Shown one piece after another: positions 1 to 64,000 of a stretch of DNA of 64,000 nt. Position 1 is the stretch's first letter. Each line of letters opens with the position of its first letter. The stretch spans positions 1,736,001 through 1,800,000 of the forward strand of contig CP014214.1 of the NCBI GenBank assembly GCA_001560915.1, in the 5' to 3' direction. The position numbers and the translations under genes were made by a program. The DNA is from a methanogenic archaeon ISO4-H5. Lineage in GTDB: Archaea > Thermoplasmatota > Thermoplasmata > Methanomassiliicoccales > Methanomethylophilaceae. Below the pieces are notes generated by a model. It was not told the DNA's origin and did not search any database. It worked only from the letters and a program-made list of their open reading frames with translations.

Positions 1-37
1 GCTATGTTATCACCGTATCGTAATGGACATGCGACAT

Positions 38-65
38 AATAATAGAATCGGAATAATAGAATCGG
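38..65. repeat. Tandem 14-bp direct repeat
   Basis: Two adjacent identical copies of aataatagaatcgg, at 38-51 and 52-65, lie just past the 23S rRNA on its transcript. The function is unknown and it could be simple slippage. Confidence 0.7.
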
Positions 66-145
66 AACGGGCAAAGGCGAATCGAAATAACACGGGCCCT
101 TTTCCTCCCAGACCCAACCGATGACAAAAAAGAAGATGAGTTTCT

Positions 146-158
146 CATACGTAACCTG
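146..158 (-). other. Pre-23S processing stem, 3' strand
   Basis: Perfect 13-nt complement of 3107-3119. With the outer pairing of 120-127 to 3125-3132 it brackets the whole 23S rRNA. The flanking 3-nt bulge (159-161, AAA in RNA) and helix (162-164) fit the bulge-helix-bulge that archaeal tRNA-splicing endonuclease cuts. Confidence 0.75.
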
Positions 159-159
159 T

Positions 160-3102
<2,943 letters not shown>

Positions 3103-3106
3103 CGTC

Positions 3107-3119
3107 CAGGTTACGTATG
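3107..3119 (-). other. Pre-23S processing stem, 5' strand
   Basis: Partner of 146-158. In the RNA it is followed by the short helix GAC (3106-3104) and a 3-nt bulge GUG (3103-3101) before mature helix 1 starts. Together they give two 3-nt bulges on opposite strands around a short helix. Confidence 0.75.
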
Positions 3120-3269
3120 ATCGGTTGTCATCAGCCTTTTAATCCGCCCTCATCTTCCATAGCGGAGGCCTCGACCTCTTCCCCGGTAGAAATTCTCTTT
3201 TCTCCGAGTGCATGTTTTAGAGGCTGGATTGTTACGTCCAGCATCTGCGAAGTCCCTCTATATCTGGGT

Positions 3270-3279
3270 TATATTTATA
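3270..3279 (-). promoter_or_regulatory. TATA box of 23S rRNA
   Basis: The minus strand reads GGTATAAATATAACC, a strong archaeal TATA box. It predicts a start near 3249 and a leader of about 145 nt before mature 23S. This supports separate transcription of 23S. Confidence 0.65.
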
Positions 3280-3479
3280 CCTTAGGTTAGAGGGAAATCA
3301 TGCCTGATTTTACAGACATCGAATCACTTGCTCACAGCGGGATTCGACTTTTCTCCCCATCATTGATTACTATATAACACTTGAGGTCTGGATACACGAT
3401 GCTGGCTAATCCTCCGGCACCGCCTTATAAAGCACCTCTGCAGGCATACTGAAAATACCCGGAAAGCAGGGTCCCCTTA

Positions 3480-4471
3480 TCAGAGATCGACGGCCTTTCC
3501 GTCGGACCCGAGGATCTTCGTGAATCCGTCCCGGCGGAGCTGCTCCTTCGCCCACTCCACCGTCCTTCCGAGTCCGTTCTCCGAGACCTCGTTCACATCC
3601 TTCGGACTGCCCGCATACTCGGCCATCGCCCACCCGAAGCCTCCGTAGAATCCGCCGTATCCACCTAGACCGGAAATACTGCGGGAAGTGGAGGAAAGAA
3701 GAAGTGCGGAGCGGATCTGCTGCAGCCTGCGGTGAGATATCTCGCCCATGTCTTTCATCGGGGTTCCGTCCACCACTTCGCGTGCGGATGCCGAACAGCA
3801 GGCACACCCGCGACCGAGTGCATCATAGAAGGCACGTGCGATCTCCTCCGGAGTATGTTCGGGACCGATGGGTTCCACGCCTGTGAAGAGCGGGATCTCC
3901 GCGGTCTTCAGATTCTCCTGGGTCCTGAAACGGTCCAGAGGTTCCATCATATTGACGATACCCTCGCCAAGACGTATGGCGTGATAGGCGCCGTCGACCC
4001 CTGCCTCCTTCAGACGTGCCGCCTCCCCGAAGGATAGGTCGCCCGTGTTGGTGAAGATCTTCACGGAAGGAGGGAGTAAGGACCTGGCCAGTTCCACCCT
4101 TTCCAGGAAGAGCCTGAAATCGAAATCGGCTATGGACATTAGGGATACCGCGGATACTGCTCCGTCAGCGAGAACACGCCGAAGATAGGTGGATAGTTCG
4201 CTGGCACTCATCTCATACTGTTCCATCAGACGGGATGAAGCACGGAATACGCAGAACTCACAGTCCGCATAGCAGGGTCCGGTGATGATACCGATCTGAA
4301 CAGCGATCCTGCCGACCCCTCCGGATACATCGAGGGCAAAATCGGAAGCGGCACGGATGACGCGATCCGCCTCAGGAGAATCCTCAGGGAAAGAAAGCAT
4401 CCGGATGCAATCCTCGATAGGGATATCCCTGCGATTGATTGAATCGGAGATGATCGAATCAAGTGTGCGCA
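3480..4471 (-). CDS. Biotin-synthase-like radical SAM protein
   Basis: A 330-residue radical SAM enzyme with the cluster motif CYADCEFC near residue 70, giving CxxxCxxC. Further motifs are FTNTGDL, GAYHAIRLGEG and GVEPIGPEHT, typical of the BioB/HmdB-like group (COG2516-type). The substrate is unknown, and no hmd or bio gene is nearby. The start ATG at 4471 follows AAGGGG, and a longer reading frame upstream would run into 16S rRNA. It has its own TATA box at 4598-4605. The gene lies between the 16S and 23S genes on the same strand, which is unusual. A paralogue with the same motifs lies at 58843-59850. The C-terminus is Gly-rich with an extra CACC cluster that the paralogue lacks. Family placement is good; function is open. 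Confidence 0.85.
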
Positions 4472-4597
4472 TAGTATCCCCTTTGAAAGGAATGTGAAAA
4501 AATGGAGAAGGGCGTTCGATGCTACGTTTAGTGCGTGATAAGCTGCCAAGGAACTGAAGGGAAAACAACTTACGTGTTTTCCTTGCAATTATTTCGC

Positions 4598-4605
4598 TTT
4601 TATAT
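4598..4605 (-). promoter_or_regulatory. TATA box of radical SAM gene
   Basis: The minus strand reads CATATAAAAGCG directly after the 16S trailer hairpin. The predicted start is near 4576, giving a leader of about 105 nt. It suggests independent expression of the gene wedged between the rRNAs. Confidence 0.5.
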
Positions 4606-4610
4606 GTGTG

Positions 4611-4633
4611 AGGGTGGGCTCGAGGCCCACCCT
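4611..4633 (-). terminator. Hairpin after 16S rRNA 3' end
   Basis: A 9-bp perfect GC-rich stem (4611-4619 with 4625-4633) and a 5-nt loop begin only a few bases past the anti-Shine-Dalgarno end of 16S. It probably ends or processes the 16S transcript. There is no T-run, so this is inferred from position and stability. Confidence 0.5.
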
Positions 4634-4636
4634 GCG

Positions 4637-6102
<1,466 letters not shown>

Positions 6103-6355
6103 TCAAATCTTATTGACTGTGATATGTCTTCAAGATGTAATGAAACTTTGAAACTGGCAGTTTACCACGTTTCACCTTATGTCCCGTGACGGCACACTCT
6201 GTTCGAATGTCCGTATTTCACGAGACATTCGTAGCATCGAACGTCAGAGCACAAGAGTTCACGTTGTCCGGTTGGTCACCGGCGGGGATCTTGGCTCTCC
6301 ATATTCGCCATGCACCTGTTGGCGCATCGCGGCTTGACTGACTATATCCAAGTCC

Positions 6356-6363
6356 TATATATA
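6356..6363 (-). promoter_or_regulatory. TATA box of 16S rRNA
   Basis: The minus strand reads CTATATATAG, the strongest TATA match upstream of 16S. The predicted transcript start is near 6330-6335. Confidence 0.6.
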
Positions 6364-6455
6364 GTTATGCGACTCGGGAAAAACAAGGGCCAGCACCGCG
6401 CATACCCTGCGCGATTCATCCCCCTATAATCATATTATACATGGTGAAAAAGGGT

Positions 6456-6471
6456 CCGGCCCGAAGGCCGG
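6456..6471 (-). terminator. fpo operon terminator
   Basis: On the minus strand, CCGGCC-UUCG-GGCCGG forms a 6-bp stem with a UUCG loop, followed by ACCCTTTTT. It lies 23 bp after the fpoN stop and is the likely end of the 12-gene transcript. Confidence 0.6.
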
Positions 6472-6494
6472 TAAATGGTTTGTTGATCCTAACT

Positions 6495-8021
6495 TCAGGC
6501 GAACAGCACTGCAGCTGCGTCAGCGCAGGGGCCGAGGATGAGGTCGGGGTAGACTCCGAGCACGACAACGAAGACGACGCAGACGACGATGGCGACGAGG
6601 AAGGTCTTGGGGACCTTGATCTTGGCATCGCAGCCCTTGTTGGGCCTCTCGATGTACATGGCCTTGATGACCCTGACGTAGTAGTACAGGGAGATGGCGG
6701 AGTTCAGGATGGCAACGAATGCCAGCCAGACCCATCCGGATACGGCTCCGGCTCCACCGTCGTAGATGGCTCCGGAGAAGAGGACGAACTTGGAGGTGAA
6801 TCCTGCGAGAGGAGGCACTCCTGCAAGAGAGAACAGGAAGACCATCATGGCGAATGCCAGGAAGGGTGCCCTCTTTGCGAGTCCGTTGTAGTCAGTGATC
6901 TTCTCGCCGACTCCGGCACAGATGAGTGCTCCGACGATGAGGAAGGCTCCTCCCTTCATGAACACGTGGGTGAACATGTGGAAGAGACCTCCGGTCACGG
7001 CGTACTGGCTCATGACTGCCATTGCGATCAGGATGTAACCAGCCTGTGCGATGGAGGAGTATGCAAGCATCCTCTTGATGTTGTTCTGGGCGATGGCGAC
7101 AACGTTTCCGATGGTCATCGAAATCGCTGCGATGATCGCGAAGAGGTACTGCATGGGCTCGATGGAGACGGTGGCCTGTGCAGCGACGAACATCACGAGG
7201 AAGATCTTGAAGAACACGACGAGACCCATCTTCTTGGAACCGGTGGCGAGGAAGGTGGAGACAGGGGTGGCTGCTCCCTCGTAGACATCGGGTGCCCACA
7301 TGTGGAAGGGAGCTGCTGCGATCTTGAATCCGTATCCTGCGACCATGGTGATGATTCCGATGACGAAGGCCCAGGTGTATCCGCTGGCTGCCAGAGCGGG
7401 TCCGAGAGCGGCAAGCTTGAGGGTGCCGAGGGATCCGTAGATCATAGAGATACCGTAGATCGTGAGTGCGGTGGACAGTCCTCCGATGATGACATACTTG
7501 ACTCCGGCCTCTGCGGCGCGGGGGTCCTTCCTCTTCAGGGTCACGAGTGCATAGGAGCTGATACTGACTGCCTCGACACCGACGAAGATACCGATGAGGT
7601 CGGTGGCGCAAGCCACGAACATCATGCCGGTGGTGGCGATGAGGAGGAGAGCGTTGTAGGCTCCGAAGTGCAGCTTGGTGACTTCCCTGCTGGATCCGGA
7701 TACGAACACTGTGATGAGTGCGACGATCTGGAAGAGCAGGATCATGAGTCCGCTGAACTTGTTGTACACGAACAGTCCGAAGAATGCGTCCCCGGCCTGA
7801 CCGAACTCGTTGAAGCCGGCAAGTCCGTTGTCGGCGGTGAGCATGATCAGGTTGAGGATCATGGAGATCAGTATGATGACGCAGGAGACTGCGGTAGATA
7901 CTGAGGTCTTCTTGGAAGCCATGTACACTGCGGGCGAGATGAGTGCGCCGATGATCATGATGAGCATGGGCACGATTGCGGTGTAGTGCTGGAAGATATC
8001 GGTAATGAAGGTTGCGTCCAT
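6495..8021 (-). CDS. Fpo complex subunit N (NuoN-like)
   Basis: A 508-residue, very hydrophobic protein with about 14 membrane helices, of the NuoN/MrpD antiporter-like family. The N-terminal half contains conserved polar helices (GVEAVSISSYAL) and the middle has FKIAAAPFHMWAPDVYEGA, the usual NuoN/M/L signature. It is one of three proton-translocating antiporter-like subunits of the membrane arm. It is the last gene of the operon and overlaps fpoM by 1 nt (TGATG). The length is typical. The call is firm; the electron donor of the complex is not known from sequence. Confidence 0.95.
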   Translation of the reverse strand: MDATFITDIFQHYTAIVPMLIMIIGALISPAVYMASKKTSVSTAVSCVIILISMILNLIMLTADNGLAGFNEFGQAGDAFFGLFVYNKFSGLMILLFQIVALITVFVSGSSREVTKLHFGAYNALLLIATTGMMFVACATDLIGIFVGVEAVSISSYALVTLKRKDPRAAEAGVKYVIIGGLSTALTIYGISMIYGSLGTLKLAALGPALAASGYTWAFVIGIITMVAGYGFKIAAAPFHMWAPDVYEGAATPVSTFLATGSKKMGLVVFFKIFLVMFVAAQATVSIEPMQYLFAIIAAISMTIGNVVAIAQNNIKRMLAYSSIAQAGYILIAMAVMSQYAVTGGLFHMFTHVFMKGGAFLIVGALICAGVGEKITDYNGLAKRAPFLAFAMMVFLFSLAGVPPLAGFTSKFVLFSGAIYDGGAGAVSGWVWLAFVAILNSAISLYYYVRVIKAMYIERPNKGCDAKIKVPKTFLVAIVVCVVFVVVLGVYPDLILGPCADAAAVLFA

Positions 8022-9544
8022 CAGATCAGACCTCCTGCGTATCCGGAGATGTAGCTGATAGCGAGATCAGGCCAGAATCCGTAGATAGCGATGGCGAATG
8101 CCAGGACTGCAAGGACGACTGCCTCGACCTTGTCGACATCGTGCATGTGCACGACATCGATCTTGGTGGTGAGCCTGCCGAACAGGGTCCTCTGCATTGC
8201 CCACAGGTAGTAACCTGCGGTCAGGAGCAGGGAGAGCAGACAGAACACCAGGAGGTAGATCATGTCCTTTGCGAGGGTCCAGTCGTAGAACGCGCAGATG
8301 ATTCCGAACTCTCCCCAGAATCCGATGAGTCCGGGAAGTCCGAGAGATGCCATGAAACAGAACATCATGAATGCTGCGTAAACGGGCACCTTGGAGGCGA
8401 TTCCTCCCATGAGGGGGATCTCCCTGGTTCCGAAGTTGTGGCCTGCGGTACCGCAGACAAGGAACAGCATTCCGGAGATGAGTCCGTGAGCGAACATCTG
8501 GAAGATTGCAAACTCGATTCCCATCTTGACGAGGTTGGCGTCGCCGGCGGCGGCACCTCCCATGGCTGCACCCATGGCGACCATGACGAGACCCATGTGG
8601 CTGATGGAGGAGTATGCGACCATTTTCTTGAGATCCCTCTGGGCGATACAGGCGTATGCGCCGTAGATCATGGAGACCAGACCGATGGCGATGACGATGT
8701 ACTGCCAGCTGCCGAGTGCGCCGGGGAGAGCCTCGATGCAGACCCTGATGATACCGTAGGAACCCATCTTAAGCATGACACCGGCCAGAAGGACGGATCC
8801 TGCGGTAGGCGCCTCGACGTGTGCGTCGGGAAGCCAGGTATGGAAGGGAACTGCGGGCATCTTGACAGCGAATCCGAAGAACAGCATTGCGAACACGAGG
8901 ATCTGGAACACGGAGTCGGCTCCGGCCATCCACTGCTTCACGAATGCGAAGCTGAAGTCGACGGTGGCGCTTCCTGCGAGGTGTGCAGACTCGAAGACCA
9001 TGCAGAAGATTCCGATCAGCATGATCAGCGATGCTACGTGGGTGTAGATGAAGAACTTGATGGCAGAGTAGTGCCTCCTGGGACCTCCGTACCAAGAGAT
9101 AAGGAAGTACATAGGAATCAGGCTGACCTCCCACATGATGTAGAAGAGGAAGTAGTCTGCAGAGAGGTAAACTCCCATCAGTCCGACCTCGATGGCCAGG
9201 AGCAGTGCGTAGAAGTAGTTGGGCCTGTCGCTCTCCTTGTAGGAGAAGGCGATGACCAGCACCTCGAGCATTGCGGTGAGGAAGACCATCAGGAGGCTGA
9301 GTCCGTCGACGGTCAGGATGATGGACATCTTGAGTCCGGCGGCGTTAATCCAGCCATAGTTCACATCGAACTTGGAGAGGTCGTTGACATTGGTAATCAT
9401 CAGTATAAGCGAAAGCAGAAGGGTCGCTACGGTGAACACAAGTGCCACTGCGCAGGAGTACTTCTGCCTCGATCCGCCCATGAAGAGAGTAATGATGGCT
9501 CCGATCAGGGGCACCAGGATAAGTGCGGGTAATACGAATTCCAT
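8021..9544 (-). CDS. Fpo complex subunit M (NuoM-like)
   Basis: A 507-residue polytopic membrane protein of the NuoM antiporter-like family. Conserved elements include MWEVSLIPMYFLI (with the key glutamate of the family), FAVKMPAVPFHTWLPDAHVE and the YSSISHMG helix. It forms one proton channel of the membrane arm. It sits between fpoL and fpoN with 1-nt overlaps on both sides, so the three antiporter subunits are translationally coupled. Size and motifs match the family. Confidence 0.95.
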   Translation of the reverse strand: MEFVLPALILVPLIGAIITLFMGGSRQKYSCAVALVFTVATLLLSLILMITNVNDLSKFDVNYGWINAAGLKMSIILTVDGLSLLMVFLTAMLEVLVIAFSYKESDRPNYFYALLLAIEVGLMGVYLSADYFLFYIMWEVSLIPMYFLISWYGGPRRHYSAIKFFIYTHVASLIMLIGIFCMVFESAHLAGSATVDFSFAFVKQWMAGADSVFQILVFAMLFFGFAVKMPAVPFHTWLPDAHVEAPTAGSVLLAGVMLKMGSYGIIRVCIEALPGALGSWQYIVIAIGLVSMIYGAYACIAQRDLKKMVAYSSISHMGLVMVAMGAAMGGAAAGDANLVKMGIEFAIFQMFAHGLISGMLFLVCGTAGHNFGTREIPLMGGIASKVPVYAAFMMFCFMASLGLPGLIGFWGEFGIICAFYDWTLAKDMIYLLVFCLLSLLLTAGYYLWAMQRTLFGRLTTKIDVVHMHDVDKVEAVVLAVLAFAIAIYGFWPDLAISYISGYAGGLI

Positions 9545-11700
9545 CAGAACAGACCTCCGAACTGACCGAAGAGAACCAGGACGACGATGAACAGGAACAC
9601 GATTCCGCCGACGACGACGGATGCGTAGGTGTGCAGGTTACCGTCCTGAGCCTTGCTCATAAGGTCACCTCCGCCGACAACGGCACTGGAGAGTCCGTTG
9701 ACGGTTCCGTCGATGACCTGCCTGTCGAAGAACTCAACGCCCTTGGCAACATCGTATCCGAGCTTCCAGGAGATCTGGTTGTACAGCTCGGGGAAGTAGT
9801 ACCTGTTGGAGATGGTCCTGTAGAGAGCGGACTTGCCGTTCTTGTTGAACCTTCCGGGGTTGATGCTCTTCTTTGCGTACATAAGGTATGCGAGTGCGAT
9901 GGCCACCAGTACGAGTACGATGGTCACGTAGGTCTTCCAGGTCTTGAAGAGCTCGATGACAGGGTCGAGAGAGATCTCGAAGACCTTGCCTGCTCCTCCG
10001 ACGAGGAAGTAGCTGATGGCATCACCGTTGGCGGCTGCACCGACCTGGGAGAAGGTGAAGACGTGCTCCCATCCGAAGACCACGATGAATCCTGCCGCGA
10101 AGGCGAAGATTGAAAGGATCATGAGGGGAACGGTCATGGTTGCAGGAGACTCGCCGTGGCAGTGGTGTCCCCTGTACTCGCCCTTGAAGGTCATGAACCA
10201 CAGCCTGAACATGTAGAATGCGGTCATGAAGGCGGTAACGATTCCGAGGAACCAAAGCAGTGCGAAGATGAGTCCGGTGTTGTTGATGTTGCCATCGAAG
10301 AGTTCGAACACGACATCGAGGACGAGATCCTTGGAGAAGAATCCGGCGAAGAAGGGGAATCCGGCGATGGAGAGACATCCGATCAGCATGGTGATGGAGG
10401 TCTTGGGCATCTTGGAGTGGAGTCCGCCCATGAGGCGCATATCCTCGGTACCGTTGGCGTGGATGACGGATCCGGAACACAGGAAGAGCAGTGCCTTGAA
10501 GAAGGCGTGGTTCACCATGTGGAGACATCCTGCGGAGTAACCGAGTGCACCAGCTGTGAACTCTGCGATATTCTCGATGACGATGTGTCCTCCCTCAACA
10601 GAAATGGCGGATGCCATGAGGTATCCTCCTGCTCCGAGAGACAGGAACATGTAACCGAGCTGGGACAGGGTCGAGTAAGCCAGGACTTTCTTGATGTTCA
10701 TGTTGTTCATTGCCATGGTGGCCGCGAAGAACGCAGTGACTCCTCCGATGACTGCGACGACGAGCATCACATTGGGGTCGAGGAGGAACAGGGGGTAGGC
10801 CCTTGCGACAAGGTACACTCCCGCCTTGACCATGGTTGCGGCGTGGATAAGTGCGGACACAGTGGTAGGTCCGGCCATTGCGTCGGGAAGCCAGTCGAGC
10901 AGGGGGAACTGGGCGGACTTGCCGATGACTCCACCGAAGACGAGGAGCGAGGCAAGGGTCATGAGACCGGGGTTCGCGGAGTAGGCTGCTGCGAGGTTGT
11001 CGACGTTGAATACGTAGGTGTACTCGAGGTGACCGTTCATTGCGAAGAACAGGATGAACAGTCCTCCCATGAGACATACATCTCCCATCCTGGTGACGAG
11101 GAATGCCTTCTTTGCTGCGGATGCGGCGTTGTCGGCCTTGTCGTCTCCCTCAGGGTGGTTGAAGCTCCAGAATCCGATAAGGAGGTAGGAGCAGAGACCC
11201 ATGATCTCCCAGAAGATGAACATCTCAAGAAGGGTGCTGGAGACTGCGAGTCCGAGCATTCCGGTAAGGAAGAGAGCGACTTCTGCGAAGTACCTCCTCT
11301 GCCTCTTGAGCTGGTATTCGTCCTCATATCCTCCCATGTATCCAAGGGAGTAGGTGAAGATCATCGTGGAGATGAAGGATGCGAAGAGCATCATCAGGCA
11401 TGCAAGGATATCGATGTAGAATCCGAAGGTAAGGGTGAAGTTACCGACGGTGAACCAGTCGATGTGCTCCTCGTATGCGTCAGGGTAGTAGTTGCCGGCT
11501 CCGATGAAACCGGTGTACTCGAGGGTAACCAGAAGCGAGAGGATGAACGAGGCCGCGGTACCGAGGATAACGAGGTATCCTCCGTAGTGGGTCTTCTTAC
11601 CCATCTTGCTTCCGAGGAATCCGACGATGGTGAAGCAGAGCACGGGGATGAGGGGGATGAGCCAGGAATACTGCATAATCATGGTAGCCATGTTTACCAC
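9544..11700 (-). CDS. Fpo complex subunit L (NuoL-like)
   Basis: A 718-residue membrane protein, the largest antiporter-like subunit. It carries IFWEIMGLCSYLLIGFW, AQFPLLDWLPDAMAGPT and YSTLSQLGYM, all NuoL signatures. The C-terminal part has the long lateral (piston) helix region and a final membrane anchor. It pumps protons at the far end of the membrane arm. It overlaps fpoK by 7 nt. The length suits NuoL/FpoL, somewhat longer than bacterial NuoL. Confidence 0.95.
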   Translation of the reverse strand: MVNMATMIMQYSWLIPLIPVLCFTIVGFLGSKMGKKTHYGGYLVILGTAASFILSLLVTLEYTGFIGAGNYYPDAYEEHIDWFTVGNFTLTFGFYIDILACLMMLFASFISTMIFTYSLGYMGGYEDEYQLKRQRRYFAEVALFLTGMLGLAVSSTLLEMFIFWEIMGLCSYLLIGFWSFNHPEGDDKADNAASAAKKAFLVTRMGDVCLMGGLFILFFAMNGHLEYTYVFNVDNLAAAYSANPGLMTLASLLVFGGVIGKSAQFPLLDWLPDAMAGPTTVSALIHAATMVKAGVYLVARAYPLFLLDPNVMLVVAVIGGVTAFFAATMAMNNMNIKKVLAYSTLSQLGYMFLSLGAGGYLMASAISVEGGHIVIENIAEFTAGALGYSAGCLHMVNHAFFKALLFLCSGSVIHANGTEDMRLMGGLHSKMPKTSITMLIGCLSIAGFPFFAGFFSKDLVLDVVFELFDGNINNTGLIFALLWFLGIVTAFMTAFYMFRLWFMTFKGEYRGHHCHGESPATMTVPLMILSIFAFAAGFIVVFGWEHVFTFSQVGAAANGDAISYFLVGGAGKVFEISLDPVIELFKTWKTYVTIVLVLVAIALAYLMYAKKSINPGRFNKNGKSALYRTISNRYYFPELYNQISWKLGYDVAKGVEFFDRQVIDGTVNGLSSAVVGGGDLMSKAQDGNLHTYASVVVGGIVFLFIVVLVLFGQFGGLF

Positions 11701-11996
11701 CTCATGGACGTGAGATCGTCGGCGTTCGTGGACTTTCTGACCTTGTATGCGTTGAGCAGGATAGCGATACCGACCGCTACCTCGGCTGCTGCCACGGAGA
11801 TGGTCATGATTACCATGACCTGACCGTAGACGTCTCCGGTGAATGCGGAGAACGCGACAAAGTTGATGTTGGCTGCATTGAGCATGAGCTCAGTGCACAT
11901 CAGGACAATCAGGGTGTTGGGCTTTGCCATAACACCGTATGCTCCGATGGCGAAGAGGATTGCTGCGAAGGTGAGGTAATACTCAATCGGTATCAT
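11694..11996 (-). CDS. Fpo complex subunit K (NuoK-like)
   Basis: A 100-residue protein with three membrane helices and the NuoK pattern (a glutamate in the second helix, LMCTELMLNAANINFVAF). It is part of the coupling region between the quinone-site module and the antiporter subunits. It overlaps fpoJ2 by 14 nt and fpoL by 7 nt. It ends in TAA, one of few non-TGA stops here. The family identification is solid. Confidence 0.94.
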   Translation of the reverse strand: MIPIEYYLTFAAILFAIGAYGVMAKPNTLIVLMCTELMLNAANINFVAFSAFTGDVYGQVMVIMTISVAAAEVAVGIAILLNAYKVRKSTNADDLTSMRW

Positions 11997-12297
11997 CGTT
12001 CTCTACCTCCTCTCTTGCGACACAGATTCCTCCGACCATGGCACCGAACATGAGCAGTGCCAGCACGATCAGGAGAGGTCCGTATGCCTCAAATACGCCA
12101 TAGTTGAGCGAGTTAGTTTTCAGGGTTCCGTCGTCGTTGGTGTTGGACTCGGCGTTCATTCCATCGGTTCCGTTGTAGGGGATGGAAGTAGGTTCGTCGT
12201 TCATGTTATCCCAGGAAGTTGCATAGATGCAAGCTCCGAGAGCTACGAGCAGAACGACTGCGACACCGATACCGGCTCCGGCTCTTTTACTCATCAT
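11983..12297 (-). CDS. Fpo complex subunit J, second half (FpoJ2)
   Basis: A 104-residue protein with two membrane helices (residues about 8-29 and 70-92) joined by a polar Asn/Asp-rich loop. Its place between fpoJ1 and fpoK matches the C-terminal half of NuoJ, which is split in methanogen fpo operons. The start is one of two adjacent ATGs (12297 or 12294) overlapping the end of fpoJ1 in ATGATGAGTAA. The loop is poorly conserved, so the call rests mainly on context and topology. Confidence 0.85.
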   Translation of the reverse strand: MMSKRAGAGIGVAVVLLVALGACIYATSWDNMNDEPTSIPYNGTDGMNAESNTNDDGTLKTNSLNYGVFEAYGPLLIVLALLMFGAMVGGICVAREEVENDDTD

Positions 12298-12619
12298 CGA
12301 AATCTTCCTCCTGGATGTACCTGCGGGTAAGCATAATGCTGAACGCGAACAGGATGGTGATTGCACCGACGTAGACGAGCAGCTGTATCACACCTATGAA
12401 CTCTGCTTCAAGGAAGAAGTAGGTCACGGCGACGGTTACGAACACGAGTGCAAGATAGAACGCACTGTGGACGGGCAGCCTGTCGTAGATAACGTAGATG
12501 GCGGCGGTGATGCTGATTGCGGCAAGGATAACGAATGCCACAAGATCTCCGTTGCACCAAAGGTAGTTCACGAAGTCGCAGAATCCATTCCAAATGTCTT
12601 CAAGAATTGCCATCAGCAC
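12287..12619 (-). CDS. Fpo complex subunit J, first half (FpoJ1)
   Basis: A 110-residue protein with three membrane helices. It contains the NuoJ pi-bulge helix motif (EAEFIGVIQLLVYVGAITILF). NuoJ is split in two in this operon; this is the N-terminal half. It overlaps fpoI by 7 nt upstream and fpoJ2 by 8-11 nt downstream. It ends in TAA. Role: coupling subunit of the membrane arm. Confidence 0.92.
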   Translation of the reverse strand: MLMAILEDIWNGFCDFVNYLWCNGDLVAFVILAAISITAAIYVIYDRLPVHSAFYLALVFVTVAVTYFFLEAEFIGVIQLLVYVGAITILFAFSIMLTRRYIQEEDFDDE

Positions 12620-13362
12620 ACCTCCTTAAGGTGAAGTGCACTCTTGGGGCATGCGTTGACGCAGTTCTCGCAAGATACGCACTTGTCTGCACTGACCTCG
12701 GGCCACAGGATGGGTTTACCCTTGGCGTTGGTACCGTGCTCAACCATAGTGATAGCACCGGTAGGACAGACCTTCTGGCACTTCTTACAGCTGATACATT
12801 TCTTCTCTTCGAGTTCAGGCCGGTCGAGTCCGAAGAACGAGTGCCTGATCTCACCTTTGCCGTTCTGGAAGTCAGAGTAGAGGGTGACCTCATTCTTGAC
12901 TTTCATTCCCTCGGTGGTGTTCTCGTAGGCGAGCCTGCGGGGACCGTAGATAAGGTCTGCCCTGGTGTACTCAGCGAGCTCCACGACGGGGGTGACGGTC
13001 ATTGCGTCGACGGGACAGTACTCTGCGCAGTAACCGCAGAAGGAGCACCTTCCCATGTTAATCTGTGGCCTAGAAACGGTCTTGCCCGCATCGTCGGGAG
13101 TGTCCACGAGGATGATTGCGGTGCAGGGACAGTACTTGACGCACATTCCGCATCCGAGACATTTGTTGAAGTCGAGTCCGGGACGGCCGCGGTAGTTGTC
13201 GGGGTTCCAGAGTGCTTCGTAAGGGTAAAGGACGGTGATGGGTCTGTGGACGGTGGTCTTGGCCATCAGCTTCAGGGTGACGAAGATAGGCCTGACGATC
13301 CACAGGTCCTTCCAGCACTTGTGCCTTCCGTCCCTGTATTTTTCAATATATTCCATAGACAT
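12613..13362 (-). CDS. Fpo complex subunit I with four [4Fe-4S] motifs
   Basis: A 249-residue iron-sulfur subunit. The first half is a normal FpoI/NuoI: CLGCGMCVKYCP (C68, 71, 74, 78) and CSFCGYCAEYCP (C106, 109, 112, 116). The second half adds a second ferredoxin-like pair: CISCKKCQKVCP (C189, 192, 195, 199) and CVSCENCVNACP (C228, 231, 234, 238). NuoI/FpoI usually has only two clusters and 130-180 residues, so about 100 residues are extra. The start ATG at 13362 overlaps the fpoH stop (TGATG). With no FpoF beside it, the added domain could be the electron entry point; that is inference. Confidence 0.95.
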   Translation of the reverse strand: MSMEYIEKYRDGRHKCWKDLWIVRPIFVTLKLMAKTTVHRPITVLYPYEALWNPDNYRGRPGLDFNKCLGCGMCVKYCPCTAIILVDTPDDAGKTVSRPQINMGRCSFCGYCAEYCPVDAMTVTPVVELAEYTRADLIYGPRRLAYENTTEGMKVKNEVTLYSDFQNGKGEIRHSFFGLDRPELEEKKCISCKKCQKVCPTGAITMVEHGTNAKGKPILWPEVSADKCVSCENCVNACPKSALHLKEVC

Positions 13363-14612
13363 CAGAAGACACCTCCAATGAAGAGCTTGAAGATGAGGAC
13401 GATGACCAAGTTGAGGATGGAGAGGGGCATGAAGACCTTCCATCCGAGGTTGAGGATGGTATCGGTCCTGACACGTCCGGTTCCGAGCCTGATGGCGATC
13501 ATGACGAAGAACACCAGCCAGGCCTTCAGGAGGAAGGTCAGCTCAGGTGCGGGGAACCACCACATGAAGTTCTGGTGGAAGCTCGCGATTCCGTCTCCGA
13601 GGAAGTAGGTCCACTCCATGAAGGGAAGGTTCCAGCCTCCGAAGAACAGAAGGACGATGATTCCGCAGGAACAGGCTCCTCTGAGGTAGTCAGCGAGCAT
13701 GATGAGACCCCATTTCATACCTCCGTACTCGGTCTGCCATCCCTCGACCAGCTCGGACTCTGCCTCTGCAAGGTCGAAAGGCGCACGCTCGGACTCTGCG
13801 GTAGCGCAGATCATGAAGGTGACGAATCCGACGAACATGGGGATGACATACCAGAAGTGCTTGGTCTGAGCCATCACGATGTCGTTGATGTTGAGGGATC
13901 CGGCGAGGAGTGCGGCGGTGGCGATGATGATCAGGAGGGGTACCTCGTAGGAGATCATCATCTCGGCGGCCCTGATTCCTCCGATAAGGGAGTACTTGTT
14001 GTTCTGGGACCATCCGGATACGAGAATGAAGAACGGGGCAAGTGCGTAGAGACCCATGATGATCAGGAGTCCAGCGTCGTAGTTGACGACGAACCACCTG
14101 GGGGACAGGGGGACCATACAGTCGATCAGAACAGAGGTTCCGATGATGAGTGCGACGGTCCACCAGTAGGTCATTCCGTCGACCTTCTTGGAGAAGACGT
14201 TGTCTTTCATGAAGGTCTTGAGACCGTCAGCGACACACTGGAGGAATCCCCACATACCGATCATGGTTCCACGGCGGTCCATACCCCTTCCGAGGACCTT
14301 ACGCTCCTCCCATAGGGATATAAGACAAGCCACGAAGACGACGGCGAAGACCAGCACCATGAACAGCACGAGTGCGAAGATGTTGTTGGTCATGTCGCAG
14401 ACGAGCCAGGTGGAGACGTCGTTGCCGGGGAACAGCAGGTCGAGGAGCCAAGCGATGGCTCCGCCGATGATGTTCCAGAGTTTCATTCCGATGTCGTAGG
14501 GCAGGTTGTATGCGTCTCCGAACGGATAGTAGGGGTTGGCCTGAATGGGGTCAGCCCATCCGTGCTGGGAATAGACGCCAGTGATCCAATCGATGATACT
14601 AGTGTATGCCAT
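13362..14612 (-). CDS. Fpo complex subunit H (NuoH-like)
   Basis: A 416-residue membrane protein with about eight or nine helices. The loop RAPFDLAEAESELVEGW is the NuoH signature lining the quinone/methanophenazine access channel. It anchors the hydrophilic arm (FpoBCDI) to the membrane. The N-terminus is longer than in bacterial NuoH by some 60-80 residues, including WITGVYSQHGWADPIQ. It is followed by fpoI with a 1-nt overlap and preceded by fpoD 6 nt away. Confidence 0.95.
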   Translation of the reverse strand: MAYTSIIDWITGVYSQHGWADPIQANPYYPFGDAYNLPYDIGMKLWNIIGGAIAWLLDLLFPGNDVSTWLVCDMTNNIFALVLFMVLVFAVVFVACLISLWEERKVLGRGMDRRGTMIGMWGFLQCVADGLKTFMKDNVFSKKVDGMTYWWTVALIIGTSVLIDCMVPLSPRWFVVNYDAGLLIIMGLYALAPFFILVSGWSQNNKYSLIGGIRAAEMMISYEVPLLIIIATAALLAGSLNINDIVMAQTKHFWYVIPMFVGFVTFMICATAESERAPFDLAEAESELVEGWQTEYGGMKWGLIMLADYLRGACSCGIIVLLFFGGWNLPFMEWTYFLGDGIASFHQNFMWWFPAPELTFLLKAWLVFFVMIAIRLGTGRVRTDTILNLGWKVFMPLSILNLVIVLIFKLFIGGVF

Positions 14613-14618
14613 ATCAAA

Positions 14619-15851
14619 TCACCTGTCGGTCTCTCCGAGACACATGTCGATCATTGCCATGATGACAGGAACATCAGCGATCCTGCATCCCTGCAGGAGT
14701 GCTTTGGACGCAGAAACGTTCACGAAGATGGCACTGCGGACTTTGAGCCTGTAGGGGTGGTCGGTACCGTCGGAAACGAGGTACATGGCGGCCTCTCCAC
14801 GGCAGTCTTCGATACGGGCGTAGGTCTTTCCGGCAGGGATCCTGCTGGGGACTTTGAGCCTGTAGGGAGCGCTCTTTCCGAGAGCCCTGATCTTGTCGAC
14901 GCACTGCCTGATGATCCTGGTCGCCTGGAACATCTCTTCGATCCTGACCATGTACCTGGCGTAGGAGTCTCCTGCGGTGAGTACGGGGACGTCGAAGTCC
15001 ACGAGGTCGTAACCGTCGTAGGGGTCGTCGCGGCGGACATCGAAGTCGACGCCGGTTCCCCTGAGGGCGGGTCCGGTGATACCGAGGTTAGCGCACTGCT
15101 CCCTGGTGATGATTCCGGTTCCGACCATCCTGGAAATGAAGGTGGAGTTGTTGTCGATAAGTGCGATGATTTCCCAGAGTGCTTTGTCGAAGTGGTCGCA
15201 GCACCTGATGATATCCCTCATGAACCTGGATTTCTCCTCGTCGTTCATGTCGGGGTCGATGTCGAACACATCGTTCCTGACTCCTCCGATACGGGGGTAG
15301 TTGGTGGTACTCCTGGCACCGCAGAGCCTGACGTTCATATCCATCCAGAACTCCCTCTCCCTGGAGGCCCAGAGGAAGGCGGTGAAGTTACCGAGGTCGG
15401 TACCTACCGCAGCGAGCCACATGAGGTGGGACTGGAGACGGTTGATCTCGTCAGCCATGATCCTGATGTACTTGGTCTTCTCGGGAATCTCGATTCCGAG
15501 GGCCTTCTCACAGGTCATGCAGTAAAGGTGGGTGTACATCATCGATGCCGCATAGCAGAGACGGTCGGCCATAGGGATGATCTTGGGATACGTCCTGTTC
15601 TCGGCCTCCTTCTCCCATCCCCTGTGAAGGTATCCTACGATGGGGTCGGCATCGGTTACGATTTCTCCGTCCGCCTGGATCTTAAGGGTCCAGAGACCGT
15701 GGGAGAAGGGGTGCTGCGGACCCATGGTGATCCACATCTTGTCGGTGGCCATGGACTGGGAGGTGTACTCCTGCACCATTTCCTTGGTAACCTCTGCTCC
15801 TTCCGCGATGGCCTGTGCGTCGGGAATCTGAGTCTTTTTCTCGTCAGTCAT
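14619..15851 (-). CDS. Fpo complex subunit D (NuoD-like)
   Basis: A 410-residue homologue of the 49-kDa subunit, related to the [NiFe]-hydrogenase large subunit. It has MGPQHPFSHGLW near the N-terminus and ends in the conserved DMCLGETDR. The hydrogenase nickel-binding Cys pairs are absent, as in complex I. It forms the quinone-site cavity with FpoB and FpoH. It overlaps fpoC by 4 nt (ATGA type). The N-terminal 30 residues are acidic and variable. Confidence 0.95.
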   Translation of the reverse strand: MTDEKKTQIPDAQAIAEGAEVTKEMVQEYTSQSMATDKMWITMGPQHPFSHGLWTLKIQADGEIVTDADPIVGYLHRGWEKEAENRTYPKIIPMADRLCYAASMMYTHLYCMTCEKALGIEIPEKTKYIRIMADEINRLQSHLMWLAAVGTDLGNFTAFLWASREREFWMDMNVRLCGARSTTNYPRIGGVRNDVFDIDPDMNDEEKSRFMRDIIRCCDHFDKALWEIIALIDNNSTFISRMVGTGIITREQCANLGITGPALRGTGVDFDVRRDDPYDGYDLVDFDVPVLTAGDSYARYMVRIEEMFQATRIIRQCVDKIRALGKSAPYRLKVPSRIPAGKTYARIEDCRGEAAMYLVSDGTDHPYRLKVRSAIFVNVSASKALLQGCRIADVPVIMAMIDMCLGETDR

Positions 15852-16342
15852 CTCTTGTCCTCCCTGAGTTTATAGGACTTCCTCAGAGGGAAGAACTCGT
15901 AGGTGTCGGGGGTGAGAAGCCTCTCAAGCCTGGGGTGGTTATCGAAGATGATACCCAGAAGCTCCCAGGTCTCCCTCTCGTGCCAGTTGGCGCCGCCCCA
16001 TACGTCGGATACGGTCTCGATGTGGAGATCGTCGTAGGGAACGTCGACCTCGAGCTCGAGGATGACGCCTTTGTAGAAGGTGTAGTTGTCAATCTCGTAG
16101 ACGACCTGCATCTTGTTCTCGTCGGGGTAATCAACACCGCAGAGACAGTTGATGTGCTCGAAGCTGAGGTCGTCCTGGACGAACTTACAGATAGCTTTGA
16201 TGTCAGCCTTGTCGAGGACCTTGGCGTAGACCCTGCGGGTCTCGGTCTTGGTGACCTCGATCTTGCCGGGGAATTTCTCCTCGAGCTTGGCTTTGATCTC
16301 GGCTTCCCAGGAGTCCTGATATTCACGGATAGTGGTGTCCAT
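15848..16342 (-). CDS. Fpo complex subunit C (NuoC-like)
   Basis: A 164-residue homologue of the 30-kDa subunit. The signature HERETWELLGIIFDNHPRL is present near the C-terminus. It binds FpoD in the hydrophilic arm. I chose the ATG at 16342 because it directly follows the fpoB stop and matches the family start; the frame stays open further upstream but inside fpoB. Separate fpoC and fpoD genes, not fused. Confidence 0.94.
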   Translation of the reverse strand: MDTTIREYQDSWEAEIKAKLEEKFPGKIEVTKTETRRVYAKVLDKADIKAICKFVQDDLSFEHINCLCGVDYPDENKMQVVYEIDNYTFYKGVILELEVDVPYDDLHIETVSDVWGGANWHERETWELLGIIFDNHPRLERLLTPDTYEFFPLRKSYKLREDKR

Positions 16343-16343
16343 A

Positions 16344-16919
16344 TCAAAGCCCCTGTTTGTCTTTGAGGATGACTCCTCTTCTGAAGTATTCGTCAATCTT
16401 CTTCTGCAGAAGCATGAAACCGTCGATCATGGCGTCAGGCCTTGCAGGGCATCCGGGAATGTAAAGGTCGACAGGAAGAATCTGGTCGAGTCCCTGGATA
16501 CAGTTGTATGCATCGTACCAGGGTCCGCCGGAAATAGCGCACTCACCCATGGCGACTGCCCACTTGGGGGCAGGCATCTCCTCCCAAAGCCTCCTGATGT
16601 CGTTACGGATCTTCTTGGAGATCCAGCCGTTGACAAGGAGGATATCGGTCTGCCTGGGAGAGGACCTGTAGATCATACCGTAACGCTCTGCGTCGAAACG
16701 AGGCGCGGATGCCTGTGCCATCTCCAGGGCACAACATGCGAGTCCCCAGTGCAGGGGGTGCATGGAGTTCTTCATTGCCCAGGACCAGATAGGTCCCGTG
16801 AGCTTGTCTATTGTCCTCCTGGTACCGGAGCTGATGAGGTCGTTTATGATCGCGGTGGACCACGACATAAACTCGTCAGCGCTCATGGCAACAGCATGAG
16901 GGTAGAGGCTCATATCCAT
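16344..16919 (-). CDS. Fpo complex subunit B (NuoB-like)
   Basis: A 191-residue homologue of the PSST subunit carrying the terminal N2 [4Fe-4S] cluster. Ligands are C62 and C63 in the tandem-Cys motif GLACCALEMAQ, then C127 and C157 (PGCPARPDA). It passes electrons to the quinone-like carrier. The ATG at 16919 overlaps the end of fpoA by 10 nt; longer upstream readings would run through fpoA. Confidence 0.95.
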   Translation of the reverse strand: MDMSLYPHAVAMSADEFMSWSTAIINDLISSGTRRTIDKLTGPIWSWAMKNSMHPLHWGLACCALEMAQASAPRFDAERYGMIYRSSPRQTDILLVNGWISKKIRNDIRRLWEEMPAPKWAVAMGECAISGGPWYDAYNCIQGLDQILPVDLYIPGCPARPDAMIDGFMLLQKKIDEYFRRGVILKDKQGL

Positions 16920-17272
16920 ATTTCTTCCTCCTTTTTCAGTGCGTACGTTACGCCCAGAAGCATGATTGCAAGGAACAGAAGCATCCATACGGTTGCGATA
17001 TCGGAAAGTCCGGAGAAAGCAACAGCCCAGATCATAAGGAATGTCACGACCAAATCGAATACCACGAAAATCAGTGCGTATGCGTAGTATTGGAACCTGA
17101 ACTGGACACGAGCATCGCCGATAGGAACCGAACCACACTCGTATGTCTCCTCTGTCCACTTTGATGATTGCTCAGGTCTGAGGAACCTGGAAACAAACCA
17201 TGCCAAAGGCGCAAAGCTCATCGATAAGATACCCACGAAAATGAAGGGCACATAGCTTGCGATTAGTGACAT
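16910..17272 (-). CDS. Fpo complex subunit A (NuoA-like)
   Basis: A 120-residue protein with three membrane helices and the conserved YECGSVPIG loop of NuoA. It is the first gene of the 12-gene operon. A TATA box is centred near 17297, about 25 bp upstream of the ATG, so the transcript is probably leaderless. It overlaps fpoB by 10 nt. Confidence 0.94.
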   Translation of the reverse strand: MSLIASYVPFIFVGILSMSFAPLAWFVSRFLRPEQSSKWTEETYECGSVPIGDARVQFRFQYYAYALIFVVFDLVVTFLMIWAVAFSGLSDIATVWMLLFLAIMLLGVTYALKKEEEIWI

Positions 17273-17292
17273 TAGTCGCTCGATGAATTTAT

Positions 17293-17300
17293 TATATATA
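17293..17300 (-). promoter_or_regulatory. TATA box of fpo operon
   Basis: It lies inside a 16-bp AT-only palindrome (17289-17304). It is 25 bp from the fpoA ATG, predicting a leaderless operon mRNA. Divergent to the proC promoter 36 bp away. Confidence 0.65.
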
Positions 17301-17328
17301 ATAAGAGACGTCGTAAAAGTACGGTCAG

Positions 17329-17336
17329 TATATAAA
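17329..17336 (+). promoter_or_regulatory. TATA box of proC
   Basis: AGTATATAAAGC, with a predicted transcript start near 17357-17360. This gives either a leaderless start at the ATG of 17362 or a leader of about 65 nt to the ATG at 17425. Confidence 0.6.
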
Positions 17337-17424
17337 GCCCGTCGGACTGAAGAATATTGTTATGATTAAATATTCTTTTCAGAATATTGACATGTTTTTA
17401 TCATACGATGGGGTTGTGCCTGTC

Positions 17425-18231
17425 ATGAAAGCAAAAATCGGATTCATCGGAGCCGGCAGGATGGCCGGAGCGATGATCAAGGGCCTTATAGCCAGGAACG
17501 TCTACACGCCCGACGAGATCGTGGCCTGCGCGCCTTCGAAAGAGACCCGCGACAGGATGACCCAGACTTGTAAAATCAGAATGTACGAGAAGGCCGCCGA
17601 CCTGGTGGATCTGACAGATGTCCTGGTCCTCGCCATCAAACCCAAACTCATCGCATCGCTGTTCAAAGACGAGGGTCTGGCACTAGGCAAAAACCACCTT
17701 CTGATCAGTATCGCGGCAGGTGTCAAACTGAAGGCCCTTCAGAGCTATGCTCCCGAATCGAGAATCGTGAGGGTCATGCCAAATCACTGCTGCATGGTCC
17801 TCGAGGGTGCGTCCGGATACGTCATGGGCGAGAAATGCACGGCAGAGGACAAGAAGACCGTTGACACGGTCCTGTCGTCCTTCGGCCTTGCCACCGAGGT
17901 CCGCGAATCCGACCTCGATGCGGTCACCGGGATCTGCGGAAGCTCTCCCGCATACCTCTACATGGTGGCGCATGCCCTCATCGAGGCAGGAATGAAATAC
18001 GGACTCACCAAGGAACAGGCCACCCTGCTGGCGGGACAGTCCCTGGTGGGAGCGGGTAAGATGGTTCTGGAGTCCGGAATGGACACCGATGCACTCGTGG
18101 ACGGTGTCTGCTCCCCCGGCGGAACCACCATCGAAGGAGTCAAGGTCCTCCGCGATGAGCACATGGAGGACATCTTCGTAAGATGCGTTGACGCCTGCGT
18201 CAAGAGGTCCGTAGAAATGGGAAAAGAATGA
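17425..18231 (+). CDS. Pyrroline-5-carboxylate reductase
   Basis: A 268-residue NAD(P)H-dependent enzyme for the last step of proline synthesis, cytosolic. The N-terminal Rossmann motif is IGFIGAGRMAGAM. The C-terminal dimerisation domain carries SPGGTTIEGVKVLR. The start was chosen at MKAKIGFIG because this is where the family begins. An in-frame ATG at 17362 would add 21 residues and sits where the TATA box predicts a leaderless start, so it cannot be excluded. It is convergent with the radical SAM gene that follows. Confidence 0.92.
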   Translation: MKAKIGFIGAGRMAGAMIKGLIARNVYTPDEIVACAPSKETRDRMTQTCKIRMYEKAADLVDLTDVLVLAIKPKLIASLFKDEGLALGKNHLLISIAAGVKLKALQSYAPESRIVRVMPNHCCMVLEGASGYVMGEKCTAEDKKTVDTVLSSFGLATEVRESDLDAVTGICGSSPAYLYMVAHALIEAGMKYGLTKEQATLLAGQSLVGAGKMVLESGMDTDALVDGVCSPGGTTIEGVKVLRDEHMEDIFVRCVDACVKRSVEMGKE

Positions 18232-18261
18232 TAGTGCCAGGCATCTGATTTTCGAATGCTC

Positions 18262-19992
18262 TCAGCGCTTGCGGCGGACCATGCTCTTGAGCAATCCGAC
18301 CGCGACCCTGGGGGCATTCGCCCAGATGGATCCTGTCTTCCAATCGAGGTCGTTCTTGTCGGTGATGGTCGAATCCATCATCCTGACGCCCTCCTCCTTT
18401 ATCGCCCACAGACGCCTGTCGCGCTCCTCGCTGTCAAAGGTGAGAGCCTCGTCTATGGTGTGCATGATGCTGCGGGCGGTCTCGGTACGCTCGTTCCTTA
18501 TCTTGGCCCCTTCCTCGGTCAGACGCCCGCTCTCCAGCTGAGCGTTGCTGAGCGCGATGGCCGCATCGTAGGAGGTCTCGGCGATTTCGTCGCGGTTCAT
18601 CCACACGGTCTCGTACGAAAGGACATGCTTCCAGGAAGGGCTGTCGAGCAGTTTCCTGTGGTCCTCCAGGGTACGTGCGCGCAGCTTGTAACCCCATTTC
18701 TCCGGTTCCTCGAAGGCACGGCTGCCGGGATCGACGAACGGCGCGAAGGGAGAATCGTAGATGAACAGCTTGTCATCCTTCCTGACGCAGTCCCACAGCC
18801 TCTTGGAGCCCCTTGCGGTCTCCATGGCTGACTCCCTGGTCTGCTGGGGGAGACCGGTCATGAAGAACAGGTCGAACCTGCTGCAGCCGTTCTCGAAGGC
18901 GGCCGGCAGGGTGTGCTCGATGGCCTCGTTGGTGTAGCCCTTTCCCAATGCCATGCGGACTGCTTCGTCGTAGGAATCGGGCGAGAACTCGATGCTCCAT
19001 CCGGCACCGAAGGCGCGGTCGCATTTCTTGAAGTATTCAGCGTTGGCACCGTTGAAGAGTTCGATGACAAAATGATTGTCTGGGTCTAGCTCTTTCACCG
19101 CATTGAGGAACTCGTCGGCGTACTTCATCCCGGCCTGTCTGAGGTCCCCTACGATGAATATGGGGGCCTTCATGTAGCTGTTGATGTTGGCCACATCCTC
19201 AGCCAGTTTGACGGGGCTCCTAAAGGCCGGTTTCTTCCTGCAGGCCACCCTTCCGTTGGCGTCGCGGGAACCGCCGCACTCGGCACAGTTCACAGAGCAT
19301 CCGCGCACGGTGAATACTGATGTGAGGGGAGTATCGGCCCAGCTCTTCCAGGGAAGGGAGCCTTTGACGTCCATCGTCCTCATCACGTTCTTGATCATGA
19401 CACCGTAATCGAAGATCACGCTGTCCAGACTGTCGAGGACATGGGTCACCCCGTTATCGTGTATCTTCCCCTCAGCATCCTTCCAGACGAGGTTGGGCAC
19501 CTCGGAGAGGTCGCCTCCCTTGGAAAGGACGTCGAGAAGCTTGACGGTGGGCACCTCGGTGGTATCCCCGCGCATCACCAAGTCGATCTCGGGCCTGTGG
19601 ATGAGTTCGTCGTAGAAGTACGAGGAGGTAAACCCTCCGAACTCCACCTTCGCGTCGGGATGGTATTTCTTGACGATCTTCGCCAGTTCGATGGCGCCGT
19701 GGGCGTGGGGCATCCAATGGAGGTCGATGCCGTATACGTCTGCGTCGATGCCCTTGATCTTCTTCTCGGCATCGAACTTCTGGTCAGCCAGCATCTGTCC
19801 CGCGATGTTGACGATACGGGTCCTGTACCCGGCCGCTATGAGATGGGCCGAGATGGTCATGAACCCTATAGGGTACATCTCGAAAACCGGTGATGAGGGG
19901 ATGACATCGCTCACAGGACCGTAGAAGATGGGCTTCTTGCGGAAATCGTACACGCTGGGCGCATGGAGGAAGACCATGTCGTAATGGGCCAC
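18262..19992 (-). CDS. B12-binding radical SAM protein (Ta0216-like)
   Basis: A 576-residue cytosolic enzyme. An N-terminal cobalamin-binding-like Rossmann domain (about residues 1-160) contains a GIDLHWMPHAHGAIELAK stretch. It is followed by a radical SAM domain with CSVNCAEC (C232, C236, C239). The overall layout resembles the B12/radical SAM family first named from Thermoplasma Ta0216; that placement is from memory. The GTG at 19992 is preceded by GGGGAGTGA at good spacing, so I prefer it to an ATG 51 nt upstream inside the next gene. It is coupled to the cis-prenyltransferase gene. Substrate unknown. Confidence 0.85.
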   Translation of the reverse strand: MAHYDMVFLHAPSVYDFRKKPIFYGPVSDVIPSSPVFEMYPIGFMTISAHLIAAGYRTRIVNIAGQMLADQKFDAEKKIKGIDADVYGIDLHWMPHAHGAIELAKIVKKYHPDAKVEFGGFTSSYFYDELIHRPEIDLVMRGDTTEVPTVKLLDVLSKGGDLSEVPNLVWKDAEGKIHDNGVTHVLDSLDSVIFDYGVMIKNVMRTMDVKGSLPWKSWADTPLTSVFTVRGCSVNCAECGGSRDANGRVACRKKPAFRSPVKLAEDVANINSYMKAPIFIVGDLRQAGMKYADEFLNAVKELDPDNHFVIELFNGANAEYFKKCDRAFGAGWSIEFSPDSYDEAVRMALGKGYTNEAIEHTLPAAFENGCSRFDLFFMTGLPQQTRESAMETARGSKRLWDCVRKDDKLFIYDSPFAPFVDPGSRAFEEPEKWGYKLRARTLEDHRKLLDSPSWKHVLSYETVWMNRDEIAETSYDAAIALSNAQLESGRLTEEGAKIRNERTETARSIMHTIDEALTFDSEERDRRLWAIKEEGVRMMDSTITDKNDLDWKTGSIWANAPRVAVGLLKSMVRRKR

Positions 19993-19996
19993 GGCT

Positions 19997-20776
19997 TCAC
20001 TCCCCGTAGCGCCTCTTACGCTGCTGATAGGAACGGATGGCACGGAGCAGGTCGATACGCCTGAATCCGGGCCAGTAAATGTCGGTGAAATAGAGCTCCG
20101 AATATGCCAGCTGCCACAGCAGGAAGTTCGATACCCTGATCTCCCCGGAAGTACGGAGAATCAGATCCGGATCCGGCATGTCCCCGGTGTACAGGTGGGA
20201 TGAGATGACGGATTCGGTGATTTCGTCCACGGACATATTGCCGGATTCGATCTTCGCAGCGATCTCCTTGACTGCTTCCACGATCTCCTGACGTCCGCCG
20301 TAGGCGAGGCAGATGCTGATGGTGAAGTCCGAGTAGTCCTTGGTCTTCTCGTAGGCATAGTTGATGGCCTTGCAGACGTTCTCCGGAAGGGCCTCCAGTT
20401 TGCCGATGGCGCGGATGGCCACGCGGTTCTTGTGGATCTTGGGGTTATCGGCCATCTCCAGGAAGGAGGATTCGGCCAGGTCCATGAGGAAATCGACTTC
20501 CTCACGGTCTCTCTTGAAATTCTCGGAGGAAAAGGCATACAGGGTGACGTACTTGACGCCGAGGTCGAGACACCAGTCCATGACGCTCTCGATCTTCTTC
20601 TCTCCGAGCCTGTGTCCCTCATCTATGTCCGAATCCAGGAACTCCTTGGCGTAGCGCCTGTTGCCGTCCATGATGATGCCTATATGCTGCGGTATGGGTC
20701 CGCCGCGGACGGCCTTGTCGAGCTTGTGCTCGTAGGTGGAATATACCTGTTTGGAAACGATGTCTGGGACTGTCAT
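19997..20776 (-). CDS. Cis-prenyltransferase (UppS family)
   Basis: A 259-residue enzyme that adds isopentenyl units in cis to make long polyprenyl diphosphate, the lipid carrier for archaeal glycosylation. Motifs: HIGIIMDGNRRYAKEF with the catalytic Asp, FSSENFKR, and RTSGEIRVSNFLLWQ near the C-terminus. The ATG at 20776 follows GTGAGGT; a GTG 12 nt upstream overlaps the previous stop and is an alternative. It is followed 4 nt later by the B12 radical SAM gene. Confidence 0.94.
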   Translation of the reverse strand: MTVPDIVSKQVYSTYEHKLDKAVRGGPIPQHIGIIMDGNRRYAKEFLDSDIDEGHRLGEKKIESVMDWCLDLGVKYVTLYAFSSENFKRDREEVDFLMDLAESSFLEMADNPKIHKNRVAIRAIGKLEALPENVCKAINYAYEKTKDYSDFTISICLAYGGRQEIVEAVKEIAAKIESGNMSVDEITESVISSHLYTGDMPDPDLILRTSGEIRVSNFLLWQLAYSELYFTDIYWPGFRRIDLLRAIRSYQQRKRRYGE

Positions 20777-20784
20777 CAGAGACC

Positions 20785-21735
20785 TCACTGGAAGTCTTCA
20801 GCGACGCCGGCCGCCTCGGTACCGAGATCGGCACAGCCGATGGCAGCGACGGCTCCGATGATTCCGCCGTTACCGGTGACACTGATGATCTCGACACCGT
20901 TCTCGGCGGCGATCTTCTCGGCGTCCTCGACCTTGTACAGGATGCTCTTGGCGTCCCATCCGAACTTCTTGAGGGGGGCCGGGATCTCCAGACCCTTGAA
21001 GACAGTCATAACGGCATCCTCGGAGTACGAGTGGCTCTTGATGTAGTCATAGCAGAACTCGATGAGCTTGGGCACCTCCTCCTCGCGGATGGCGAAACTT
21101 ACGGTGGATGCCACGCAGTTGGTGGTCTTGTTGGGGCAGCGGGGGTTCAGCTGAATGATCTTGTGCTCCATGAAGTGTCCGTACGGGCATTCCCTGGCCA
21201 TGGCGAGTGCGGTGGCCCAGGTGGCACCCTTTTCCTTGGTGTCGGTATCGTCCACGCCGATGAGGACGCGCACGAGCTTGGGAGTGAATATGTCGACGTG
21301 CGCGGTGTGTCCGCCACCGATCTTGAAATCATCGGGGAACTCGGTACGCAGGACCGTCTCGCAGCCCGGGAGACAGGCACCGACGCCCACGGATGCTCCG
21401 GCGATACCGTACCAGGTGGTGCGGACCTCGTCGCCTTCCACGCGGCATGCCTTGAGTCCCTGTCCGCCCATCTCGGCGGAGGCCGCTCCGAACTTGATTT
21501 CCTTCTCTCCGAGGGTGACGTCCATGACGATGGTGGTGCCCTCGATGTTGATGACGTCGATGACTCCTCCGCTCCTCCTGCGGTTGCATACGTCCCACTC
21601 GGCGGGTCCACGGGCACTGCAGGTCTCGATGACGCGTGCTTTTCCGTGCTTCTCGTCGACAAGAGTGTACAGTGCTTTGCAGAACATCTTGCCGTATTTG
21701 GCCCTGACCTCTTCAGGGGTTAATGTGGTAACCAT
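20785..21735 (-). CDS. Methanogenesis marker protein 11-like
   Basis: A 316-residue protein. The core VLIGVDDTDTKEKGATW resembles the nucleotide-binding segment of TiaS-type proteins and matches what I recall of methanogenesis marker 11. The biochemical role is unknown. A C-terminal stretch has Gly-rich VTGNGGIIGAVAAIGC. The ATG at 21735 follows GGAGTGA. It is 5 nt after kptA and 8 nt before the UppS ATG, so it lies in the folD-kptA-mmp11-uppS-radical SAM run. Family call from memory of motifs; not checked by search. Confidence 0.75.
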   Translation of the reverse strand: MVTTLTPEEVRAKYGKMFCKALYTLVDEKHGKARVIETCSARGPAEWDVCNRRRSGGVIDVINIEGTTIVMDVTLGEKEIKFGAASAEMGGQGLKACRVEGDEVRTTWYGIAGASVGVGACLPGCETVLRTEFPDDFKIGGGHTAHVDIFTPKLVRVLIGVDDTDTKEKGATWATALAMARECPYGHFMEHKIIQLNPRCPNKTTNCVASTVSFAIREEEVPKLIEFCYDYIKSHSYSEDAVMTVFKGLEIPAPLKKFGWDAKSILYKVEDAEKIAAENGVEIISVTGNGGIIGAVAAIGCADLGTEAAGVAEDFQ

Positions 21736-21740
21736 TTCTC

Positions 21741-22388
21741 TCACTCCTCTGATTCCTCGTCTCCCTCTGAGACGCTGATGCAATCTGCGGGAACCATGTC
21801 GCACAGATAGACGGTCTTGGCCGCCTTTCCGATGGGATATCCTGCCTCTGCGCATTTCTTGCTGTCCACGGCAAGGATTACGGGGTCATCGATCCTGACC
21901 TCTCCCGCGTGGAGGGCATCCTCGAAGGTTGCGGACAGGTGGACCATGGTACGGTCGGTGGGCACCAGTCCCTCTTCCAGGATCTCGTCCACTTCCTCCT
22001 CGGATGCGGGATAGTAAAGGTAAGCGGGAATGTTGACGGTGGGCAGCTCGAGATTGAGCTTGATCGTGTGACCGTAGGTTGCGCGGACGGTGTTTCCGCG
22101 GATTTGGTATCTACCCTTGGGATCGGTAAGTGCCAGAGCATCGATATGGAAGGGTCTGAGCCACTTCACGCGGGAGTTGTGCTCCTTGATGAGGCTCACG
22201 ATTTCCTGGATGTTCACGAAACCCTGCTCGTTCATCTCGGGGGAGAACTTCCCGTGACGGAGGATGGCTGCCATCATGCGCCCCAGTTTCTCCACTTCGA
22301 AATCGCTCATCACAAATTTTCCGTTACGCCCGCAGACAGGACATTTGTCCCTGCGGAAGTATCCGTGTTCCTCACACTCGTTGATCAC
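21741..22388 (-). CDS. RNA 2'-phosphotransferase (KptA/Tpt1)
   Basis: A 215-residue NAD-dependent enzyme that removes an internal 2'-phosphate from RNA. An N-terminal zinc ribbon (C5, H8, C16, C19 area) precedes the KptA fold with ILRHGKFSPEMNEQGF and PTDRTMVHLSATFEDA. The GTG at 22388 overlaps the folD stop (GTGA). Archaeal KptA often carries this extra ribbon. The acidic tail EGDEESEE is variable. Confidence 0.92.
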   Translation of the reverse strand: MINECEEHGYFRRDKCPVCGRNGKFVMSDFEVEKLGRMMAAILRHGKFSPEMNEQGFVNIQEIVSLIKEHNSRVKWLRPFHIDALALTDPKGRYQIRGNTVRATYGHTIKLNLELPTVNIPAYLYYPASEEEVDEILEEGLVPTDRTMVHLSATFEDALHAGEVRIDDPVILAVDSKKCAEAGYPIGKAAKTVYLCDMVPADCISVSEGDEESEE

Positions 22389-23269
22389 TGTCTCACCCCC
22401 ATCTCAGCTGCTTTGATGGTGTTCATCATGAGCATGCAGATGGTCATAGGCCCCACGCCCCCGGGTACGGGAGTGATTGCGGAGGCCTTCTCCTTAACGT
22501 TTTCGAAATCGACGTCGCCTACCACCCTGTATCCGTTCTTGGCGGTCGGGTCGTCTATCCTGTTGGTACCGACATCGATGACTACCGCCCCCTCCTTGAC
22601 CATATCGGCGGTGATGAAGCGCGGCCTGCCCATGGCCACGATGAGGATGTCCGCCATGCGGATGATGTCCTCGAAACGCTCGGTACGGGAGTTCACCACG
22701 GTCACGGTGGCATCCACGCCCTCGCCCTTCTGCATCATGATATTGGCAAGGGGCTTTCCCACGATGTTGCTGCGGCCCACGATCACCACATGCTTTCCTT
22801 TGGTGGCGATTCCGTAGTGCAGGATCATCTGGTGTATGCCGGCAGGGGTCGCCGGGAGGAAATCCGCCTCTCCGATGACCATATTCCCGAGATTGAACGG
22901 GTGGAAGCAGTCGACGTCTTTGGCGGGATTGATGGCCTTGATGACCTCCGACTGGTCGATGTGCGCCGGGAGGGGCAGCTGGACGAGGATACCGTGAACG
23001 GAATCGTCGCCGTTGAGCTTCCTGATCATTTCGATCAGTTCCTCCTGGCTGGTCTCTGCGGGGACGTGCTGCTGGAGCGATTTCACTCCCAGTTCCCTGC
23101 ATTTCTTGTCCTTCATGTTCACATAGACCAGCGAGGCGGGGTCGTCACCCACCATGATTACTGCCAGACACGGCTCAATACCTTTTGCCTTGAGGGCGCC
23201 GATGCGCTCCTTCAGGTTAGAATAAATCGCCTCAGATACCTCTTTGCCGAGTATCAGGTCTGCAGTCAT
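22385..23269 (-). CDS. Methylene-tetrahydrofolate dehydrogenase/cyclohydrolase
   Basis: A 294-residue bifunctional FolD. The catalytic Lys is in YVNMKDKKC, and the QLPLPAHID and GRSNIVGKP motifs are intact. It interconverts methylene-, methenyl- and formyl-tetrahydrofolate, so this organism has folate-linked C1 metabolism beside methanopterin-type chemistry. A TATA box at 23293-23298 lies 25 bp upstream of the ATG at 23269, which suggests a leaderless start there; the ATG at 23278 would add MAI. The IS element inserted about 38 bp upstream, leaving the promoter intact. Confidence 0.94.
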   Translation of the reverse strand: MTADLILGKEVSEAIYSNLKERIGALKAKGIEPCLAVIMVGDDPASLVYVNMKDKKCRELGVKSLQQHVPAETSQEELIEMIRKLNGDDSVHGILVQLPLPAHIDQSEVIKAINPAKDVDCFHPFNLGNMVIGEADFLPATPAGIHQMILHYGIATKGKHVVIVGRSNIVGKPLANIMMQKGEGVDATVTVVNSRTERFEDIIRMADILIVAMGRPRFITADMVKEGAVVIDVGTNRIDDPTAKNGYRVVGDVDFENVKEKASAITPVPGGVGPMTICMLMMNTIKAAEMGVRQ

Positions 23270-23292
23270 GATAGCCACAACCTTGACCAGCC

Positions 23293-23298
23293 TTATAA
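23293..23298 (-). promoter_or_regulatory. TATA box of folD
   Basis: The minus strand reads GTTATAAGG, centred 26 bp upstream of the ATG at 23269. The 16-bp target duplication of the IS element begins 9 bp upstream of it. Confidence 0.55.
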
Positions 23299-23306
23299 CA
23301 CTTTCA

Positions 23307-23322
23307 CACGCACGGGCGCCAC
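23307..23322. repeat. Target-site duplication, left copy
   Basis: cacgcacgggcgccac directly abuts the left inverted repeat. The same 16 bp abut the right end at 24706-24721. Confidence 0.85.
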
Positions 23323-23352
23323 TGTTTTAGAAAGAGGATTTGTTTCCAGAAG
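23323..23352. repeat. Left terminal inverted repeat
   Basis: Begins TGTTTTAGAAA and matches the reverse complement of 24676-24705 at about 24 of 30 positions. Confidence 0.85.
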
Positions 23353-23385
23353 AAGTGATTTAGTTGGAAATATAAAACAGAATCA

Positions 23386-23447
23386 TAGAAAGACCGTGTT
23401 TACGAACGAGCTGACGGAGTCGCGAGTGAGTAAACACGGTCTTTCTA
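23386..23447. repeat. Left subterminal hairpin of the IS
   Basis: An 18-bp perfect inverted repeat (23386-23403 with 23430-23447) around a 26-nt loop. The loop contains gagctgacggagtcg (23408-23422), found with one change in the right hairpin. Confidence 0.85.
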
Positions 23448-23554
23448 CGCGCGCGCCTACTCTTTCGAACTGTATCCGGCGAAAAATCTCCATAGCTCAC
23501 GCTGACAGAAACCGATGCAGGGCTTCACTGTGCAATCAAAATCGCACACTGCAG

Positions 23555-24556
23555 CTATCTGTCTTCACAGAATACGGAAGAAGGAGTCTTCAGATCCAAT
23601 GCCCAATGCGGGCGTGTTTCGTTGTAGAATTCGATATACTGGCTCATGAGTGCGTCATATTCCTCCAGGGTTGCTTCTCCGGGAAGATTCGCCTCGCGGC
23701 GAATCGACCCGTGCCAGCGTTCCACCTTGCCTTGGGTCGTCGGTTTGCGTACGCCACCCATAACATGACGGATACCTTTGGATTCGCACCACTCGTCGAA
23801 TCTCGTATCCCCTCCGTTATTGGCAGCCCATTGGGTACCATGATCCGAAAGTATGGCTCTGGGTGTACCGTATTCCTCTATGCATTCTTCCAGTATCCTG
23901 AGAACGTTATCCGTCGTCGCATACACGTCGACGGTATGAGACAGCATCCTGCGTGACTTGTCGTCTATGACCGACAGGAACTCTACCTTTCTGCCTGTAG
24001 TTCTGTCTGTTCCCAGCTCCACGTAGTCGATCTGCCACATGTCGTTGGCATGTGGCATCTCGAAGGATTTGTAGACCTTCCCGATGCGCATCGTGACATT
24101 CTCGAATCCCGCTTCCCGGAGCACCGCATGTACTGTGGGATGGGATGCATTGACACCCGAGATCTTGCCGATCTTGGCGGCACCCAGTTTCATGTAGGCT
24201 TGCTTCGTTTCGATCACAGCGTCCCTGATTTCATCGCGTTTCGGAGTGTACTGTCCTTTTGCCGGCCCCGGGCGTTTCGGGGCCAGCATTTTCGTGTAGC
24301 CCTCGATCTTGGTGTATTTGGTGTAGGGCACTCCGAATCTGTGGTAATGCTTTGCCTTCAGGAAACGGTTGCGAAGGGAACGGATGTGCGTGTGGGAATA
24401 TCCGAATTTCTTTCCGATATCCCTCAGCGAGGAGCGTTCCTTATCGGAACGCCCATTTTCAAAGCAGAACCTCTCCAAAACGAGGGCTCTTTTCCGCTCG
24501 GTCAAGGCTATCTTTTTTAACCTTTGTTTCTCATGATGACTTAGGGTTTTTTGCAT
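23555..24556 (-). CDS. IS481-family transposase
   Basis: A 333-residue DDE transposase. N-terminal helix-turn-helix region at about residues 40-65 (LRDIGKKFGYSHTHIRSL), a second winged segment around 120-150, then the rve catalytic core with D177 (WQIDYVE), D238 (ILSDHGTQW) and E279 (GKVERWHG). All three catalytic acids are present. Full length for the family. It ends in TAG, the only amber stop I saw in the window; reading through would add nine residues before TGA at 23525-23527. Confidence 0.93.
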   Translation of the reverse strand: MQKTLSHHEKQRLKKIALTERKRALVLERFCFENGRSDKERSSLRDIGKKFGYSHTHIRSLRNRFLKAKHYHRFGVPYTKYTKIEGYTKMLAPKRPGPAKGQYTPKRDEIRDAVIETKQAYMKLGAAKIGKISGVNASHPTVHAVLREAGFENVTMRIGKVYKSFEMPHANDMWQIDYVELGTDRTTGRKVEFLSVIDDKSRRMLSHTVDVYATTDNVLRILEECIEEYGTPRAILSDHGTQWAANNGGDTRFDEWCESKGIRHVMGGVRKPTTQGKVERWHGSIRREANLPGEATLEEYDALMSQYIEFYNETRPHWALDLKTPSSVFCEDR

Positions 24557-24603
24557 GTTTCGACAACCTGGAAAAAACCCTAACTTTTGATAAGTCTTTG
24601 CAG

Positions 24604-24666
24604 GAGCGAACAGACACTCGTTCGTTCGCCGACTTCGTCAGCTCACTCACTCGTGTCTGTTCGCTC
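24604..24666. repeat. Right subterminal hairpin of the IS
   Basis: A 14-bp perfect inverted repeat (24604-24617 with 24653-24666) with a 35-nt loop. The loop holds, on the minus strand, gagctgacgaagtcg (24630-24644), the counterpart of the left loop core. It lies upstream of the transposase start. Confidence 0.8.
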
Positions 24667-24675
24667 AGATTCATT

Positions 24676-24705
24676 CTGCTGTAAACTTATCTTGTTTCTA
24701 AAACA
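24676..24705. repeat. Right terminal inverted repeat
   Basis: Reverse complement begins TGTTTTAGAAA and pairs with 23323-23352. Confidence 0.85.
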
Positions 24706-24721
24706 CACGCACGGGCGCCAC
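24706..24721. repeat. Target-site duplication, right copy
   Basis: cacgcacgggcgccac, identical to 23307-23322, directly abutting the right inverted repeat. Confidence 0.85.
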
Positions 24722-24822
24722 CAGTCGCGCGATGGCCCGCGCGTACGACATGCGACGAAGCCGGAAAAAGATGCAAATCCACATGTGCCAGATACCTGCG
24801 GAAGCGGGTTAAAAAGTGAGAT

Positions 24823-24842
24823 GGGGGCGCAGGTGCGCCCCC
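24823..24842 (-). terminator. Terminator after AMP phosphorylase
   Basis: An 8-bp all-GC stem (24823-24830 with 24835-24842), followed on the minus strand by ATCTCACTTTTTAA. It ends the AMP-pathway operon. Between it and the IS end (24722-24822) I see nothing. Confidence 0.65.
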
Positions 24843-24856
24843 TTGGACGGGATGCT

Positions 24857-26371
24857 TCAGCGGACCTGCGGTGCGGCGACGTGCTTGATGAGCATTCCCT
24901 CGATCACAACGGGGCCGTACCTCTCGGCCATGTCCTTGGCGCGCTGGAGCTTGGCCTCGTTGTCGGCGTAGAGGGTGAACAGGACGTCGCCCGCCTCGAC
25001 CCTCTGGCCCTTCTTCTTGAGAAGGAGCATTCCGGCACCCTTGTCGGTGGGAGCTCCGCAGGCCTTGGCGATGGACACCAGATCCTTGTTCTTGATGCTG
25101 TGCACGTATCCTGACTTGGTGGACAGGATGTCCGCGGTGTACTTCCCGGGCTCGAGATCGGAGGACTTCAGGTCGGCCCTTCCGCCCTGCGCCACGACGA
25201 TCTCCATGAACTTCTTGTGGGCCTTGCCGGATTTGAGTATCTCGTGGGCCTTCTCCACCCCGTTCTGGAATCCGCCCATCTCCAGGAGGATTCCCGCGCA
25301 CTCGCAGGCCTTCTCTATGACGCTGGCGGGGTGCTGCTCCCCTTCGAGGATGCGGATGCACTCCCTGGCCTCGAGGTTGGGGCCGATGGCGCTTCCGACA
25401 GGCTGGTCGGCGTAGGTGATGGCGCACTCGATGTGCATGCCGATCTTCTCTCCCAGGTCCATGAAGTCGCGGGCATAACTGCGAGCGACGTCAATGGTGG
25501 GGACCTTGGTGCCGGCACCGGTGGGAATGTCCACCAGCAGATAGTTCGCATTGATGGCGAGCTTCTTGCTGAGGATGGAGGCCAGCATCTGAGGCCGGGG
25601 GTTGATGCCCAGGGGATGCTCGATCCTGATGACGATGTCGTCCACGGGAGCCAGGTTCATGGATCCTCCCCAGACGAAAGCGCCTCCCACGCTCTCCCCG
25701 ATCTCCTTCAGGCGGTCTGCGGATACGTCGATGTCGCAGAAGGTCTCCACGAAATCGGAGGTGCCGCAGGCGCTGCTGATGGCACGGGAGGAGGTCTTGG
25801 GGATGATGAGTCCCGCCGCGGCCACGATGGACACCACGATGGGCGTGATCTTGTTGCCTGGTACACCTCCGATGCTGTGGAAGTCGAAGATGGGCCCCTT
25901 GTCGAAGGGGACACGGTCGCCGGTGTTCACCATAGCCTTGGTGAACTCTGCGATCTCGTCCAGATCCATGCCGTTGATGTACAGGGACGTGAGCCAGGAG
26001 GAGATCTCGATGTGGGACAGACGGCCGGCGTAGATGTCCTTGACTATGGCGTCAATCTCGGCGCCCTCCAGCTTCTCGTTGTCCATCTTCCTGCGGATGG
26101 CCCTTACGCTCTCGGGCGCGGGGGAGAAGTAGGCGTCAATGGTATCGCCGTCCTTGACCCCCAGCCTCTTGACGACCTTGTCGGGGAGGAGAATGATACC
26201 CCTCTCGACGAAATGCTCGGAGCTCTGGGCGAGGACGGTGATCTCTCCGCGCTCGGCCACGAGGCGGACACGCTCGTTGTCCTTAACACCGATTTCGATG
26301 CTGTCAGCGGGGTCGAAGAGGCATATGGGTGCGGCAGAGAAGGCGTCCATACGCTTGCAGGTGAATCTCAT
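24857..26371 (-). CDS. AMP phosphorylase
   Basis: A 504-residue enzyme of the thymidine/AMP phosphorylase superfamily. It converts AMP and phosphate to adenine and ribose-1,5-bisphosphate. An N-terminal archaeal extension of about 90 residues precedes the nucleoside phosphorylase core, with FDFHSIGGVPGNKITP, KTSSRAISSACGTSD and DIPTGAGTKVPT. The N-terminal domain and length are those of archaeal AMPpase rather than bacterial DeoA. The ATG at 26371 overlaps the rbcL stop by 4 nt. Third gene of the AMP pathway operon. Confidence 0.94.
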   Translation of the reverse strand: MRFTCKRMDAFSAAPICLFDPADSIEIGVKDNERVRLVAERGEITVLAQSSEHFVERGIILLPDKVVKRLGVKDGDTIDAYFSPAPESVRAIRRKMDNEKLEGAEIDAIVKDIYAGRLSHIEISSWLTSLYINGMDLDEIAEFTKAMVNTGDRVPFDKGPIFDFHSIGGVPGNKITPIVVSIVAAAGLIIPKTSSRAISSACGTSDFVETFCDIDVSADRLKEIGESVGGAFVWGGSMNLAPVDDIVIRIEHPLGINPRPQMLASILSKKLAINANYLLVDIPTGAGTKVPTIDVARSYARDFMDLGEKIGMHIECAITYADQPVGSAIGPNLEARECIRILEGEQHPASVIEKACECAGILLEMGGFQNGVEKAHEILKSGKAHKKFMEIVVAQGGRADLKSSDLEPGKYTADILSTKSGYVHSIKNKDLVSIAKACGAPTDKGAGMLLLKKKGQRVEAGDVLFTLYADNEAKLQRAKDMAERYGPVVIEGMLIKHVAAPQVR

Positions 26372-27609
26372 TTGGTACCCCACCTGTCGAGTGCGAGCCT
26401 GAGCTCGTGATGGGTCTCGGCGTACTTCTCGATGTCCACTCCCTCGAATGCGGAATCGACTGCCTGGCACATTGCCATTGCACCTGCTCTGACACCCTCA
26501 GGGTGACCTGCGACTCCGCCTCCCGCCTGGATCTGCAGGTTGTTGGATCCGGCCGCCTTGATGACCGCCGGGACAATGCCGGGGTACATTCCTCCCGAGC
26601 ATACGGGCATGACCTTCTTGTAGGGGACGTCGTCGGACTGGCAGGCGAGCTGGTTCTGCTTCCCTTCGGTGATAGCCCCCTCCATCTTGCCCACTCCGAG
26701 AGTACCGATGTGGAGGGCGTCTCCTCCGCACATGCGGACGAGCTTGGCAATGACTCTCATGGAAATTCCGTTGGTCGGGTCCTTGGTCATGGCCGCGTGC
26801 ATGGTCCTGTGGACGTGGATCGGGACCTTGATCTTGGGATCCTCGGCAACGGCCTGAATGGCCCCGTATCCGCAGGTGAGCACGTCGATCATGAGCTGCG
26901 AAGCACCCCATTTCTGGACATCCTCCGCCAGCTCCCTGACGTCCTGTCCGTTGGTGCTGATGTTGATGGCGTGGACCATGTAGTGGCCCTCCTCCCTCAG
27001 CCTGTCAAGGGCCTCGGCGACGGCCTTGGTACGGTCCTCGATGGGGCAGAACGCCTGGTCCACCAGAGTCTCGTCGTCCTTGCCGTTAGTGAGCCCTCCG
27101 CTGCCTGCCTCGTAGATGTACTTGGCGGTGTCCTTGGGAGAGAGTCCGATCTTGGGCTTCACGATGGTGCCGACCAGGGGTTTCTCGGGGCGGTGCAGGA
27201 TCTCCCTCAGTCCGGCGTCGCCGAACTTGGGGCCCTGATACTGCTTGAGGATGCCTTTGGGGAACTCCACGTCCTCCAGTCTGACGCCTTTGAGCGCGCT
27301 GAGCCCGTAGAGGTTTCCGGAGATCACAGAAAGGATCTGAGGAACTGCACCCACCCTGATGCTGAAATCCTCCTCAGGGAAGGCGATGGTCACCATGTCG
27401 CCGTCGATGGCGGTGACCTTGGCTGCGTATTTGGTGAATACCTCGTCATTCAGAGTGGAGATGCCGGTCCAGGTTCCGGTGGACTGCTCTGCCGCGATAG
27501 CCTCCGCGGCCTTCTCCATCGGAAGGTCCGTGGTCACACGATACTTGCAGACTACGTATGCGTCTTTGTCAATCTCCTCGCCCAATGCCATGTAGGAATA
27601 GTTACCCAT
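26368..27609 (-). CDS. Form III ribulose-bisphosphate carboxylase
   Basis: A 413-residue archaeal RuBisCO large subunit that turns ribulose-1,5-bisphosphate and CO2 into two 3-phosphoglycerates. Visible active-site parts: VGTIVKPKIG (K151, K153), GGLTNGKDDE with the carbamylated-Lys position K177 and D179/E180, HVHRTMH (H267), loop 6 GTLGVGKMEG (K308), SGG (338-340) and GGG (363-365). The usual Asp-Phe before the carbamate Lys is replaced by Thr-Asn-Gly. The ATG at 27609 is preceded by GGAGTGA; a GTG 9 nt upstream overlaps the previous stop. It lies between the isomerase and AMP phosphorylase genes, so it works in AMP breakdown, not a Calvin cycle. Confidence 0.94.
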   Translation of the reverse strand: MGNYSYMALGEEIDKDAYVVCKYRVTTDLPMEKAAEAIAAEQSTGTWTGISTLNDEVFTKYAAKVTAIDGDMVTIAFPEEDFSIRVGAVPQILSVISGNLYGLSALKGVRLEDVEFPKGILKQYQGPKFGDAGLREILHRPEKPLVGTIVKPKIGLSPKDTAKYIYEAGSGGLTNGKDDETLVDQAFCPIEDRTKAVAEALDRLREEGHYMVHAINISTNGQDVRELAEDVQKWGASQLMIDVLTCGYGAIQAVAEDPKIKVPIHVHRTMHAAMTKDPTNGISMRVIAKLVRMCGGDALHIGTLGVGKMEGAITEGKQNQLACQSDDVPYKKVMPVCSGGMYPGIVPAVIKAAGSNNLQIQAGGGVAGHPEGVRAGAMAMCQAVDSAFEGVDIEKYAETHHELRLALDRWGTK

Positions 27610-27614
27610 ATTTC

Positions 27615-28544
27615 TCACTCCAAATTGAAAATCGAATCTCCCAGCTGTCTCACCATCACTCCGTATACGGCTCCGGGGGACATGATCCCGAGTTCAGTGA
27701 TGATGTTGTCGATGTATCTTGCGGGGGTGGTGTCGAACACGGGGTTGAACACTTTGACTCCGTCCGGGATCTCCCCGGGCCTGACTACCTCGTCGATGTT
27801 ACGCTCCTCGATCGTGACGGTGTCGCCGAACATGGTCTTGGGCGAGAACTTGTAGGTCTCGCTGCAGACGTTGAACTCCGCCCTGCATTCCCTGGCCGCC
27901 ATGGCGACCTGCGAGGTCCCGATTTTGTTGATGAGCGACCCGGAGGATGTAATGGTGTCAGCACCCACGAACACACGGTCCACGCGGGACATGACGGTCC
28001 TGACCGCGCTGTCGATTATGAGAGTGGTGTCGACCCCGGCCTTGTTCAGATCGTTCACGGTCAGGATGCCCTGCCTCCAGGGCCTGGATTCGGTGGCGTA
28101 AACCTTGACGTCCTTGCCCTGCCTCACTGCCTCTGCGATGACTCCGATGGCGGCACTGCTGTTGCAGTGGGTCATCAGGACATCTCCCGACTTGATCCTC
28201 TTCGCTCCGATTTTTGCGATCCTCTGGACCGCCTTCTCGGATTCCTCCGCGAAGGCCTTCCCGTTGGACATTATCAGCTCGCGTGCCGAATCGAATGTCT
28301 CGGTATCGCCGAGTCCGCGAAGGGTGGCGTGCACCCCGTTCCACAGGGATACCGCGGTGGGGCGGGACTCCAGCAGTGCCTCGGAGGCTTTCTTCACGTC
28401 AGCTCTGAACTGTTCCAGATCCCTCGCGGGATAACCTTCCGCATAAGCGGCCAAAGCCAATGCGCCGGCACGTGCTATCCTGCCCGCGCCGCGGACCTTC
28501 ATTTCGCGGATGTCCGAAACCGTCGAAAAGATTACATCGTTCAC
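27615..28544 (-). CDS. Ribose-1,5-bisphosphate isomerase
   Basis: A 309-residue member of the eIF2B-like isomerase family that makes ribulose-1,5-bisphosphate for RuBisCO. The catalytic pair corresponds to C127 (THCNSSAAIG) and D196 (VFVGADTITSSG), matching the spacing known for archaeal R15P isomerase. The GTG start at 28544 lies 25 bp from the TATA box, so the operon mRNA looks leaderless. It is followed by rbcL with only 5 nt between stop and ATG. Methylthioribose isomerase or a translation factor subunit would be alternatives, but the operon decides it. Confidence 0.92.
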   Translation of the reverse strand: MNDVIFSTVSDIREMKVRGAGRIARAGALALAAYAEGYPARDLEQFRADVKKASEALLESRPTAVSLWNGVHATLRGLGDTETFDSARELIMSNGKAFAEESEKAVQRIAKIGAKRIKSGDVLMTHCNSSAAIGVIAEAVRQGKDVKVYATESRPWRQGILTVNDLNKAGVDTTLIIDSAVRTVMSRVDRVFVGADTITSSGSLINKIGTSQVAMAARECRAEFNVCSETYKFSPKTMFGDTVTIEERNIDEVVRPGEIPDGVKVFNPVFDTTPARYIDNIITELGIMSPGAVYGVMVRQLGDSIFNLE

Positions 28545-28565
28545 GTGGCCGTTATCGTCGCGCGC

Positions 28566-28573
28566 AAATATAA
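28566..28573 (-). promoter_or_regulatory. TATA box of AMP-pathway operon
   Basis: The minus strand reads CATTATATTTG, centred about 25 bp from the GTG start, predicting a leaderless mRNA. Confidence 0.6.
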
Positions 28574-28634
28574 TGGTGGCTCTGAGGACAGTTGGCGGAG
28601 TGGTCTTATCAGCCCTTAACCCCTGCTGAACCCA

Positions 28635-28642
28635 ATATTTAA
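28635..28642 (+). promoter_or_regulatory. TATA-like box of 28667 gene
   Basis: ATATTTAA, about 28 bp upstream of the ATG at 28667, predicting a leaderless or nearly leaderless transcript. Confidence 0.5.
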
Positions 28643-28666
28643 TTGACTGATGCGGATACGGACTCC

Positions 28667-30175
28667 ATGGCAGGCAAGAAACATCTCCGCATGAGAGGTG
28701 TCAAACAGGCATCCAAGAGGCTCGAGGATGACATCCTGGGACGTTCCAAAGATATCGCAGAGAACCCCGGTCTCCTGAGACCCATGTGCGCAGGAAACTG
28801 CAAGAAGTGCTTCTTCGACAAGGTGTTCAAGGACATCGATAAGGTCGCCGAGCACAGGAACGACGAATCTGTCTGCCTGAAATACGCTTCCAAGGGATTC
28901 TTCGAGGACATGGCCAAGGCCTACGCCGGTACCATCTCCCTCAACGCCGCCGGGAAGATCCCTCTGCTGGCCACCGCCACCGTAGGCGGGGAGAAGGTCC
29001 CCTATGCGGTCAGAGGTTCGGTCAGTCCCGCACTCCTGATCGGCTGCCAGCATTACGACGACCCCAAGATCAGGCTGCTTTACTACAACACGTTCATCAG
29101 GAAATACAAGCTCCATCTGTACTCCTTCGCGGACGGCATGGTCTGTTCGGATGCGCCCAACATGCCGGAGGATTACATGTACGAGGCCTGGTGGGACACC
29201 CCCTACAAGTTCAAGGACGACGAGATAGACTGTGGCCACAAGGGCGCTGTCTCCCTCAACATCCGCATCAAATCACTGGATGCCACCATCCACATCTGCG
29301 AGGACTGCGCCAAGGACGTGCCTACCCTCGCATACCTCGTATCGAAGATCTGCGCCGTCGATCCCCTCGACGATTTCGAGGTCACGGTGGAGCACAAATA
29401 CCATTCGGAATCCGAGTCTGGCACTGTTGCAATCGAGGGTGACGACCTGAAGAGTTACATGGTCGGGAAAATCACCGACCGCGGCCTCGTGGAGAAGGTC
29501 AAGAGGGAGAAACTGGGCCTGCTCTCTCAGAGCAGGGAGCTCACCCTCCTCATCGGCGAGAAGAACTACGGTTCCGATCTCGCAACCTTCATCAAGGACC
29601 TCGAAGGCCCGCAGGATGAAAAGGACGGACTCACCAAGCTGCTGACCGACCACCCCATGCCGGTGGTCCTCCGCAACGGAAAGACCAACGAGGCCATCGC
29701 CCTTCTGTGGGATGACAACTGGCGCAACATCATCGCCGCATTCACCTCCGAGGACTTCGCCGCCACCTACCAGGAGCAGCCCAAGGCCGCACCCCCGGTC
29801 GTTCTGGAGAGCGCCCACCGCGCATTCATCTCCAGGGATGTCGTGAACAGCCTGCCCGTATTCAGCAAACCCGGATACACAACCAAACTGGCCGACAGCC
29901 TGGCGAAAGCGGCCAAAGTAGGCGGATTCCCCATGCTTCATGAGACCGCGCTGAACTCCACTGTCAGGGATTCCAAGGCCAAGGCACTGGTGGCAGCGTT
30001 CGTTTACCTCTATGACGAGAAAGCGGAACTCCACTTCACGCTCTCGGCCGAGGACAGGGATTTCGTCGAGTTCCTGAAGCCTTTCGCCAAGAAGGTCATC
30101 GATGCGGACGGAAAGACCTACCGCGACGATATGAACACCCTCCTGATGGCGTCCAGCTCCGGAGAATCCGTCTAA
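28667..30175 (+). CDS. Uncharacterised protein with two Cys clusters
   Basis: A 502-residue soluble protein I do not recognise. The N-terminus has CAGNCKKC (C41, C45, C48) with another Cys at 70, which could bind an Fe-S cluster or zinc; the spacing imitates a radical SAM motif but no SAM fold motifs follow. A second cluster, CGH at 189-191 and CEDC at 211-214, looks like a zinc ribbon. No signal peptide or membrane helix. The reading frame begins with a TTG at 28643, but the ATG at 28667 fits the TATA spacing. Divergent from the AMP-pathway operon. Ends in TAA. Confidence 0.85.
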   Translation: MAGKKHLRMRGVKQASKRLEDDILGRSKDIAENPGLLRPMCAGNCKKCFFDKVFKDIDKVAEHRNDESVCLKYASKGFFEDMAKAYAGTISLNAAGKIPLLATATVGGEKVPYAVRGSVSPALLIGCQHYDDPKIRLLYYNTFIRKYKLHLYSFADGMVCSDAPNMPEDYMYEAWWDTPYKFKDDEIDCGHKGAVSLNIRIKSLDATIHICEDCAKDVPTLAYLVSKICAVDPLDDFEVTVEHKYHSESESGTVAIEGDDLKSYMVGKITDRGLVEKVKREKLGLLSQSRELTLLIGEKNYGSDLATFIKDLEGPQDEKDGLTKLLTDHPMPVVLRNGKTNEAIALLWDDNWRNIIAAFTSEDFAATYQEQPKAAPPVVLESAHRAFISRDVVNSLPVFSKPGYTTKLADSLAKAAKVGGFPMLHETALNSTVRDSKAKALVAAFVYLYDEKAELHFTLSAEDRDFVEFLKPFAKKVIDADGKTYRDDMNTLLMASSSGESV

Positions 30176-31189
30176 TCAGACCCTGATGTCCGCCACGTAA
30201 TGCGACACGCCCGGTGCGAAGGATTTCACTTCTATGATCCTCTCGATGGTGTATTCGCTGCAATACCTGTCGAAGATCTCGCGGATCATTTTCTCTTCCT
30301 TTCCCACGGGGAAGGTATCATGATAATGAATCATACATCCCGGCTTGGCCATCTCCAGCGCCTTGGGCACGAAAACGGAGGTGGTCTGCACATATCCCAT
30401 GAGTATGCGGTCCGCGAACGCCTTGCCGGGGATGTCGCGGTTGTCCCCGAGTAAGGGGATGACGTTGTCAATTTCGTTGAGGGCCAGATTCTTCAGCAGG
30501 AATCTGTAGGATTGGGGGTTCTTCTCGCACGCGAACACTCTTCTGGCGCCGGAATACTTGGCCAGGGGCAGTGTGAAGTACCCTATGCCGCAGAACATGT
30601 CGACCACCGTCTCGCCCGTGCAATCCAGGCATTTCATGCGCTTCCTCTCGGCGAGGTTGCCGGAGGCGAACATCACCCTGGTCACATCGAAGCAGTAACG
30701 GATACCGTTCTCCAGTTTCACAGACTCTCCGGAAGGGCCGTACAGCAGGGTCATGTCGGGCTCACGGAACTCGCCGGAAACGCCGGACACATCGGCAAAC
30801 ACCGATCTCGCGGAGAGCACCTCCGCATACGTCCTGCCGATGAGCTCCCCGAATTCGAAAAGGGCGGGATCCATCTTGACAGTGACGACATCACCCGCAA
30901 TCTCCCACTTGTCAGGCAGGAGTGCGGTCTTGGCACCGAGTGCCGGTTCCAGCCTCTCCCTTATGCGTTCCATGGGCGGACGCGATTCCTCGGAGTATGC
31001 GGGACCGGATGTGATCGAAAGACCCAGACTGCGGATAATGGACTCTTTCCCGGGAAGTATGGGGACAAGTTTGGCACCGTCTGCGGAGGTGATCCTTGCG
31101 GAAAGATCCACACACCCCTGTTCCTTCAGATACGGGATGAGCTCGGCGGCACGGTCGGCGGGAACGACCGCCTCCAAGACCTGCTTCAT
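30176..31189 (-). CDS. tRNA wybutosine-synthesis protein Taw2
   Basis: A 337-residue class I SAM-binding enzyme. Motif I is VVDMFCGIGYFTLPLAKY (about residues 195-212), followed by ACEKNPQSYRFLLKNL, and the fold has the TYW2/Trm5 N-terminal domain. Taw2 transfers the aminocarboxypropyl group of SAM to 4-demethylwyosine at tRNA-Phe position 37. Trm5 is the closest alternative; the NPPY-type motif of Trm5 is missing (DRILMGYVQ instead), which favours Taw2. Last gene of the TFS-PCNA run, overlapping the reductase by 4 nt and convergent with the 28667 gene. Confidence 0.85.
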   Translation of the reverse strand: MKQVLEAVVPADRAAELIPYLKEQGCVDLSARITSADGAKLVPILPGKESIIRSLGLSITSGPAYSEESRPPMERIRERLEPALGAKTALLPDKWEIAGDVVTVKMDPALFEFGELIGRTYAEVLSARSVFADVSGVSGEFREPDMTLLYGPSGESVKLENGIRYCFDVTRVMFASGNLAERKRMKCLDCTGETVVDMFCGIGYFTLPLAKYSGARRVFACEKNPQSYRFLLKNLALNEIDNVIPLLGDNRDIPGKAFADRILMGYVQTTSVFVPKALEMAKPGCMIHYHDTFPVGKEEKMIREIFDRYCSEYTIERIIEVKSFAPGVSHYVADIRV

Positions 31190-32337
31190 TTCCTGGACCT
31201 CAGATAAGCCTTGAAGACCGCCGACTTCACGCCGGGTTTCTTGAGGATGGGTTTAATGACACTTCCTGGGTCATCGATATCTATCTCGCTGAGGGCGTCC
31301 TCGATATCGGGTCTCGAGAAGAGGTGTCCGAACTCGTTGAGCGCATCGTCGCTCAGACGATCGTAATAATTGCGGAGCCAGATGCCACGGGACAGGGATT
31401 TGCCCATGGCCCTCCTCCAGGAACGTTCGTAGAGGGACAGCACGGTGCCGTCGAACGTCCTGGAAGAGAACGCACGGTCCACGGTGTCCTTCAGCGCGGG
31501 AGCGGCCAGAGAAATCGGATACAGGCCTCCTCCCGAAACGGGTTTGATCTGTCCTGCCGCATCTCCGATGAGCAGCAGACGGTCGGAATAGGTGGTACGC
31601 CTGCCTCCCATCGGGATCTTGCCGGTGTAGGTCTTCAGGCGTTCCTTATCACCCAGACCCAGATTCTCCAGGAGCCTGTCGAGGTACTGCTTGGGGGTTC
31701 CGTACTGGGCAGCCACCGCGAGACCGAAACGCGTGGTGTCCCCGAGAGGGATCTGCCAGGAGAAGAAACCGGGTGCGATCTCATTACCCAGACGGAGGAT
31801 CATCTTCTCCTCCTCGTCGGAGCGGTATTTCAGATCGACCTGCATTCCGCGGAGATAGTACTTGACCTGGTTGTTTCCCATCGAGGGCGCGATGATGGAG
31901 TTCTGTCCGTCGGCACCGACCAGGATTTCGGAACTGAACTGTCCGATGTTCGTGTCGACGGTGACCTTCTTGTCAGTGATGGCGTGCGATTTGTAGTGCG
32001 CACCGTATTTGATGGTGGCTCCGGCAGTCTCCGCACGGTCGGCCAGTTTACGGTCGAAGTCCCCGCGGTCTATGATGAGTGCGTACGGCATCCTCTTGGC
32101 GGTCTTGATGACGGTGCCGTCAGGCAAAAGGACGTCTGCGGCAGAAATGGTGGTAAGGATTTCGGGTCTGACCCCGAATTTCTCCATCAGCGAAGGGGAT
32201 ACCACTCCAGCACAGTGGATTGGCTCGCCGGCTTCGCGATGTTCTTCGAGAACTGTGACGTCCCTGCCGGAGGACGCAAGAAGTCTGGCCGTGAGCGTAC
32301 CCGCGGGCCCTCCTCCTACAATCGTCACATCCGGCAT
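31186..32337 (-). CDS. Geranylgeranyl reductase family flavoprotein
   Basis: A 383-residue FAD enzyme. The N-terminal dinucleotide fold is VTIVGGGPAGTLTARLL, the middle has GADGQNS and the C-terminal half has LLIGDAAGQIKPVSGGGLY. The family saturates the isoprenoid chains of archaeal membrane lipids. The ATG at 32337 was chosen, preceded by CGTGATT; a TTG 6 nt upstream is possible. It is encoded between fsa and taw2. Exact substrate (phospholipid or polyprenol) cannot be told. Confidence 0.88.
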   Translation of the reverse strand: MPDVTIVGGGPAGTLTARLLASSGRDVTVLEEHREAGEPIHCAGVVSPSLMEKFGVRPEILTTISAADVLLPDGTVIKTAKRMPYALIIDRGDFDRKLADRAETAGATIKYGAHYKSHAITDKKVTVDTNIGQFSSEILVGADGQNSIIAPSMGNNQVKYYLRGMQVDLKYRSDEEEKMILRLGNEIAPGFFSWQIPLGDTTRFGLAVAAQYGTPKQYLDRLLENLGLGDKERLKTYTGKIPMGGRRTTYSDRLLLIGDAAGQIKPVSGGGLYPISLAAPALKDTVDRAFSSRTFDGTVLSLYERSWRRAMGKSLSRGIWLRNYYDRLSDDALNEFGHLFSRPDIEDALSEIDIDDPGSVIKPILKKPGVKSAVFKAYLRSRK

Positions 32338-32351
32338 GGGCAATCACGTGT

Positions 32352-33005
32352 TTACTGGGTTCCGTTGACCTTCTCGTAGTCCGCCTTGAACTTGGCGATA
32401 CCCTCGTCGGTCTTCGGGTGCTTGAGCATGAGGTCGAGCACGTTGAAGGGAATGGTAGCGATGTCGCATCCCATCTCTGCTGCGTCGAGGACGTGCATGG
32501 GATTCCTGATGCTGGCGGCGATGATCTGGGTTCCCAGACCGGAGTTGTTGATGATCTGAACGGTCTCAGCGAGCATGTCGTTTCCGCGGTCTCCGATGTC
32601 ATCGAGCCTTCCGACGAAGGGAGAGACGTAGGCGGCACCGGCCTTGGCGGCGAGGAGTGCCTGGAGAGGGGAGAAGATAAGGGTGACATTGACGTCGATG
32701 CCCTCGGAAGAGAGGACCTTGGTTGCCTTGAGGGTGGCCTCGCACATGGGCAGTTTGACGTTCACGTTGGGTGCGATCTTGGCGAGCTTGCGGCCCTCCT
32801 CGATCATTCCCTCGGCATCGAGTGCCATTACCTCGGCGGAGACGGGACGGTCTCCGAGGATCTTGGCGATCTCGGCCACACGGGTGGGGGTGTCGGTGTT
32901 CTCCTTGGCGACCAGGCTGGGGTTGGTGGTGACTCCGTCCAGGATTCCCCAGCTGTCGATCTTCTTGATCTGGTCTAGATTTGCAGTGTCGATGAATATC
33001 TTCAT
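32352..33005 (-). CDS. Transaldolase / fructose-6-phosphate aldolase-like
   Basis: A 217-residue small transaldolase (TalC/Fsa type). The Schiff-base lysine is in [15 protein letters not shown] (about residue 84). It follows the two transketolase halves directly, so together they give a non-oxidative pentose phosphate route that would supply ribose and erythrose phosphates. True transaldolase versus Fsa activity cannot be separated here. Ends in TAA. Gap to tkt is 4 nt. Confidence 0.9.
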
Positions 33006-33009
33006 GTTA

Positions 33010-33954
33010 TCAGTTCTTCCTCTTGATGGTTTCTTTGACCTTGGCCGCGATATCGGCGGCGGTCAGTCCGTACTTTGCAAGCAGTTCGTCAGCCTCTCCG
33101 GATTCACCGAAGGTGTCCTTAGTACCGACCCTTCCCATGGGGGTGGGGAGCTTCTCCGCCAGGCACTCGGCCACGGCGGAACCCAGTCCGCCGATGATGC
33201 TGTGCTCCTCGGCGGTCACTACGGCACCGGTCTTGGAGGCGCTCTTTATGATGGCGTCCTCGTCCAGGGGCTTGATGGTGGCCATGTTGATGACCTCGGC
33301 GCTAATGCCCTCCTTCTCGAGCAGGGCGGCCGCTTCCAGGCTGGTCTGCACCATCTGTCCGCAGGCGATGATGGAGACGTCCTTGCCCTCTCTCACGATG
33401 TCGGCCTTGCCGATGGTGAATCCGCATCCGGCCTCCTTGATCACAGGGAACTCGGAACGACCCATCCTCATGTAGGCGGGACCCTGGTGGTCTGCCAGTG
33501 CGAGGGTGGCGGCGTATGCCTCGTGGGCGTCGCAGGGGACGACCACGGTCATGTTGGGGAGGGAACGCATGATTGCGATGTCCTCCAGTGCCTGGTGGGT
33601 GGCCCCGTCGGGTCCGACGGACAGTCCGCAGTGGGTGGCCACGATCTTCACGTTGAGGCGGGGGTATGCGACGGCCATCCTGATCTGCTCCCAGCACCTT
33701 CCGCTGGCGAACACTCCGAAGGTGGACGCGAATGCAACCTTGCCGGAGGCGGCCATACCTGCGGCAACACCGATCATGTTCGATTCCGCGATTCCGGTCT
33801 GCACGAACCTCTCGGGTGCGACGGACTGGAAACTGGAGGTCTTGGTGGAACCTGCCAGGTCGGCATCGAAGACCACCACGTTCGGGTGGGTCTCAGCCAA
33901 TTTGGCGAGGGCCTTTCCGTAATAGGAACGCTGTGCGAGTTTCTCTCCGCTCAT
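33010..33954 (-). CDS. Transketolase, C-terminal subunit
   Basis: A 314-residue protein with the pyrimidine-binding and C-terminal domains of transketolase. It carries [20 protein letters not shown] and the glutamate of [14 protein letters not shown] that activates thiamine diphosphate. It partners with the N-terminal half encoded just upstream (4-nt overlap), the split form usual in archaea. Cytosolic, pentose phosphate rearrangements. Confidence 0.93.
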
Positions 33955-34784
33955 CTGATCACCGCCTTGAGTTCAGCGACGGCCTTGGCATACTCCTCGG
34001 GGTTGCAGGCCTTTCCGTGGAATCCCACGTTGTTCTCCATGAAGGAGACTCCCTTTCCTTTGACGGTGTTGAGGATGATGACAGTGGGGTTCTTCTTGGA
34101 CCTGGCAGCCTTGCTGCAGGCATCGAGGATCATACGGATGTTGTGACCGTCGATGATCTCGACGTTCCATCCGAAGGCCTTGAATTTCTCGGGGAGGGGG
34201 TCGAGTCCCATGACCTCCTCGGTATTGCCGGAAATCTGGAGCCTGTTGCGGTCGACCAGTGCAGTAAGGTTGGACAGTCCGTAGGCGTGGGCGAACATGG
34301 CCGCCTCCCAGTTCTGTCCTTCCTGGAGCTCTCCGTCTCCCAGCAGGCAGTAGGTGCGGTAGTTCTTTCCGTCCATCTTGCCGGCCAGTGCGATTCCGCA
34401 GGCCATGCTGAGTCCCTGTCCGAGGGATCCGGTGGTGACCTCCACTCCGGGTACGTCGTGGTATGCAGGGTGACCCTGGAGTCTAGAACCGATCTTCCTG
34501 AGGGTCTTCAGCTCGTCCACGGGGAAGTAGCCCCTCTCGGCGAGTGCCGCATAGAGGATGGGGGCCGCGTGTCCTTTGGAGAGGACGAACCTGTCCCTGT
34601 CGTCCTTGTAAGGATCGGCAGGGTCGATGTTCATGATGCGGAAGTAGAGTGCTGCGACCGCATCGGCTGCCGAAAGCGATCCTCCGGGGTGTCCGGAACC
34701 GGCCGCGGTCGTCATCTCGATGACGTCGAGCCTCATCTTGTTGGCGATGTTCTGAATCTCGTCCACGTTGAGCTGCTCTGCCAT
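33951..34784 (-). CDS. Transketolase, N-terminal subunit
   Basis: A 277-residue thiamine-diphosphate-binding half of a split transketolase. The ThDP motif is GDGELQEGQNWEA running to about 30 residues later (VDRNRLQ), and the N-terminal GHPGGSLSAADAVAALYF is typical. The ATG at 34784 follows GAGTGAGG; a GTG 9 nt upstream is an alternative. It is 5 nt from the end of PCNA and overlaps the second half by 4 nt. Confidence 0.93.
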   Translation of the reverse strand: MAEQLNVDEIQNIANKMRLDVIEMTTAAGSGHPGGSLSAADAVAALYFRIMNIDPADPYKDDRDRFVLSKGHAAPILYAALAERGYFPVDELKTLRKIGSRLQGHPAYHDVPGVEVTTGSLGQGLSMACGIALAGKMDGKNYRTYCLLGDGELQEGQNWEAAMFAHAYGLSNLTALVDRNRLQISGNTEEVMGLDPLPEKFKAFGWNVEIIDGHNIRMILDACSKAARSKKNPTVIILNTVKGKGVSFMENNVGFHGKACNPEEYAKAVAELKAVIR

Positions 34785-34789
34785 TTTCC

Positions 34790-35527
34790 TCACTCGTTCT
34801 CGATCCTGGGTGCCAGGAAGTATACCACGCGTGCGTGGCCCTCCGCCAGGTTGAAGAGGAACTTGACGGGGTAGTCATTGTCGAGCTGGATTTCCACCAC
34901 GGTACCTGCCGGGATCACCTTGACGATGTTGGAGAAGTAGTCGAGGGGATAGAGGCTGGTGACGGGGGAATCCACCACGATGCTCTCGAGATCGGAGACA
35001 GGGACCCTGAGGCTGGCGTAGTCCATGTCACCCTCGCAGGAAAGCTCGAATCCGTTGGGGTCGGCCATCAGTTTGATGTGGTCGGAAATGGACTCAGCGG
35101 CGCGGATACCCTTCTGAAGCTGATCGATGGGGATCTTGACGCTTACGGGGAGCTCCATCTGGGGGACCTTGGGGTCGTTCATTCCGCTGGTGTCCACGAC
35201 GCTCATGCGCCTGACGATGTTGCCGATGGTGATGGTGAGACGTCCCTGGTCGGGGTCGTGCTCCATGCGGATGGTGTCGCTGGGGCCGGCGAGCTTCAGG
35301 ACGGTCTTGATCTTGTCGAGGTCGAGTCCGATCTCGGACTCATCAGCCTCGTAGCTGATGAAGGCGTCTTTGTCCACGACAATCTCCATCATGGCGACGT
35401 GGGCGGGGTCCATGGCCTTCATGCTGATGGAGTCCGCGTTGATGGTGATCTTGGTCTCGTCGACCAAGGTGGAGATGATGTAGACCAGACCCTTGAGGGT
35501 GTCTGCCTTGAGTTCTGCTTTGAACAT
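34790..35527 (-). CDS. DNA polymerase sliding clamp (PCNA)
   Basis: A 245-residue clamp that tethers polymerase B/D and other replication enzymes to DNA as a trimeric ring. It begins MFKAELKADTLKGLVYI and contains DPAHVAMMEIVV and the C-terminal YFLAPRIE. Size is usual. The ATG at 35527 was picked from homology; the frame stays open 42 nt upstream into TFS. Located between TFS and transketolase genes. Confidence 0.94.
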   Translation of the reverse strand: MFKAELKADTLKGLVYIISTLVDETKITINADSISMKAMDPAHVAMMEIVVDKDAFISYEADESEIGLDLDKIKTVLKLAGPSDTIRMEHDPDQGRLTITIGNIVRRMSVVDTSGMNDPKVPQMELPVSVKIPIDQLQKGIRAAESISDHIKLMADPNGFELSCEGDMDYASLRVPVSDLESIVVDSPVTSLYPLDYFSNIVKVIPAGTVVEIQLDNDYPVKFLFNLAEGHARVVYFLAPRIENE

Positions 35528-35541
35528 CTTGGCCACCCGCC

Positions 35542-35871
35542 TCAGTTGACTCTCCAGTTGTGGTTGCACTTACAGCAGCGGTAGAACACGGTCTCAGGCT
35601 CATCCGCGGCACGGGTCTGCCTGATGACGTAGTACGCTTCTGTGTGCCCACACTTGGGGCAGAGGATGTTGGTCTTAGGGAGGGTGGCGTCATCGGAAAG
35701 GATTCCGATCTCCTTCTCCTGGGAGTTGGTCTTGACGATGGTGGCTCCTCCGATGGGTACGGTACAGTCGCAGGGCCTGTCCTCTCCGGTTACCTTATCC
35801 TTAACGGTTCCCCTGCAAACGTACTTACCGTTGGAAGGGAACATCATAGATCCGCATTCTGGGCAAAACAA
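35542..35871 (-). CDS. Transcription factor S (TFIIS-like)
   Basis: A 109-residue RNA polymerase cleavage factor. The N-terminal zinc ribbon CPECG...C and the C-terminal ribbon (CPKCGH...CCKCNHNW) are both visible, with the acidic hairpin tip residues in RAADEPETVFY. It rescues backtracked polymerase. The start appears to be TTG at 35871, after GAGGCTGA, because no ATG precedes the first Cys ribbon. First gene of the seven-gene run ending with taw2. Confidence 0.93.
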   Translation of the reverse strand: MFCPECGSMMFPSNGKYVCRGTVKDKVTGEDRPCDCTVPIGGATIVKTNSQEKEIGILSDDATLPKTNILCPKCGHTEAYYVIRQTRAADEPETVFYRCCKCNHNWRVN

Positions 35872-35913
35872 TTCAATCAGCCTCTTTTTTATTAGGGTCG
35901 GACAACCCCTATG

Positions 35914-35921
35914 TATATATA
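35914..35921 (-). promoter_or_regulatory. TATA box of TFS-PCNA run
   Basis: The minus strand reads CTATATATACATAGG; predicted start near 35892 leaves a short leader with a GAGGCTGA site before the TTG. Confidence 0.6.
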
Positions 35922-36139
35922 GAATTTTTTTGCAGAGAATGATTGTAAATTGTCCGTGCGCGGAGACCTGCTCCGAATCAGTCCCGTAATGACAGGAAAT
36001 CCCTGCTGGTACTGTACCGGAAACGCCGGAACGGATCCGGAATCCGCATCAGGAACGGGAAAAGGAAAAAACGCACGCAACCTCGGAAAAAGACGCAATC
36101 CGGGGAATCTGGCACAGTGATATGAAAGGAAGTAGTTTG

Positions 36140-36159
36140 GGAGGGGGCGGACCCCCTCC
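36140..36159 (-). terminator. Hairpin after the 36165 gene
   Basis: An 8-bp stem (36140-36147 with 36152-36159), four-base loop, just past the stop of the membrane protein gene. No T-run follows. The remaining 35930-36139 has no visible feature. Confidence 0.45.
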
Positions 36160-36164
36160 GGTGA

Positions 36165-38129
36165 TCAGCGCTTCTTCTTCGCCTTGGACTTCTTGGCCTT
36201 CTTCATGGCGCGGATGTTCTCCTTTACGGCGTCGTAGACCACCTGTGCCTCGTCGGCACCGTCGGTAATCTTGGACTCAGCGAAGTGGAGGACAATCCAG
36301 CCCTTCTTGGCGAGGACTTCGTCGTTGCTGTGGTCGGGAGTGTCTTCGTCGATGTAGACTGCGACCTTGCTCTTGACGAATGCCACGGGGATGAAGTAGG
36401 GACCGTAGTTCTTCCTGCAGCGGAGACCCTTGTTCCAGCAGGCCCTCCTGAGGAGTGCTGCGGGGGTGTCGGGCTCGAGCTCGAAGTCATCGTCGTCGAA
36501 GTCTTCGTCTCCGGCCATTTCGCCCTCGGGCTCATCGCCGGTACTGACAACGATTCCAGTGAGTGCGGAAAGCTTCTCGTAGAGCGGGGGATCGACAACA
36601 CTGATGACGGCCATGATCTCATAGTCGGACATCTCCTCTGCCCTCTCCTCGCCGACTTCTGCGACGGTAACTTCCCATCCCTGCCTGAGGAGCCTGTCGA
36701 GTTCGCTCTCCTCCTCTGCGGGTTCGTCCTTGGCGGCTGCGGCTGCTGCTCCTGCGAATACTGCTGCACCGGCGGCTGCACCAGCTGCTGCGGCGGCCTC
36801 TGCTGCCTTGGCTCCCTCGGCGGCCTTCTTGGCGGCCTCTTCCTCAGCTGCTTTCTTGGCGGCTTCCTCTTTGGCTGCTGCCTCCTTTGCTGCTGCTTCC
36901 TCAGCTGCCTTCTTGGCGGCTTCCTCTTCAGCGGCTTTCTTAGCGGCCTCCTCTTCGGCTGCCTTCTTGGCAGCCTCTTCCTCAGCTGCCTTCTTGGCTG
37001 CCTCTTCTGCCTCGGCCTTGGCCTTGGCTTCCTCAGCTGCCTTAGCGGCTGCGGCTTCCTGGGCTGCCTTGGCGGCTGCCTCTTCCTCGGGAGATACTGC
37101 TGCCCTCAGTCCGGTAGCCTCAGCGATCTTGTTGTAGAGATCCTCGTCCTCCTTGCGGATGACTGCCATGATCTCCTCGTCGGACATGTCTTCTGCCTCG
37201 TCGCCGACCTTGGCGGTAGCGACGTTCCAGCCCTGCTCGAGGAGCTTGTTGAGCTCTTCTTCCTTGGCTGCCTTGGCGGCTGCCTCCCTGGCCTCAGCCT
37301 CCTCTGCTGCGGCCTTCTTGGCTGCGGCTTCGGCTGCGATCTGGGCTGCGGCGGACTCCTCGGGAGAGACTGCGGTGTGAGTGTATGCTGCGTTGAGTCC
37401 GGTGGCCTCGGACACCTTGTTGTAGAGGTCCTCGTCTGCCTCGCGGACGACAGCCATGATCTCCTCGTCGGACATGTCCTGGAGTTTGTCCTCGCCGACC
37501 TTGGCGGCTGCGGCATTCCAGGCCTGCTCGAGGAGGTCGTCGCACTCAGCCTGCTTGGCGGCTGCCGCCTCGATCTCGGCAGCGGTGAGCTTGGCGGGAA
37601 CTGCGACTGCGACACCTGCGAGAATCAGAAGGATGATTCCGAGGAAGACAGTGACCATTCCGCCGAGAAGTGCGATGAGGTAGAGTGCGTAGAGTGCGAC
37701 ACCCAGGATGACTGCGATAACGGAGAATACGTACCTCCTCTTCTCGACGCCCATGATGAGGACTGCGAATGCAAGGAAGAAGAATGCTCCGAGGAAGTCG
37801 TATTCGACACTCCTCTCAGTGATTGCGGTAACGTTGTTGAGAACGTTGATCAGAAGGATGATTCCGAGAACTGCGAAGGATGCTCCGGCGATGGAGACGG
37901 AACATTTCTTCGAGGAAACACCTGCGGCGACCGCCGTTATAGCGGCCACAAATAGAATCAGACTCGCGATGATGGCGACCTGTTCAAACTTGTCGTTTAC
38001 TAGATATGCACTCAGCCTGACGCCTTCCTCGAGGGTTAAACCGTCGGAGAGGGCGAGGGCGATTGCGATGAAGAATACTATGCCTGCAATGATGGAAATG
38101 ATGCCGGCACATTTAGCCCAACCGTTCAT
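36165..38129 (-). CDS. Membrane protein with threefold repeat and DUF559-like end
   Basis: A 654-residue protein I do not know. Residues 7-177 hold about six membrane helices. Three diverged 50-residue units follow: 196-245, 292-341 and 476-526, each with LLxQxW, MSDxEIMAV and LYxKxxxxTG. They are separated by Ala/Glu/Lys-rich stretches, including a 9-residue period AAKKAAEEE at about 377-437 that should form a rigid single helix. Residues 554-641 (LLRRACWNKGLRCRKNYG, VAVYIDED, KKGWIVLHF) resemble the Vsr/DUF559 nuclease fold, but the usual catalytic Asp after GPY seems replaced by Pro-Val. The tail is Lys-rich. The ATG is 25 bp from a TATA box, so it is probably leaderless. Function unknown. 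Confidence 0.88.
   Translation of the reverse strand: MNGWAKCAGIISIIAGIVFFIAIALALSDGLTLEEGVRLSAYLVNDKFEQVAIIASLILFVAAITAVAAGVSSKKCSVSIAGASFAVLGIILLINVLNNVTAITERSVEYDFLGAFFFLAFAVLIMGVEKRRYVFSVIAVILGVALYALYLIALLGGMVTVFLGIILLILAGVAVAVPAKLTAAEIEAAAAKQAECDDLLEQAWNAAAAKVGEDKLQDMSDEEIMAVVREADEDLYNKVSEATGLNAAYTHTAVSPEESAAAQIAAEAAAKKAAAEEAEAREAAAKAAKEEELNKLLEQGWNVATAKVGDEAEDMSDEEIMAVIRKEDEDLYNKIAEATGLRAAVSPEEEAAAKAAQEAAAAKAAEEAKAKAEAEEAAKKAAEEEAAKKAAEEEAAKKAAEEEAAKKAAEEAAAKEAAAKEEAAKKAAEEEAAKKAAEGAKAAEAAAAAGAAAGAAVFAGAAAAAAKDEPAEEESELDRLLRQGWEVTVAEVGEERAEEMSDYEIMAVISVVDPPLYEKLSALTGIVVSTGDEPEGEMAGDEDFDDDDFELEPDTPAALLRRACWNKGLRCRKNYGPYFIPVAFVKSKVAVYIDEDTPDHSNDEVLAKKGWIVLHFAESKITDGADEAQVVYDAVKENIRAMKKAKKSKAKKKR
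36819..37001 (-). repeat. 27-bp-period repeat inside the 36165 gene
   Basis: About six degenerate 27-bp units encoding variants of AAKKAAEEE. They are in frame and code for a probable single alpha helix. Copy number may vary between strains. Confidence 0.75.
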
Positions 38130-38150
38130 GGTGTTCGTATATCCTTTCGG

Positions 38151-38158
38151 ATATAATA
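38151..38158 (-). promoter_or_regulatory. TATA box of membrane protein gene
   Basis: The minus strand reads CCTATTATATCC, 25 bp upstream of the ATG at 38129, predicting a leaderless transcript. Confidence 0.6.
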
Positions 38159-38201
38159 GGTTGAGCCTTTACGGGTTCGTTAATCAATTGCAAAAAAACG
38201 C

Positions 38202-38260
38202 GTCTGGGTCTTAGAATTGTCAAAAAACCGCGATTTTCGGATATCAGTGTCTGGGTCTTA
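38202..38260. repeat. Two direct repeats upstream of the 36165 gene
   Basis: gtctgggtctta occurs at 38202-38213 and 38249-38260, 47 bp apart. Both copies also follow a caaaaaa[ac]cgcg stretch at unequal distance. They lie 73 and 120 bp upstream of the 38129 start and could be operators. Confidence 0.6.
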
Positions 38261-38377
38261 TCACTTTTTTCCTTCGGAATCGCATTCTGACGATTTTTGC
38301 ATGCTGGCTCATGTGCTTCTGCTGAAACCATACCCACTGTTTTAGCTCGCCCGCGCCCGCCTTTCCCGCGCGCATAC

Positions 38378-38386
38378 AATAATATA
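38378..38386 (+). promoter_or_regulatory. TATA box of beta-CASP nuclease gene
   Basis: AATAATATA; predicted start near 38408 gives a leader of about 95 nt, longer than for most first genes here, with a strong AGGAGAT ribosome site before the ATG. Confidence 0.5.
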
Positions 38387-38503
38387 GGGAGAGGGATTAA
38401 GAGGGTCATTCACGCACGGCAATAGCCGTTGCTATCACAGTCTCGGAGAGCCGCTCTCCATTCATGCCGAAAGGCAAAATCACAGACACAGGAGATAAAA
38501 CCC

Positions 38504-39745
38504 ATGAAAATGAAATGCAACTTCCTCGGAGGGGCCGACATCGTTGGACGTATGGCCATGACGATGGAGGTCGACGGGAAAACCATGCTTGTGGAGTACG
38601 GAATCAGTCCCACCAAGCCCCCGGAGTACCCGCTCCCCATCCCCGGAAAAATCGATCACGTTTTCCTGACCCACAGCCACCTCGACCACTGCGGTATGAT
38701 CCCCGCAGTGTGCGGAAAACAGAACTGCGAGCTGTTCACCACCCCTCTGACCGCCGAGATCGCGGAGCTGATGATGTACGACAGTCTCAAGATCGCCAAG
38801 GCCGAGGGATACCCCCAGCCCTACACTCAGAAGGACATCGAGACTACCATGAAGCACGTCGTCCCCCTCACCTTCGACGACACCATCGAGCTCGGTAAGG
38901 TCGACGTCACCTTCCGTTCCGCGGGACACGTCCCCGGAGCCACCATGTTCGAGTTCCAGGGAGAAGAGGGCAGCACCATCTACTCCGGCGACATCCACAC
39001 CGAGGACCAGAAACTGGTTCTCGGAGCCAGACCCAGGGACTGCAGGAACCTCTTCATCGAGGGAACCTACGGAGGCAGGAACCATCCCCCGAAGGAGGAA
39101 ACCATCAACGCCTTCATCGCCAAGATTGACGAGGTCATCGACCGCGGAGGAAGGGTCATCATCCCCTGCTTCGCCGTCGGAAGGACCCAGGAGATCATGC
39201 TCCTGCTGAAGAACCTCGGATACGAGATGTGGGTCGACGGAATGGGAAGGAGCGTCACCAACCTCTTCCTCGACTACCCCGAGTACATCAGGAACGCCAA
39301 ATCCCTCAAAGCCGCCAAGAAGACCTTCAACGAGGTCAGGAGCAGCGCCATGAGGCGCAAGGCCGTGGAGGGCCAGATCATCGTCACCACCGGAGGAATG
39401 CTGGACGGAGGACCTGTCCTCACCTACCTCAGGACCCTCAAGGACGACCCCAAGAACGCCATCCTCCTCGTCGGTTACCAGGCAGAGGACACCAACGGAA
39501 GGATGCTCATGGAGAAGGGCTGCATCGACCTCGACGGAGAGATCGTCAATGTGGCATGCGAAGTGCAGAAGTTCGACTTCTCCGCACACGCGGGACACGA
39601 CCAGATCGTCGAGTTCATCCGCGCCTGCGACCCCGAGAACGTCATCATCATGCACTCGGAGACCAGGGAGCTCTTCCTCCCCGACCTCGAGGATTACAAC
39701 GTGATCCTTCCCAAACCCAACGAACCCTTCGAGCTGGATATATGA
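38504..39745 (+). CDS. Beta-CASP metallo-beta-lactamase ribonuclease
   Basis: A 413-residue zinc-dependent RNA nuclease. The metallo-beta-lactamase core has HSHLDHCG, RSAGHVPGA and YSGDIHTEDQ; the beta-CASP insert has IPCFAVGRTQEIML, FSAHAGHD and HSETREL. There is no N-terminal KH pair, so it resembles the shorter aCPSF2/RNase J-like archaeal enzymes rather than the termination factor FttA. The ATG at 38504 follows AGGAGAT at 8 nt. It overlaps nadC by 4 nt (ATGA). Confidence 0.92.
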   Translation: MKMKCNFLGGADIVGRMAMTMEVDGKTMLVEYGISPTKPPEYPLPIPGKIDHVFLTHSHLDHCGMIPAVCGKQNCELFTTPLTAEIAELMMYDSLKIAKAEGYPQPYTQKDIETTMKHVVPLTFDDTIELGKVDVTFRSAGHVPGATMFEFQGEEGSTIYSGDIHTEDQKLVLGARPRDCRNLFIEGTYGGRNHPPKEETINAFIAKIDEVIDRGGRVIIPCFAVGRTQEIMLLLKNLGYEMWVDGMGRSVTNLFLDYPEYIRNAKSLKAAKKTFNEVRSSAMRRKAVEGQIIVTTGGMLDGGPVLTYLRTLKDDPKNAILLVGYQAEDTNGRMLMEKGCIDLDGEIVNVACEVQKFDFSAHAGHDQIVEFIRACDPENVIIMHSETRELFLPDLEDYNVILPKPNEPFELDI

Positions 39746-40563
39746 ACGCTCCGGACCTCAGACCCTTCCTCGAGGAGGATGTCGGCAGCGGCGACGTGAC
39801 CGCGGACATCTTCCTCCCCGAAGGTGACGGCAAGGCCGTCATCACCTGCGAAGAGGACTGCGTGGTGGCAGGCCTCGACGAGGCGGTAACCATTTTCGCC
39901 ATCGGCGGCGTCAAGACTAAGGAATTCGTCAAAGACGGCGACTTCGTCAAGTCAGGGACCGTCATACTGGAAGCGAGCGGTTCGCTCAAATCGCTGATGA
40001 CCTGCGAACGCACCGCACTCAACTTCCTCATGAGGATGAGCGGCATCGCTACCCTCACCCACACCATCTCGGAGGAAGTCCATGCGATAGATCCAGACCT
40101 CCGTATCGCGGCCACCCGCAAGACCACTCCCGGCTTCCGTTATTTCGAGAAGAAGGCGGTCTCGCTGGGCGGAGGATGGACCCACCGCTTCGGCCTCTAC
40201 GACATGGCCATGGTCAAGGACAACCATATCGCGGCGGTCGGAGGCATCGACCGTATCGCCGAGCTCATGAAGAACGTCCCCGAAGGACTCAAGGTCGAGA
40301 TCGAGGTCCTGGACTTCGACGAGGGCATCAAGGCGGCCAAATGCGGTGCGGACATCGTCATGGCGGATCACTTCCCCCCGGAGGAGGTCAGAAAACTGCG
40401 CGATGCACTCAGGAAGATCAATCCCGACATCCTCGTGGAGGCCTCGGGAAACATCACCTCCAAGACCGCGGTGAAATACGCGGGATGCGCCGATATAGTA
40501 TCCCTCGGTGAACTCACCCATTCCCCCAGAGCTGTCCATTTCTCTATGGATATGACATACTGA
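39742..40563 (+). CDS. Nicotinate-nucleotide pyrophosphorylase (carboxylating)
   Basis: A 273-residue NadC that joins quinolinate and PRPP to make nicotinate mononucleotide for NAD synthesis. It has EEDVGSGDVTAD, MTCERTALNFLMRMSGIAT, ATRKTTPGFRYFEKKAV and KDNHIAAVGG. Full length. It overlaps the preceding nuclease gene by 4 nt. No nadA or nadB in the window. Confidence 0.95.
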   Translation: MNAPDLRPFLEEDVGSGDVTADIFLPEGDGKAVITCEEDCVVAGLDEAVTIFAIGGVKTKEFVKDGDFVKSGTVILEASGSLKSLMTCERTALNFLMRMSGIATLTHTISEEVHAIDPDLRIAATRKTTPGFRYFEKKAVSLGGGWTHRFGLYDMAMVKDNHIAAVGGIDRIAELMKNVPEGLKVEIEVLDFDEGIKAAKCGADIVMADHFPPEEVRKLRDALRKINPDILVEASGNITSKTAVKYAGCADIVSLGELTHSPRAVHFSMDMTY

Positions 40564-40598
40564 GCGAGTCTAAATACAGGGGAACGGATTCTACCCTC

Positions 40599-40838
40599 AT
40601 GGCATTGGATTTCAGCCAATACAAATGCGAATTCTGCGGAGCTCCCTGCACCCAGGTCCTCTTCGCGGCCTTCCTGTGCGACAAGAAGGAATGCGTGGAC
40701 AAGGCCAGAGAAGCAAGGGGCGGTCCCGGCGGACACATGAACCGCAAGGCCGCAGGGAAATCTATCCTCCCCGAGGACATCATCCGCGAGGATCAGATCA
40801 TCAACGCCTCGGCGACCGAGGATCCCAAAAACGATTGA
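40599..40838 (+). CDS. Small zinc-binding protein
   Basis: A 79-residue protein with Cys at 10, 13, 17, 27 and 32 (CEFCGAPC then CDKKEC), suited to one zinc site. The second half is basic then acidic. No family recognised. It follows nadC by 35 bp and ends at a strong hairpin. Codon use matches its neighbours, so I take it as real. Confidence 0.75.
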   Translation: MALDFSQYKCEFCGAPCTQVLFAAFLCDKKECVDKAREARGGPGGHMNRKAAGKSILPEDIIREDQIINASATEDPKND

Positions 40839-40849
40839 ATTTGTTTTTT

Positions 40850-40875
40850 CCAGATGAGGGTCTCCCCTCATCTGG
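40850..40875. terminator. Bidirectional terminator hairpin
   Basis: An 11-bp perfect stem (40850-40860 with 40865-40875) with a 4-nt loop, between the convergent 40599 gene and purH. A T-run (ttgttttttc) precedes it on the plus strand. Confidence 0.65.
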
Positions 40876-40882
40876 GTATGTT

Positions 40883-42442
40883 TCATCCGTGCCTGAAGAC
40901 ACGGCAGCCGGTATAAACCATCGCGATGTTGTGCTCGTTGGCAGCATCGATGGATTCCTGATCCCTGACGCTTCCTCCGGGCTGGATGATGGCGGTGATT
41001 CCCGCCTCGGCGGCTGCATCCACAGCGTCCCTGAAGGGGAAGAACGCATCGGAGGCCATTACGCATCCCTTGGTGGGCTCGTTGGCCTTGAAGGATGCGA
41101 TCTTGGCGGAATCGACACGGCTCATCTGTCCGGCTCCGATTCCGACAGCGTGCTCTCCGCGGACGTACACGACAGCGTTGGAGGTGACGTGCTTGGCGAG
41201 TTTCCATGCGAACAGCAGGGAGTGAGCCTCCTCCTTGGTGGGTGCGCGCTTGGTGACGACCTGCAGGTTCTCGGGATCCACGGGAACGTCCTCGTCTGTC
41301 TGGACGAGCAGTCCTCCCTGGACCTTTTTGGTCTTCATCTCCCTGACACGGTAGGCGGGTCCGATGGGCTGGTTGGTCCTGAGGAGACGGATGCTCTTCT
41401 TGAGGGACAGCACCTCGAGTGCCTCCTTGTCGAAGTCGGGTGCGATGACTGCCTCCACGAAGTACTCGTGGATCATGTTGGCGGTCTCCAGGTCGCACTT
41501 GCGGTTCAGCGCGATGACGCAGCCGAAAGCGGAGAGGGGATCGACATCGTATGCGGTCCTGAATGCCTTGGCGATGGTGTCGTCGCTGGCGAGTCCGCAG
41601 GGGTTGGTGTGTTTCATGATGGTCGCGGTGGGCCTCTCGAAGTCCATCACGATGTCCAGGGCCTTGTCCAGGTCGAGGATGTTGTTGTAAGAGAGCTCCT
41701 TTCCGTGAAGGATCTCCGCCTTGGCGACGGTGACGCCCTTGGTAAAGGGCATGGAATAGAAGGCTGCCTTCTGGTTGGGGTTCTCTCCGTACCTGAGGTC
41801 GCAGACCTTCTCCACAGGCTGGGGCCAGGAAGCAGGGAACAGCTCCTTGGCGAAGCGGGGGTTCATCTGGCTGGCGATCATCGCATCGTAGTTGGCGGTG
41901 ACGGTGAAGGCGTTGGCCATGAGGGTTGCGAGCAGATCCTCTCCGATCTCTCCGTCGTTGGCCTTCATGGCATCGAGGATGTCGGAGTACTGCTCAGGTC
42001 CGGTGACGACCGCCACGGACTTGTAGTTCTTGGCAGCGGCACGAATCATGCTGGGTCCCCCGATGTCGATGTTCTCGACGATCTCCTCGAGAGTTGCTCC
42101 CTCCTTGAGAACGGTCTGTTTGAAGGGATAGAGGTTGACGACGATCATGTCGATGGGCTCGATACCCATGTCGGCGATGGCCTTCATGTGCTCGGGCACG
42201 TCCCTCCTTGCCAGGATTCCTGCGTGGATCTTGGGGTGAAGGGTCTTGACACGGCCGTCGAGCATCTCCGGGAATCCGGTAACCTCGGCCACCTCGATGA
42301 CCTTGATACCGTTCTCGTTCAGAAGCCTGTAGGTTCCGCCGGTGGAGATGATCTCCACACCCATGGATGCGAGGGCTTTGGCGAACTCCACGATACCGGA
42401 TTTGTCCGATACGCTGATGATTGCTCTCTTGATTTTTACCAG
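40883..42442 (-). CDS. PurH, AICAR transformylase/IMP cyclohydrolase
   Basis: A 519-residue bifunctional purine enzyme. The N-terminal cyclohydrolase (STGGTYRLL, KTLHPKIHAGILARRD) and C-terminal transformylase (MKHTNPCGLA, RYGENPNQKAA) are both intact. Homology requires the N-terminal VKIKRAIISVSDKSGIVEF, which lies upstream of the first GTG/ATG; the only plausible start is CTG at 42442-42440, with GGAGG 7 nt before it. It uses 10-formyl-tetrahydrofolate, consistent with folD in this window. Confidence 0.92.
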   Translation of the reverse strand: MVKIKRAIISVSDKSGIVEFAKALASMGVEIISTGGTYRLLNENGIKVIEVAEVTGFPEMLDGRVKTLHPKIHAGILARRDVPEHMKAIADMGIEPIDMIVVNLYPFKQTVLKEGATLEEIVENIDIGGPSMIRAAAKNYKSVAVVTGPEQYSDILDAMKANDGEIGEDLLATLMANAFTVTANYDAMIASQMNPRFAKELFPASWPQPVEKVCDLRYGENPNQKAAFYSMPFTKGVTVAKAEILHGKELSYNNILDLDKALDIVMDFERPTATIMKHTNPCGLASDDTIAKAFRTAYDVDPLSAFGCVIALNRKCDLETANMIHEYFVEAVIAPDFDKEALEVLSLKKSIRLLRTNQPIGPAYRVREMKTKKVQGGLLVQTDEDVPVDPENLQVVTKRAPTKEEAHSLLFAWKLAKHVTSNAVVYVRGEHAVGIGAGQMSRVDSAKIASFKANEPTKGCVMASDAFFPFRDAVDAAAEAGITAIIQPGGSVRDQESIDAANEHNIAMVYTGCRVFRHG

Positions 42443-42497
42443 ATTTATACCTCCGTTTTGGGATAATTAGGTATGTGGATTCTTATCGCGGGAAAGT

Positions 42498-42505
42498 AAA
42501 TATAT
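42498..42505. promoter_or_regulatory. Shared TATA box of purH and the methyltransferase
   Basis: AAATATAT reads as a TATA element both ways. It predicts starts near 42476 for purH and near 42527 for the 42550/42657 genes. Confidence 0.5.
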
Positions 42506-42549
42506 GTTCACACGCGCACGCGACCGGGAGACGGTGTTTTTCCGCATAA

Positions 42550-42660
42550 ATGGCCTTTGCAGGCTACGAATCGGTATCCTGGGAGAGCATTCCGGAACAC
42601 TGGATACGGAGGTATCCCTACCCGCCGCCTACCGAACATTTTTGTGATAGAGATGCATGA
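42550..42660 (+). CDS. 36-residue ORF coupled to methyltransferase
   Basis: A short ORF from ATG 42550 to TGA 42658-42660, whose stop overlaps the methyltransferase ATG as ATGA. The product is aromatic and proline-rich (MAFAGYESVSWESIPEHW...), ending in a Cys and acidic residues. The predicted transcript start lies about 23 nt upstream. It could be a small protein or a leader peptide; no homologue is recognised. Confidence 0.5.
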   Translation: MAFAGYESVSWESIPEHWIRRYPYPPPTEHFCDRDA

Positions 42661-43262
42661 CCCAGACAATGAAAAAGAAAGAGCTGGAGATGCTGCTCGA
42701 GAAGGTGAGGCCCTTCGCCGAACCCGATCCGCGGCTGGAACAGTACCCGACCCCGGCGGTGATTGCGGCCGACATCACATATTCGGCTTACGCCGCAGGG
42801 GACATCGAGGGCATGAAGGTCCTCGACCTGGGGTGCGGCACGGGGATGTTCTCCGTGGCGGCAGCTCTTCTGGGGGCGGGAGCGGTCGTAGGATATGACA
42901 TATCCGAGAAAGCGCTCAGCATAGCGGAACAGAACGCCGGGGATCTGGGTCTCAGCATAACGTTCAAGCAGTCGGACATCCGCGACGTTGAAGAAGGTGC
43001 GGACACGGTGCTCATGAACCCTCCCTTCGGCAGCCAGAACCGTAATGCGGACCGCCCGTTCCTGGAGAAAGCCCTTGAATCGGCGGAGAGGGTCTACTCC
43101 ATCCATATGGCCAACACCTTGGATTTCGTCAGGACATTCGCCGAGGAACGTGGACGGAAGGTCGTCTCTCATAAAATTTATAAGTACGTAATCCCCCATA
43201 CTTTCTCGTTCCATACCAAGATGAAACAGACCGTGGAAATTGCCGCGGTGGTTATACATTGA
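42657..43262 (+). CDS. METTL5-like RNA methyltransferase
   Basis: A 201-residue SAM-dependent N6-adenine methyltransferase. Motif I is VLDLGCGTGMFSVAA and the catalytic motif is NPPFGSQ. An N-terminal LEQYPTPAVIAADITY matches METTL5-type rRNA methyltransferases. It likely methylates rRNA adenine. The ATG overlaps the TGA of a 36-codon ORF; csl4 follows 16 nt later. Confidence 0.9.
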   Translation: MTQTMKKKELEMLLEKVRPFAEPDPRLEQYPTPAVIAADITYSAYAAGDIEGMKVLDLGCGTGMFSVAAALLGAGAVVGYDISEKALSIAEQNAGDLGLSITFKQSDIRDVEEGADTVLMNPPFGSQNRNADRPFLEKALESAERVYSIHMANTLDFVRTFAEERGRKVVSHKIYKYVIPHTFSFHTKMKQTVEIAAVVIH

Positions 43263-43278
43263 CATTCAGAGAGATAAC

Positions 43279-43839
43279 ATGACTCAGAAACAGGTTCTTC
43301 CCGGAGACGAGATTGCGGTTGAGGAGGAGTACGTGGCTGCGGAAGGCACCTACGTAAGGGACGGTAAGATCTACGCCTCCCAGGTCGGCACCCTCGTACT
43401 CGACGACAACGAATGCATCGCGAAGGTCGTCTCCTACAATCCCCCCAACATCCTTCAGATCGGAGACGTCGTCTACCTCAACATCGATGACTGCAGGAAG
43501 ACCATGGCCACTGCCACCGCCATCGCCACCGAAGGCAACGACAGGCCCATCGGCAGCAGCACCGTCGCCACCATCCATGTCTCCAAGATCTCCCCAGACT
43601 ACACCGACAACGTGGCCGACGAGTTCAGGAAGGGAGACCTGGTCCGCGGTAAGGTCATCAGTGTCAAACCCTCGCTCCAGCTCACCACCAAGGAACCTCA
43701 TCTCGGAGTCGTCCGCGCCCAATGCGGTATCTGCAAGACCGAACTGGTCCCCAAGGGAAAGAAGAACCTCTTCTGTCCCAAATGCAAGCGCTCACAGCCC
43801 AGGAAACTGGCGGACGACTACGGAGACGTCGTAATATGA
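43279..43839 (+). CDS. Exosome subunit Csl4
   Basis: A 186-residue RNA-binding cap protein of the archaeal exosome. N-terminal domain (PGDEIAVEEEYVAAEGTY), a central S1 domain (about 60-135) and a C-terminal zinc ribbon (CGICKTELVP...CPKCKRS). The start ATG at 43279 follows AGAGATAAC. It overlaps a small ORF by 4 nt. Confidence 0.92.
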   Translation: MTQKQVLPGDEIAVEEEYVAAEGTYVRDGKIYASQVGTLVLDDNECIAKVVSYNPPNILQIGDVVYLNIDDCRKTMATATAIATEGNDRPIGSSTVATIHVSKISPDYTDNVADEFRKGDLVRGKVISVKPSLQLTTKEPHLGVVRAQCGICKTELVPKGKKNLFCPKCKRSQPRKLADDYGDVVI

Positions 43840-44021
43840 TGACAGAGCAGGAACTCAAGCAGATGCAGGCCCTCAAGGATGAGGTCGCCTCCCTCCGCTC
43901 CGAACTCAACAGTCTCCGCGGATTCGTCAAAGCCCTCTATTCCATGATGGATGAGGACGAACAGTACGACGGCCCCGAAGGACTCGCCGACGGAGTCGAT
44001 TTCAGAGGCATCAACACATGA
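43836..44021 (+). CDS. Small acidic coiled-coil protein
   Basis: A 61-residue protein: a heptad-like helix (about residues 3-42, LKQMQALKDEVASLRSELN) and an acidic tail. It overlaps csl4 by 4 nt upstream and the ThiI-like gene by 4 nt downstream, so it is translated with them. No family recognised. It might be a partner of Csl4 or of the PP-loop enzyme. Confidence 0.75.
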   Translation: MMTEQELKQMQALKDEVASLRSELNSLRGFVKALYSMMDEDEQYDGPEGLADGVDFRGINT

Positions 44022-44644
44022 AAGTCCTGTGCCTTCTCTCCGGCGGCATCGATTCACCGGTGGCCGCCTATCTCATGTCGAAAGTGGGAGCTGAGGTCAT
44101 ACTTTTGCACATGGACCTGAGCCCCTATGCCGACGAGAGACTTCTCGGGAAGGTCAAGAAACAGACCGAAGCCCTGCGTCAGGCCACAGGGAAGGACATT
44201 CCCCTTTACGCCTCACCCCACGGCATCGCCCAGCAGGTCATCGTGGACAAGGCGGACAGCCTCTATCGCTGCATCCTCTGCAAGCACGTGATGCAGCTGA
44301 CCGCCAAGAACCTGTGTCAGAAACTCGGAGCATCCGCCATCGTCATGGGTGATTCCTTGGGACAGGTCGCCTCCCAGACCCTGCTGAACATCAGGTCCGA
44401 GGTGAACGGTGTGGGCATCCCGATCATAAGGCCGCTCATCGGTTACGACAAACTGGAGATCATCGAGATTGCCAAGAAGATCGGTACCTACGAGATATCC
44501 AACATGGAGGCCAGGGAATGCACCATAGTTCCCAAGAAAGTAGTCACCGAATCCGACATCAAGAAGTCCCAGGAACTCTATGAAGCCATCGATTCGCTGA
44601 CACTAGCCGAGAAATCGGCCGAAGCCACCGTCAGAGTCCTCTGA
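44018..44644 (+). CDS. ThiI-like PP-loop sulfurtransferase
   Basis: A 208-residue ATP-pyrophosphatase with LLSGGIDSPVAAYLM and a conserved MGDSLGQVASQTL segment, as in ThiI. The THUMP and rhodanese domains are absent. A CILC pair (about residues 87-90) may act in sulfur transfer. It likely makes 4-thiouridine in tRNA or works in thiamine synthesis; which one is unclear. Last gene of the methyltransferase-csl4 run. Confidence 0.85.
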   Translation: MKVLCLLSGGIDSPVAAYLMSKVGAEVILLHMDLSPYADERLLGKVKKQTEALRQATGKDIPLYASPHGIAQQVIVDKADSLYRCILCKHVMQLTAKNLCQKLGASAIVMGDSLGQVASQTLLNIRSEVNGVGIPIIRPLIGYDKLEIIEIAKKIGTYEISNMEARECTIVPKKVVTESDIKKSQELYEAIDSLTLAEKSAEATVRVL

Positions 44645-44649
44645 AACTA

Positions 44650-44934
44650 TCAGTGACTGTTCCTTTTGGCGACTGTGTAATTGTAGAATGCGGGGCAGGA
44701 ATCGATCTCTTCCTCATCGTAGAGCATATCCATGGTGATACGCTCGATGTAAGGTGCCTGGACGCGGGACACGTAGATAGTATAGTCCCCGACAGGGATC
44801 TTCACATCCGACTCTTTGAAAGGCTTAACCTCTGTAGAAACGAGGGCCGGGCCGAGACATGCGGTGCACACACGGAAATCGTGTTTCTCACGGAGGACCA
44901 TCTCCCTGACCGCATCATCTACTTCGATCTGCAT
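44650..44934 (-). CDS. Conserved small hypothetical protein
   Basis: A 94-residue protein with CTAC (C23, C26) and a third Cys near 80. The text KPFKESDVKIPVGDYTIYVS looks like a beta-rich core. Not recognised with confidence. Convergent with the ThiI-like gene 5 bp away. The helicase gene ending at 44959 lies just upstream on the same strand. Confidence 0.7.
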   Translation of the reverse strand: MQIEVDDAVREMVLREKHDFRVCTACLGPALVSTEVKPFKESDVKIPVGDYTIYVSRVQAPYIERITMDMLYDEEEIDSCPAFYNYTVAKRNSH

Positions 44935-44958
44935 ACTTGCGGGATTACGATTCAGTAT

Positions 44959-46845
44959 TTATCCATTGACGAAGAACTCTCTGACGGAAGCAACGGGGTC
45001 TTCCATGTACTCCGCATCGATTCCTGCCAGATCGGCGGCCCTGCGGTCGAGGATCACGGCCACTCCACGGTCGGTCTCCGAACGGATCAGACGTCCGATG
45101 GCCTGCCTCATCTTTCTGACCGCTGGCACTTTCACAGCCATATCCCATCCGTTACCGTAACGGCTCTGACAGTAATGCACCAATGCATCCTGTTTGGCGG
45201 AGGGTTTTGCATAGGGTATCCCGACCAGGATAGCGAGCTCCAGCTCCTTTCCGGGGAAGTCGAGCCCTTCGCTGATCCTCCCGCCTGTCACGGCGAACAG
45301 GACCGCACCCTCGCTGCATTTGAAATCGACCATCTGCTCCATGAGTTCCGACTGGGGCATACCGCTCTTCTCGTAGTAGATTTCCCTTCCCAGCATCCCG
45401 GGGACCCCATCGGCAATGAAACGGTCCATGAGGGCATACGATGGAAAGAACACCGCTGTGCTTCTGTGAACGCAGTTCACGAGGTCAATGACGTATCTCT
45501 TGAGCCTCTCGTAGGTATCCTCACTGCCGTTCAGCTCATCGTATTTGGTGGAGACGTCACGGACATAACCCACCTTGAGATTGCCCGGAGGGAACGGGGA
45601 AGGACGGGAATCGGTGACCGGATCGTAAAGACTCAGCTCCTTCACGTAGACGTCCAGAGGACGCAAGGTCCCGGACATGCTCACGGTGGAATGGCAGGAT
45701 AATAACGGATCCGCCGCATCGCTGGCATCGAGGCAGTACGCTTCCAGATAGGGGTTGTCGCCGCCGGCCACCAGATAGACATGTGAGCCCTCTCCGCAGG
45801 ATATCCATGCCAGGAGGAAACGGGCCAGGGTGAGTATGTGGGAACGGGGGAGCTTTCTCCTGCGTTTCTTCTCGTCTGCCACCGCCTCCCCGACCGTGTA
45901 CATGGACATCAGCATATCCCGTATTCCGTAGGTGGTCATGCCCAGACGGGTCATCATCTCCTCGCTGAGATATCCCGGGGGGATGAGGTCATTGTCCCTG
46001 CGGAGGAACTGCTCCAGGGCATCCCTCAGGACATCCTGAACGAGGGTGACCGCATCCTTCACCGTAAGCCCTTCATAGATCTCCGGATCCTTGTTCTCAT
46101 CCGCCTCCTTCATGGTGAGATCCAGGGCACGCTGGGTCATGCGGTATGTTTGGATGTCCCGCAGGTAATTGGGCAGATTGTGGGCCTCGTCCATGATGAC
46201 GACGGCATCCCTCTCCCCGATGCCCATCCATTCCAGGAAATGGGTGCGGATGCCGGGTATGAAGAAGAACGGATAAGGTGCGCTGACCACGTTGGCATAG
46301 GGGAGGACGCGCTTGGCAGCCTCATAGGGACAGATACCGCGGACAGAACAGAACTCCCTGAATTCCTCGGGATCGGGATGGGATGAGCGGACGAAGGAGA
46401 TGCATGCCTCGACAGCCGCATCATCCAGATTGTCGAAGAAGGAACATGTGCCTGCCTCGGTGCCGCCCTTCTTCAATGTGGCGCACAGCTTGGACAGTTC
46501 CTCTGAGGTCCCTGACACCAATTCGCGGTCATTCTGCATCATGGGGCAGGTGGCGGGACCGCGACCCTGGATAGCGATACAAACCACATCCGCCTTATCT
46601 GCGATGGCCCTCGCCTCCAGAGCGATCTGACGCTGCTGGGACTTGGTGCGGGTGAGGAAAATCACCTTGCGGCCGGAGTTTGCTGTGCCTTCTAATGCGG
46701 CGCACAGCGCAGTAACGGTCTTACCCGTACCGGTGCCCGCCTCGACCACAAGGTGGCGGCCGTCATGGACACAGTCCCTGACCAGACGGATCATCTCCGC
46801 CTGGCCGGGCCTGTGCGTATAGGGAAAATAATCGGGGAAGGTCAT
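44959..46845 (-). CDS. XPD/Rad3-type DNA helicase
   Basis: A 628-residue superfamily 2 helicase. Walker A is EAGTGTGKTVTAL (K42), the DEAH box is MDEAHN (about 219-223), and between them lie Cys 100, 121, 134, 166 and 172, of which four should hold the [4Fe-4S] cluster typical of XPD. The ATG at 46845 overlaps the upstream gene by 4 nt. It probably unwinds 5'-3' during repair. Ends in TAA. Confidence 0.9.
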   Translation of the reverse strand: MTFPDYFPYTHRPGQAEMIRLVRDCVHDGRHLVVEAGTGTGKTVTALCAALEGTANSGRKVIFLTRTKSQQRQIALEARAIADKADVVCIAIQGRGPATCPMMQNDRELVSGTSEELSKLCATLKKGGTEAGTCSFFDNLDDAAVEACISFVRSSHPDPEEFREFCSVRGICPYEAAKRVLPYANVVSAPYPFFFIPGIRTHFLEWMGIGERDAVVIMDEAHNLPNYLRDIQTYRMTQRALDLTMKEADENKDPEIYEGLTVKDAVTLVQDVLRDALEQFLRRDNDLIPPGYLSEEMMTRLGMTTYGIRDMLMSMYTVGEAVADEKKRRRKLPRSHILTLARFLLAWISCGEGSHVYLVAGGDNPYLEAYCLDASDAADPLLSCHSTVSMSGTLRPLDVYVKELSLYDPVTDSRPSPFPPGNLKVGYVRDVSTKYDELNGSEDTYERLKRYVIDLVNCVHRSTAVFFPSYALMDRFIADGVPGMLGREIYYEKSGMPQSELMEQMVDFKCSEGAVLFAVTGGRISEGLDFPGKELELAILVGIPYAKPSAKQDALVHYCQSRYGNGWDMAVKVPAVRKMRQAIGRLIRSETDRGVAVILDRRAADLAGIDAEYMEDPVASVREFFVNG

Positions 46846-47234
46846 TCCTCGTCTTCTTCGACGTGTTTGATCCAGGCCTCGCGGGGAAGCTCCTTGTAGA
46901 GATCGGTCTCCTCGACGACCTCTTCCTGGACGGGCTTGATGTTGTTGATCAGGTCCTGGATCTTCTCGTTCTTGAACAGCCAGTAGTGGATCCTCCACTC
47001 GCGGCCATCGTAGAGGGTGATCTCCTCTCTCTCGGTGGTGAGGACTCCGGAGTCCTCCAGCATGTAGAATGCATCGCGGTCCTCGGGTTCGAGGACGTTG
47101 TCGATGATCCTGTTGGAGTATCCGAAGAAGTTGAGCACATGCTGTGCGAGGTCGAAGGCCTCCTCGTGCTCCAGTTTCATCTCGCTGTCGATGCTGTTCT
47201 CGATTGCTACGGTCAGATCGTCGACGGTGATCAT
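46842..47234 (-). CDS. Conserved archaeal hypothetical (DUF6015-like)
   Basis: A 130-residue, acidic protein with a winged-helix feel: LDEAFDLAQHVLNFFGY-like helix region followed by a MLEDSGVLTTEREEI segment. It resembles the short archaeal family DUF6015, from memory. Its stop overlaps the helicase start by 4 nt, so it is coupled to XPD. Function unknown. Confidence 0.75.
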   Translation of the reverse strand: MITVDDLTVAIENSIDSEMKLEHEEAFDLAQHVLNFFGYSNRIIDNVLEPEDRDAFYMLEDSGVLTTEREEITLYDGREWRIHYWLFKNEKIQDLINNIKPVQEEVVEETDLYKELPREAWIKHVEEDEE

Positions 47235-47243
47235 GATATCGCC

Positions 47244-48833
47244 TCAGTTGACCGCCACGAACTTGGCGGTTCCGTCGATGGCCTTTGCGAGCTCGTCGAC
47301 GAGTTTGCTGTCGATGGCCTTGCCGACCAGCAGGACCATGAGAGCCTTTCCGCTTCCGTTGACGGAGACGGCCATCTGCTGGATGTCGACGCCTGCCTTA
47401 CCCAGAACGGTACCGACGGCACCTACGATTCCGGTCTTGTCGGCGTAGTTGAGGAAGACCATGTTACCCGAGAGGGGTACGTTGAAGGAGTAACCGTTGT
47501 AGCCTACCAGCCTGGGCTCCTCGCCGAAGACGGTACCGCTGACGGTCTCGACATCCTTGCCGGCCACGGTCTTGATCTCAAGGATGTTGGAGTAGTTGAC
47601 GGAGCCTGCGTTCTTGGAATCCTTGATTTCGACTCCCTTGGATTTGGCGATGGGCTCTGCGTTAACGAGGTTGGCGTTGTCCATGCCGACCATATCCCTG
47701 ATGAATCCCTTCACGGCGTAGACCCTGAGGAGGTTGGTGTCGCCCTCGGCCATGGAGCCGTTGGCGGTAACCTCGAAGCGCTCGACGTTCTTGCCGGCGT
47801 TGAGGTGGTTGGCGAACACTCCGAGTCCCTCTGCGAGGGGTACGAAAGGTTCGGTCTCGGGGGTGAGCTTGCCGCGGGGTGCGTTGATGGCGTTGGTGAT
47901 GATGCCGTCCTTCAGGTACTTGACAGCGGAATTGGCGATGTCGACGGCCACCCTGAGCTGTGCCTCTTTGGTGCTGGCACCGAGGTGGGGGGTGGTGACG
48001 AGGTTGGGCAGCTCCAGGAGCTTCTGCTCCTCCTCGGAGAGAGGCTCGTTGCACCAGACATCGAATGCCGCGCCTGCGATGACGTTGTCCTTGAGTGCCC
48101 TATAGAGAGCATCCTCGTTGACGATTCCTCCGCGGGCCACATTGGCGATCCTGCAGGTGGGTTTCATCATCTTGAACTGGGCGTCCGAGATCATGTCCTT
48201 GGTGGAGGGCAGCAGGGGACTGTGGATGGTGATGAAATCGGCGACCTTGACTACCTCGTCCGCGTTGGGAAGGAGCTTGATGCCGATCTCGTCGAGGACC
48301 TCCTGCCTGGGAGGGAAGGGGTCGCTGGCGACCATGGTCATGTTGAATGCCTTGAGCCTCCTGGCGACCTCGAGACCGACACGGCCGGTACCGATGATTC
48401 CGAGGGTCTTGCCGTTGAGCTCGACTCCGGTGAACTTGGACCTGTCCCACTTGCCCTCGTGCATGGACTGGTGGGCCTGGGGGACGTTCCTTGCCATGGC
48501 AAGGATCATGGCACAGGTGTGCTCCGCTGCGGAAAGGGTGTTGGCGGAGGGGGTGTTCATGATGAGGATACCCTTCTCGGTGGCGTAGGGGATGTCTACG
48601 TTGTCGACACCGACTCCCGCACGGCCGATGAGCCTGAGCTTCTTGGCGGCATCGATGACCTTCTTGGTCACCTTGGTGCCGGACCTGATGATGAGTGCGT
48701 CGTAATCCACGATCTCAGCGCAGAGTTCGTCCTCGGTCATTCCGGGTTTCATTACGACAGGGAGTCCGGAGGCCTCGAGGATCTCGAGACCCGCTTTGTC
48801 GAGTTTGTCGGATACAAGAATCTTGGTGGTCAC
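47244..48833 (-). CDS. D-3-phosphoglycerate dehydrogenase
   Basis: A 529-residue SerA, first enzyme of serine synthesis. NAD site LGIIGTGRVGLEVA, catalytic Arg in NVARGGIVNE, His in TTPHLGAST. The long C-terminal part has the intervening domain and an ACT domain (about 455-529), so serine feedback is likely. The GTG start overlaps the aminotransferase stop by 4 nt (GTGA). Confidence 0.95.
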   Translation of the reverse strand: MTTKILVSDKLDKAGLEILEASGLPVVMKPGMTEDELCAEIVDYDALIIRSGTKVTKKVIDAAKKLRLIGRAGVGVDNVDIPYATEKGILIMNTPSANTLSAAEHTCAMILAMARNVPQAHQSMHEGKWDRSKFTGVELNGKTLGIIGTGRVGLEVARRLKAFNMTMVASDPFPPRQEVLDEIGIKLLPNADEVVKVADFITIHSPLLPSTKDMISDAQFKMMKPTCRIANVARGGIVNEDALYRALKDNVIAGAAFDVWCNEPLSEEEQKLLELPNLVTTPHLGASTKEAQLRVAVDIANSAVKYLKDGIITNAINAPRGKLTPETEPFVPLAEGLGVFANHLNAGKNVERFEVTANGSMAEGDTNLLRVYAVKGFIRDMVGMDNANLVNAEPIAKSKGVEIKDSKNAGSVNYSNILEIKTVAGKDVETVSGTVFGEEPRLVGYNGYSFNVPLSGNMVFLNYADKTGIVGAVGTVLGKAGVDIQQMAVSVNGSGKALMVLLVGKAIDSKLVDELAKAIDGTAKFVAVN

Positions 48834-49903
48834 TGTTTCATCTCCTCAAGTGCCTCATTCATGACGGCGATGAGGGCTTTGATGTCGGTGCAGGTGAGGT
48901 CTCCCATGTGTCCGATCCTGAAAGTGGTGTTCTTCGCGGAACCGTAACCGTTGGAGATCTCCATGCCCATGGATTTGATGATGGAATGGAATTTGTCGAA
49001 GTCGAGGTCGCCCCTCTTGACGACTCCGATGGTGTTGGACTCGTAGCCCTTCTCGGGGAAGACGCCCTGCATCTTCTTGGAGGCCCAGCTGCGGATCATG
49101 TCGGCCATCTCCTGGTGCCTTCTGTACCTGGTGGCCATTCCCTCTTTCAGCATCTTGTCGAGCTGGTAGTCCACACCGTACATGAGCGATACGGGCGGGG
49201 TGGTGAGGGCGTAATTCTCGTCGTTCTTCTCCTTGAGCCTGGTGAAGTCGGCGTAGAATCCCTTGTTCTCGACCTTCTCGGCCTTGGCGAGGAACTTGGG
49301 GGATACGGCGGCGAACGCCATTCCGGGAGGGAGGGCGAGGGCTTTCTGGGTGCCGAACACGACGGAGTCGGGCTGCACCTTGCTGAACTTGAGATCCATG
49401 GCGAACATGGAGGTGACGGCGTCGATCATGATGAGGGAGTCGGGGTTCTGGGACCTTACTTCCTCTGCGAGTGCGACGGAGTCGCAGTATACTCCGGAGG
49501 AGGACTCGTTGGAGACCCAGTGTACAGCCTCGGTGTCCTTGGCGACCTTGCCCTCGATGTCGGCAGGCTTGACGGCGGTGCCGAGGGGGACCTTCACCTT
49601 GTCGACGGTCTTGCCGTTGGTCTCGGCGACCTCGATGGACCTGTCTCCGAAGGAACCGGAGGTCAGTCCGAGGGACTTCTTGGAGATACCGCTCCTGGCG
49701 GCTCCTTCAAGAAGTACGGTAGCGGAACCGGACACCATGAGGAAGTCGTAGTTGGTGTCGAGGACCTCGCGGAGTTTGTCCTCGATGGATTTGTGGAGCT
49801 CCTTGTATTCCTTGCTCCTGTGGGTGATCATAGGCCTGTCCATCGCCTTGAGGGTGTCGTCGGCCACGTACACGGGGCCGACAGTGTACAATTTTCTGCT
49901 CAT
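48830..49903 (-). CDS. Class V aminotransferase (serine/phosphoserine type)
   Basis: A 357-residue PLP enzyme of the alanine-glyoxylate/serine-pyruvate group. The PLP Lys is in VVFGTQKALALPPG. Coupled directly to serA (4-nt overlap), it is likely the phosphohydroxypyruvate aminotransferase of this organism. The ATG at 49903 is the first after the promoter; a longer frame extends through the upstream gene. TATA at 49957-49964. Confidence 0.9.
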   Translation of the reverse strand: MSRKLYTVGPVYVADDTLKAMDRPMITHRSKEYKELHKSIEDKLREVLDTNYDFLMVSGSATVLLEGAARSGISKKSLGLTSGSFGDRSIEVAETNGKTVDKVKVPLGTAVKPADIEGKVAKDTEAVHWVSNESSSGVYCDSVALAEEVRSQNPDSLIMIDAVTSMFAMDLKFSKVQPDSVVFGTQKALALPPGMAFAAVSPKFLAKAEKVENKGFYADFTRLKEKNDENYALTTPPVSLMYGVDYQLDKMLKEGMATRYRRHQEMADMIRSWASKKMQGVFPEKGYESNTIGVVKRGDLDFDKFHSIIKSMGMEISNGYGSAKNTTFRIGHMGDLTCTDIKALIAVMNEALEEMKQ

Positions 49904-49956
49904 TTGAATCCCTGGGCCCGTCCAAAATGACGGAATGATGGGACAATGCCCAGCCG

Positions 49957-49964
49957 TTATATAA
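49957..49964 (-). promoter_or_regulatory. TATA box of aminotransferase-serA pair
   Basis: The minus strand reads CTTATATAACGG; predicted start near 49936 gives a 33-nt leader. It sits just after the terminator of the upstream gene. Confidence 0.6.
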
Positions 49965-49975
49965 GTATAAGTAAG

Positions 49976-49996
49976 ACGCGGGCGCAACGCCCGCGT
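49976..49996 (-). terminator. Terminator after class I aminotransferase
   Basis: A 9-bp GC-rich stem (49976-49984 with 49988-49996), loop of three, followed on the minus strand by CTTACTTATACTT. Confidence 0.6.
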
Positions 49997-50006
49997 GTGT
50001 AAGGTT

Positions 50007-51161
50007 TCAGAGTGCGCCCATGAATTTCTTGATGCGGGCGATTCCCTCGCGGAGGTCGGCCTCGCTGGCGGCGTAGGAGATCCTGAAGAATCCCTCTCCG
50101 TGGGGTCCGAACGCGATTCCGGGGGTGACGGCGACGTGCTGCTCCTCGAGAAGACGCTTGGCGAGCTCGGCGGAGGATATGTCCGCGGAGTACTTCGGGA
50201 ACACATAGAATGCACCCTCTGGCACTTTGGTCTCCAGACCCTCGATCTCGGACAGGAGATCGATGACGAGGTCGCGGCGTTCCTTGAACTCGGCCACCAT
50301 CTTCGCGATGGGTGCCTGGTCCCCGGTGAGTGCCTCGACGGCACCTTCCTGGGCGAATGAGGTGCAGCAGGACACGGTGTGTCCCTGGAGCTTGTTGAGA
50401 TCCTTGATGTTCTGCTCGGTGGAGATTGCCCATCCTATCCTCCATCCGGTCATGGCCGCGGTCTTGGAGAGACCGGACACGGTGATGGTCCTGTCCATCA
50501 TGCCGGGGATGGATGCGATGGAGAAATGCTTGCCTGAGTATACGAGGTTCTCGTAGGTCTCGTCCGCCAGCACGATGATGTCGTGCTCCAGGGCCAGCTC
50601 CGCGATGGCACGGATGGTCTTCTCGGGGATGACGCAGCCGGTGGGGTTGGCGGGAGTGTTGAGGATGATCATCCTGGTCTTCGGGGTGATGAGGGACTCG
50701 ATGACCGCAGGATCGAGAACGAAACCGTCTTCGAACTTCAGGGGAACGTAAACGGGGATTCCTCCGCAGAGCCTGATGTCCGCCTCGTAGGTGACCCATC
50801 CGGGATCGGGCAGGAGCACCTCGTCCCCGGGATCGATGTAGGCCATGGCGGCCATGAAGATCGCGTGCTTGCAGGGGGTGATGAGGACGTTCTTGGCCTG
50901 CACGTCGAGCTTGTTGAAGGACCTGGCCCTTTCTGCCACGGCCTTCCTGAGCTCGGGGATTCCCGTGCTGGGGGTGTAATGTGTGAAACCCCTGTCCAGC
51001 GATGCCTTGGCGGCGTCGAGGATGTTGTCGGGGGTCGTGAAATCGGGTTCTCCGAGGGAGAAAGAGATGACATCGATTCCCTCGCTCTTGAGCTGGCTGA
51101 CCAGGTTGGAGATAGCCAGTGTGCCGGATGCGGGCACCTGCTGAAGTCTCTGCGATACCAT
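50007..51161 (-). CDS. Class I/II aminotransferase (aspartate type)
   Basis: A 384-residue fold-type I PLP enzyme. It has NTPANPTGCVIPEKT, the PLP Lys in VSGLSKTAAMTGWRIGW and a C-terminal FRISYAASEADLREGI. Aspartate or alanine aminotransferase activity is most likely; not separable by eye. The ATG at 51161 has TGAGGTGA 5 nt ahead; a GTG 9 nt upstream is possible. It follows purP by 10 nt. Confidence 0.9.
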   Translation of the reverse strand: MVSQRLQQVPASGTLAISNLVSQLKSEGIDVISFSLGEPDFTTPDNILDAAKASLDRGFTHYTPSTGIPELRKAVAERARSFNKLDVQAKNVLITPCKHAIFMAAMAYIDPGDEVLLPDPGWVTYEADIRLCGGIPVYVPLKFEDGFVLDPAVIESLITPKTRMIILNTPANPTGCVIPEKTIRAIAELALEHDIIVLADETYENLVYSGKHFSIASIPGMMDRTITVSGLSKTAAMTGWRIGWAISTEQNIKDLNKLQGHTVSCCTSFAQEGAVEALTGDQAPIAKMVAEFKERRDLVIDLLSEIEGLETKVPEGAFYVFPKYSADISSAELAKRLLEEQHVAVTPGIAFGPHGEGFFRISYAASEADLREGIARIKKFMGAL

Positions 51162-51171
51162 ATGTTTCACC

Positions 51172-52245
51172 TCAGCTCATGAGCTCTTTCAGCCTGCCGG
51201 CGGCGATGGCGTCCTTGATCTCCATGGCCATCCTGGCACCTGTGCTGAATCCGGGATAGATCATCTCCGCGTAAGGCGAACCGTTGATGAAGGGGTTGGT
51301 TCCCGCGACGATCCTGGTGGAGATCTCGAACACCCTGAATTCCAGCTTGTCGTTGACGACGGTCTCGAGACAGAACGGTCCCCACATTCCGCCGAAAAGC
51401 TCGTAGGAACGGTTGACGATGTTCTCCGCCATCTCGAACGCCTTGGGCAGCAGGGACTCGCGGATGACCACGGGGGTGTTGCCGGTCACGACGAATGAAG
51501 GATAGAGGCCGTGCCTCTTGGCGTCCTCCAGGGATCCGAGCTTGTACATCTCATCGATGTTGGACTCGTCACGGCGGTCGATGGACAGCAGTTCGAGGGA
51601 TCCGCCCTGTTTGATGCGGTACCCGTCGGTCTTGAGGGGGTCGTAGAAGAAGTGGAGGTAGTACCTGGTTCCGAGGCAGTACTCCTGGATTGTGTAAGGC
51701 TGGGTGTTGTCGATTCCCATCTTGAAATCGGGATAATCCTTGGCGATGAAGAATCCGCGTCCGCCCTTGGCTCCGTGGTATTTCACCATGACCGGTTCCT
51801 TGATCTCTCTGGCATCGGTGATGAGACGGGGCATGGGCGCACCTGCGGAGGTGATCCACTGCCTCTGGAGGACCCTGTCGGACTCCCAGGACAGGACACC
51901 GCGGTTTCCGTAGGAGGGGACCTCGAAGTCCTCGAATGCCTTGGCACCCATGTACTCCACGAAGGATCCGTGGGGGATGATGATCGCGTTGGCGTCCTGC
52001 AGTTCGCCTGCGCGCTCGCTCATGTCATCGTAATCTGAATAGGAAATGAACTTGTCGGGCTTGGCAAGAGGGAATGCGTCATAGATGCGCTGATTGTTCT
52101 TGGTAACGAGACCGAGGGTCTTGAAACCCATCTTGCGTGCGCCGTGGAAGATCTGGAGTGACGAATGGGAGCAGAGAGTCGCGATGGTGATCTTGCTCGG
52201 ATCGTATCCGTCCAAAATTTCGTCGATCTTCTTTTTTGGAACCAT
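51172..52245 (-). CDS. PurP, formate-dependent FAICAR synthetase
   Basis: A 357-residue ATP-grasp enzyme that formylates AICAR with formate and ATP. Motifs include IATLCSHSSLQIFHGA, VKYHGAKGGRGFFIA and FEISTRIVAGTNPF. The ATG at 52245 lies 25 bp from a TATA box and is probably leaderless. The window also encodes PurH with an intact folate-dependent transformylase domain, so two routes to the same product coexist. Confidence 0.94.
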   Translation of the reverse strand: MVPKKKIDEILDGYDPSKITIATLCSHSSLQIFHGARKMGFKTLGLVTKNNQRIYDAFPLAKPDKFISYSDYDDMSERAGELQDANAIIIPHGSFVEYMGAKAFEDFEVPSYGNRGVLSWESDRVLQRQWITSAGAPMPRLITDAREIKEPVMVKYHGAKGGRGFFIAKDYPDFKMGIDNTQPYTIQEYCLGTRYYLHFFYDPLKTDGYRIKQGGSLELLSIDRRDESNIDEMYKLGSLEDAKRHGLYPSFVVTGNTPVVIRESLLPKAFEMAENIVNRSYELFGGMWGPFCLETVVNDKLEFRVFEISTRIVAGTNPFINGSPYAEMIYPGFSTGARMAMEIKDAIAAGRLKELMS

Positions 52246-52265
52246 ACCCTTTGATTGTGTTTTGC

Positions 52266-52273
52266 TTAATAAG
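52266..52273 (-). promoter_or_regulatory. TATA-like box of purP
   Basis: The minus strand reads ACTTATTAAGC, centred 25 bp upstream of the ATG at 52245. Confidence 0.5.
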
Positions 52274-52359
52274 TTTATGCGCGGGGACGTGCGTACCCGA
52301 ACGCAGTACTGCATGTAATGCCATGGTTCAAATAGTCCGCAGATGATGGAGATTCCAAG

Positions 52360-52375
52360 CCTGCGGAAACGCAGG
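52360..52375 (+). other. Hairpin in RPA leader
   Basis: CCTGCG-GAAA-CGCAGG, a 6-bp stem with a GNRA loop, 50 nt upstream of the RPA ATG. The rest of 52246-52424 holds the purP promoter; I see no clear TATA box for RPA. Confidence 0.5.
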
Positions 52376-52424
52376 ACGGTATGAAAACCGCCTCAGCTTA
52401 ACACTATACCAAGAGGCCTGAAAA

Positions 52425-53765
52425 ATGGACAATTCTGATATAATCGATTGGGACCCTATCGTGGAGGAACTCTACTCCGCGCTCGAGGGCAAAGTGGAGA
52501 AAAAGACTCTCCTCGAAGATCTTGAAAAATACGTCCTGAAATACAGGACGGGTGTCGCCGTCGCCAAGGACAGCATCATCAAGAAATACCGCAATCCCAG
52601 ACCTGCTGGCACATTCTTCAACGGAACCCCCGTCACGAAGAAGGTCAAGGAACTGGAAGGTACCGAGATGCAGGTCACCATCGTGGCCAAGATGGTGTAC
52701 GTCGACAAGAAGACCATCAACACCAAAGCCGGACCCAAGGAGATCATCTCCGGTATCCTCGGAGACGATACGGGTACCGCCCCGTTCACCATCTGGAGCA
52801 GCGAGGGCGAGTTCGAGAAGGGCAAAGTCTACACCTTCAAGAACGGCTACACCAAGAAATGGCAGGACCAGGTACAGGTCAACATCGGCCACAACGGTTC
52901 CGTCGTCCCCAACGACGATGTGACCTTCAACGCCCCGGCCGGAGGTTCCGCCGGAGCTTCGAGCGCCCGCGACGTCAAGATTGCGGATATCACCGACCAG
53001 ACCAAGAATGTCAACGTCACCGGACGCATCAGCGGAGTCGAGAGCAGGCAGATCAAGGTCAAGGGCGAGGACAAGACCGTCTACGGCGGTATCATGACCG
53101 ACGAGACCGGCAGGATCCAGTTCACTTCCTGGGTCGACCACGACCTGAAGGACGGAGAGGTCATCACCGCAAAGAACGCCTACATACGCTCCTGGAAGGG
53201 CATCCCCCAGCTGAACATCGGCGACAACACGCAGGTCGAGAGGAGCGACAAGACCATCGAGACAGCTCCCTCCGGACCCTCCAAGAAGACCGTCGAGGAC
53301 CTCATGAAGGTCGGCGGAGGACTGGATATTTCCATCACTGGGACTATCGTGGACGTCCGCGGAGGCAGCGGCCTCATCAAGAGGTGCCCCCAGTGCAACC
53401 GCTCCGTCCTCGGAGAGGAATGCAGCCTGCACGGACATATCGAACCCGTCCTCGACCTCAGACTCAAACTCACCATCGACGACGGAACCGGTGCCATCAG
53501 CGCCATCATCAACCGCAAGGACACCGAGGCCATCACCGGCATAACGCTCGAACAGGCCATCGATATGGCCAAGGAGAAAGGCGACATGGGAATCGTGGCC
53601 GACAGGATGACCAGCTCCCTGCTGCTCAAGAAGATCACCGTCACGGGCAACGTCATGAGCGACGAATACGGCCCCCAGATGAGCGTACGCGGCACCGAAC
53701 TCACCGCCGTGGACGTCCAGAAAGAGGCTGAGGAACTCTACAACATCGTGGAGGGAAGCTTATGA
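52425..53765 (+). CDS. Replication protein A (single-stranded DNA binding)
   Basis: A 446-residue archaeal RPA with three or more OB folds (about residues 70-170, 185-285, 300-430) and a zinc finger CPQCNRSVLGEECSLHG (about 326-342). It protects ssDNA in replication and repair. It overlaps its partner gene by 4 nt. N-terminal 60 residues are a small helical domain. Confidence 0.92.
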   Translation: MDNSDIIDWDPIVEELYSALEGKVEKKTLLEDLEKYVLKYRTGVAVAKDSIIKKYRNPRPAGTFFNGTPVTKKVKELEGTEMQVTIVAKMVYVDKKTINTKAGPKEIISGILGDDTGTAPFTIWSSEGEFEKGKVYTFKNGYTKKWQDQVQVNIGHNGSVVPNDDVTFNAPAGGSAGASSARDVKIADITDQTKNVNVTGRISGVESRQIKVKGEDKTVYGGIMTDETGRIQFTSWVDHDLKDGEVITAKNAYIRSWKGIPQLNIGDNTQVERSDKTIETAPSGPSKKTVEDLMKVGGGLDISITGTIVDVRGGSGLIKRCPQCNRSVLGEECSLHGHIEPVLDLRLKLTIDDGTGAISAIINRKDTEAITGITLEQAIDMAKEKGDMGIVADRMTSSLLLKKITVTGNVMSDEYGPQMSVRGTELTAVDVQKEAEELYNIVEGSL

Positions 53766-54667
53766 AGAACCCGAGAGAGACCGCATGGAGGGTGTTCGCA
53801 TCCGAACTGAACTCCGCGGAGTACGAGATCAAGGCCGAAGAGGAGAAGAAACCCTCCTACCAGCTCAGCCGTCTGGGAGCCATAATCAACAGGGTCCTGG
53901 TGGCAGGTGTGCTTACCGAGAAAGAGAACGTTAACACCGAGACCGAGCCCATGTGGAAGGGACGCATCATCGATCCCACCGGAGGCTCCTTCTACATCAA
54001 CGTCGGCAAATACCAGCCCGAGGCAGCTGCCTCCATGACCGACCTCGAGGTCCCCTGTCTGATCGCAGTGGTCGGAAAGGTCAAATCATACACCACCGAC
54101 GAGGGCAGGACCTGGGTGTCCGTCCGTCCCGAGAGGGTCGTCCAGATCGACGATGCAACCAGGGACGAGTGGCTGCTCGATGCCGCCAAATCCACCTGGA
54201 AGAGGCTCGTCGACATGAAAAAGGCCATGAAGCAGGAGGACAGGTCCGTGGACGGACTTATGGCAAGCGGACTGAGCGAGATCTCCGCCAGGGGAATCTC
54301 GCTTGCCATCGAGCAGTACGGAATGCCCGATTCGTCCGCCCACCTTAAAGCGATTCAGAGCGCACTCAGGTCCCTCCTCCCCGACAAAAACATCGATCTG
54401 GGTCTTCCGGAGGAACTGGCCGACGCACCTGAAGAGGTCGAGTTCGATCAGGGCACTCCCGGCGAGGATTCCGATGACAAAGAGGCCATCATCCTCCAGC
54501 TGCTCGAGGACCTCGACGTCGACAACAAAGGTGCTCCCCGCGACCAGCTCGAGGAGCAGGCCGCCGCCAAGGGAATCAGCCCCATGGAGCTCGAGGAGAT
54601 CTCCAGCAGCCTCATGGACAAGGGACTCGTCTACGAGCCCAACCTCAGGTATCTAAAACGCATTTGA
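53762..54667 (+). CDS. RPA-associated protein
   Basis: A 301-residue archaeal protein found next to RPA (COG3390 type). One OB fold in the first 130 residues (PTGGSFYINVGKYQPEA...), then helices, an acidic linker and a C-terminal winged-helix-like part (LLEDLDVDNKGAPRDQLEEQ). The start overlaps the RPA stop (ATGA). Likely acts as a complex with RPA. Confidence 0.88.
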   Translation: MKNPRETAWRVFASELNSAEYEIKAEEEKKPSYQLSRLGAIINRVLVAGVLTEKENVNTETEPMWKGRIIDPTGGSFYINVGKYQPEAAASMTDLEVPCLIAVVGKVKSYTTDEGRTWVSVRPERVVQIDDATRDEWLLDAAKSTWKRLVDMKKAMKQEDRSVDGLMASGLSEISARGISLAIEQYGMPDSSAHLKAIQSALRSLLPDKNIDLGLPEELADAPEEVEFDQGTPGEDSDDKEAIILQLLEDLDVDNKGAPRDQLEEQAAAKGISPMELEEISSSLMDKGLVYEPNLRYLKRI

Positions 54668-54716
54668 ACCGCCCTTCGGGGCGGTACCCCTCGGCCGGAG
54701 AATTGTCGGCCGGGGG
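54668..54716. terminator. Double hairpin between convergent genes
   Basis: First, ACCGCCC-TTCG-GGGCGGT (54668-54685); second, a ~10-bp stem built on CGGCCG (54688-54716). They lie between the RPA partner and Memo genes and can serve both directions. Confidence 0.6.
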
Positions 54717-54717
54717 A

Positions 54718-55530
54718 TCAGTTCCTGTACATCGCGACGGAGCCGTATCCGACGACAGCACTGCTGTCGTAACCGGCGCTCTCGAACGAATCGGTCTTGT
54801 GAAGCACCTCGATGCGTCCGGGCGTGCTGATCTGCATGGCGACGGCGATGGGGCCGTATCCGCAGACCGAGAGATTGTTCATCCTTACCTCGTCGTACAT
54901 CGCGGCCACGTTGCCGGATGCCACGGCGTTCAGGAAACGGGTATCTGCACGCACAGCCACCTCGCGGGGGACGTAATGCACCAGATCGCTGGATGCCACG
55001 ACAACGACTTTCCTTCCGGCGCATACGGTGCGGATGGCATCGGCCACGCGTTTGGCGGTGGCCATGTCCTGCCTGCCCATGATGATGGGTACGATGCGGG
55101 GCTGCCTGTCGATGTGCTGTATGAACGGTAATTCCACCTCGATGGAGTGCTCCCTGACATGTGCGCGCGAATCGTCGGGTATGAACTCTCTGAGGCGGTA
55201 TGCGATCTCCTTGTGGATCGGGACGGGGCCGAGCGGCGTGCAGTAATCCTCGGTGCTCATCACCGCATCATAGGGGACGCCGTGATGGTCGGGCCCGATC
55301 ACGATATAAGCTTCGGGAAGGCCGTCCTCGGCGATCGCTTTGTACGAATAGGCCGCACAGGTACCGGAATACATGAATCCCGCATGGGGGACCACTACGG
55401 CTGAAAGAGAGCCCTTTCCTGTACATTCTCCCGGTTCTCCGGGACCCTGGATGAAACAACGCCTCACCTGTTCGCTGAGTGCTCCTGCGTCGGCAGGGTA
55501 GAACGAACCCGAAACTGCTGGTACGCGCAT
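54718..55530 (-). CDS. Memo-family protein (AmmeMemoRadiSam B)
   Basis: A 270-residue member of the MEMO1 family. VVPHAGFMYSGTCAAYSYKA, IGPDHHGVPYDAVMS, HSIEVELPFIQH and ASSDLVHYVPRE hold the conserved metal-type His/Asp/Cys positions. Related to extradiol dioxygenases; its role in archaea is unknown. The partner genes of the AmmeMemoRadiSam set are not in this window. Confidence 0.9.
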   Translation of the reverse strand: MRVPAVSGSFYPADAGALSEQVRRCFIQGPGEPGECTGKGSLSAVVVPHAGFMYSGTCAAYSYKAIAEDGLPEAYIVIGPDHHGVPYDAVMSTEDYCTPLGPVPIHKEIAYRLREFIPDDSRAHVREHSIEVELPFIQHIDRQPRIVPIIMGRQDMATAKRVADAIRTVCAGRKVVVVASSDLVHYVPREVAVRADTRFLNAVASGNVAAMYDEVRMNNLSVCGYGPIAVAMQISTPGRIEVLHKTDSFESAGYDSSAVVGYGSVAMYRN

Positions 55531-55605
55531 GAATGGGTGATGACGGTAAGCGTAAAAATAGTGTTCTCCCGGGAGACCCGGGATAAAGGGTTTTGGACTG
55601 TGAAA

Positions 55606-56232
55606 TCAGTACTTTGCCTCGAAGTCTTCGATTTCGAACTTGTAGTCGGCGGGGTCCTTGAGGTCGCCGCGGGCGAGGAGGACTTCCCTGGTGAGGAGCC
55701 AGTACACGCATGCGAGGGAGCGCCTTCCCTTGTTGTTGGTGGGGACGACGAGGTCGACGGATTTGGTCTCGTTGTTGGCGTCGCACATGGCGATGATCGG
55801 GATTCCGAGGTTGAGTGCCTCGGCGAGAGCCTGCTTGTCGGCTGCGGGGTCGGTGACTACGAGCACATCGGGCTCGATGAAGTGGGGGTTGATGGGGTTG
55901 GTGAGGGTTCCGGGGACGAAACGTCCGGCGAAGGCGGGTGCGCCGATTGCCTTGGAGAACTCCCTGGCGGGCCTCTGTCCGTACTGCCTTGCAGAGGTGA
56001 CGAGGATCCTCTTGGGGTCGAAGCTTGCGAGGAAGTGAGCTGCTGCCCTGATCCTCTCGTCGGTCTTCTTGATGTTGAGAACGTAGAGACCGTCCTGCCT
56101 GACCTTGTAGATGAAGTCCTTCATGTCTGCGCTCTTGTACTGGGTTCCGATGTGGACACCGGAGGTGAGGTAGGTCTCCTCAGGAACAAGGAGTTCGCCC
56201 TCAATGACCTGTTTCTCTTCAATGTCTGCCAT
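55606..56232 (-). CDS. 30S ribosomal protein S2
   Basis: A 208-residue S2/SA protein. Signature [26 protein letters not shown] at the N-terminus and [15 protein letters not shown] with NIPI-type motifs later. Its own promoter lies at 56315-56322 with a ~65-nt leader and an AGAGGA site. Alone here, without the usual S2 neighbours. Confidence 0.95.
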
Positions 56233-56314
56233 TTTGATTCCTCTTTGATGAGTGTTCGTTCGAACTTCCCGATAGACGGGAGTTCGCGACTGAGCCCGTG
56301 TACTCGCAACTTCG

Positions 56315-56322
56315 TTATATAG
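56315..56322 (-). promoter_or_regulatory. TATA box of rpsB
   Basis: The minus strand reads ACTATATAACG; predicted start near 56293. Confidence 0.6.
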
Positions 56323-56370
56323 TTTATGCGCGCGTTTAAGTTAGTTAAACTACAAAATCCGTGCGCGCGT

Positions 56371-56378
56371 AATATAAT
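56371..56378 (+). promoter_or_regulatory. TATA box of DUF2240 gene
   Basis: TAATATAATGG; predicted start near 56400, downstream of the GTG at 56384, which favours the ATG at 56420 as the true start. Confidence 0.55.
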
Positions 56379-56419
56379 GGACGGTGGGTATTTTTACCGA
56401 AACCGTATTGCAAGACAGG

Positions 56420-56926
56420 ATGAACGCGGAACTCGAGGTCTGTGCGGCAGCATTCTTCCGTATCAAGGGGAAGAATGTGGTCACCGAACAGGAATTCACA
56501 ATGTCTGTCGCCTTCGACAACAAATGGATGTCCGTGAAGGAGGCCGAACAGCTCATCAAATCCCTCGTGTCCGCCGGCATTCTGGTGAAGAGCAACGGTT
56601 ACCTCAAACCGGCCAACGATCTGTCCGCGGTCCATGTACCTATCGCATACAGACCTTCGGAAGAACTCAGAAAATCGCTTGCTGGCACTTCCGAAACCAA
56701 GGCTCCCACGGCAGCCCCCGAACCCCCAGCGGACATCTTCATGGAGCTCATCGGTGTCGCCGTGGCGAACGGTATTCCCAAAGGGAAGTTCGTGGCTGAG
56801 AGCAACATAATCAAGAAACGCCTCGGAGTGGAGACCTGCGTCGCCGCCCTGCTCCTGCTGCGTGACAACGGTATCAAAATAGATGGGTACAAGGACCGGG
56901 TGTATACCCAGGTCCTTGGAAAATGA
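56420..56926 (+). CDS. DUF2240-type archaeal protein
   Basis: A 168-residue protein that looks like the archaeal DUF2240 family: a winged-helix N-terminal half (TEQEFTMSVAFDNKWMSVKEAEQLI), a Pro/Ala linker and a second small helical half. The frame opens at a GTG at 56384, but the TATA position and family length favour the ATG at 56420. Convergent with MBF1 4 bp away. Function unknown. Confidence 0.8.
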   Translation: MNAELEVCAAAFFRIKGKNVVTEQEFTMSVAFDNKWMSVKEAEQLIKSLVSAGILVKSNGYLKPANDLSAVHVPIAYRPSEELRKSLAGTSETKAPTAAPEPPADIFMELIGVAVANGIPKGKFVAESNIIKKRLGVETCVAALLLLRDNGIKIDGYKDRVYTQVLGK

Positions 56927-56930
56927 GTTT

Positions 56931-57443
56931 TCACTTCTCGGTCTTGATGAAGTTGCCGAGGGTCATACCCTGGGACTTCTGACTGCCGCTGACGGCTCCG
57001 CCTTCCTGGACGGCCTCCTTCAGCTTGATACCGAGAGCCCTCTCGAGCTTGGAAATGAGTTTGTCGTCGGGGACCAGCGACTGTGCCTCGATCTTGAGGA
57101 TCGTTCCCTTCTTCTCGTTGATGGACTTGGCGAACTGCTCCTCGGTCATGCCGGTCTTGAGACGGGCCTTGCGGACCACTGAACCGTAATCGTCGATGAG
57201 CTCCACACCGCCGTTGGCAGCATAGATGTCACGGGTCTGCATACGCCTCTCCCTTTTCTCGAGCCTCTCCTCGATAACGGTCATGTTGCCTCCGCCGGAC
57301 GAGTAACGGCCATCGTCGGACTTGCTGGAGGGTTTGTAACTGTCTCCAAATTTTGCACAGTTGGAACAGAGATTGAGCTTCGCGCCCTGCACCATCATGG
57401 GGCGGGTGGCGGGCACATCTTTCCCACACATCTCGCAAATCAT
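56931..57443 (-). CDS. Multiprotein bridging factor MBF1-like
   Basis: A 170-residue regulator. An N-terminal zinc ribbon (CEMCGKDV...CSNC) and a Cro-type helix-turn-helix (about 88-145, KTGMTEEQFAKSINEKKGTI) are the archaeal MBF1 layout. It may bridge TBP and other factors. TATA at 57467-57474 puts the start next to the ATG. Confidence 0.9.
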   Translation of the reverse strand: MICEMCGKDVPATRPMMVQGAKLNLCSNCAKFGDSYKPSSKSDDGRYSSGGGNMTVIEERLEKRERRMQTRDIYAANGGVELIDDYGSVVRKARLKTGMTEEQFAKSINEKKGTILKIEAQSLVPDDKLISKLERALGIKLKEAVQEGGAVSGSQKSQGMTLGNFIKTEK

Positions 57444-57466
57444 ACTGGCTCATATTCCGTAAAACA

Positions 57467-57474
57467 CTATAAAT
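57467..57474 (-). promoter_or_regulatory. TATA box of MBF1 gene
   Basis: The minus strand reads GATTTATAGTG, 27 bp from the ATG at 57443; a leaderless or nearly leaderless mRNA is predicted. Confidence 0.55.
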
Positions 57475-57578
57475 CCATCTATTTCGGCCGCATATGTCAT
57501 TCTGAGAGCCGATTACTTCCCTAAATGATAGGTCAAGCTAATTAAAACGCGTGACATAGAGTATATCGGTAGAGCAAA

Positions 57579-58784
57579 ATGGCAGAAGAATCGGATATTG
57601 TGGAACTCAAAGCGAAGATCATCGCTCTGGAGGAACGCAACGTGCGCCTCATGGAGGATCTTCAGAACGCCGAGAACGAGAAACGTTACTCGGAGAGCGA
57701 ACTTTTCAGGCTTCAGAAGGACCTTGCCAGGGTCAGAACCGAACTGGAGAGGCTCAAGAGCCCTCCCCTGGTCATCGGATCCCTCAGGGACATCCTTCCC
57801 GACAACAAGGTCGTTGTGAAGAGCTCCACCGGACCCGACTTCATCGTCTCGGTCTCACAGTACGTGCCCGAGAAGGACCTGGTCCCCGGTGCCAGGGTCT
57901 CTCTCAACAAACAGACCCTGGCTGTCATGGAAGTGCTTCCCGCACCCCTGGACCCCGTCGTCACCGGCGCGGAGATTATGGAGAAACCCGACCTCAGCTA
58001 CGACGACATCGGAGGTCTCAAGGACCAGATGGTCGAGCTCAGGGAGGCTGTCGAGGACCCCCTGCTCAGGCCCGAACTCTACGCCAAAGTCGGAATCAAG
58101 CCTCCGAAGGGAGTGCTCCTGGTCGGTCCCCCCGGAACCGGAAAGACCCTCATGGCCAAAGCCGTCGCCAATGCCACCAACGCCACCTTCATCAGGCTGG
58201 TCGGATCCGAACTCGTACAGAAGTACATCGGAGAGGGTGCCAGGCTCGTCCGCGAACTGTTCGAGCTGGCCAGGGAGAAGGCTCCCAGTATCGTCTTCAT
58301 CGACGAAATCGACTCCGTCGGAGCCAAGAGGGCCGATGTCGCCACCTCCGGAGACAGAGAGGTCCAGAGGACCCTCATGCAGCTGCTGGCCGAACTCGAC
58401 GGATTCACCCCCATGGAGAACGTCAAGATCATCGGAGCAACCAACAGGCCCGACATCCTGGACGATGCACTCCTGAGGCCCGGAAGGTTCGACAGGATCA
58501 TCGAGGTCGGACTGCCCGAGGTAGAGGGCCGTGAGCAGATCTTCAAGATCCACCTCAAGAACATGAACATCTCCAAGAAGGTCAACCCCCACGAACTTGC
58601 GGAGAAGACCGAAGGGGCATCCGGTGCGGAGATCAAGAGCATCTGCACCGAGGCGGGAATGCTGTGCATCCGCGGCAACCGCGACACCATCACTCCCGAA
58701 GACTTCGAGAACGCCCGTGTCAAGGTCCTCGAGAGGAACAAGAACAAGGGCAGCAAGAACATCCCCGAATATCTCTACCAGTGA
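57579..58784 (+). CDS. Proteasome-activating nucleotidase (PAN)
   Basis: A 401-residue AAA+ unfoldase. N-terminal coiled coil (about 1-60), an OB domain, then Walker A GPPGTGKT, Walker B VFIDEIDS and the arginine fingers in LLRPGRFDR. The C-terminus ends LYQ, a HbYX motif that opens the 20S gate. A TATA-like AATTAAAAC is near 57540. It has a T-tailed terminator. Confidence 0.95.
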   Translation: MAEESDIVELKAKIIALEERNVRLMEDLQNAENEKRYSESELFRLQKDLARVRTELERLKSPPLVIGSLRDILPDNKVVVKSSTGPDFIVSVSQYVPEKDLVPGARVSLNKQTLAVMEVLPAPLDPVVTGAEIMEKPDLSYDDIGGLKDQMVELREAVEDPLLRPELYAKVGIKPPKGVLLVGPPGTGKTLMAKAVANATNATFIRLVGSELVQKYIGEGARLVRELFELAREKAPSIVFIDEIDSVGAKRADVATSGDREVQRTLMQLLAELDGFTPMENVKIIGATNRPDILDDALLRPGRFDRIIEVGLPEVEGREQIFKIHLKNMNISKKVNPHELAEKTEGASGAEIKSICTEAGMLCIRGNRDTITPEDFENARVKVLERNKNKGSKNIPEYLYQ

Positions 58785-58791
58785 AACCCGA

Positions 58792-58818
58792 GCCGGAGGG
58801 GATTCCTTCCCCTCTGGC
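58792..58818 (+). terminator. Terminator after pan
   Basis: A 10-bp stem with one G-U pair (58792-58801 with 58809-58818), followed by ACATTAATTTTT. Confidence 0.65.
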
Positions 58819-58842
58819 ACATTAATTTTTCAGGTGTTTTGA

Positions 58843-59850
58843 ATGCCCATCGACGCCAAGGCCGCGGACATCCTCTCAAGAGGATGGTACAAGGAGAAGC
58901 TTGAACCCCACGAATGCGAGTATCTGCTCACGTTCCGCGAGAAATCATCCGAAGCGAACCTCGCGGTATCACTGGCAGGCCGGCATGTTCACAGGGAATG
59001 CTCCGATGTGGGACAGATCTGTGCGGAGATAACCGTCTCCTCCGGCCCCTGCCCCGGCAACTGCAGATTCTGCAGATACGCCGAATGCACGTACATGGGG
59101 AAGTTCTTCGACATCGAAGATGATGTCCTTGCAAGGTACGCGGAGGAGATCGGAGGGTTCTCGGACGTCAGGAGCATCAGGCTCGCCACCTGTGCCGATG
59201 CCAACATCGGGGAACTGTGCAGGCAGATAGGCATCGTGAAGGACCATGCCAAACGCGGCACCAGGATATTCGTGAACACCCGCGACCTGCTGGCCGATGA
59301 ATGCCGCATGCTGAAGGAGGCGGGCGCTTACGGGGCATATCACTCCTGCAGGATCGGCGAGGGGAAGGATACGGGGTTCAAACCCGAGAAACGTCTTGAC
59401 ACTATAGCCAACCTGACGCGCGCCGGACTGCAGGTGATCGCGGGGGTGGAACCGATTGGTCCGGAACATTCCGCACACGACGTGGTAGATTCTTTTTACA
59501 GGATACTCGACCTCCGCTGCATGAACGCGGAGGTCTACGCCAGAGAACCAGTGGTGGGAACGGAATTCAACCAATTCGGCAAGCTTAGCCCCGCCAGGCT
59601 GGCACAGATAAAAGCGGTGCTCACCCTGGCCTCGTCGTGGTACGACCCGCCTGTCAGGATACAGTACCAGGGGGCCTTCATATCGGACCAGAACTGCGTC
59701 ATAGCGCAATACGACGGGAAGACCGGCAAGGAAAGGCTGGAAGCTGCCCGCAGGCGTCTTTTCAACAACGGATTCAGGCGCATCCTGAAGACCGACGACT
59801 CGACGGTGGAACTCAGCCTGATGTATCTCCGTCAGACCGGATCGGTGTGA
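58843..59850 (+). CDS. Biotin-synthase-like radical SAM protein (paralogue)
   Basis: A 335-residue radical SAM protein with CPGNCRFC (CxxxCxxC, about residues 66-73), VNTRDLL, AYHSCRIGEGKD and GVEPIGPEHS. These match the protein at 3480-4471 in order and spacing. BioB/HmdB-like group; substrate unknown. The start ATG is 25 bp after the pan terminator. Its C-terminal half lacks the CACC insertion of the paralogue. Convergent with the GPN GTPase gene, their stops adjoining. Confidence 0.88.
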   Translation: MPIDAKAADILSRGWYKEKLEPHECEYLLTFREKSSEANLAVSLAGRHVHRECSDVGQICAEITVSSGPCPGNCRFCRYAECTYMGKFFDIEDDVLARYAEEIGGFSDVRSIRLATCADANIGELCRQIGIVKDHAKRGTRIFVNTRDLLADECRMLKEAGAYGAYHSCRIGEGKDTGFKPEKRLDTIANLTRAGLQVIAGVEPIGPEHSAHDVVDSFYRILDLRCMNAEVYAREPVVGTEFNQFGKLSPARLAQIKAVLTLASSWYDPPVRIQYQGAFISDQNCVIAQYDGKTGKERLEAARRRLFNNGFRRILKTDDSTVELSLMYLRQTGSV

Positions 59851-60618
59851 TCAGGCATCTTTTCCGGAATCGTCTCCGCCGTGGAACTGCAGCTGCACCG
59901 CGGCATAGATCTCGGGAAGACCGACTCCCGTCTCGGAAGATACTGATCTCATCTCCCCGAACACCCCGGTGTCCTCCAGAGCGCGGAACAGTTCCATACC
60001 GATGATCGACTCGGGATCCTTATCCTCGTCGAGCAGGCAGCCGTAGAGGGAATCGGGATTGTTGTACCAGTCGAGGATCCTGGAGATCTCCTCATCCTTG
60101 AGGACGTCCGCCTTGGACAGGAGGTTGATGATGGGCATGTTCATCCTGAACTGTACGAGCGATGCGAGGGTCATGGTGGAAACGAAACCGTTCGCGCTGC
60201 GGTACAGTGTGGGATCCGAGAGGTACACCATGAGGGATCTCTCCTTACCCAGCGATTTCACAACTACCTGGGACGACTCCCTGAAAGCGAAAAGTTCCAG
60301 CTGACCGGGAGTGTCGATCAGCACATAATCAACGTCATAGGTATCCAGGATACTGCTGATCTTGTCGATGTTGACCGCCATGAGATCCGCAGCTGCAATC
60401 TGGGCACCGTTGGGTCCGAGACCGCACTGGGACATGACGTCCTCGAGGTTGATCCACTCGCGGATATCGATGTCTGGCACATACGGAAGCTTCTCCGCAC
60501 CAGGATCGAGATTGATGATTATGGAATCGATCTCGTTGTCATCGAGCCATTTCTTGAAGGCTCCGACCATGGTGCTCTTACCGCTTCCAGCAGTCCCGAC
60601 GAAGTAGACGTTGTTCAT
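59851..60618 (-). CDS. GPN-loop GTPase
   Basis: A 255-residue P-loop GTPase. Walker A GTAGSGKST, the GPN signature in GLGPNGAQ, switch region DTPGQLELF and the G4-like LSKAD. Archaeal homologues dimerise; role is unclear (RNA polymerase assembly in eukaryotes). The ATG at 60618 is about 32 bp from a TATA-like TTAAAAAA site. Longer frames upstream overlap the next promoter and are rejected. Confidence 0.92.
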   Translation of the reverse strand: MNNVYFVGTAGSGKSTMVGAFKKWLDDNEIDSIIINLDPGAEKLPYVPDIDIREWINLEDVMSQCGLGPNGAQIAAADLMAVNIDKISSILDTYDVDYVLIDTPGQLELFAFRESSQVVVKSLGKERSLMVYLSDPTLYRSANGFVSTMTLASLVQFRMNMPIINLLSKADVLKDEEISRILDWYNNPDSLYGCLLDEDKDPESIIGMELFRALEDTGVFGEMRSVSSETGVGLPEIYAAVQLQFHGGDDSGKDA

Positions 60619-60646
60619 GTTTTCAGGCACATATAGCGAAGAATGC

Positions 60647-60654
60647 TTAAAAAA
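60647..60654 (-). promoter_or_regulatory. TATA-like box of GPN GTPase
   Basis: The minus strand reads TTTTTTAAGC, near the expected distance from the ATG at 60618. Confidence 0.4.
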
Positions 60655-60694
60655 TCCTCGTTTTTGTACCCTGGCCATGGCCAGACGTCCCCAT

Positions 60695-60702
60695 AATATA
60701 AT
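60695..60702 (+). promoter_or_regulatory. TATA box of DUF998-like gene
   Basis: ATAATATAATAAAG; predicted start near 60722-60724 coincides with the ATG at 60722, a leaderless case. Confidence 0.6.
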
Positions 60703-60721
60703 AAAGTGGAAAAACCTACGC

Positions 60722-61327
60722 ATGTTTATGAACACGAACTTTAAGACCCACTCTGCCGCTATCGGCTGGGTTGGAATTCTCGCCGTGACCGCATTCATCG
60801 CAATGTGGCTTGCCTGTTACCAGGCAGACAGTTCGTGGACTTGGGGATACAACTCGCTCAGTGACTTCGGTATCTCCTACGGCACTCCCGCGGCCAACTA
60901 CTTCAACTATGGAATGGTTACCGTCGGAGCACTCCTCGCTGTCTACGGTATCGGAAGGCTTCAGTACAACAAGAAGAAAGGCGGATACGCTGCCGGAGGA
61001 ATCTTCCTCGCCATGGCCGGATTCACCATCCTCCTCATCGGACTCCTTACCAAGGATGTCCAAAGCGCGGACTACCACAACTTCTTCGCAGTCCTCACCG
61101 CGATGTTCCTTGCACTCGCACTCATCGCAATCACCGTCCAGGAATACAAGGACGGTATGGTCCTCCCCCTCGGAGTCTCCATCTTCGTCGTCGTGGCCAT
61201 CGCTGCTTTCGCACTCCTCTTCAACTTTGCCAAGTTCGAGGTCTACGCAATCGTCGCTGGACTCCTTTGGGTCGCAGTCGACGCAGCTATCATGATCGCA
61301 ACTGGCATCAAGGAGGGAAGGCAGTAA
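60722..61327 (+). CDS. DUF998-like membrane protein
   Basis: A 201-residue protein with six membrane helices. NSLSDFGISYGTPAANYFNYG after the first helix matches the DUF998 pattern. Start at 60722 (leaderless) or at the second ATG 60728. It forms a unit with the membrane protein right after it. Function unknown. Ends in TAA. Confidence 0.85.
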   Translation: MFMNTNFKTHSAAIGWVGILAVTAFIAMWLACYQADSSWTWGYNSLSDFGISYGTPAANYFNYGMVTVGALLAVYGIGRLQYNKKKGGYAAGGIFLAMAGFTILLIGLLTKDVQSADYHNFFAVLTAMFLALALIAITVQEYKDGMVLPLGVSIFVVVAIAAFALLFNFAKFEVYAIVAGLLWVAVDAAIMIATGIKEGRQ

Positions 61328-61663
61328 ATGAAGAGCAACTACGCTGGACTTGCAGTCGGTTGCATCGGAGGATGCGTTTCCATCATCGGAATGGCCCTCT
61401 ACTACACCCACGCCGAGAGCGCTATCGCCACTATCGGAGTCCTACTCCTCCTCGGAGCCATGTTCTTCGGTGCCGCAGGCGGATTCAGCAAATACGGACC
61501 TTGGACTCCCAAGGCACTCACCGTCTACACCTTCCTCGTCGTCACTGTCGCGGCAGTCGCCACCCTTGGCGAGATCTTCGAGGTACTCTTCGGTGCAGTC
61601 GAGATCGTACTTGCAATCATCCTTGCAGTTCTCGCATACATTCAGATCCCCAACGAGAACTGA
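61328..61663 (+). CDS. Four-helix membrane protein
   Basis: A 111-residue protein with four membrane helices, starting immediately after the TAA of the DUF998-like gene. Ribosome site GGAGGG lies before the start. No family recognised; it is probably a partner of the upstream protein. Confidence 0.8.
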   Translation: MKSNYAGLAVGCIGGCVSIIGMALYYTHAESAIATIGVLLLLGAMFFGAAGGFSKYGPWTPKALTVYTFLVVTVAAVATLGEIFEVLFGAVEIVLAIILAVLAYIQIPNEN

Positions 61664-61674
61664 ACAAATCACTT

Positions 61675-61690
61675 CCGGCCTTCGGGCCGG
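61675..61690 (+). terminator. Terminator after membrane protein pair
   Basis: CCGGCC-TTCG-GGCCGG (6-bp stem, UUCG loop), followed by TTACCATTTTTTAA. Confidence 0.7.
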
Positions 61691-61728
61691 TTACCATTTT
61701 TTAATCCTGCTACAAAGAATGGAGTAAA

Positions 61729-61736
61729 TTTTATAT
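61729..61736 (+). promoter_or_regulatory. TATA box of ribK
   Basis: TTTTATAT, 28 bp from the GTG at 61760; predicts a leaderless mRNA with a GTG start. Confidence 0.6.
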
Positions 61737-61759
61737 CACGTCGTCTGCGTTACGGACGC

Positions 61760-62416
61760 GTGGATGAGAAGTACACGTTCGCTCTGAGAAAGATAGCCCT
61801 TCTCGGAGGTATCGACGACTATATCGCAGTATCATCGAGGGAGCTAGGAGATATCCTCGAGATGAGCCAGCAATCCGCATCCAAGAGGATCTTGGAGCTT
61901 CTGGAACTGGGACTCATCGTTCGCGACCTGGGCGCCAGAAAACAGAGAATCAAGCTCACCGCCACAGGGGTTGATGAACTGAAAAAGGAATACAACGAAC
62001 ACCGCAGGATATTCGAGCTGACCGACCACATCACCCTGCACGGCACCGTCAAGGACGGAATGGGGGAGGGACAGTACTACATCGACCAGGAAGGCTACAA
62101 GGTGCAGTTCGAAAAGAAGCTCGGATTCAAACCCTATCCCGGCACCCTGAACATCTCTGTGGACAAGGAGGACGTCGGCAAGCTCGATGTCATAAAGAGC
62201 ACCGCAGGCATCCCCATCGAGGGATTCAACTACGGCGGCAGGACCTTCGGCGATGTGATTGCTTACAAATCCAAGATCAAGAACATCGACTGTGCCATAG
62301 TGGTACCCGCCAGGTCCCACTACGTGGACATCATCGAGATAATCTGTCAGTACCACCTGAGGAGAACCCTCAGTCTCAACACCGACGACCGCGTCGATGT
62401 AAAAGTAAACCTTTGA
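61760..62416 (+). CDS. CTP-dependent riboflavin kinase with HTH domain
   Basis: A 218-residue archaeal RibK. The N-terminal 85 residues are a winged helix (SSRELGDILEMSQQSASKRI), then the kinase: GEGQYYIDQEGYKVQFEKKL, KPYPGTLNISV and PARSHYVDIIEI. It makes FMN using CTP. The HTH likely controls riboflavin or related genes. GTG start fits the TATA position. Convergent with purQ. Confidence 0.93.
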   Translation: MDEKYTFALRKIALLGGIDDYIAVSSRELGDILEMSQQSASKRILELLELGLIVRDLGARKQRIKLTATGVDELKKEYNEHRRIFELTDHITLHGTVKDGMGEGQYYIDQEGYKVQFEKKLGFKPYPGTLNISVDKEDVGKLDVIKSTAGIPIEGFNYGGRTFGDVIAYKSKIKNIDCAIVVPARSHYVDIIEIICQYHLRRTLSLNTDDRVDVKVNL

Positions 62417-62417
62417 A

Positions 62418-62436
62418 CCGGGGGGTTTCCCCCCGG
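62418..62436. terminator. Terminator between ribK and purQ
   Basis: An 8-bp stem (62418-62425 with 62429-62436) and TTT loop, directly after the ribK stop and before purQ's stop, usable both ways. Confidence 0.6.
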
Positions 62437-62438
62437 GA

Positions 62439-63257
62439 TCATTTCTTGCTAAGATATTTCATCACGGAAGTGAAGATGCACTTACCGTCCCCGTCATCCG
62501 ATTTGTGGTTGCGGGTCCAGTCAGGACCGGTGTAAGCGGTCATGACACGCTCGGGGTGGGGCATCATTCCAAGGACGTTTCCTGCGGGGTTGCAGATACC
62601 TGCGATATCCGAAGGAGAGCCGTTGGGGTTCCAGGGATAGGTTGCGCGGCCTCCGTCGGGGGTCACGTAGCGGAACACGACCTGATCGTTATCCTCCAGC
62701 TTGGAGGTGAAGTCAGGGATGTTGCTCATGAGCTTTCCCTCTCCGTGTGCGGAGGGGCACAGGAGGACCTTTCCTTTGGGGATGTCCGAGGTGAAGATGC
62801 ACTTGCCGCGGTTGTCGTTCCTCAGATAGGACGGCCTGCATTCGAACCTTCCGGAATCGTTGTTGTACAGGGCTGCGGTAGGCTCATCGGACATGATGTC
62901 GTCGAGAGCGGGCAGGAGACCGAGCTCTACGAGAATCTGGAATCCGTTACACACTCCGAGGACGGGCTTTCCCTCCTCGACGAAGGTGCGGAGTTCCTTG
63001 CCGATGCCTGCTTTCATCCTCGATGCGAAGATTGCACCCGCACGGACATAATCCCCTGCGGAGAATCCTCCGGGGATTGCCAGTACATCATAGTCCTCCA
63101 GGTTCCTCCTGAGGCTGGGATCGCATTGTCCCAGCAGCTGTTTCAGATGGACCTTCTCGGACTTGGCGCCAACCATCTCGAAGGCGTTGGCCATCTCGTC
63201 CTCGCAGTTGGTCCCTTCGATCCTGACCACACATACCCTTACGTCTTCTGCCTTCAT
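62439..63257 (-). CDS. FGAM synthase subunit PurQ
   Basis: A 272-residue glutamine amidotransferase subunit. The nucleophile Cys is in VLGVCNGFQILVELG, with the His/Glu near the C-terminus (MMPHPERVMTAYTG). It delivers ammonia to PurL in purine synthesis. It overlaps purL by 4 nt (ATGA). Confidence 0.95.
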   Translation of the reverse strand: MKAEDVRVCVVRIEGTNCEDEMANAFEMVGAKSEKVHLKQLLGQCDPSLRRNLEDYDVLAIPGGFSAGDYVRAGAIFASRMKAGIGKELRTFVEEGKPVLGVCNGFQILVELGLLPALDDIMSDEPTAALYNNDSGRFECRPSYLRNDNRGKCIFTSDIPKGKVLLCPSAHGEGKLMSNIPDFTSKLEDNDQVVFRYVTPDGGRATYPWNPNGSPSDIAGICNPAGNVLGMMPHPERVMTAYTGPDWTRNHKSDDGDGKCIFTSVMKYLSKK

Positions 63258-64000
63258 TGAGCACCGCCTCCCATGATGTTCCAGATGGGATCGTTCCACG
63301 CCGCCCTCATCTCCTCGACGGGGACGGACAGCCTGGTTCCCTTGACCTTGAGCACATCGTCCTTGGTGATTCCGATGGGTACTGCCGCATCGCCCATGAT
63401 CTCGGTGAATGCTTCCACATCCTTTCCGTCGACCTCCGCGATCCAGCGGGAGGTGCTCTCGGCGAACAGCTTGACATTGACGTCGTCACCCTCGATGGCG
63501 GACAGATCGAGCTCTGCTCCGACCTGGCCGGAGATGCACATCTCGGCCACGGCCACGGCGAGTCCTCCGTCGGAACAGTCGTGGCAACTGAGTACGAGCT
63601 CCTTGCCCATAGCCTTCAGGAGCCTGTCGGAAGTGTCCTTCAGACGTTTTACATCGGTAGCTGGGACTTCTCCTCCCTTTCCTCCGAACTTCCTGAACAG
63701 GAGCGATCCTCCCATCTCGTCAGCGGTCTTTCCGACCAGGAATACGATGGATCCGGTCTTCTTGAAGTCGGCGGAGACCGCCTTGCGGGCATCGTCGATG
63801 AGACCGCAGCAGACGATCATGGGGGTGGGCAGGATGTGAACTCCTCCGGGGGCCTCGTTGTAGAGACTGACGTTTCCGGAGGGAATGGGGATGTTGAGTT
63901 CCTTGGCGATGTCGCCGATACCGTGCACAGCCTCCCTGAACTCTCCGAGCCTCTCGGGTTTCTCGGGGTTTCCGAAGTTCAGACAGTCGGTGAACGCATT
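63254..64000 (-). CDS. FGAM synthase subunit PurL (3' part)
   Basis: The C-terminal ~248 residues of PurL; the gene runs off the right edge. NAFTDCLNFGNPEKPE at the edge and CHDCSDGGLAVAVAEM are PurL motifs of the AIR-synthase-like ATP site. It is upstream of purQ and coupled to it. No frameshift in the part seen. Confidence 0.93.
   Translation of the reverse strand, partial: NAFTDCLNFGNPEKPERLGEFREAVHGIGDIAKELNIPIPSGNVSLYNEAPGGVHILPTPMIVCCGLIDDARKAVSADFKKTGSIVFLVGKTADEMGGSLLFRKFGGKGGEVPATDVKRLKDTSDRLLKAMGKELVLSCHDCSDGGLAVAVAEMCISGQVGAELDLSAIEGDDVNVKLFAESTSRWIAEVDGKDVEAFTEIMGDAAVPIGITKDDVLKVKGTRLSVPVEEMRAAWNDPIWNIMGGGAQ

Follow-up and report, generated by a model that had tools for sequence, protein, structure and literature searches.

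Vsr endonucleases (PF03852) are free-standing repair enzymes whose FWH segment acts as an aromatic wedge against DNA. The related family DUF559 (PF04480), represented among known structures by the putative endonuclease-like protein NGO0050 (3hrl), is marked by the motifs IVDF and IEVDG. In Vsr, the catalytic residues D51 and H69 are paired (PMC11879112). FASTKD4, a mitochondrial RNA-binding protein with FAST domains, ends in a RAP domain whose Vsr-like cavity has been reused for binding; the protein binds RNA, shows no sign of cleavage and apparently has no nuclease activity (PMC11879112). A further point of comparison comes from the membrane heterodisulfide reductase HdrDE of Methanosarcinales, in which HdrE ordinarily anchors HdrD to the membrane. 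HdrE is absent from the order Methanomassiliicoccales (PMC4153887, PMC10804542), for which one proposal is that HdrD contacts an Fpo-like complex directly (PMC10804542). Neither paper settles how HdrD reaches the membrane in these organisms, which have neither HdrE nor cytochromes (PMC4153887, PMC10804542). The order contributes to ruminant methane. The member examined here, ISO4-H5, is a sheep-rumen methanogen with a published chromosome of 1,937,882 bp and 54% G+C (PMC5011839).

The window, by which we mean the whole 64,000-nucleotide stretch of ISO4-H5 DNA that was analyzed, contains a gene for a 654-residue protein (Table 1). The protein consists of six membrane helices, three units of ~50 residues that share the motif MSDEEIMAV, a single helix of ~108 residues, and a Vsr-like C-terminal domain (CTD); we refer to the part between membrane and CTD as the stalk. 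The assigned start agrees with the N termini of orthologues (MNGLAKASGI..., MNGWTKTFGI...), which occur in 6 of the 14 genera of the family. An earlier note, made from the sequence alone, had described a membrane-anchored rod with six membrane helices, three diverged but related units, an Ala/Glu/Lys helix of 9-residue period, and a possibly inactive Vsr/DUF559-like end that lacks an expected Asp, and had recognized no described protein with this arrangement. Each of these elements was recovered by the hydropathy, alignment, and structure-model analyses given below, and neither Pfam nor NCBIfam yielded a match to the protein above threshold, all hits being composition-driven or sub-threshold. 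A role as sensor or DNA tether, which the note had also raised, is speculative. The 4Fe-4S motifs and CCG domains that are present in the HdrD host of the CTD (see below) are absent from the window protein. The layout is described nowhere in the domain libraries and literature that were searched; the CTD itself is of known fold. That we are dealing with a polytopic membrane protein that displays a dead Vsr-type domain on a predicted cytoplasmic stalk is well supported.

Table 1. Features of the locus. Positions are those of the window, except for the CobS gene, which lies elsewhere in the same genome.
Feature	Positions	Strand	Basis or remark
PCNA	34790-35569	-	conserved neighbor of the slot, not specific to the stalk gene
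TFS	35542-35871	-	conserved neighbor of the slot, not specific to the stalk gene
Whole gene, 654-aa membrane-stalk-CTD protein	36165-38129	-	ORF with ATG start; orthologues
Lys-rich tail at the C terminus (net charge +9), residues 641-654	36168-36209	-	charge count
CTD (dead Vsr-like domain), residues 554-640	36210-36470	-	AlphaFold2 topology, Foldseek, hhalign
Acidic linker (net charge -13), modeled with low confidence, residues 527-553	36471-36551	-	pLDDT <50 at 530-551
MSDEEIMAV unit 3, residues 476-528, variant MSDYEIMAV	36546-36704	-	alignment, shuffle z, AlphaFold2 helices
Ala/Glu/Lys single-helix spacer, residues 347-454	36768-37091	-	tandem repeat; AlphaFold2 continuous helix
MSDEEIMAV unit 2, residues 292-343	37101-37256	-	alignment, shuffle z, AlphaFold2 helices
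MSDEEIMAV unit 1, residues 196-247	37389-37544	-	alignment, shuffle z, AlphaFold2 helices
Six transmembrane helices, residues 4-180	37590-38120	-	hydropathy, AlphaFold2, loop charges
Beta-CASP metallo-beta-lactamase	38429-39745	+	divergent neighbor
Unit-bearing CobS	L002:1426-2706 (G000:C1 about 1389333-1390613)		

AlphaFold2 places the membrane helices at residues 4-28, 46-73, 76-97, 105-128, 132-155, and 158 to ~180, and hydropathy likewise gives six. Across 24 aligned proteins, the outer loops are acidic (mean charges -2.7 and -1.7) and the inner loops are neutral to basic (+0.3 and +0.9), a positive-inside pattern by which both the N and the C terminus are predicted to be cytoplasmic. The membrane part matches no known family, and a Foldseek search with the full-length model returned nothing for it or for the MSDEEIMAV units. 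A short conserved motif close to MSS(R/K)(D/E)A or LVSSKDA occurs in the linker of 25 of the 40 membrane CTD proteins (L063, L067, L070, L075, L087, L123, and others) and is found neither in the HdrD hosts nor in the window protein.

The three MSDEEIMAV units are clearly related to one another. Local scores between units lie 22-29 SD above those of shuffled sequences, and every unit is modeled by AlphaFold2 as one long helix and two 11-residue helices (pLDDT about 86-93), contrary to the structurally unrelated units that the note had named as a refutation. A fourth copy, together with a linker, precedes the CobS domain (from residue ~150) at the N terminus of CobS, a multi-pass membrane enzyme of cobamide synthesis, in the same genome, and when it is aligned with the other three, 19 of 54 columns are invariant; a relative (G045:C34) has a unit matching that of CobS in an apparently equivalent place. 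In the stalk protein, the number of copies ranges from one to at least four. The spacer between units 2 and 3, modeled as one unbroken helix, shows its 9-residue period as a 27-base tandem repeat (seven copies, 75% match, positions 36815-37007). Among CTD proteins, spacers range from 56 to 849 residues, and in two relatives (L061 and L062, from genomes G036 and G035), the MSDEEIMAV units are replaced by a coiled-coil-like repeat (NAKENEQ) in stalk spacers of 719-849 residues.

The units are narrowly distributed. They are present in 7 of the 14 genomes of the genus and missing from the family's 88 other genomes; among 400 genomes sampled from the class, no recognized relative turned up in other genera. 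Most orthologues of the stalk protein lack them, and the layout does not need them. Of the features that the earlier note had suggested following through the orthologues, the missing Asp is widely kept (102 of 110 CTD copies, below) but the repeats are not. The occurrence of the unit in half of one genus, on both the stalk protein and CobS, marks it as a young mobile module, so far seen on membrane proteins only. Matches of the unit to EF-hand and DUF7326 profiles (E 0.01-0.02) were judged to be due to chance.

The identity of the CTD rests on several lines of evidence. Modeled alone from an alignment of 63 sequences, it adopts an H-E-E-E-H-E-H order (pLDDT 82; 81-96 within the full-length model) that includes the alpha-beta-beta-beta-alpha-beta core of the PD-(D/E)xK superfamily by both DSSP of the AlphaFold2 model and Foldseek. 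The best Foldseek matches in the PDB are the endonuclease I-Bth0305I (3r3p; probability 1.00, E 4e-3, TM 0.66-0.71 on the target) and the DUF559 protein NGO0050 (probability 1.00, TM 0.72), and the next-best match has a probability of 0.38. In an hhalign comparison with Vsr from the same archaeal family (five proteins), the CTD profile reached a probability of 99.0 (E 4e-18; 82 aligned columns at 32% identity, interrupted by one long gap), against 0.2 for an unrelated control. The window CTD falls below the Pfam cut-offs for Vsr (12.7 versus 27 bits) and DUF559 (14.4 versus 20.6 bits), and an HdrD protein with five tandem CTDs clears both (59.4 and 51.4 bits, respectively). Weak matches to DUF559 (47) and Vsr (31) are the two commonest among 79 diverse CTDs, and RAP is not among the Pfam families matched by them. 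With Vsr, the CTD shares the core fold and the segments LR..LW.RGLR(Y/C)RKN, KVAVF.D, and GWTVLRF; it differs in lacking the PD Asp and the FWHG.DW block, and in being fused to a membrane stalk or to HdrD. It also lacks the acidic residues of the DUF559 motif, a family for which no match at E <= 1e-8 was found in 147 genomes of the order. True Vsr endonucleases are encoded in 50 of these genomes, and that of the window genome (317883-318098 of G000:C1) is presumably the DNA mismatch endonuclease gene of the AR505_0313-0358 element. In the published genome, that gene sits in this 32-kb mobile element (PMC5011839). A viral origin was considered and dropped, as neither the CTD nor the unit had relatives in IMG/VR, nor the CTD in phage records.

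The catalytic site has been lost. The interval from strand 3 to the GW motif, G(Y/W)TV in Vsr, is 14-18 residues long in all 110 CTD copies examined and 45 in 11 of 11 Vsr proteins. What is missing is a block of ~29 residues, SEFWHGYDWE...YWIPKIERN in Vsr, and with it the FWH segment bearing the catalytic His (E. coli H69); no copy contains WH. This block was either deleted or never present in the ancestor of the CTD. The position of the catalytic Asp (E. coli D51) corresponds to residue 581, which is Pro in the window protein and which among the 110 copies is Pro in 69, Thr in 20, Asp in 8, Asn in 5, Gln in 5, His in 2, and Glu in 1. An HMMER alignment to 3r3p alone had instead put the Asp position at A583, and we discarded that assignment in favor of the Vsr alignment; neither residue is acidic here. 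Nor are the PD...(D/E)xK residues found at position 583, which is Ala in 109 of the 110 copies, or at position 592, where 108 copies have Phe or Tyr. The absence of the block from every copy and the replacement of residue 581 in nearly all point to a loss of catalysis that is old and common to the whole CTD family. The earlier note had called the nuclease-like tail degraded; the loss is family-wide, however, and not a decay of the window gene.

Could the CTD nevertheless be an active, divergent nuclease that uses another set of residues? Active-site residues may migrate within PD-(D/E)xK domains, the Glu of Vsr (E25) is retained in most copies (residue 557 is Glu in 69 and Asp in 15 of the 110), and eight copies do have Asp-581, all of them the last or last-but-one CTDs of tandem arrays in one genus (g7). 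Residue 557 is Ala in the window protein, however, and beyond the substitutions at 581 and 592 there is no conserved His, leaving D623, in an ITDG loop, as the sole near-invariant acidic residue. We therefore consider an active enzyme highly improbable and regard it as almost certain that the CTD is a dead Vsr-like domain. It provides a clear archaeal example in which the fold of a repair endonuclease has taken on a non-catalytic role, with up to seven in an array in one genus.

The CTD occurs on two kinds of host, and it is this link to HdrD, an enzyme central to methane formation, more than the three repeats, that is the surprise of the locus. Among the 147 genomes of the order that were searched, 84 of the 102 that belong to the family have a CTD match and the 45 others have none, and a scan of GTDB genomes with a 16-row CTD alignment gave 78 loci, all with names consistent with the same archaeal group. 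The 110 copies come from 80 loci, in which the CTD lies at the C terminus of 40 six-TM membrane proteins and at least 27 HdrD-like proteins with 4Fe-4S and CCG domains; the other 13 entries are a true Vsr, a truncated protein with three CTDs, and fragments, most of which can be assigned from their ends. An HdrD orthologue is encoded in 145 of the 147 genomes and measures 390-450 residues without the CTD and 550-1090 with it. Both hosts carry the domain in genera g3, g6, g8, and g14, only the membrane protein in g1 and g9, only HdrD in g2, g5, g7, g11, and g12, and neither in g4, g10, g13, and part of g9. The membrane CTD gene and the HdrD gene are not neighbors. Along the CTD tree, the host label changes 2 times, versus 21 for shuffled labels, and one origin per host was not rejected by a tree test; a second jump between hosts in g14 was set aside, since a single HdrD-CTD clade was not rejected (p-AU 0.317). 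In g7, HdrD bears 4-7 tandem CTDs (L096-L102) whose sequences are position-specific and common to the genomes. In the truncated three-CTD protein (L064:3-1304, from G039, of the same genus as the window genome), the CTDs are spaced by Ala/Glu/Lys helices, the host part lying beyond the contig end.

This distribution bears on the idea that the CTD is a neutral passenger, a functionless Vsr fragment caught by chance at two gene ends. The 18 family genomes without a CTD and the wide range of spacer lengths would fit such a view. It is already disfavored, and we hold it to be improbable, because conservation reaches at least 90% at about 14 positions across the 79 diverse CTDs, the domain is retained in most of the family, and the tandem copies of g7 keep their position-specific sequence.

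We favor a reading in which the dead Vsr domain is a module for docking at the membrane. The CTD would help to hold HdrD, or a partner common with HdrD, at the membrane, acting in cis where it is fused to HdrD and in trans where the membrane protein alone carries it, as in the window genome. Because the CTD is fused to HdrD elsewhere and separate here, a "Rosetta stone" argument suggests contact between stalk protein and HdrD, direct or via a common partner. The MSDEEIMAV units would lengthen the stalk. Since CobS, a membrane enzyme, has a copy too, they may also form another contact module, specific to this clade. To this overall explanation, docking, possibly for HdrD, we assign a probability of roughly 40%. 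Its parts differ in strength. That the CTD mediates protein docking of some kind is about an even bet, and that HdrD or an HdrD complex is the ligand is possible, if somewhat doubtful. The most specific version, in which a dead repair nuclease was recruited as a membrane-docking part of heterodisulfide reductase and bridges HdrD and the membrane-bound Fpo-like complex in these HdrE-less gut methanogens, is quite unlikely. The parallel to HdrDE of Methanosarcinales lies in the HdrD core, which is the other CTD host, and in the idea of a membrane partner; it ends there, as HdrE is a cytochrome b anchor, whereas the stalk protein belongs to no known family. A dead Vsr domain on both HdrD and a membrane stalk provides a testable handle on how HdrD meets the membrane.

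Three observations weigh against docking. First, the genomes without either CTD host and the several genera with one host only imply that the CTD is dispensable and that the two hosts need not cooperate. Second, the genes of the two hosts lie apart. Third, the Lys-rich tail and Arg-rich core could serve equally well in binding nucleic acid. On that view, the CTD and tail bind DNA or RNA, so that the membrane protein would fix transcripts or the chromosome to the membrane, and HdrD would be tethered or regulated in a like manner. Vsr is a DNA-binding fold, the net charge of the tail across 25 aligned proteins runs from +4 to +13 and averages +6.8, FASTKD4 with its RAP domain offers a precedent, and R561, R562, R570, and R572 are among the near-invariant residues of the 110 copies (the others being W565, Y575, G576, A583, W611, T622, and D623). 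These arginines, however, are also present in Vsr (LR..LW.RGLRYRKN) and may be structural. The CTD core has a net charge of about zero and is preceded by a strongly acidic linker, and the block absent from all CTDs bears the FWH segment by which Vsr engages DNA. Such a tether would, moreover, leave the presence of the CTD on HdrD unexplained. We judge it rather unlikely, though the leading alternative, and retain protein docking as a tentatively preferred reading.

A role in replication, suggested by the adjacent PCNA and TFS genes, was rejected because the slot between TFS and beta-CASP is conserved across the order and, in genomes without the stalk gene, is occupied by a 3-4 TM protein unrelated to it; most genomes of the order that lack the CTD gene likewise retain the beta-CASP neighbor. 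On the side of HdrD, a ~920-residue helicase-like ORF adjoins the gene in nearly all of 18 compared loci (L241:3835-7880 and equivalents), with or without the CTD, and was discounted as a CTD-linked clue for that reason. The 3-4 TM slot protein is itself conserved (L217, L219, L220, L223-L239), with the sequence LLWWLPIFGQMIAGYVGGRRAGS and a C terminus reading DWEFI or DFEYI; it has no Pfam match and was not found in genera g1 and g9. Finally, a second, divergent PCNA-like gene of 29-34% identity is present in a few genomes, at G077:C1:1051750-1052445, G100:C2:88163-88891, and G127:C54:407-1111.
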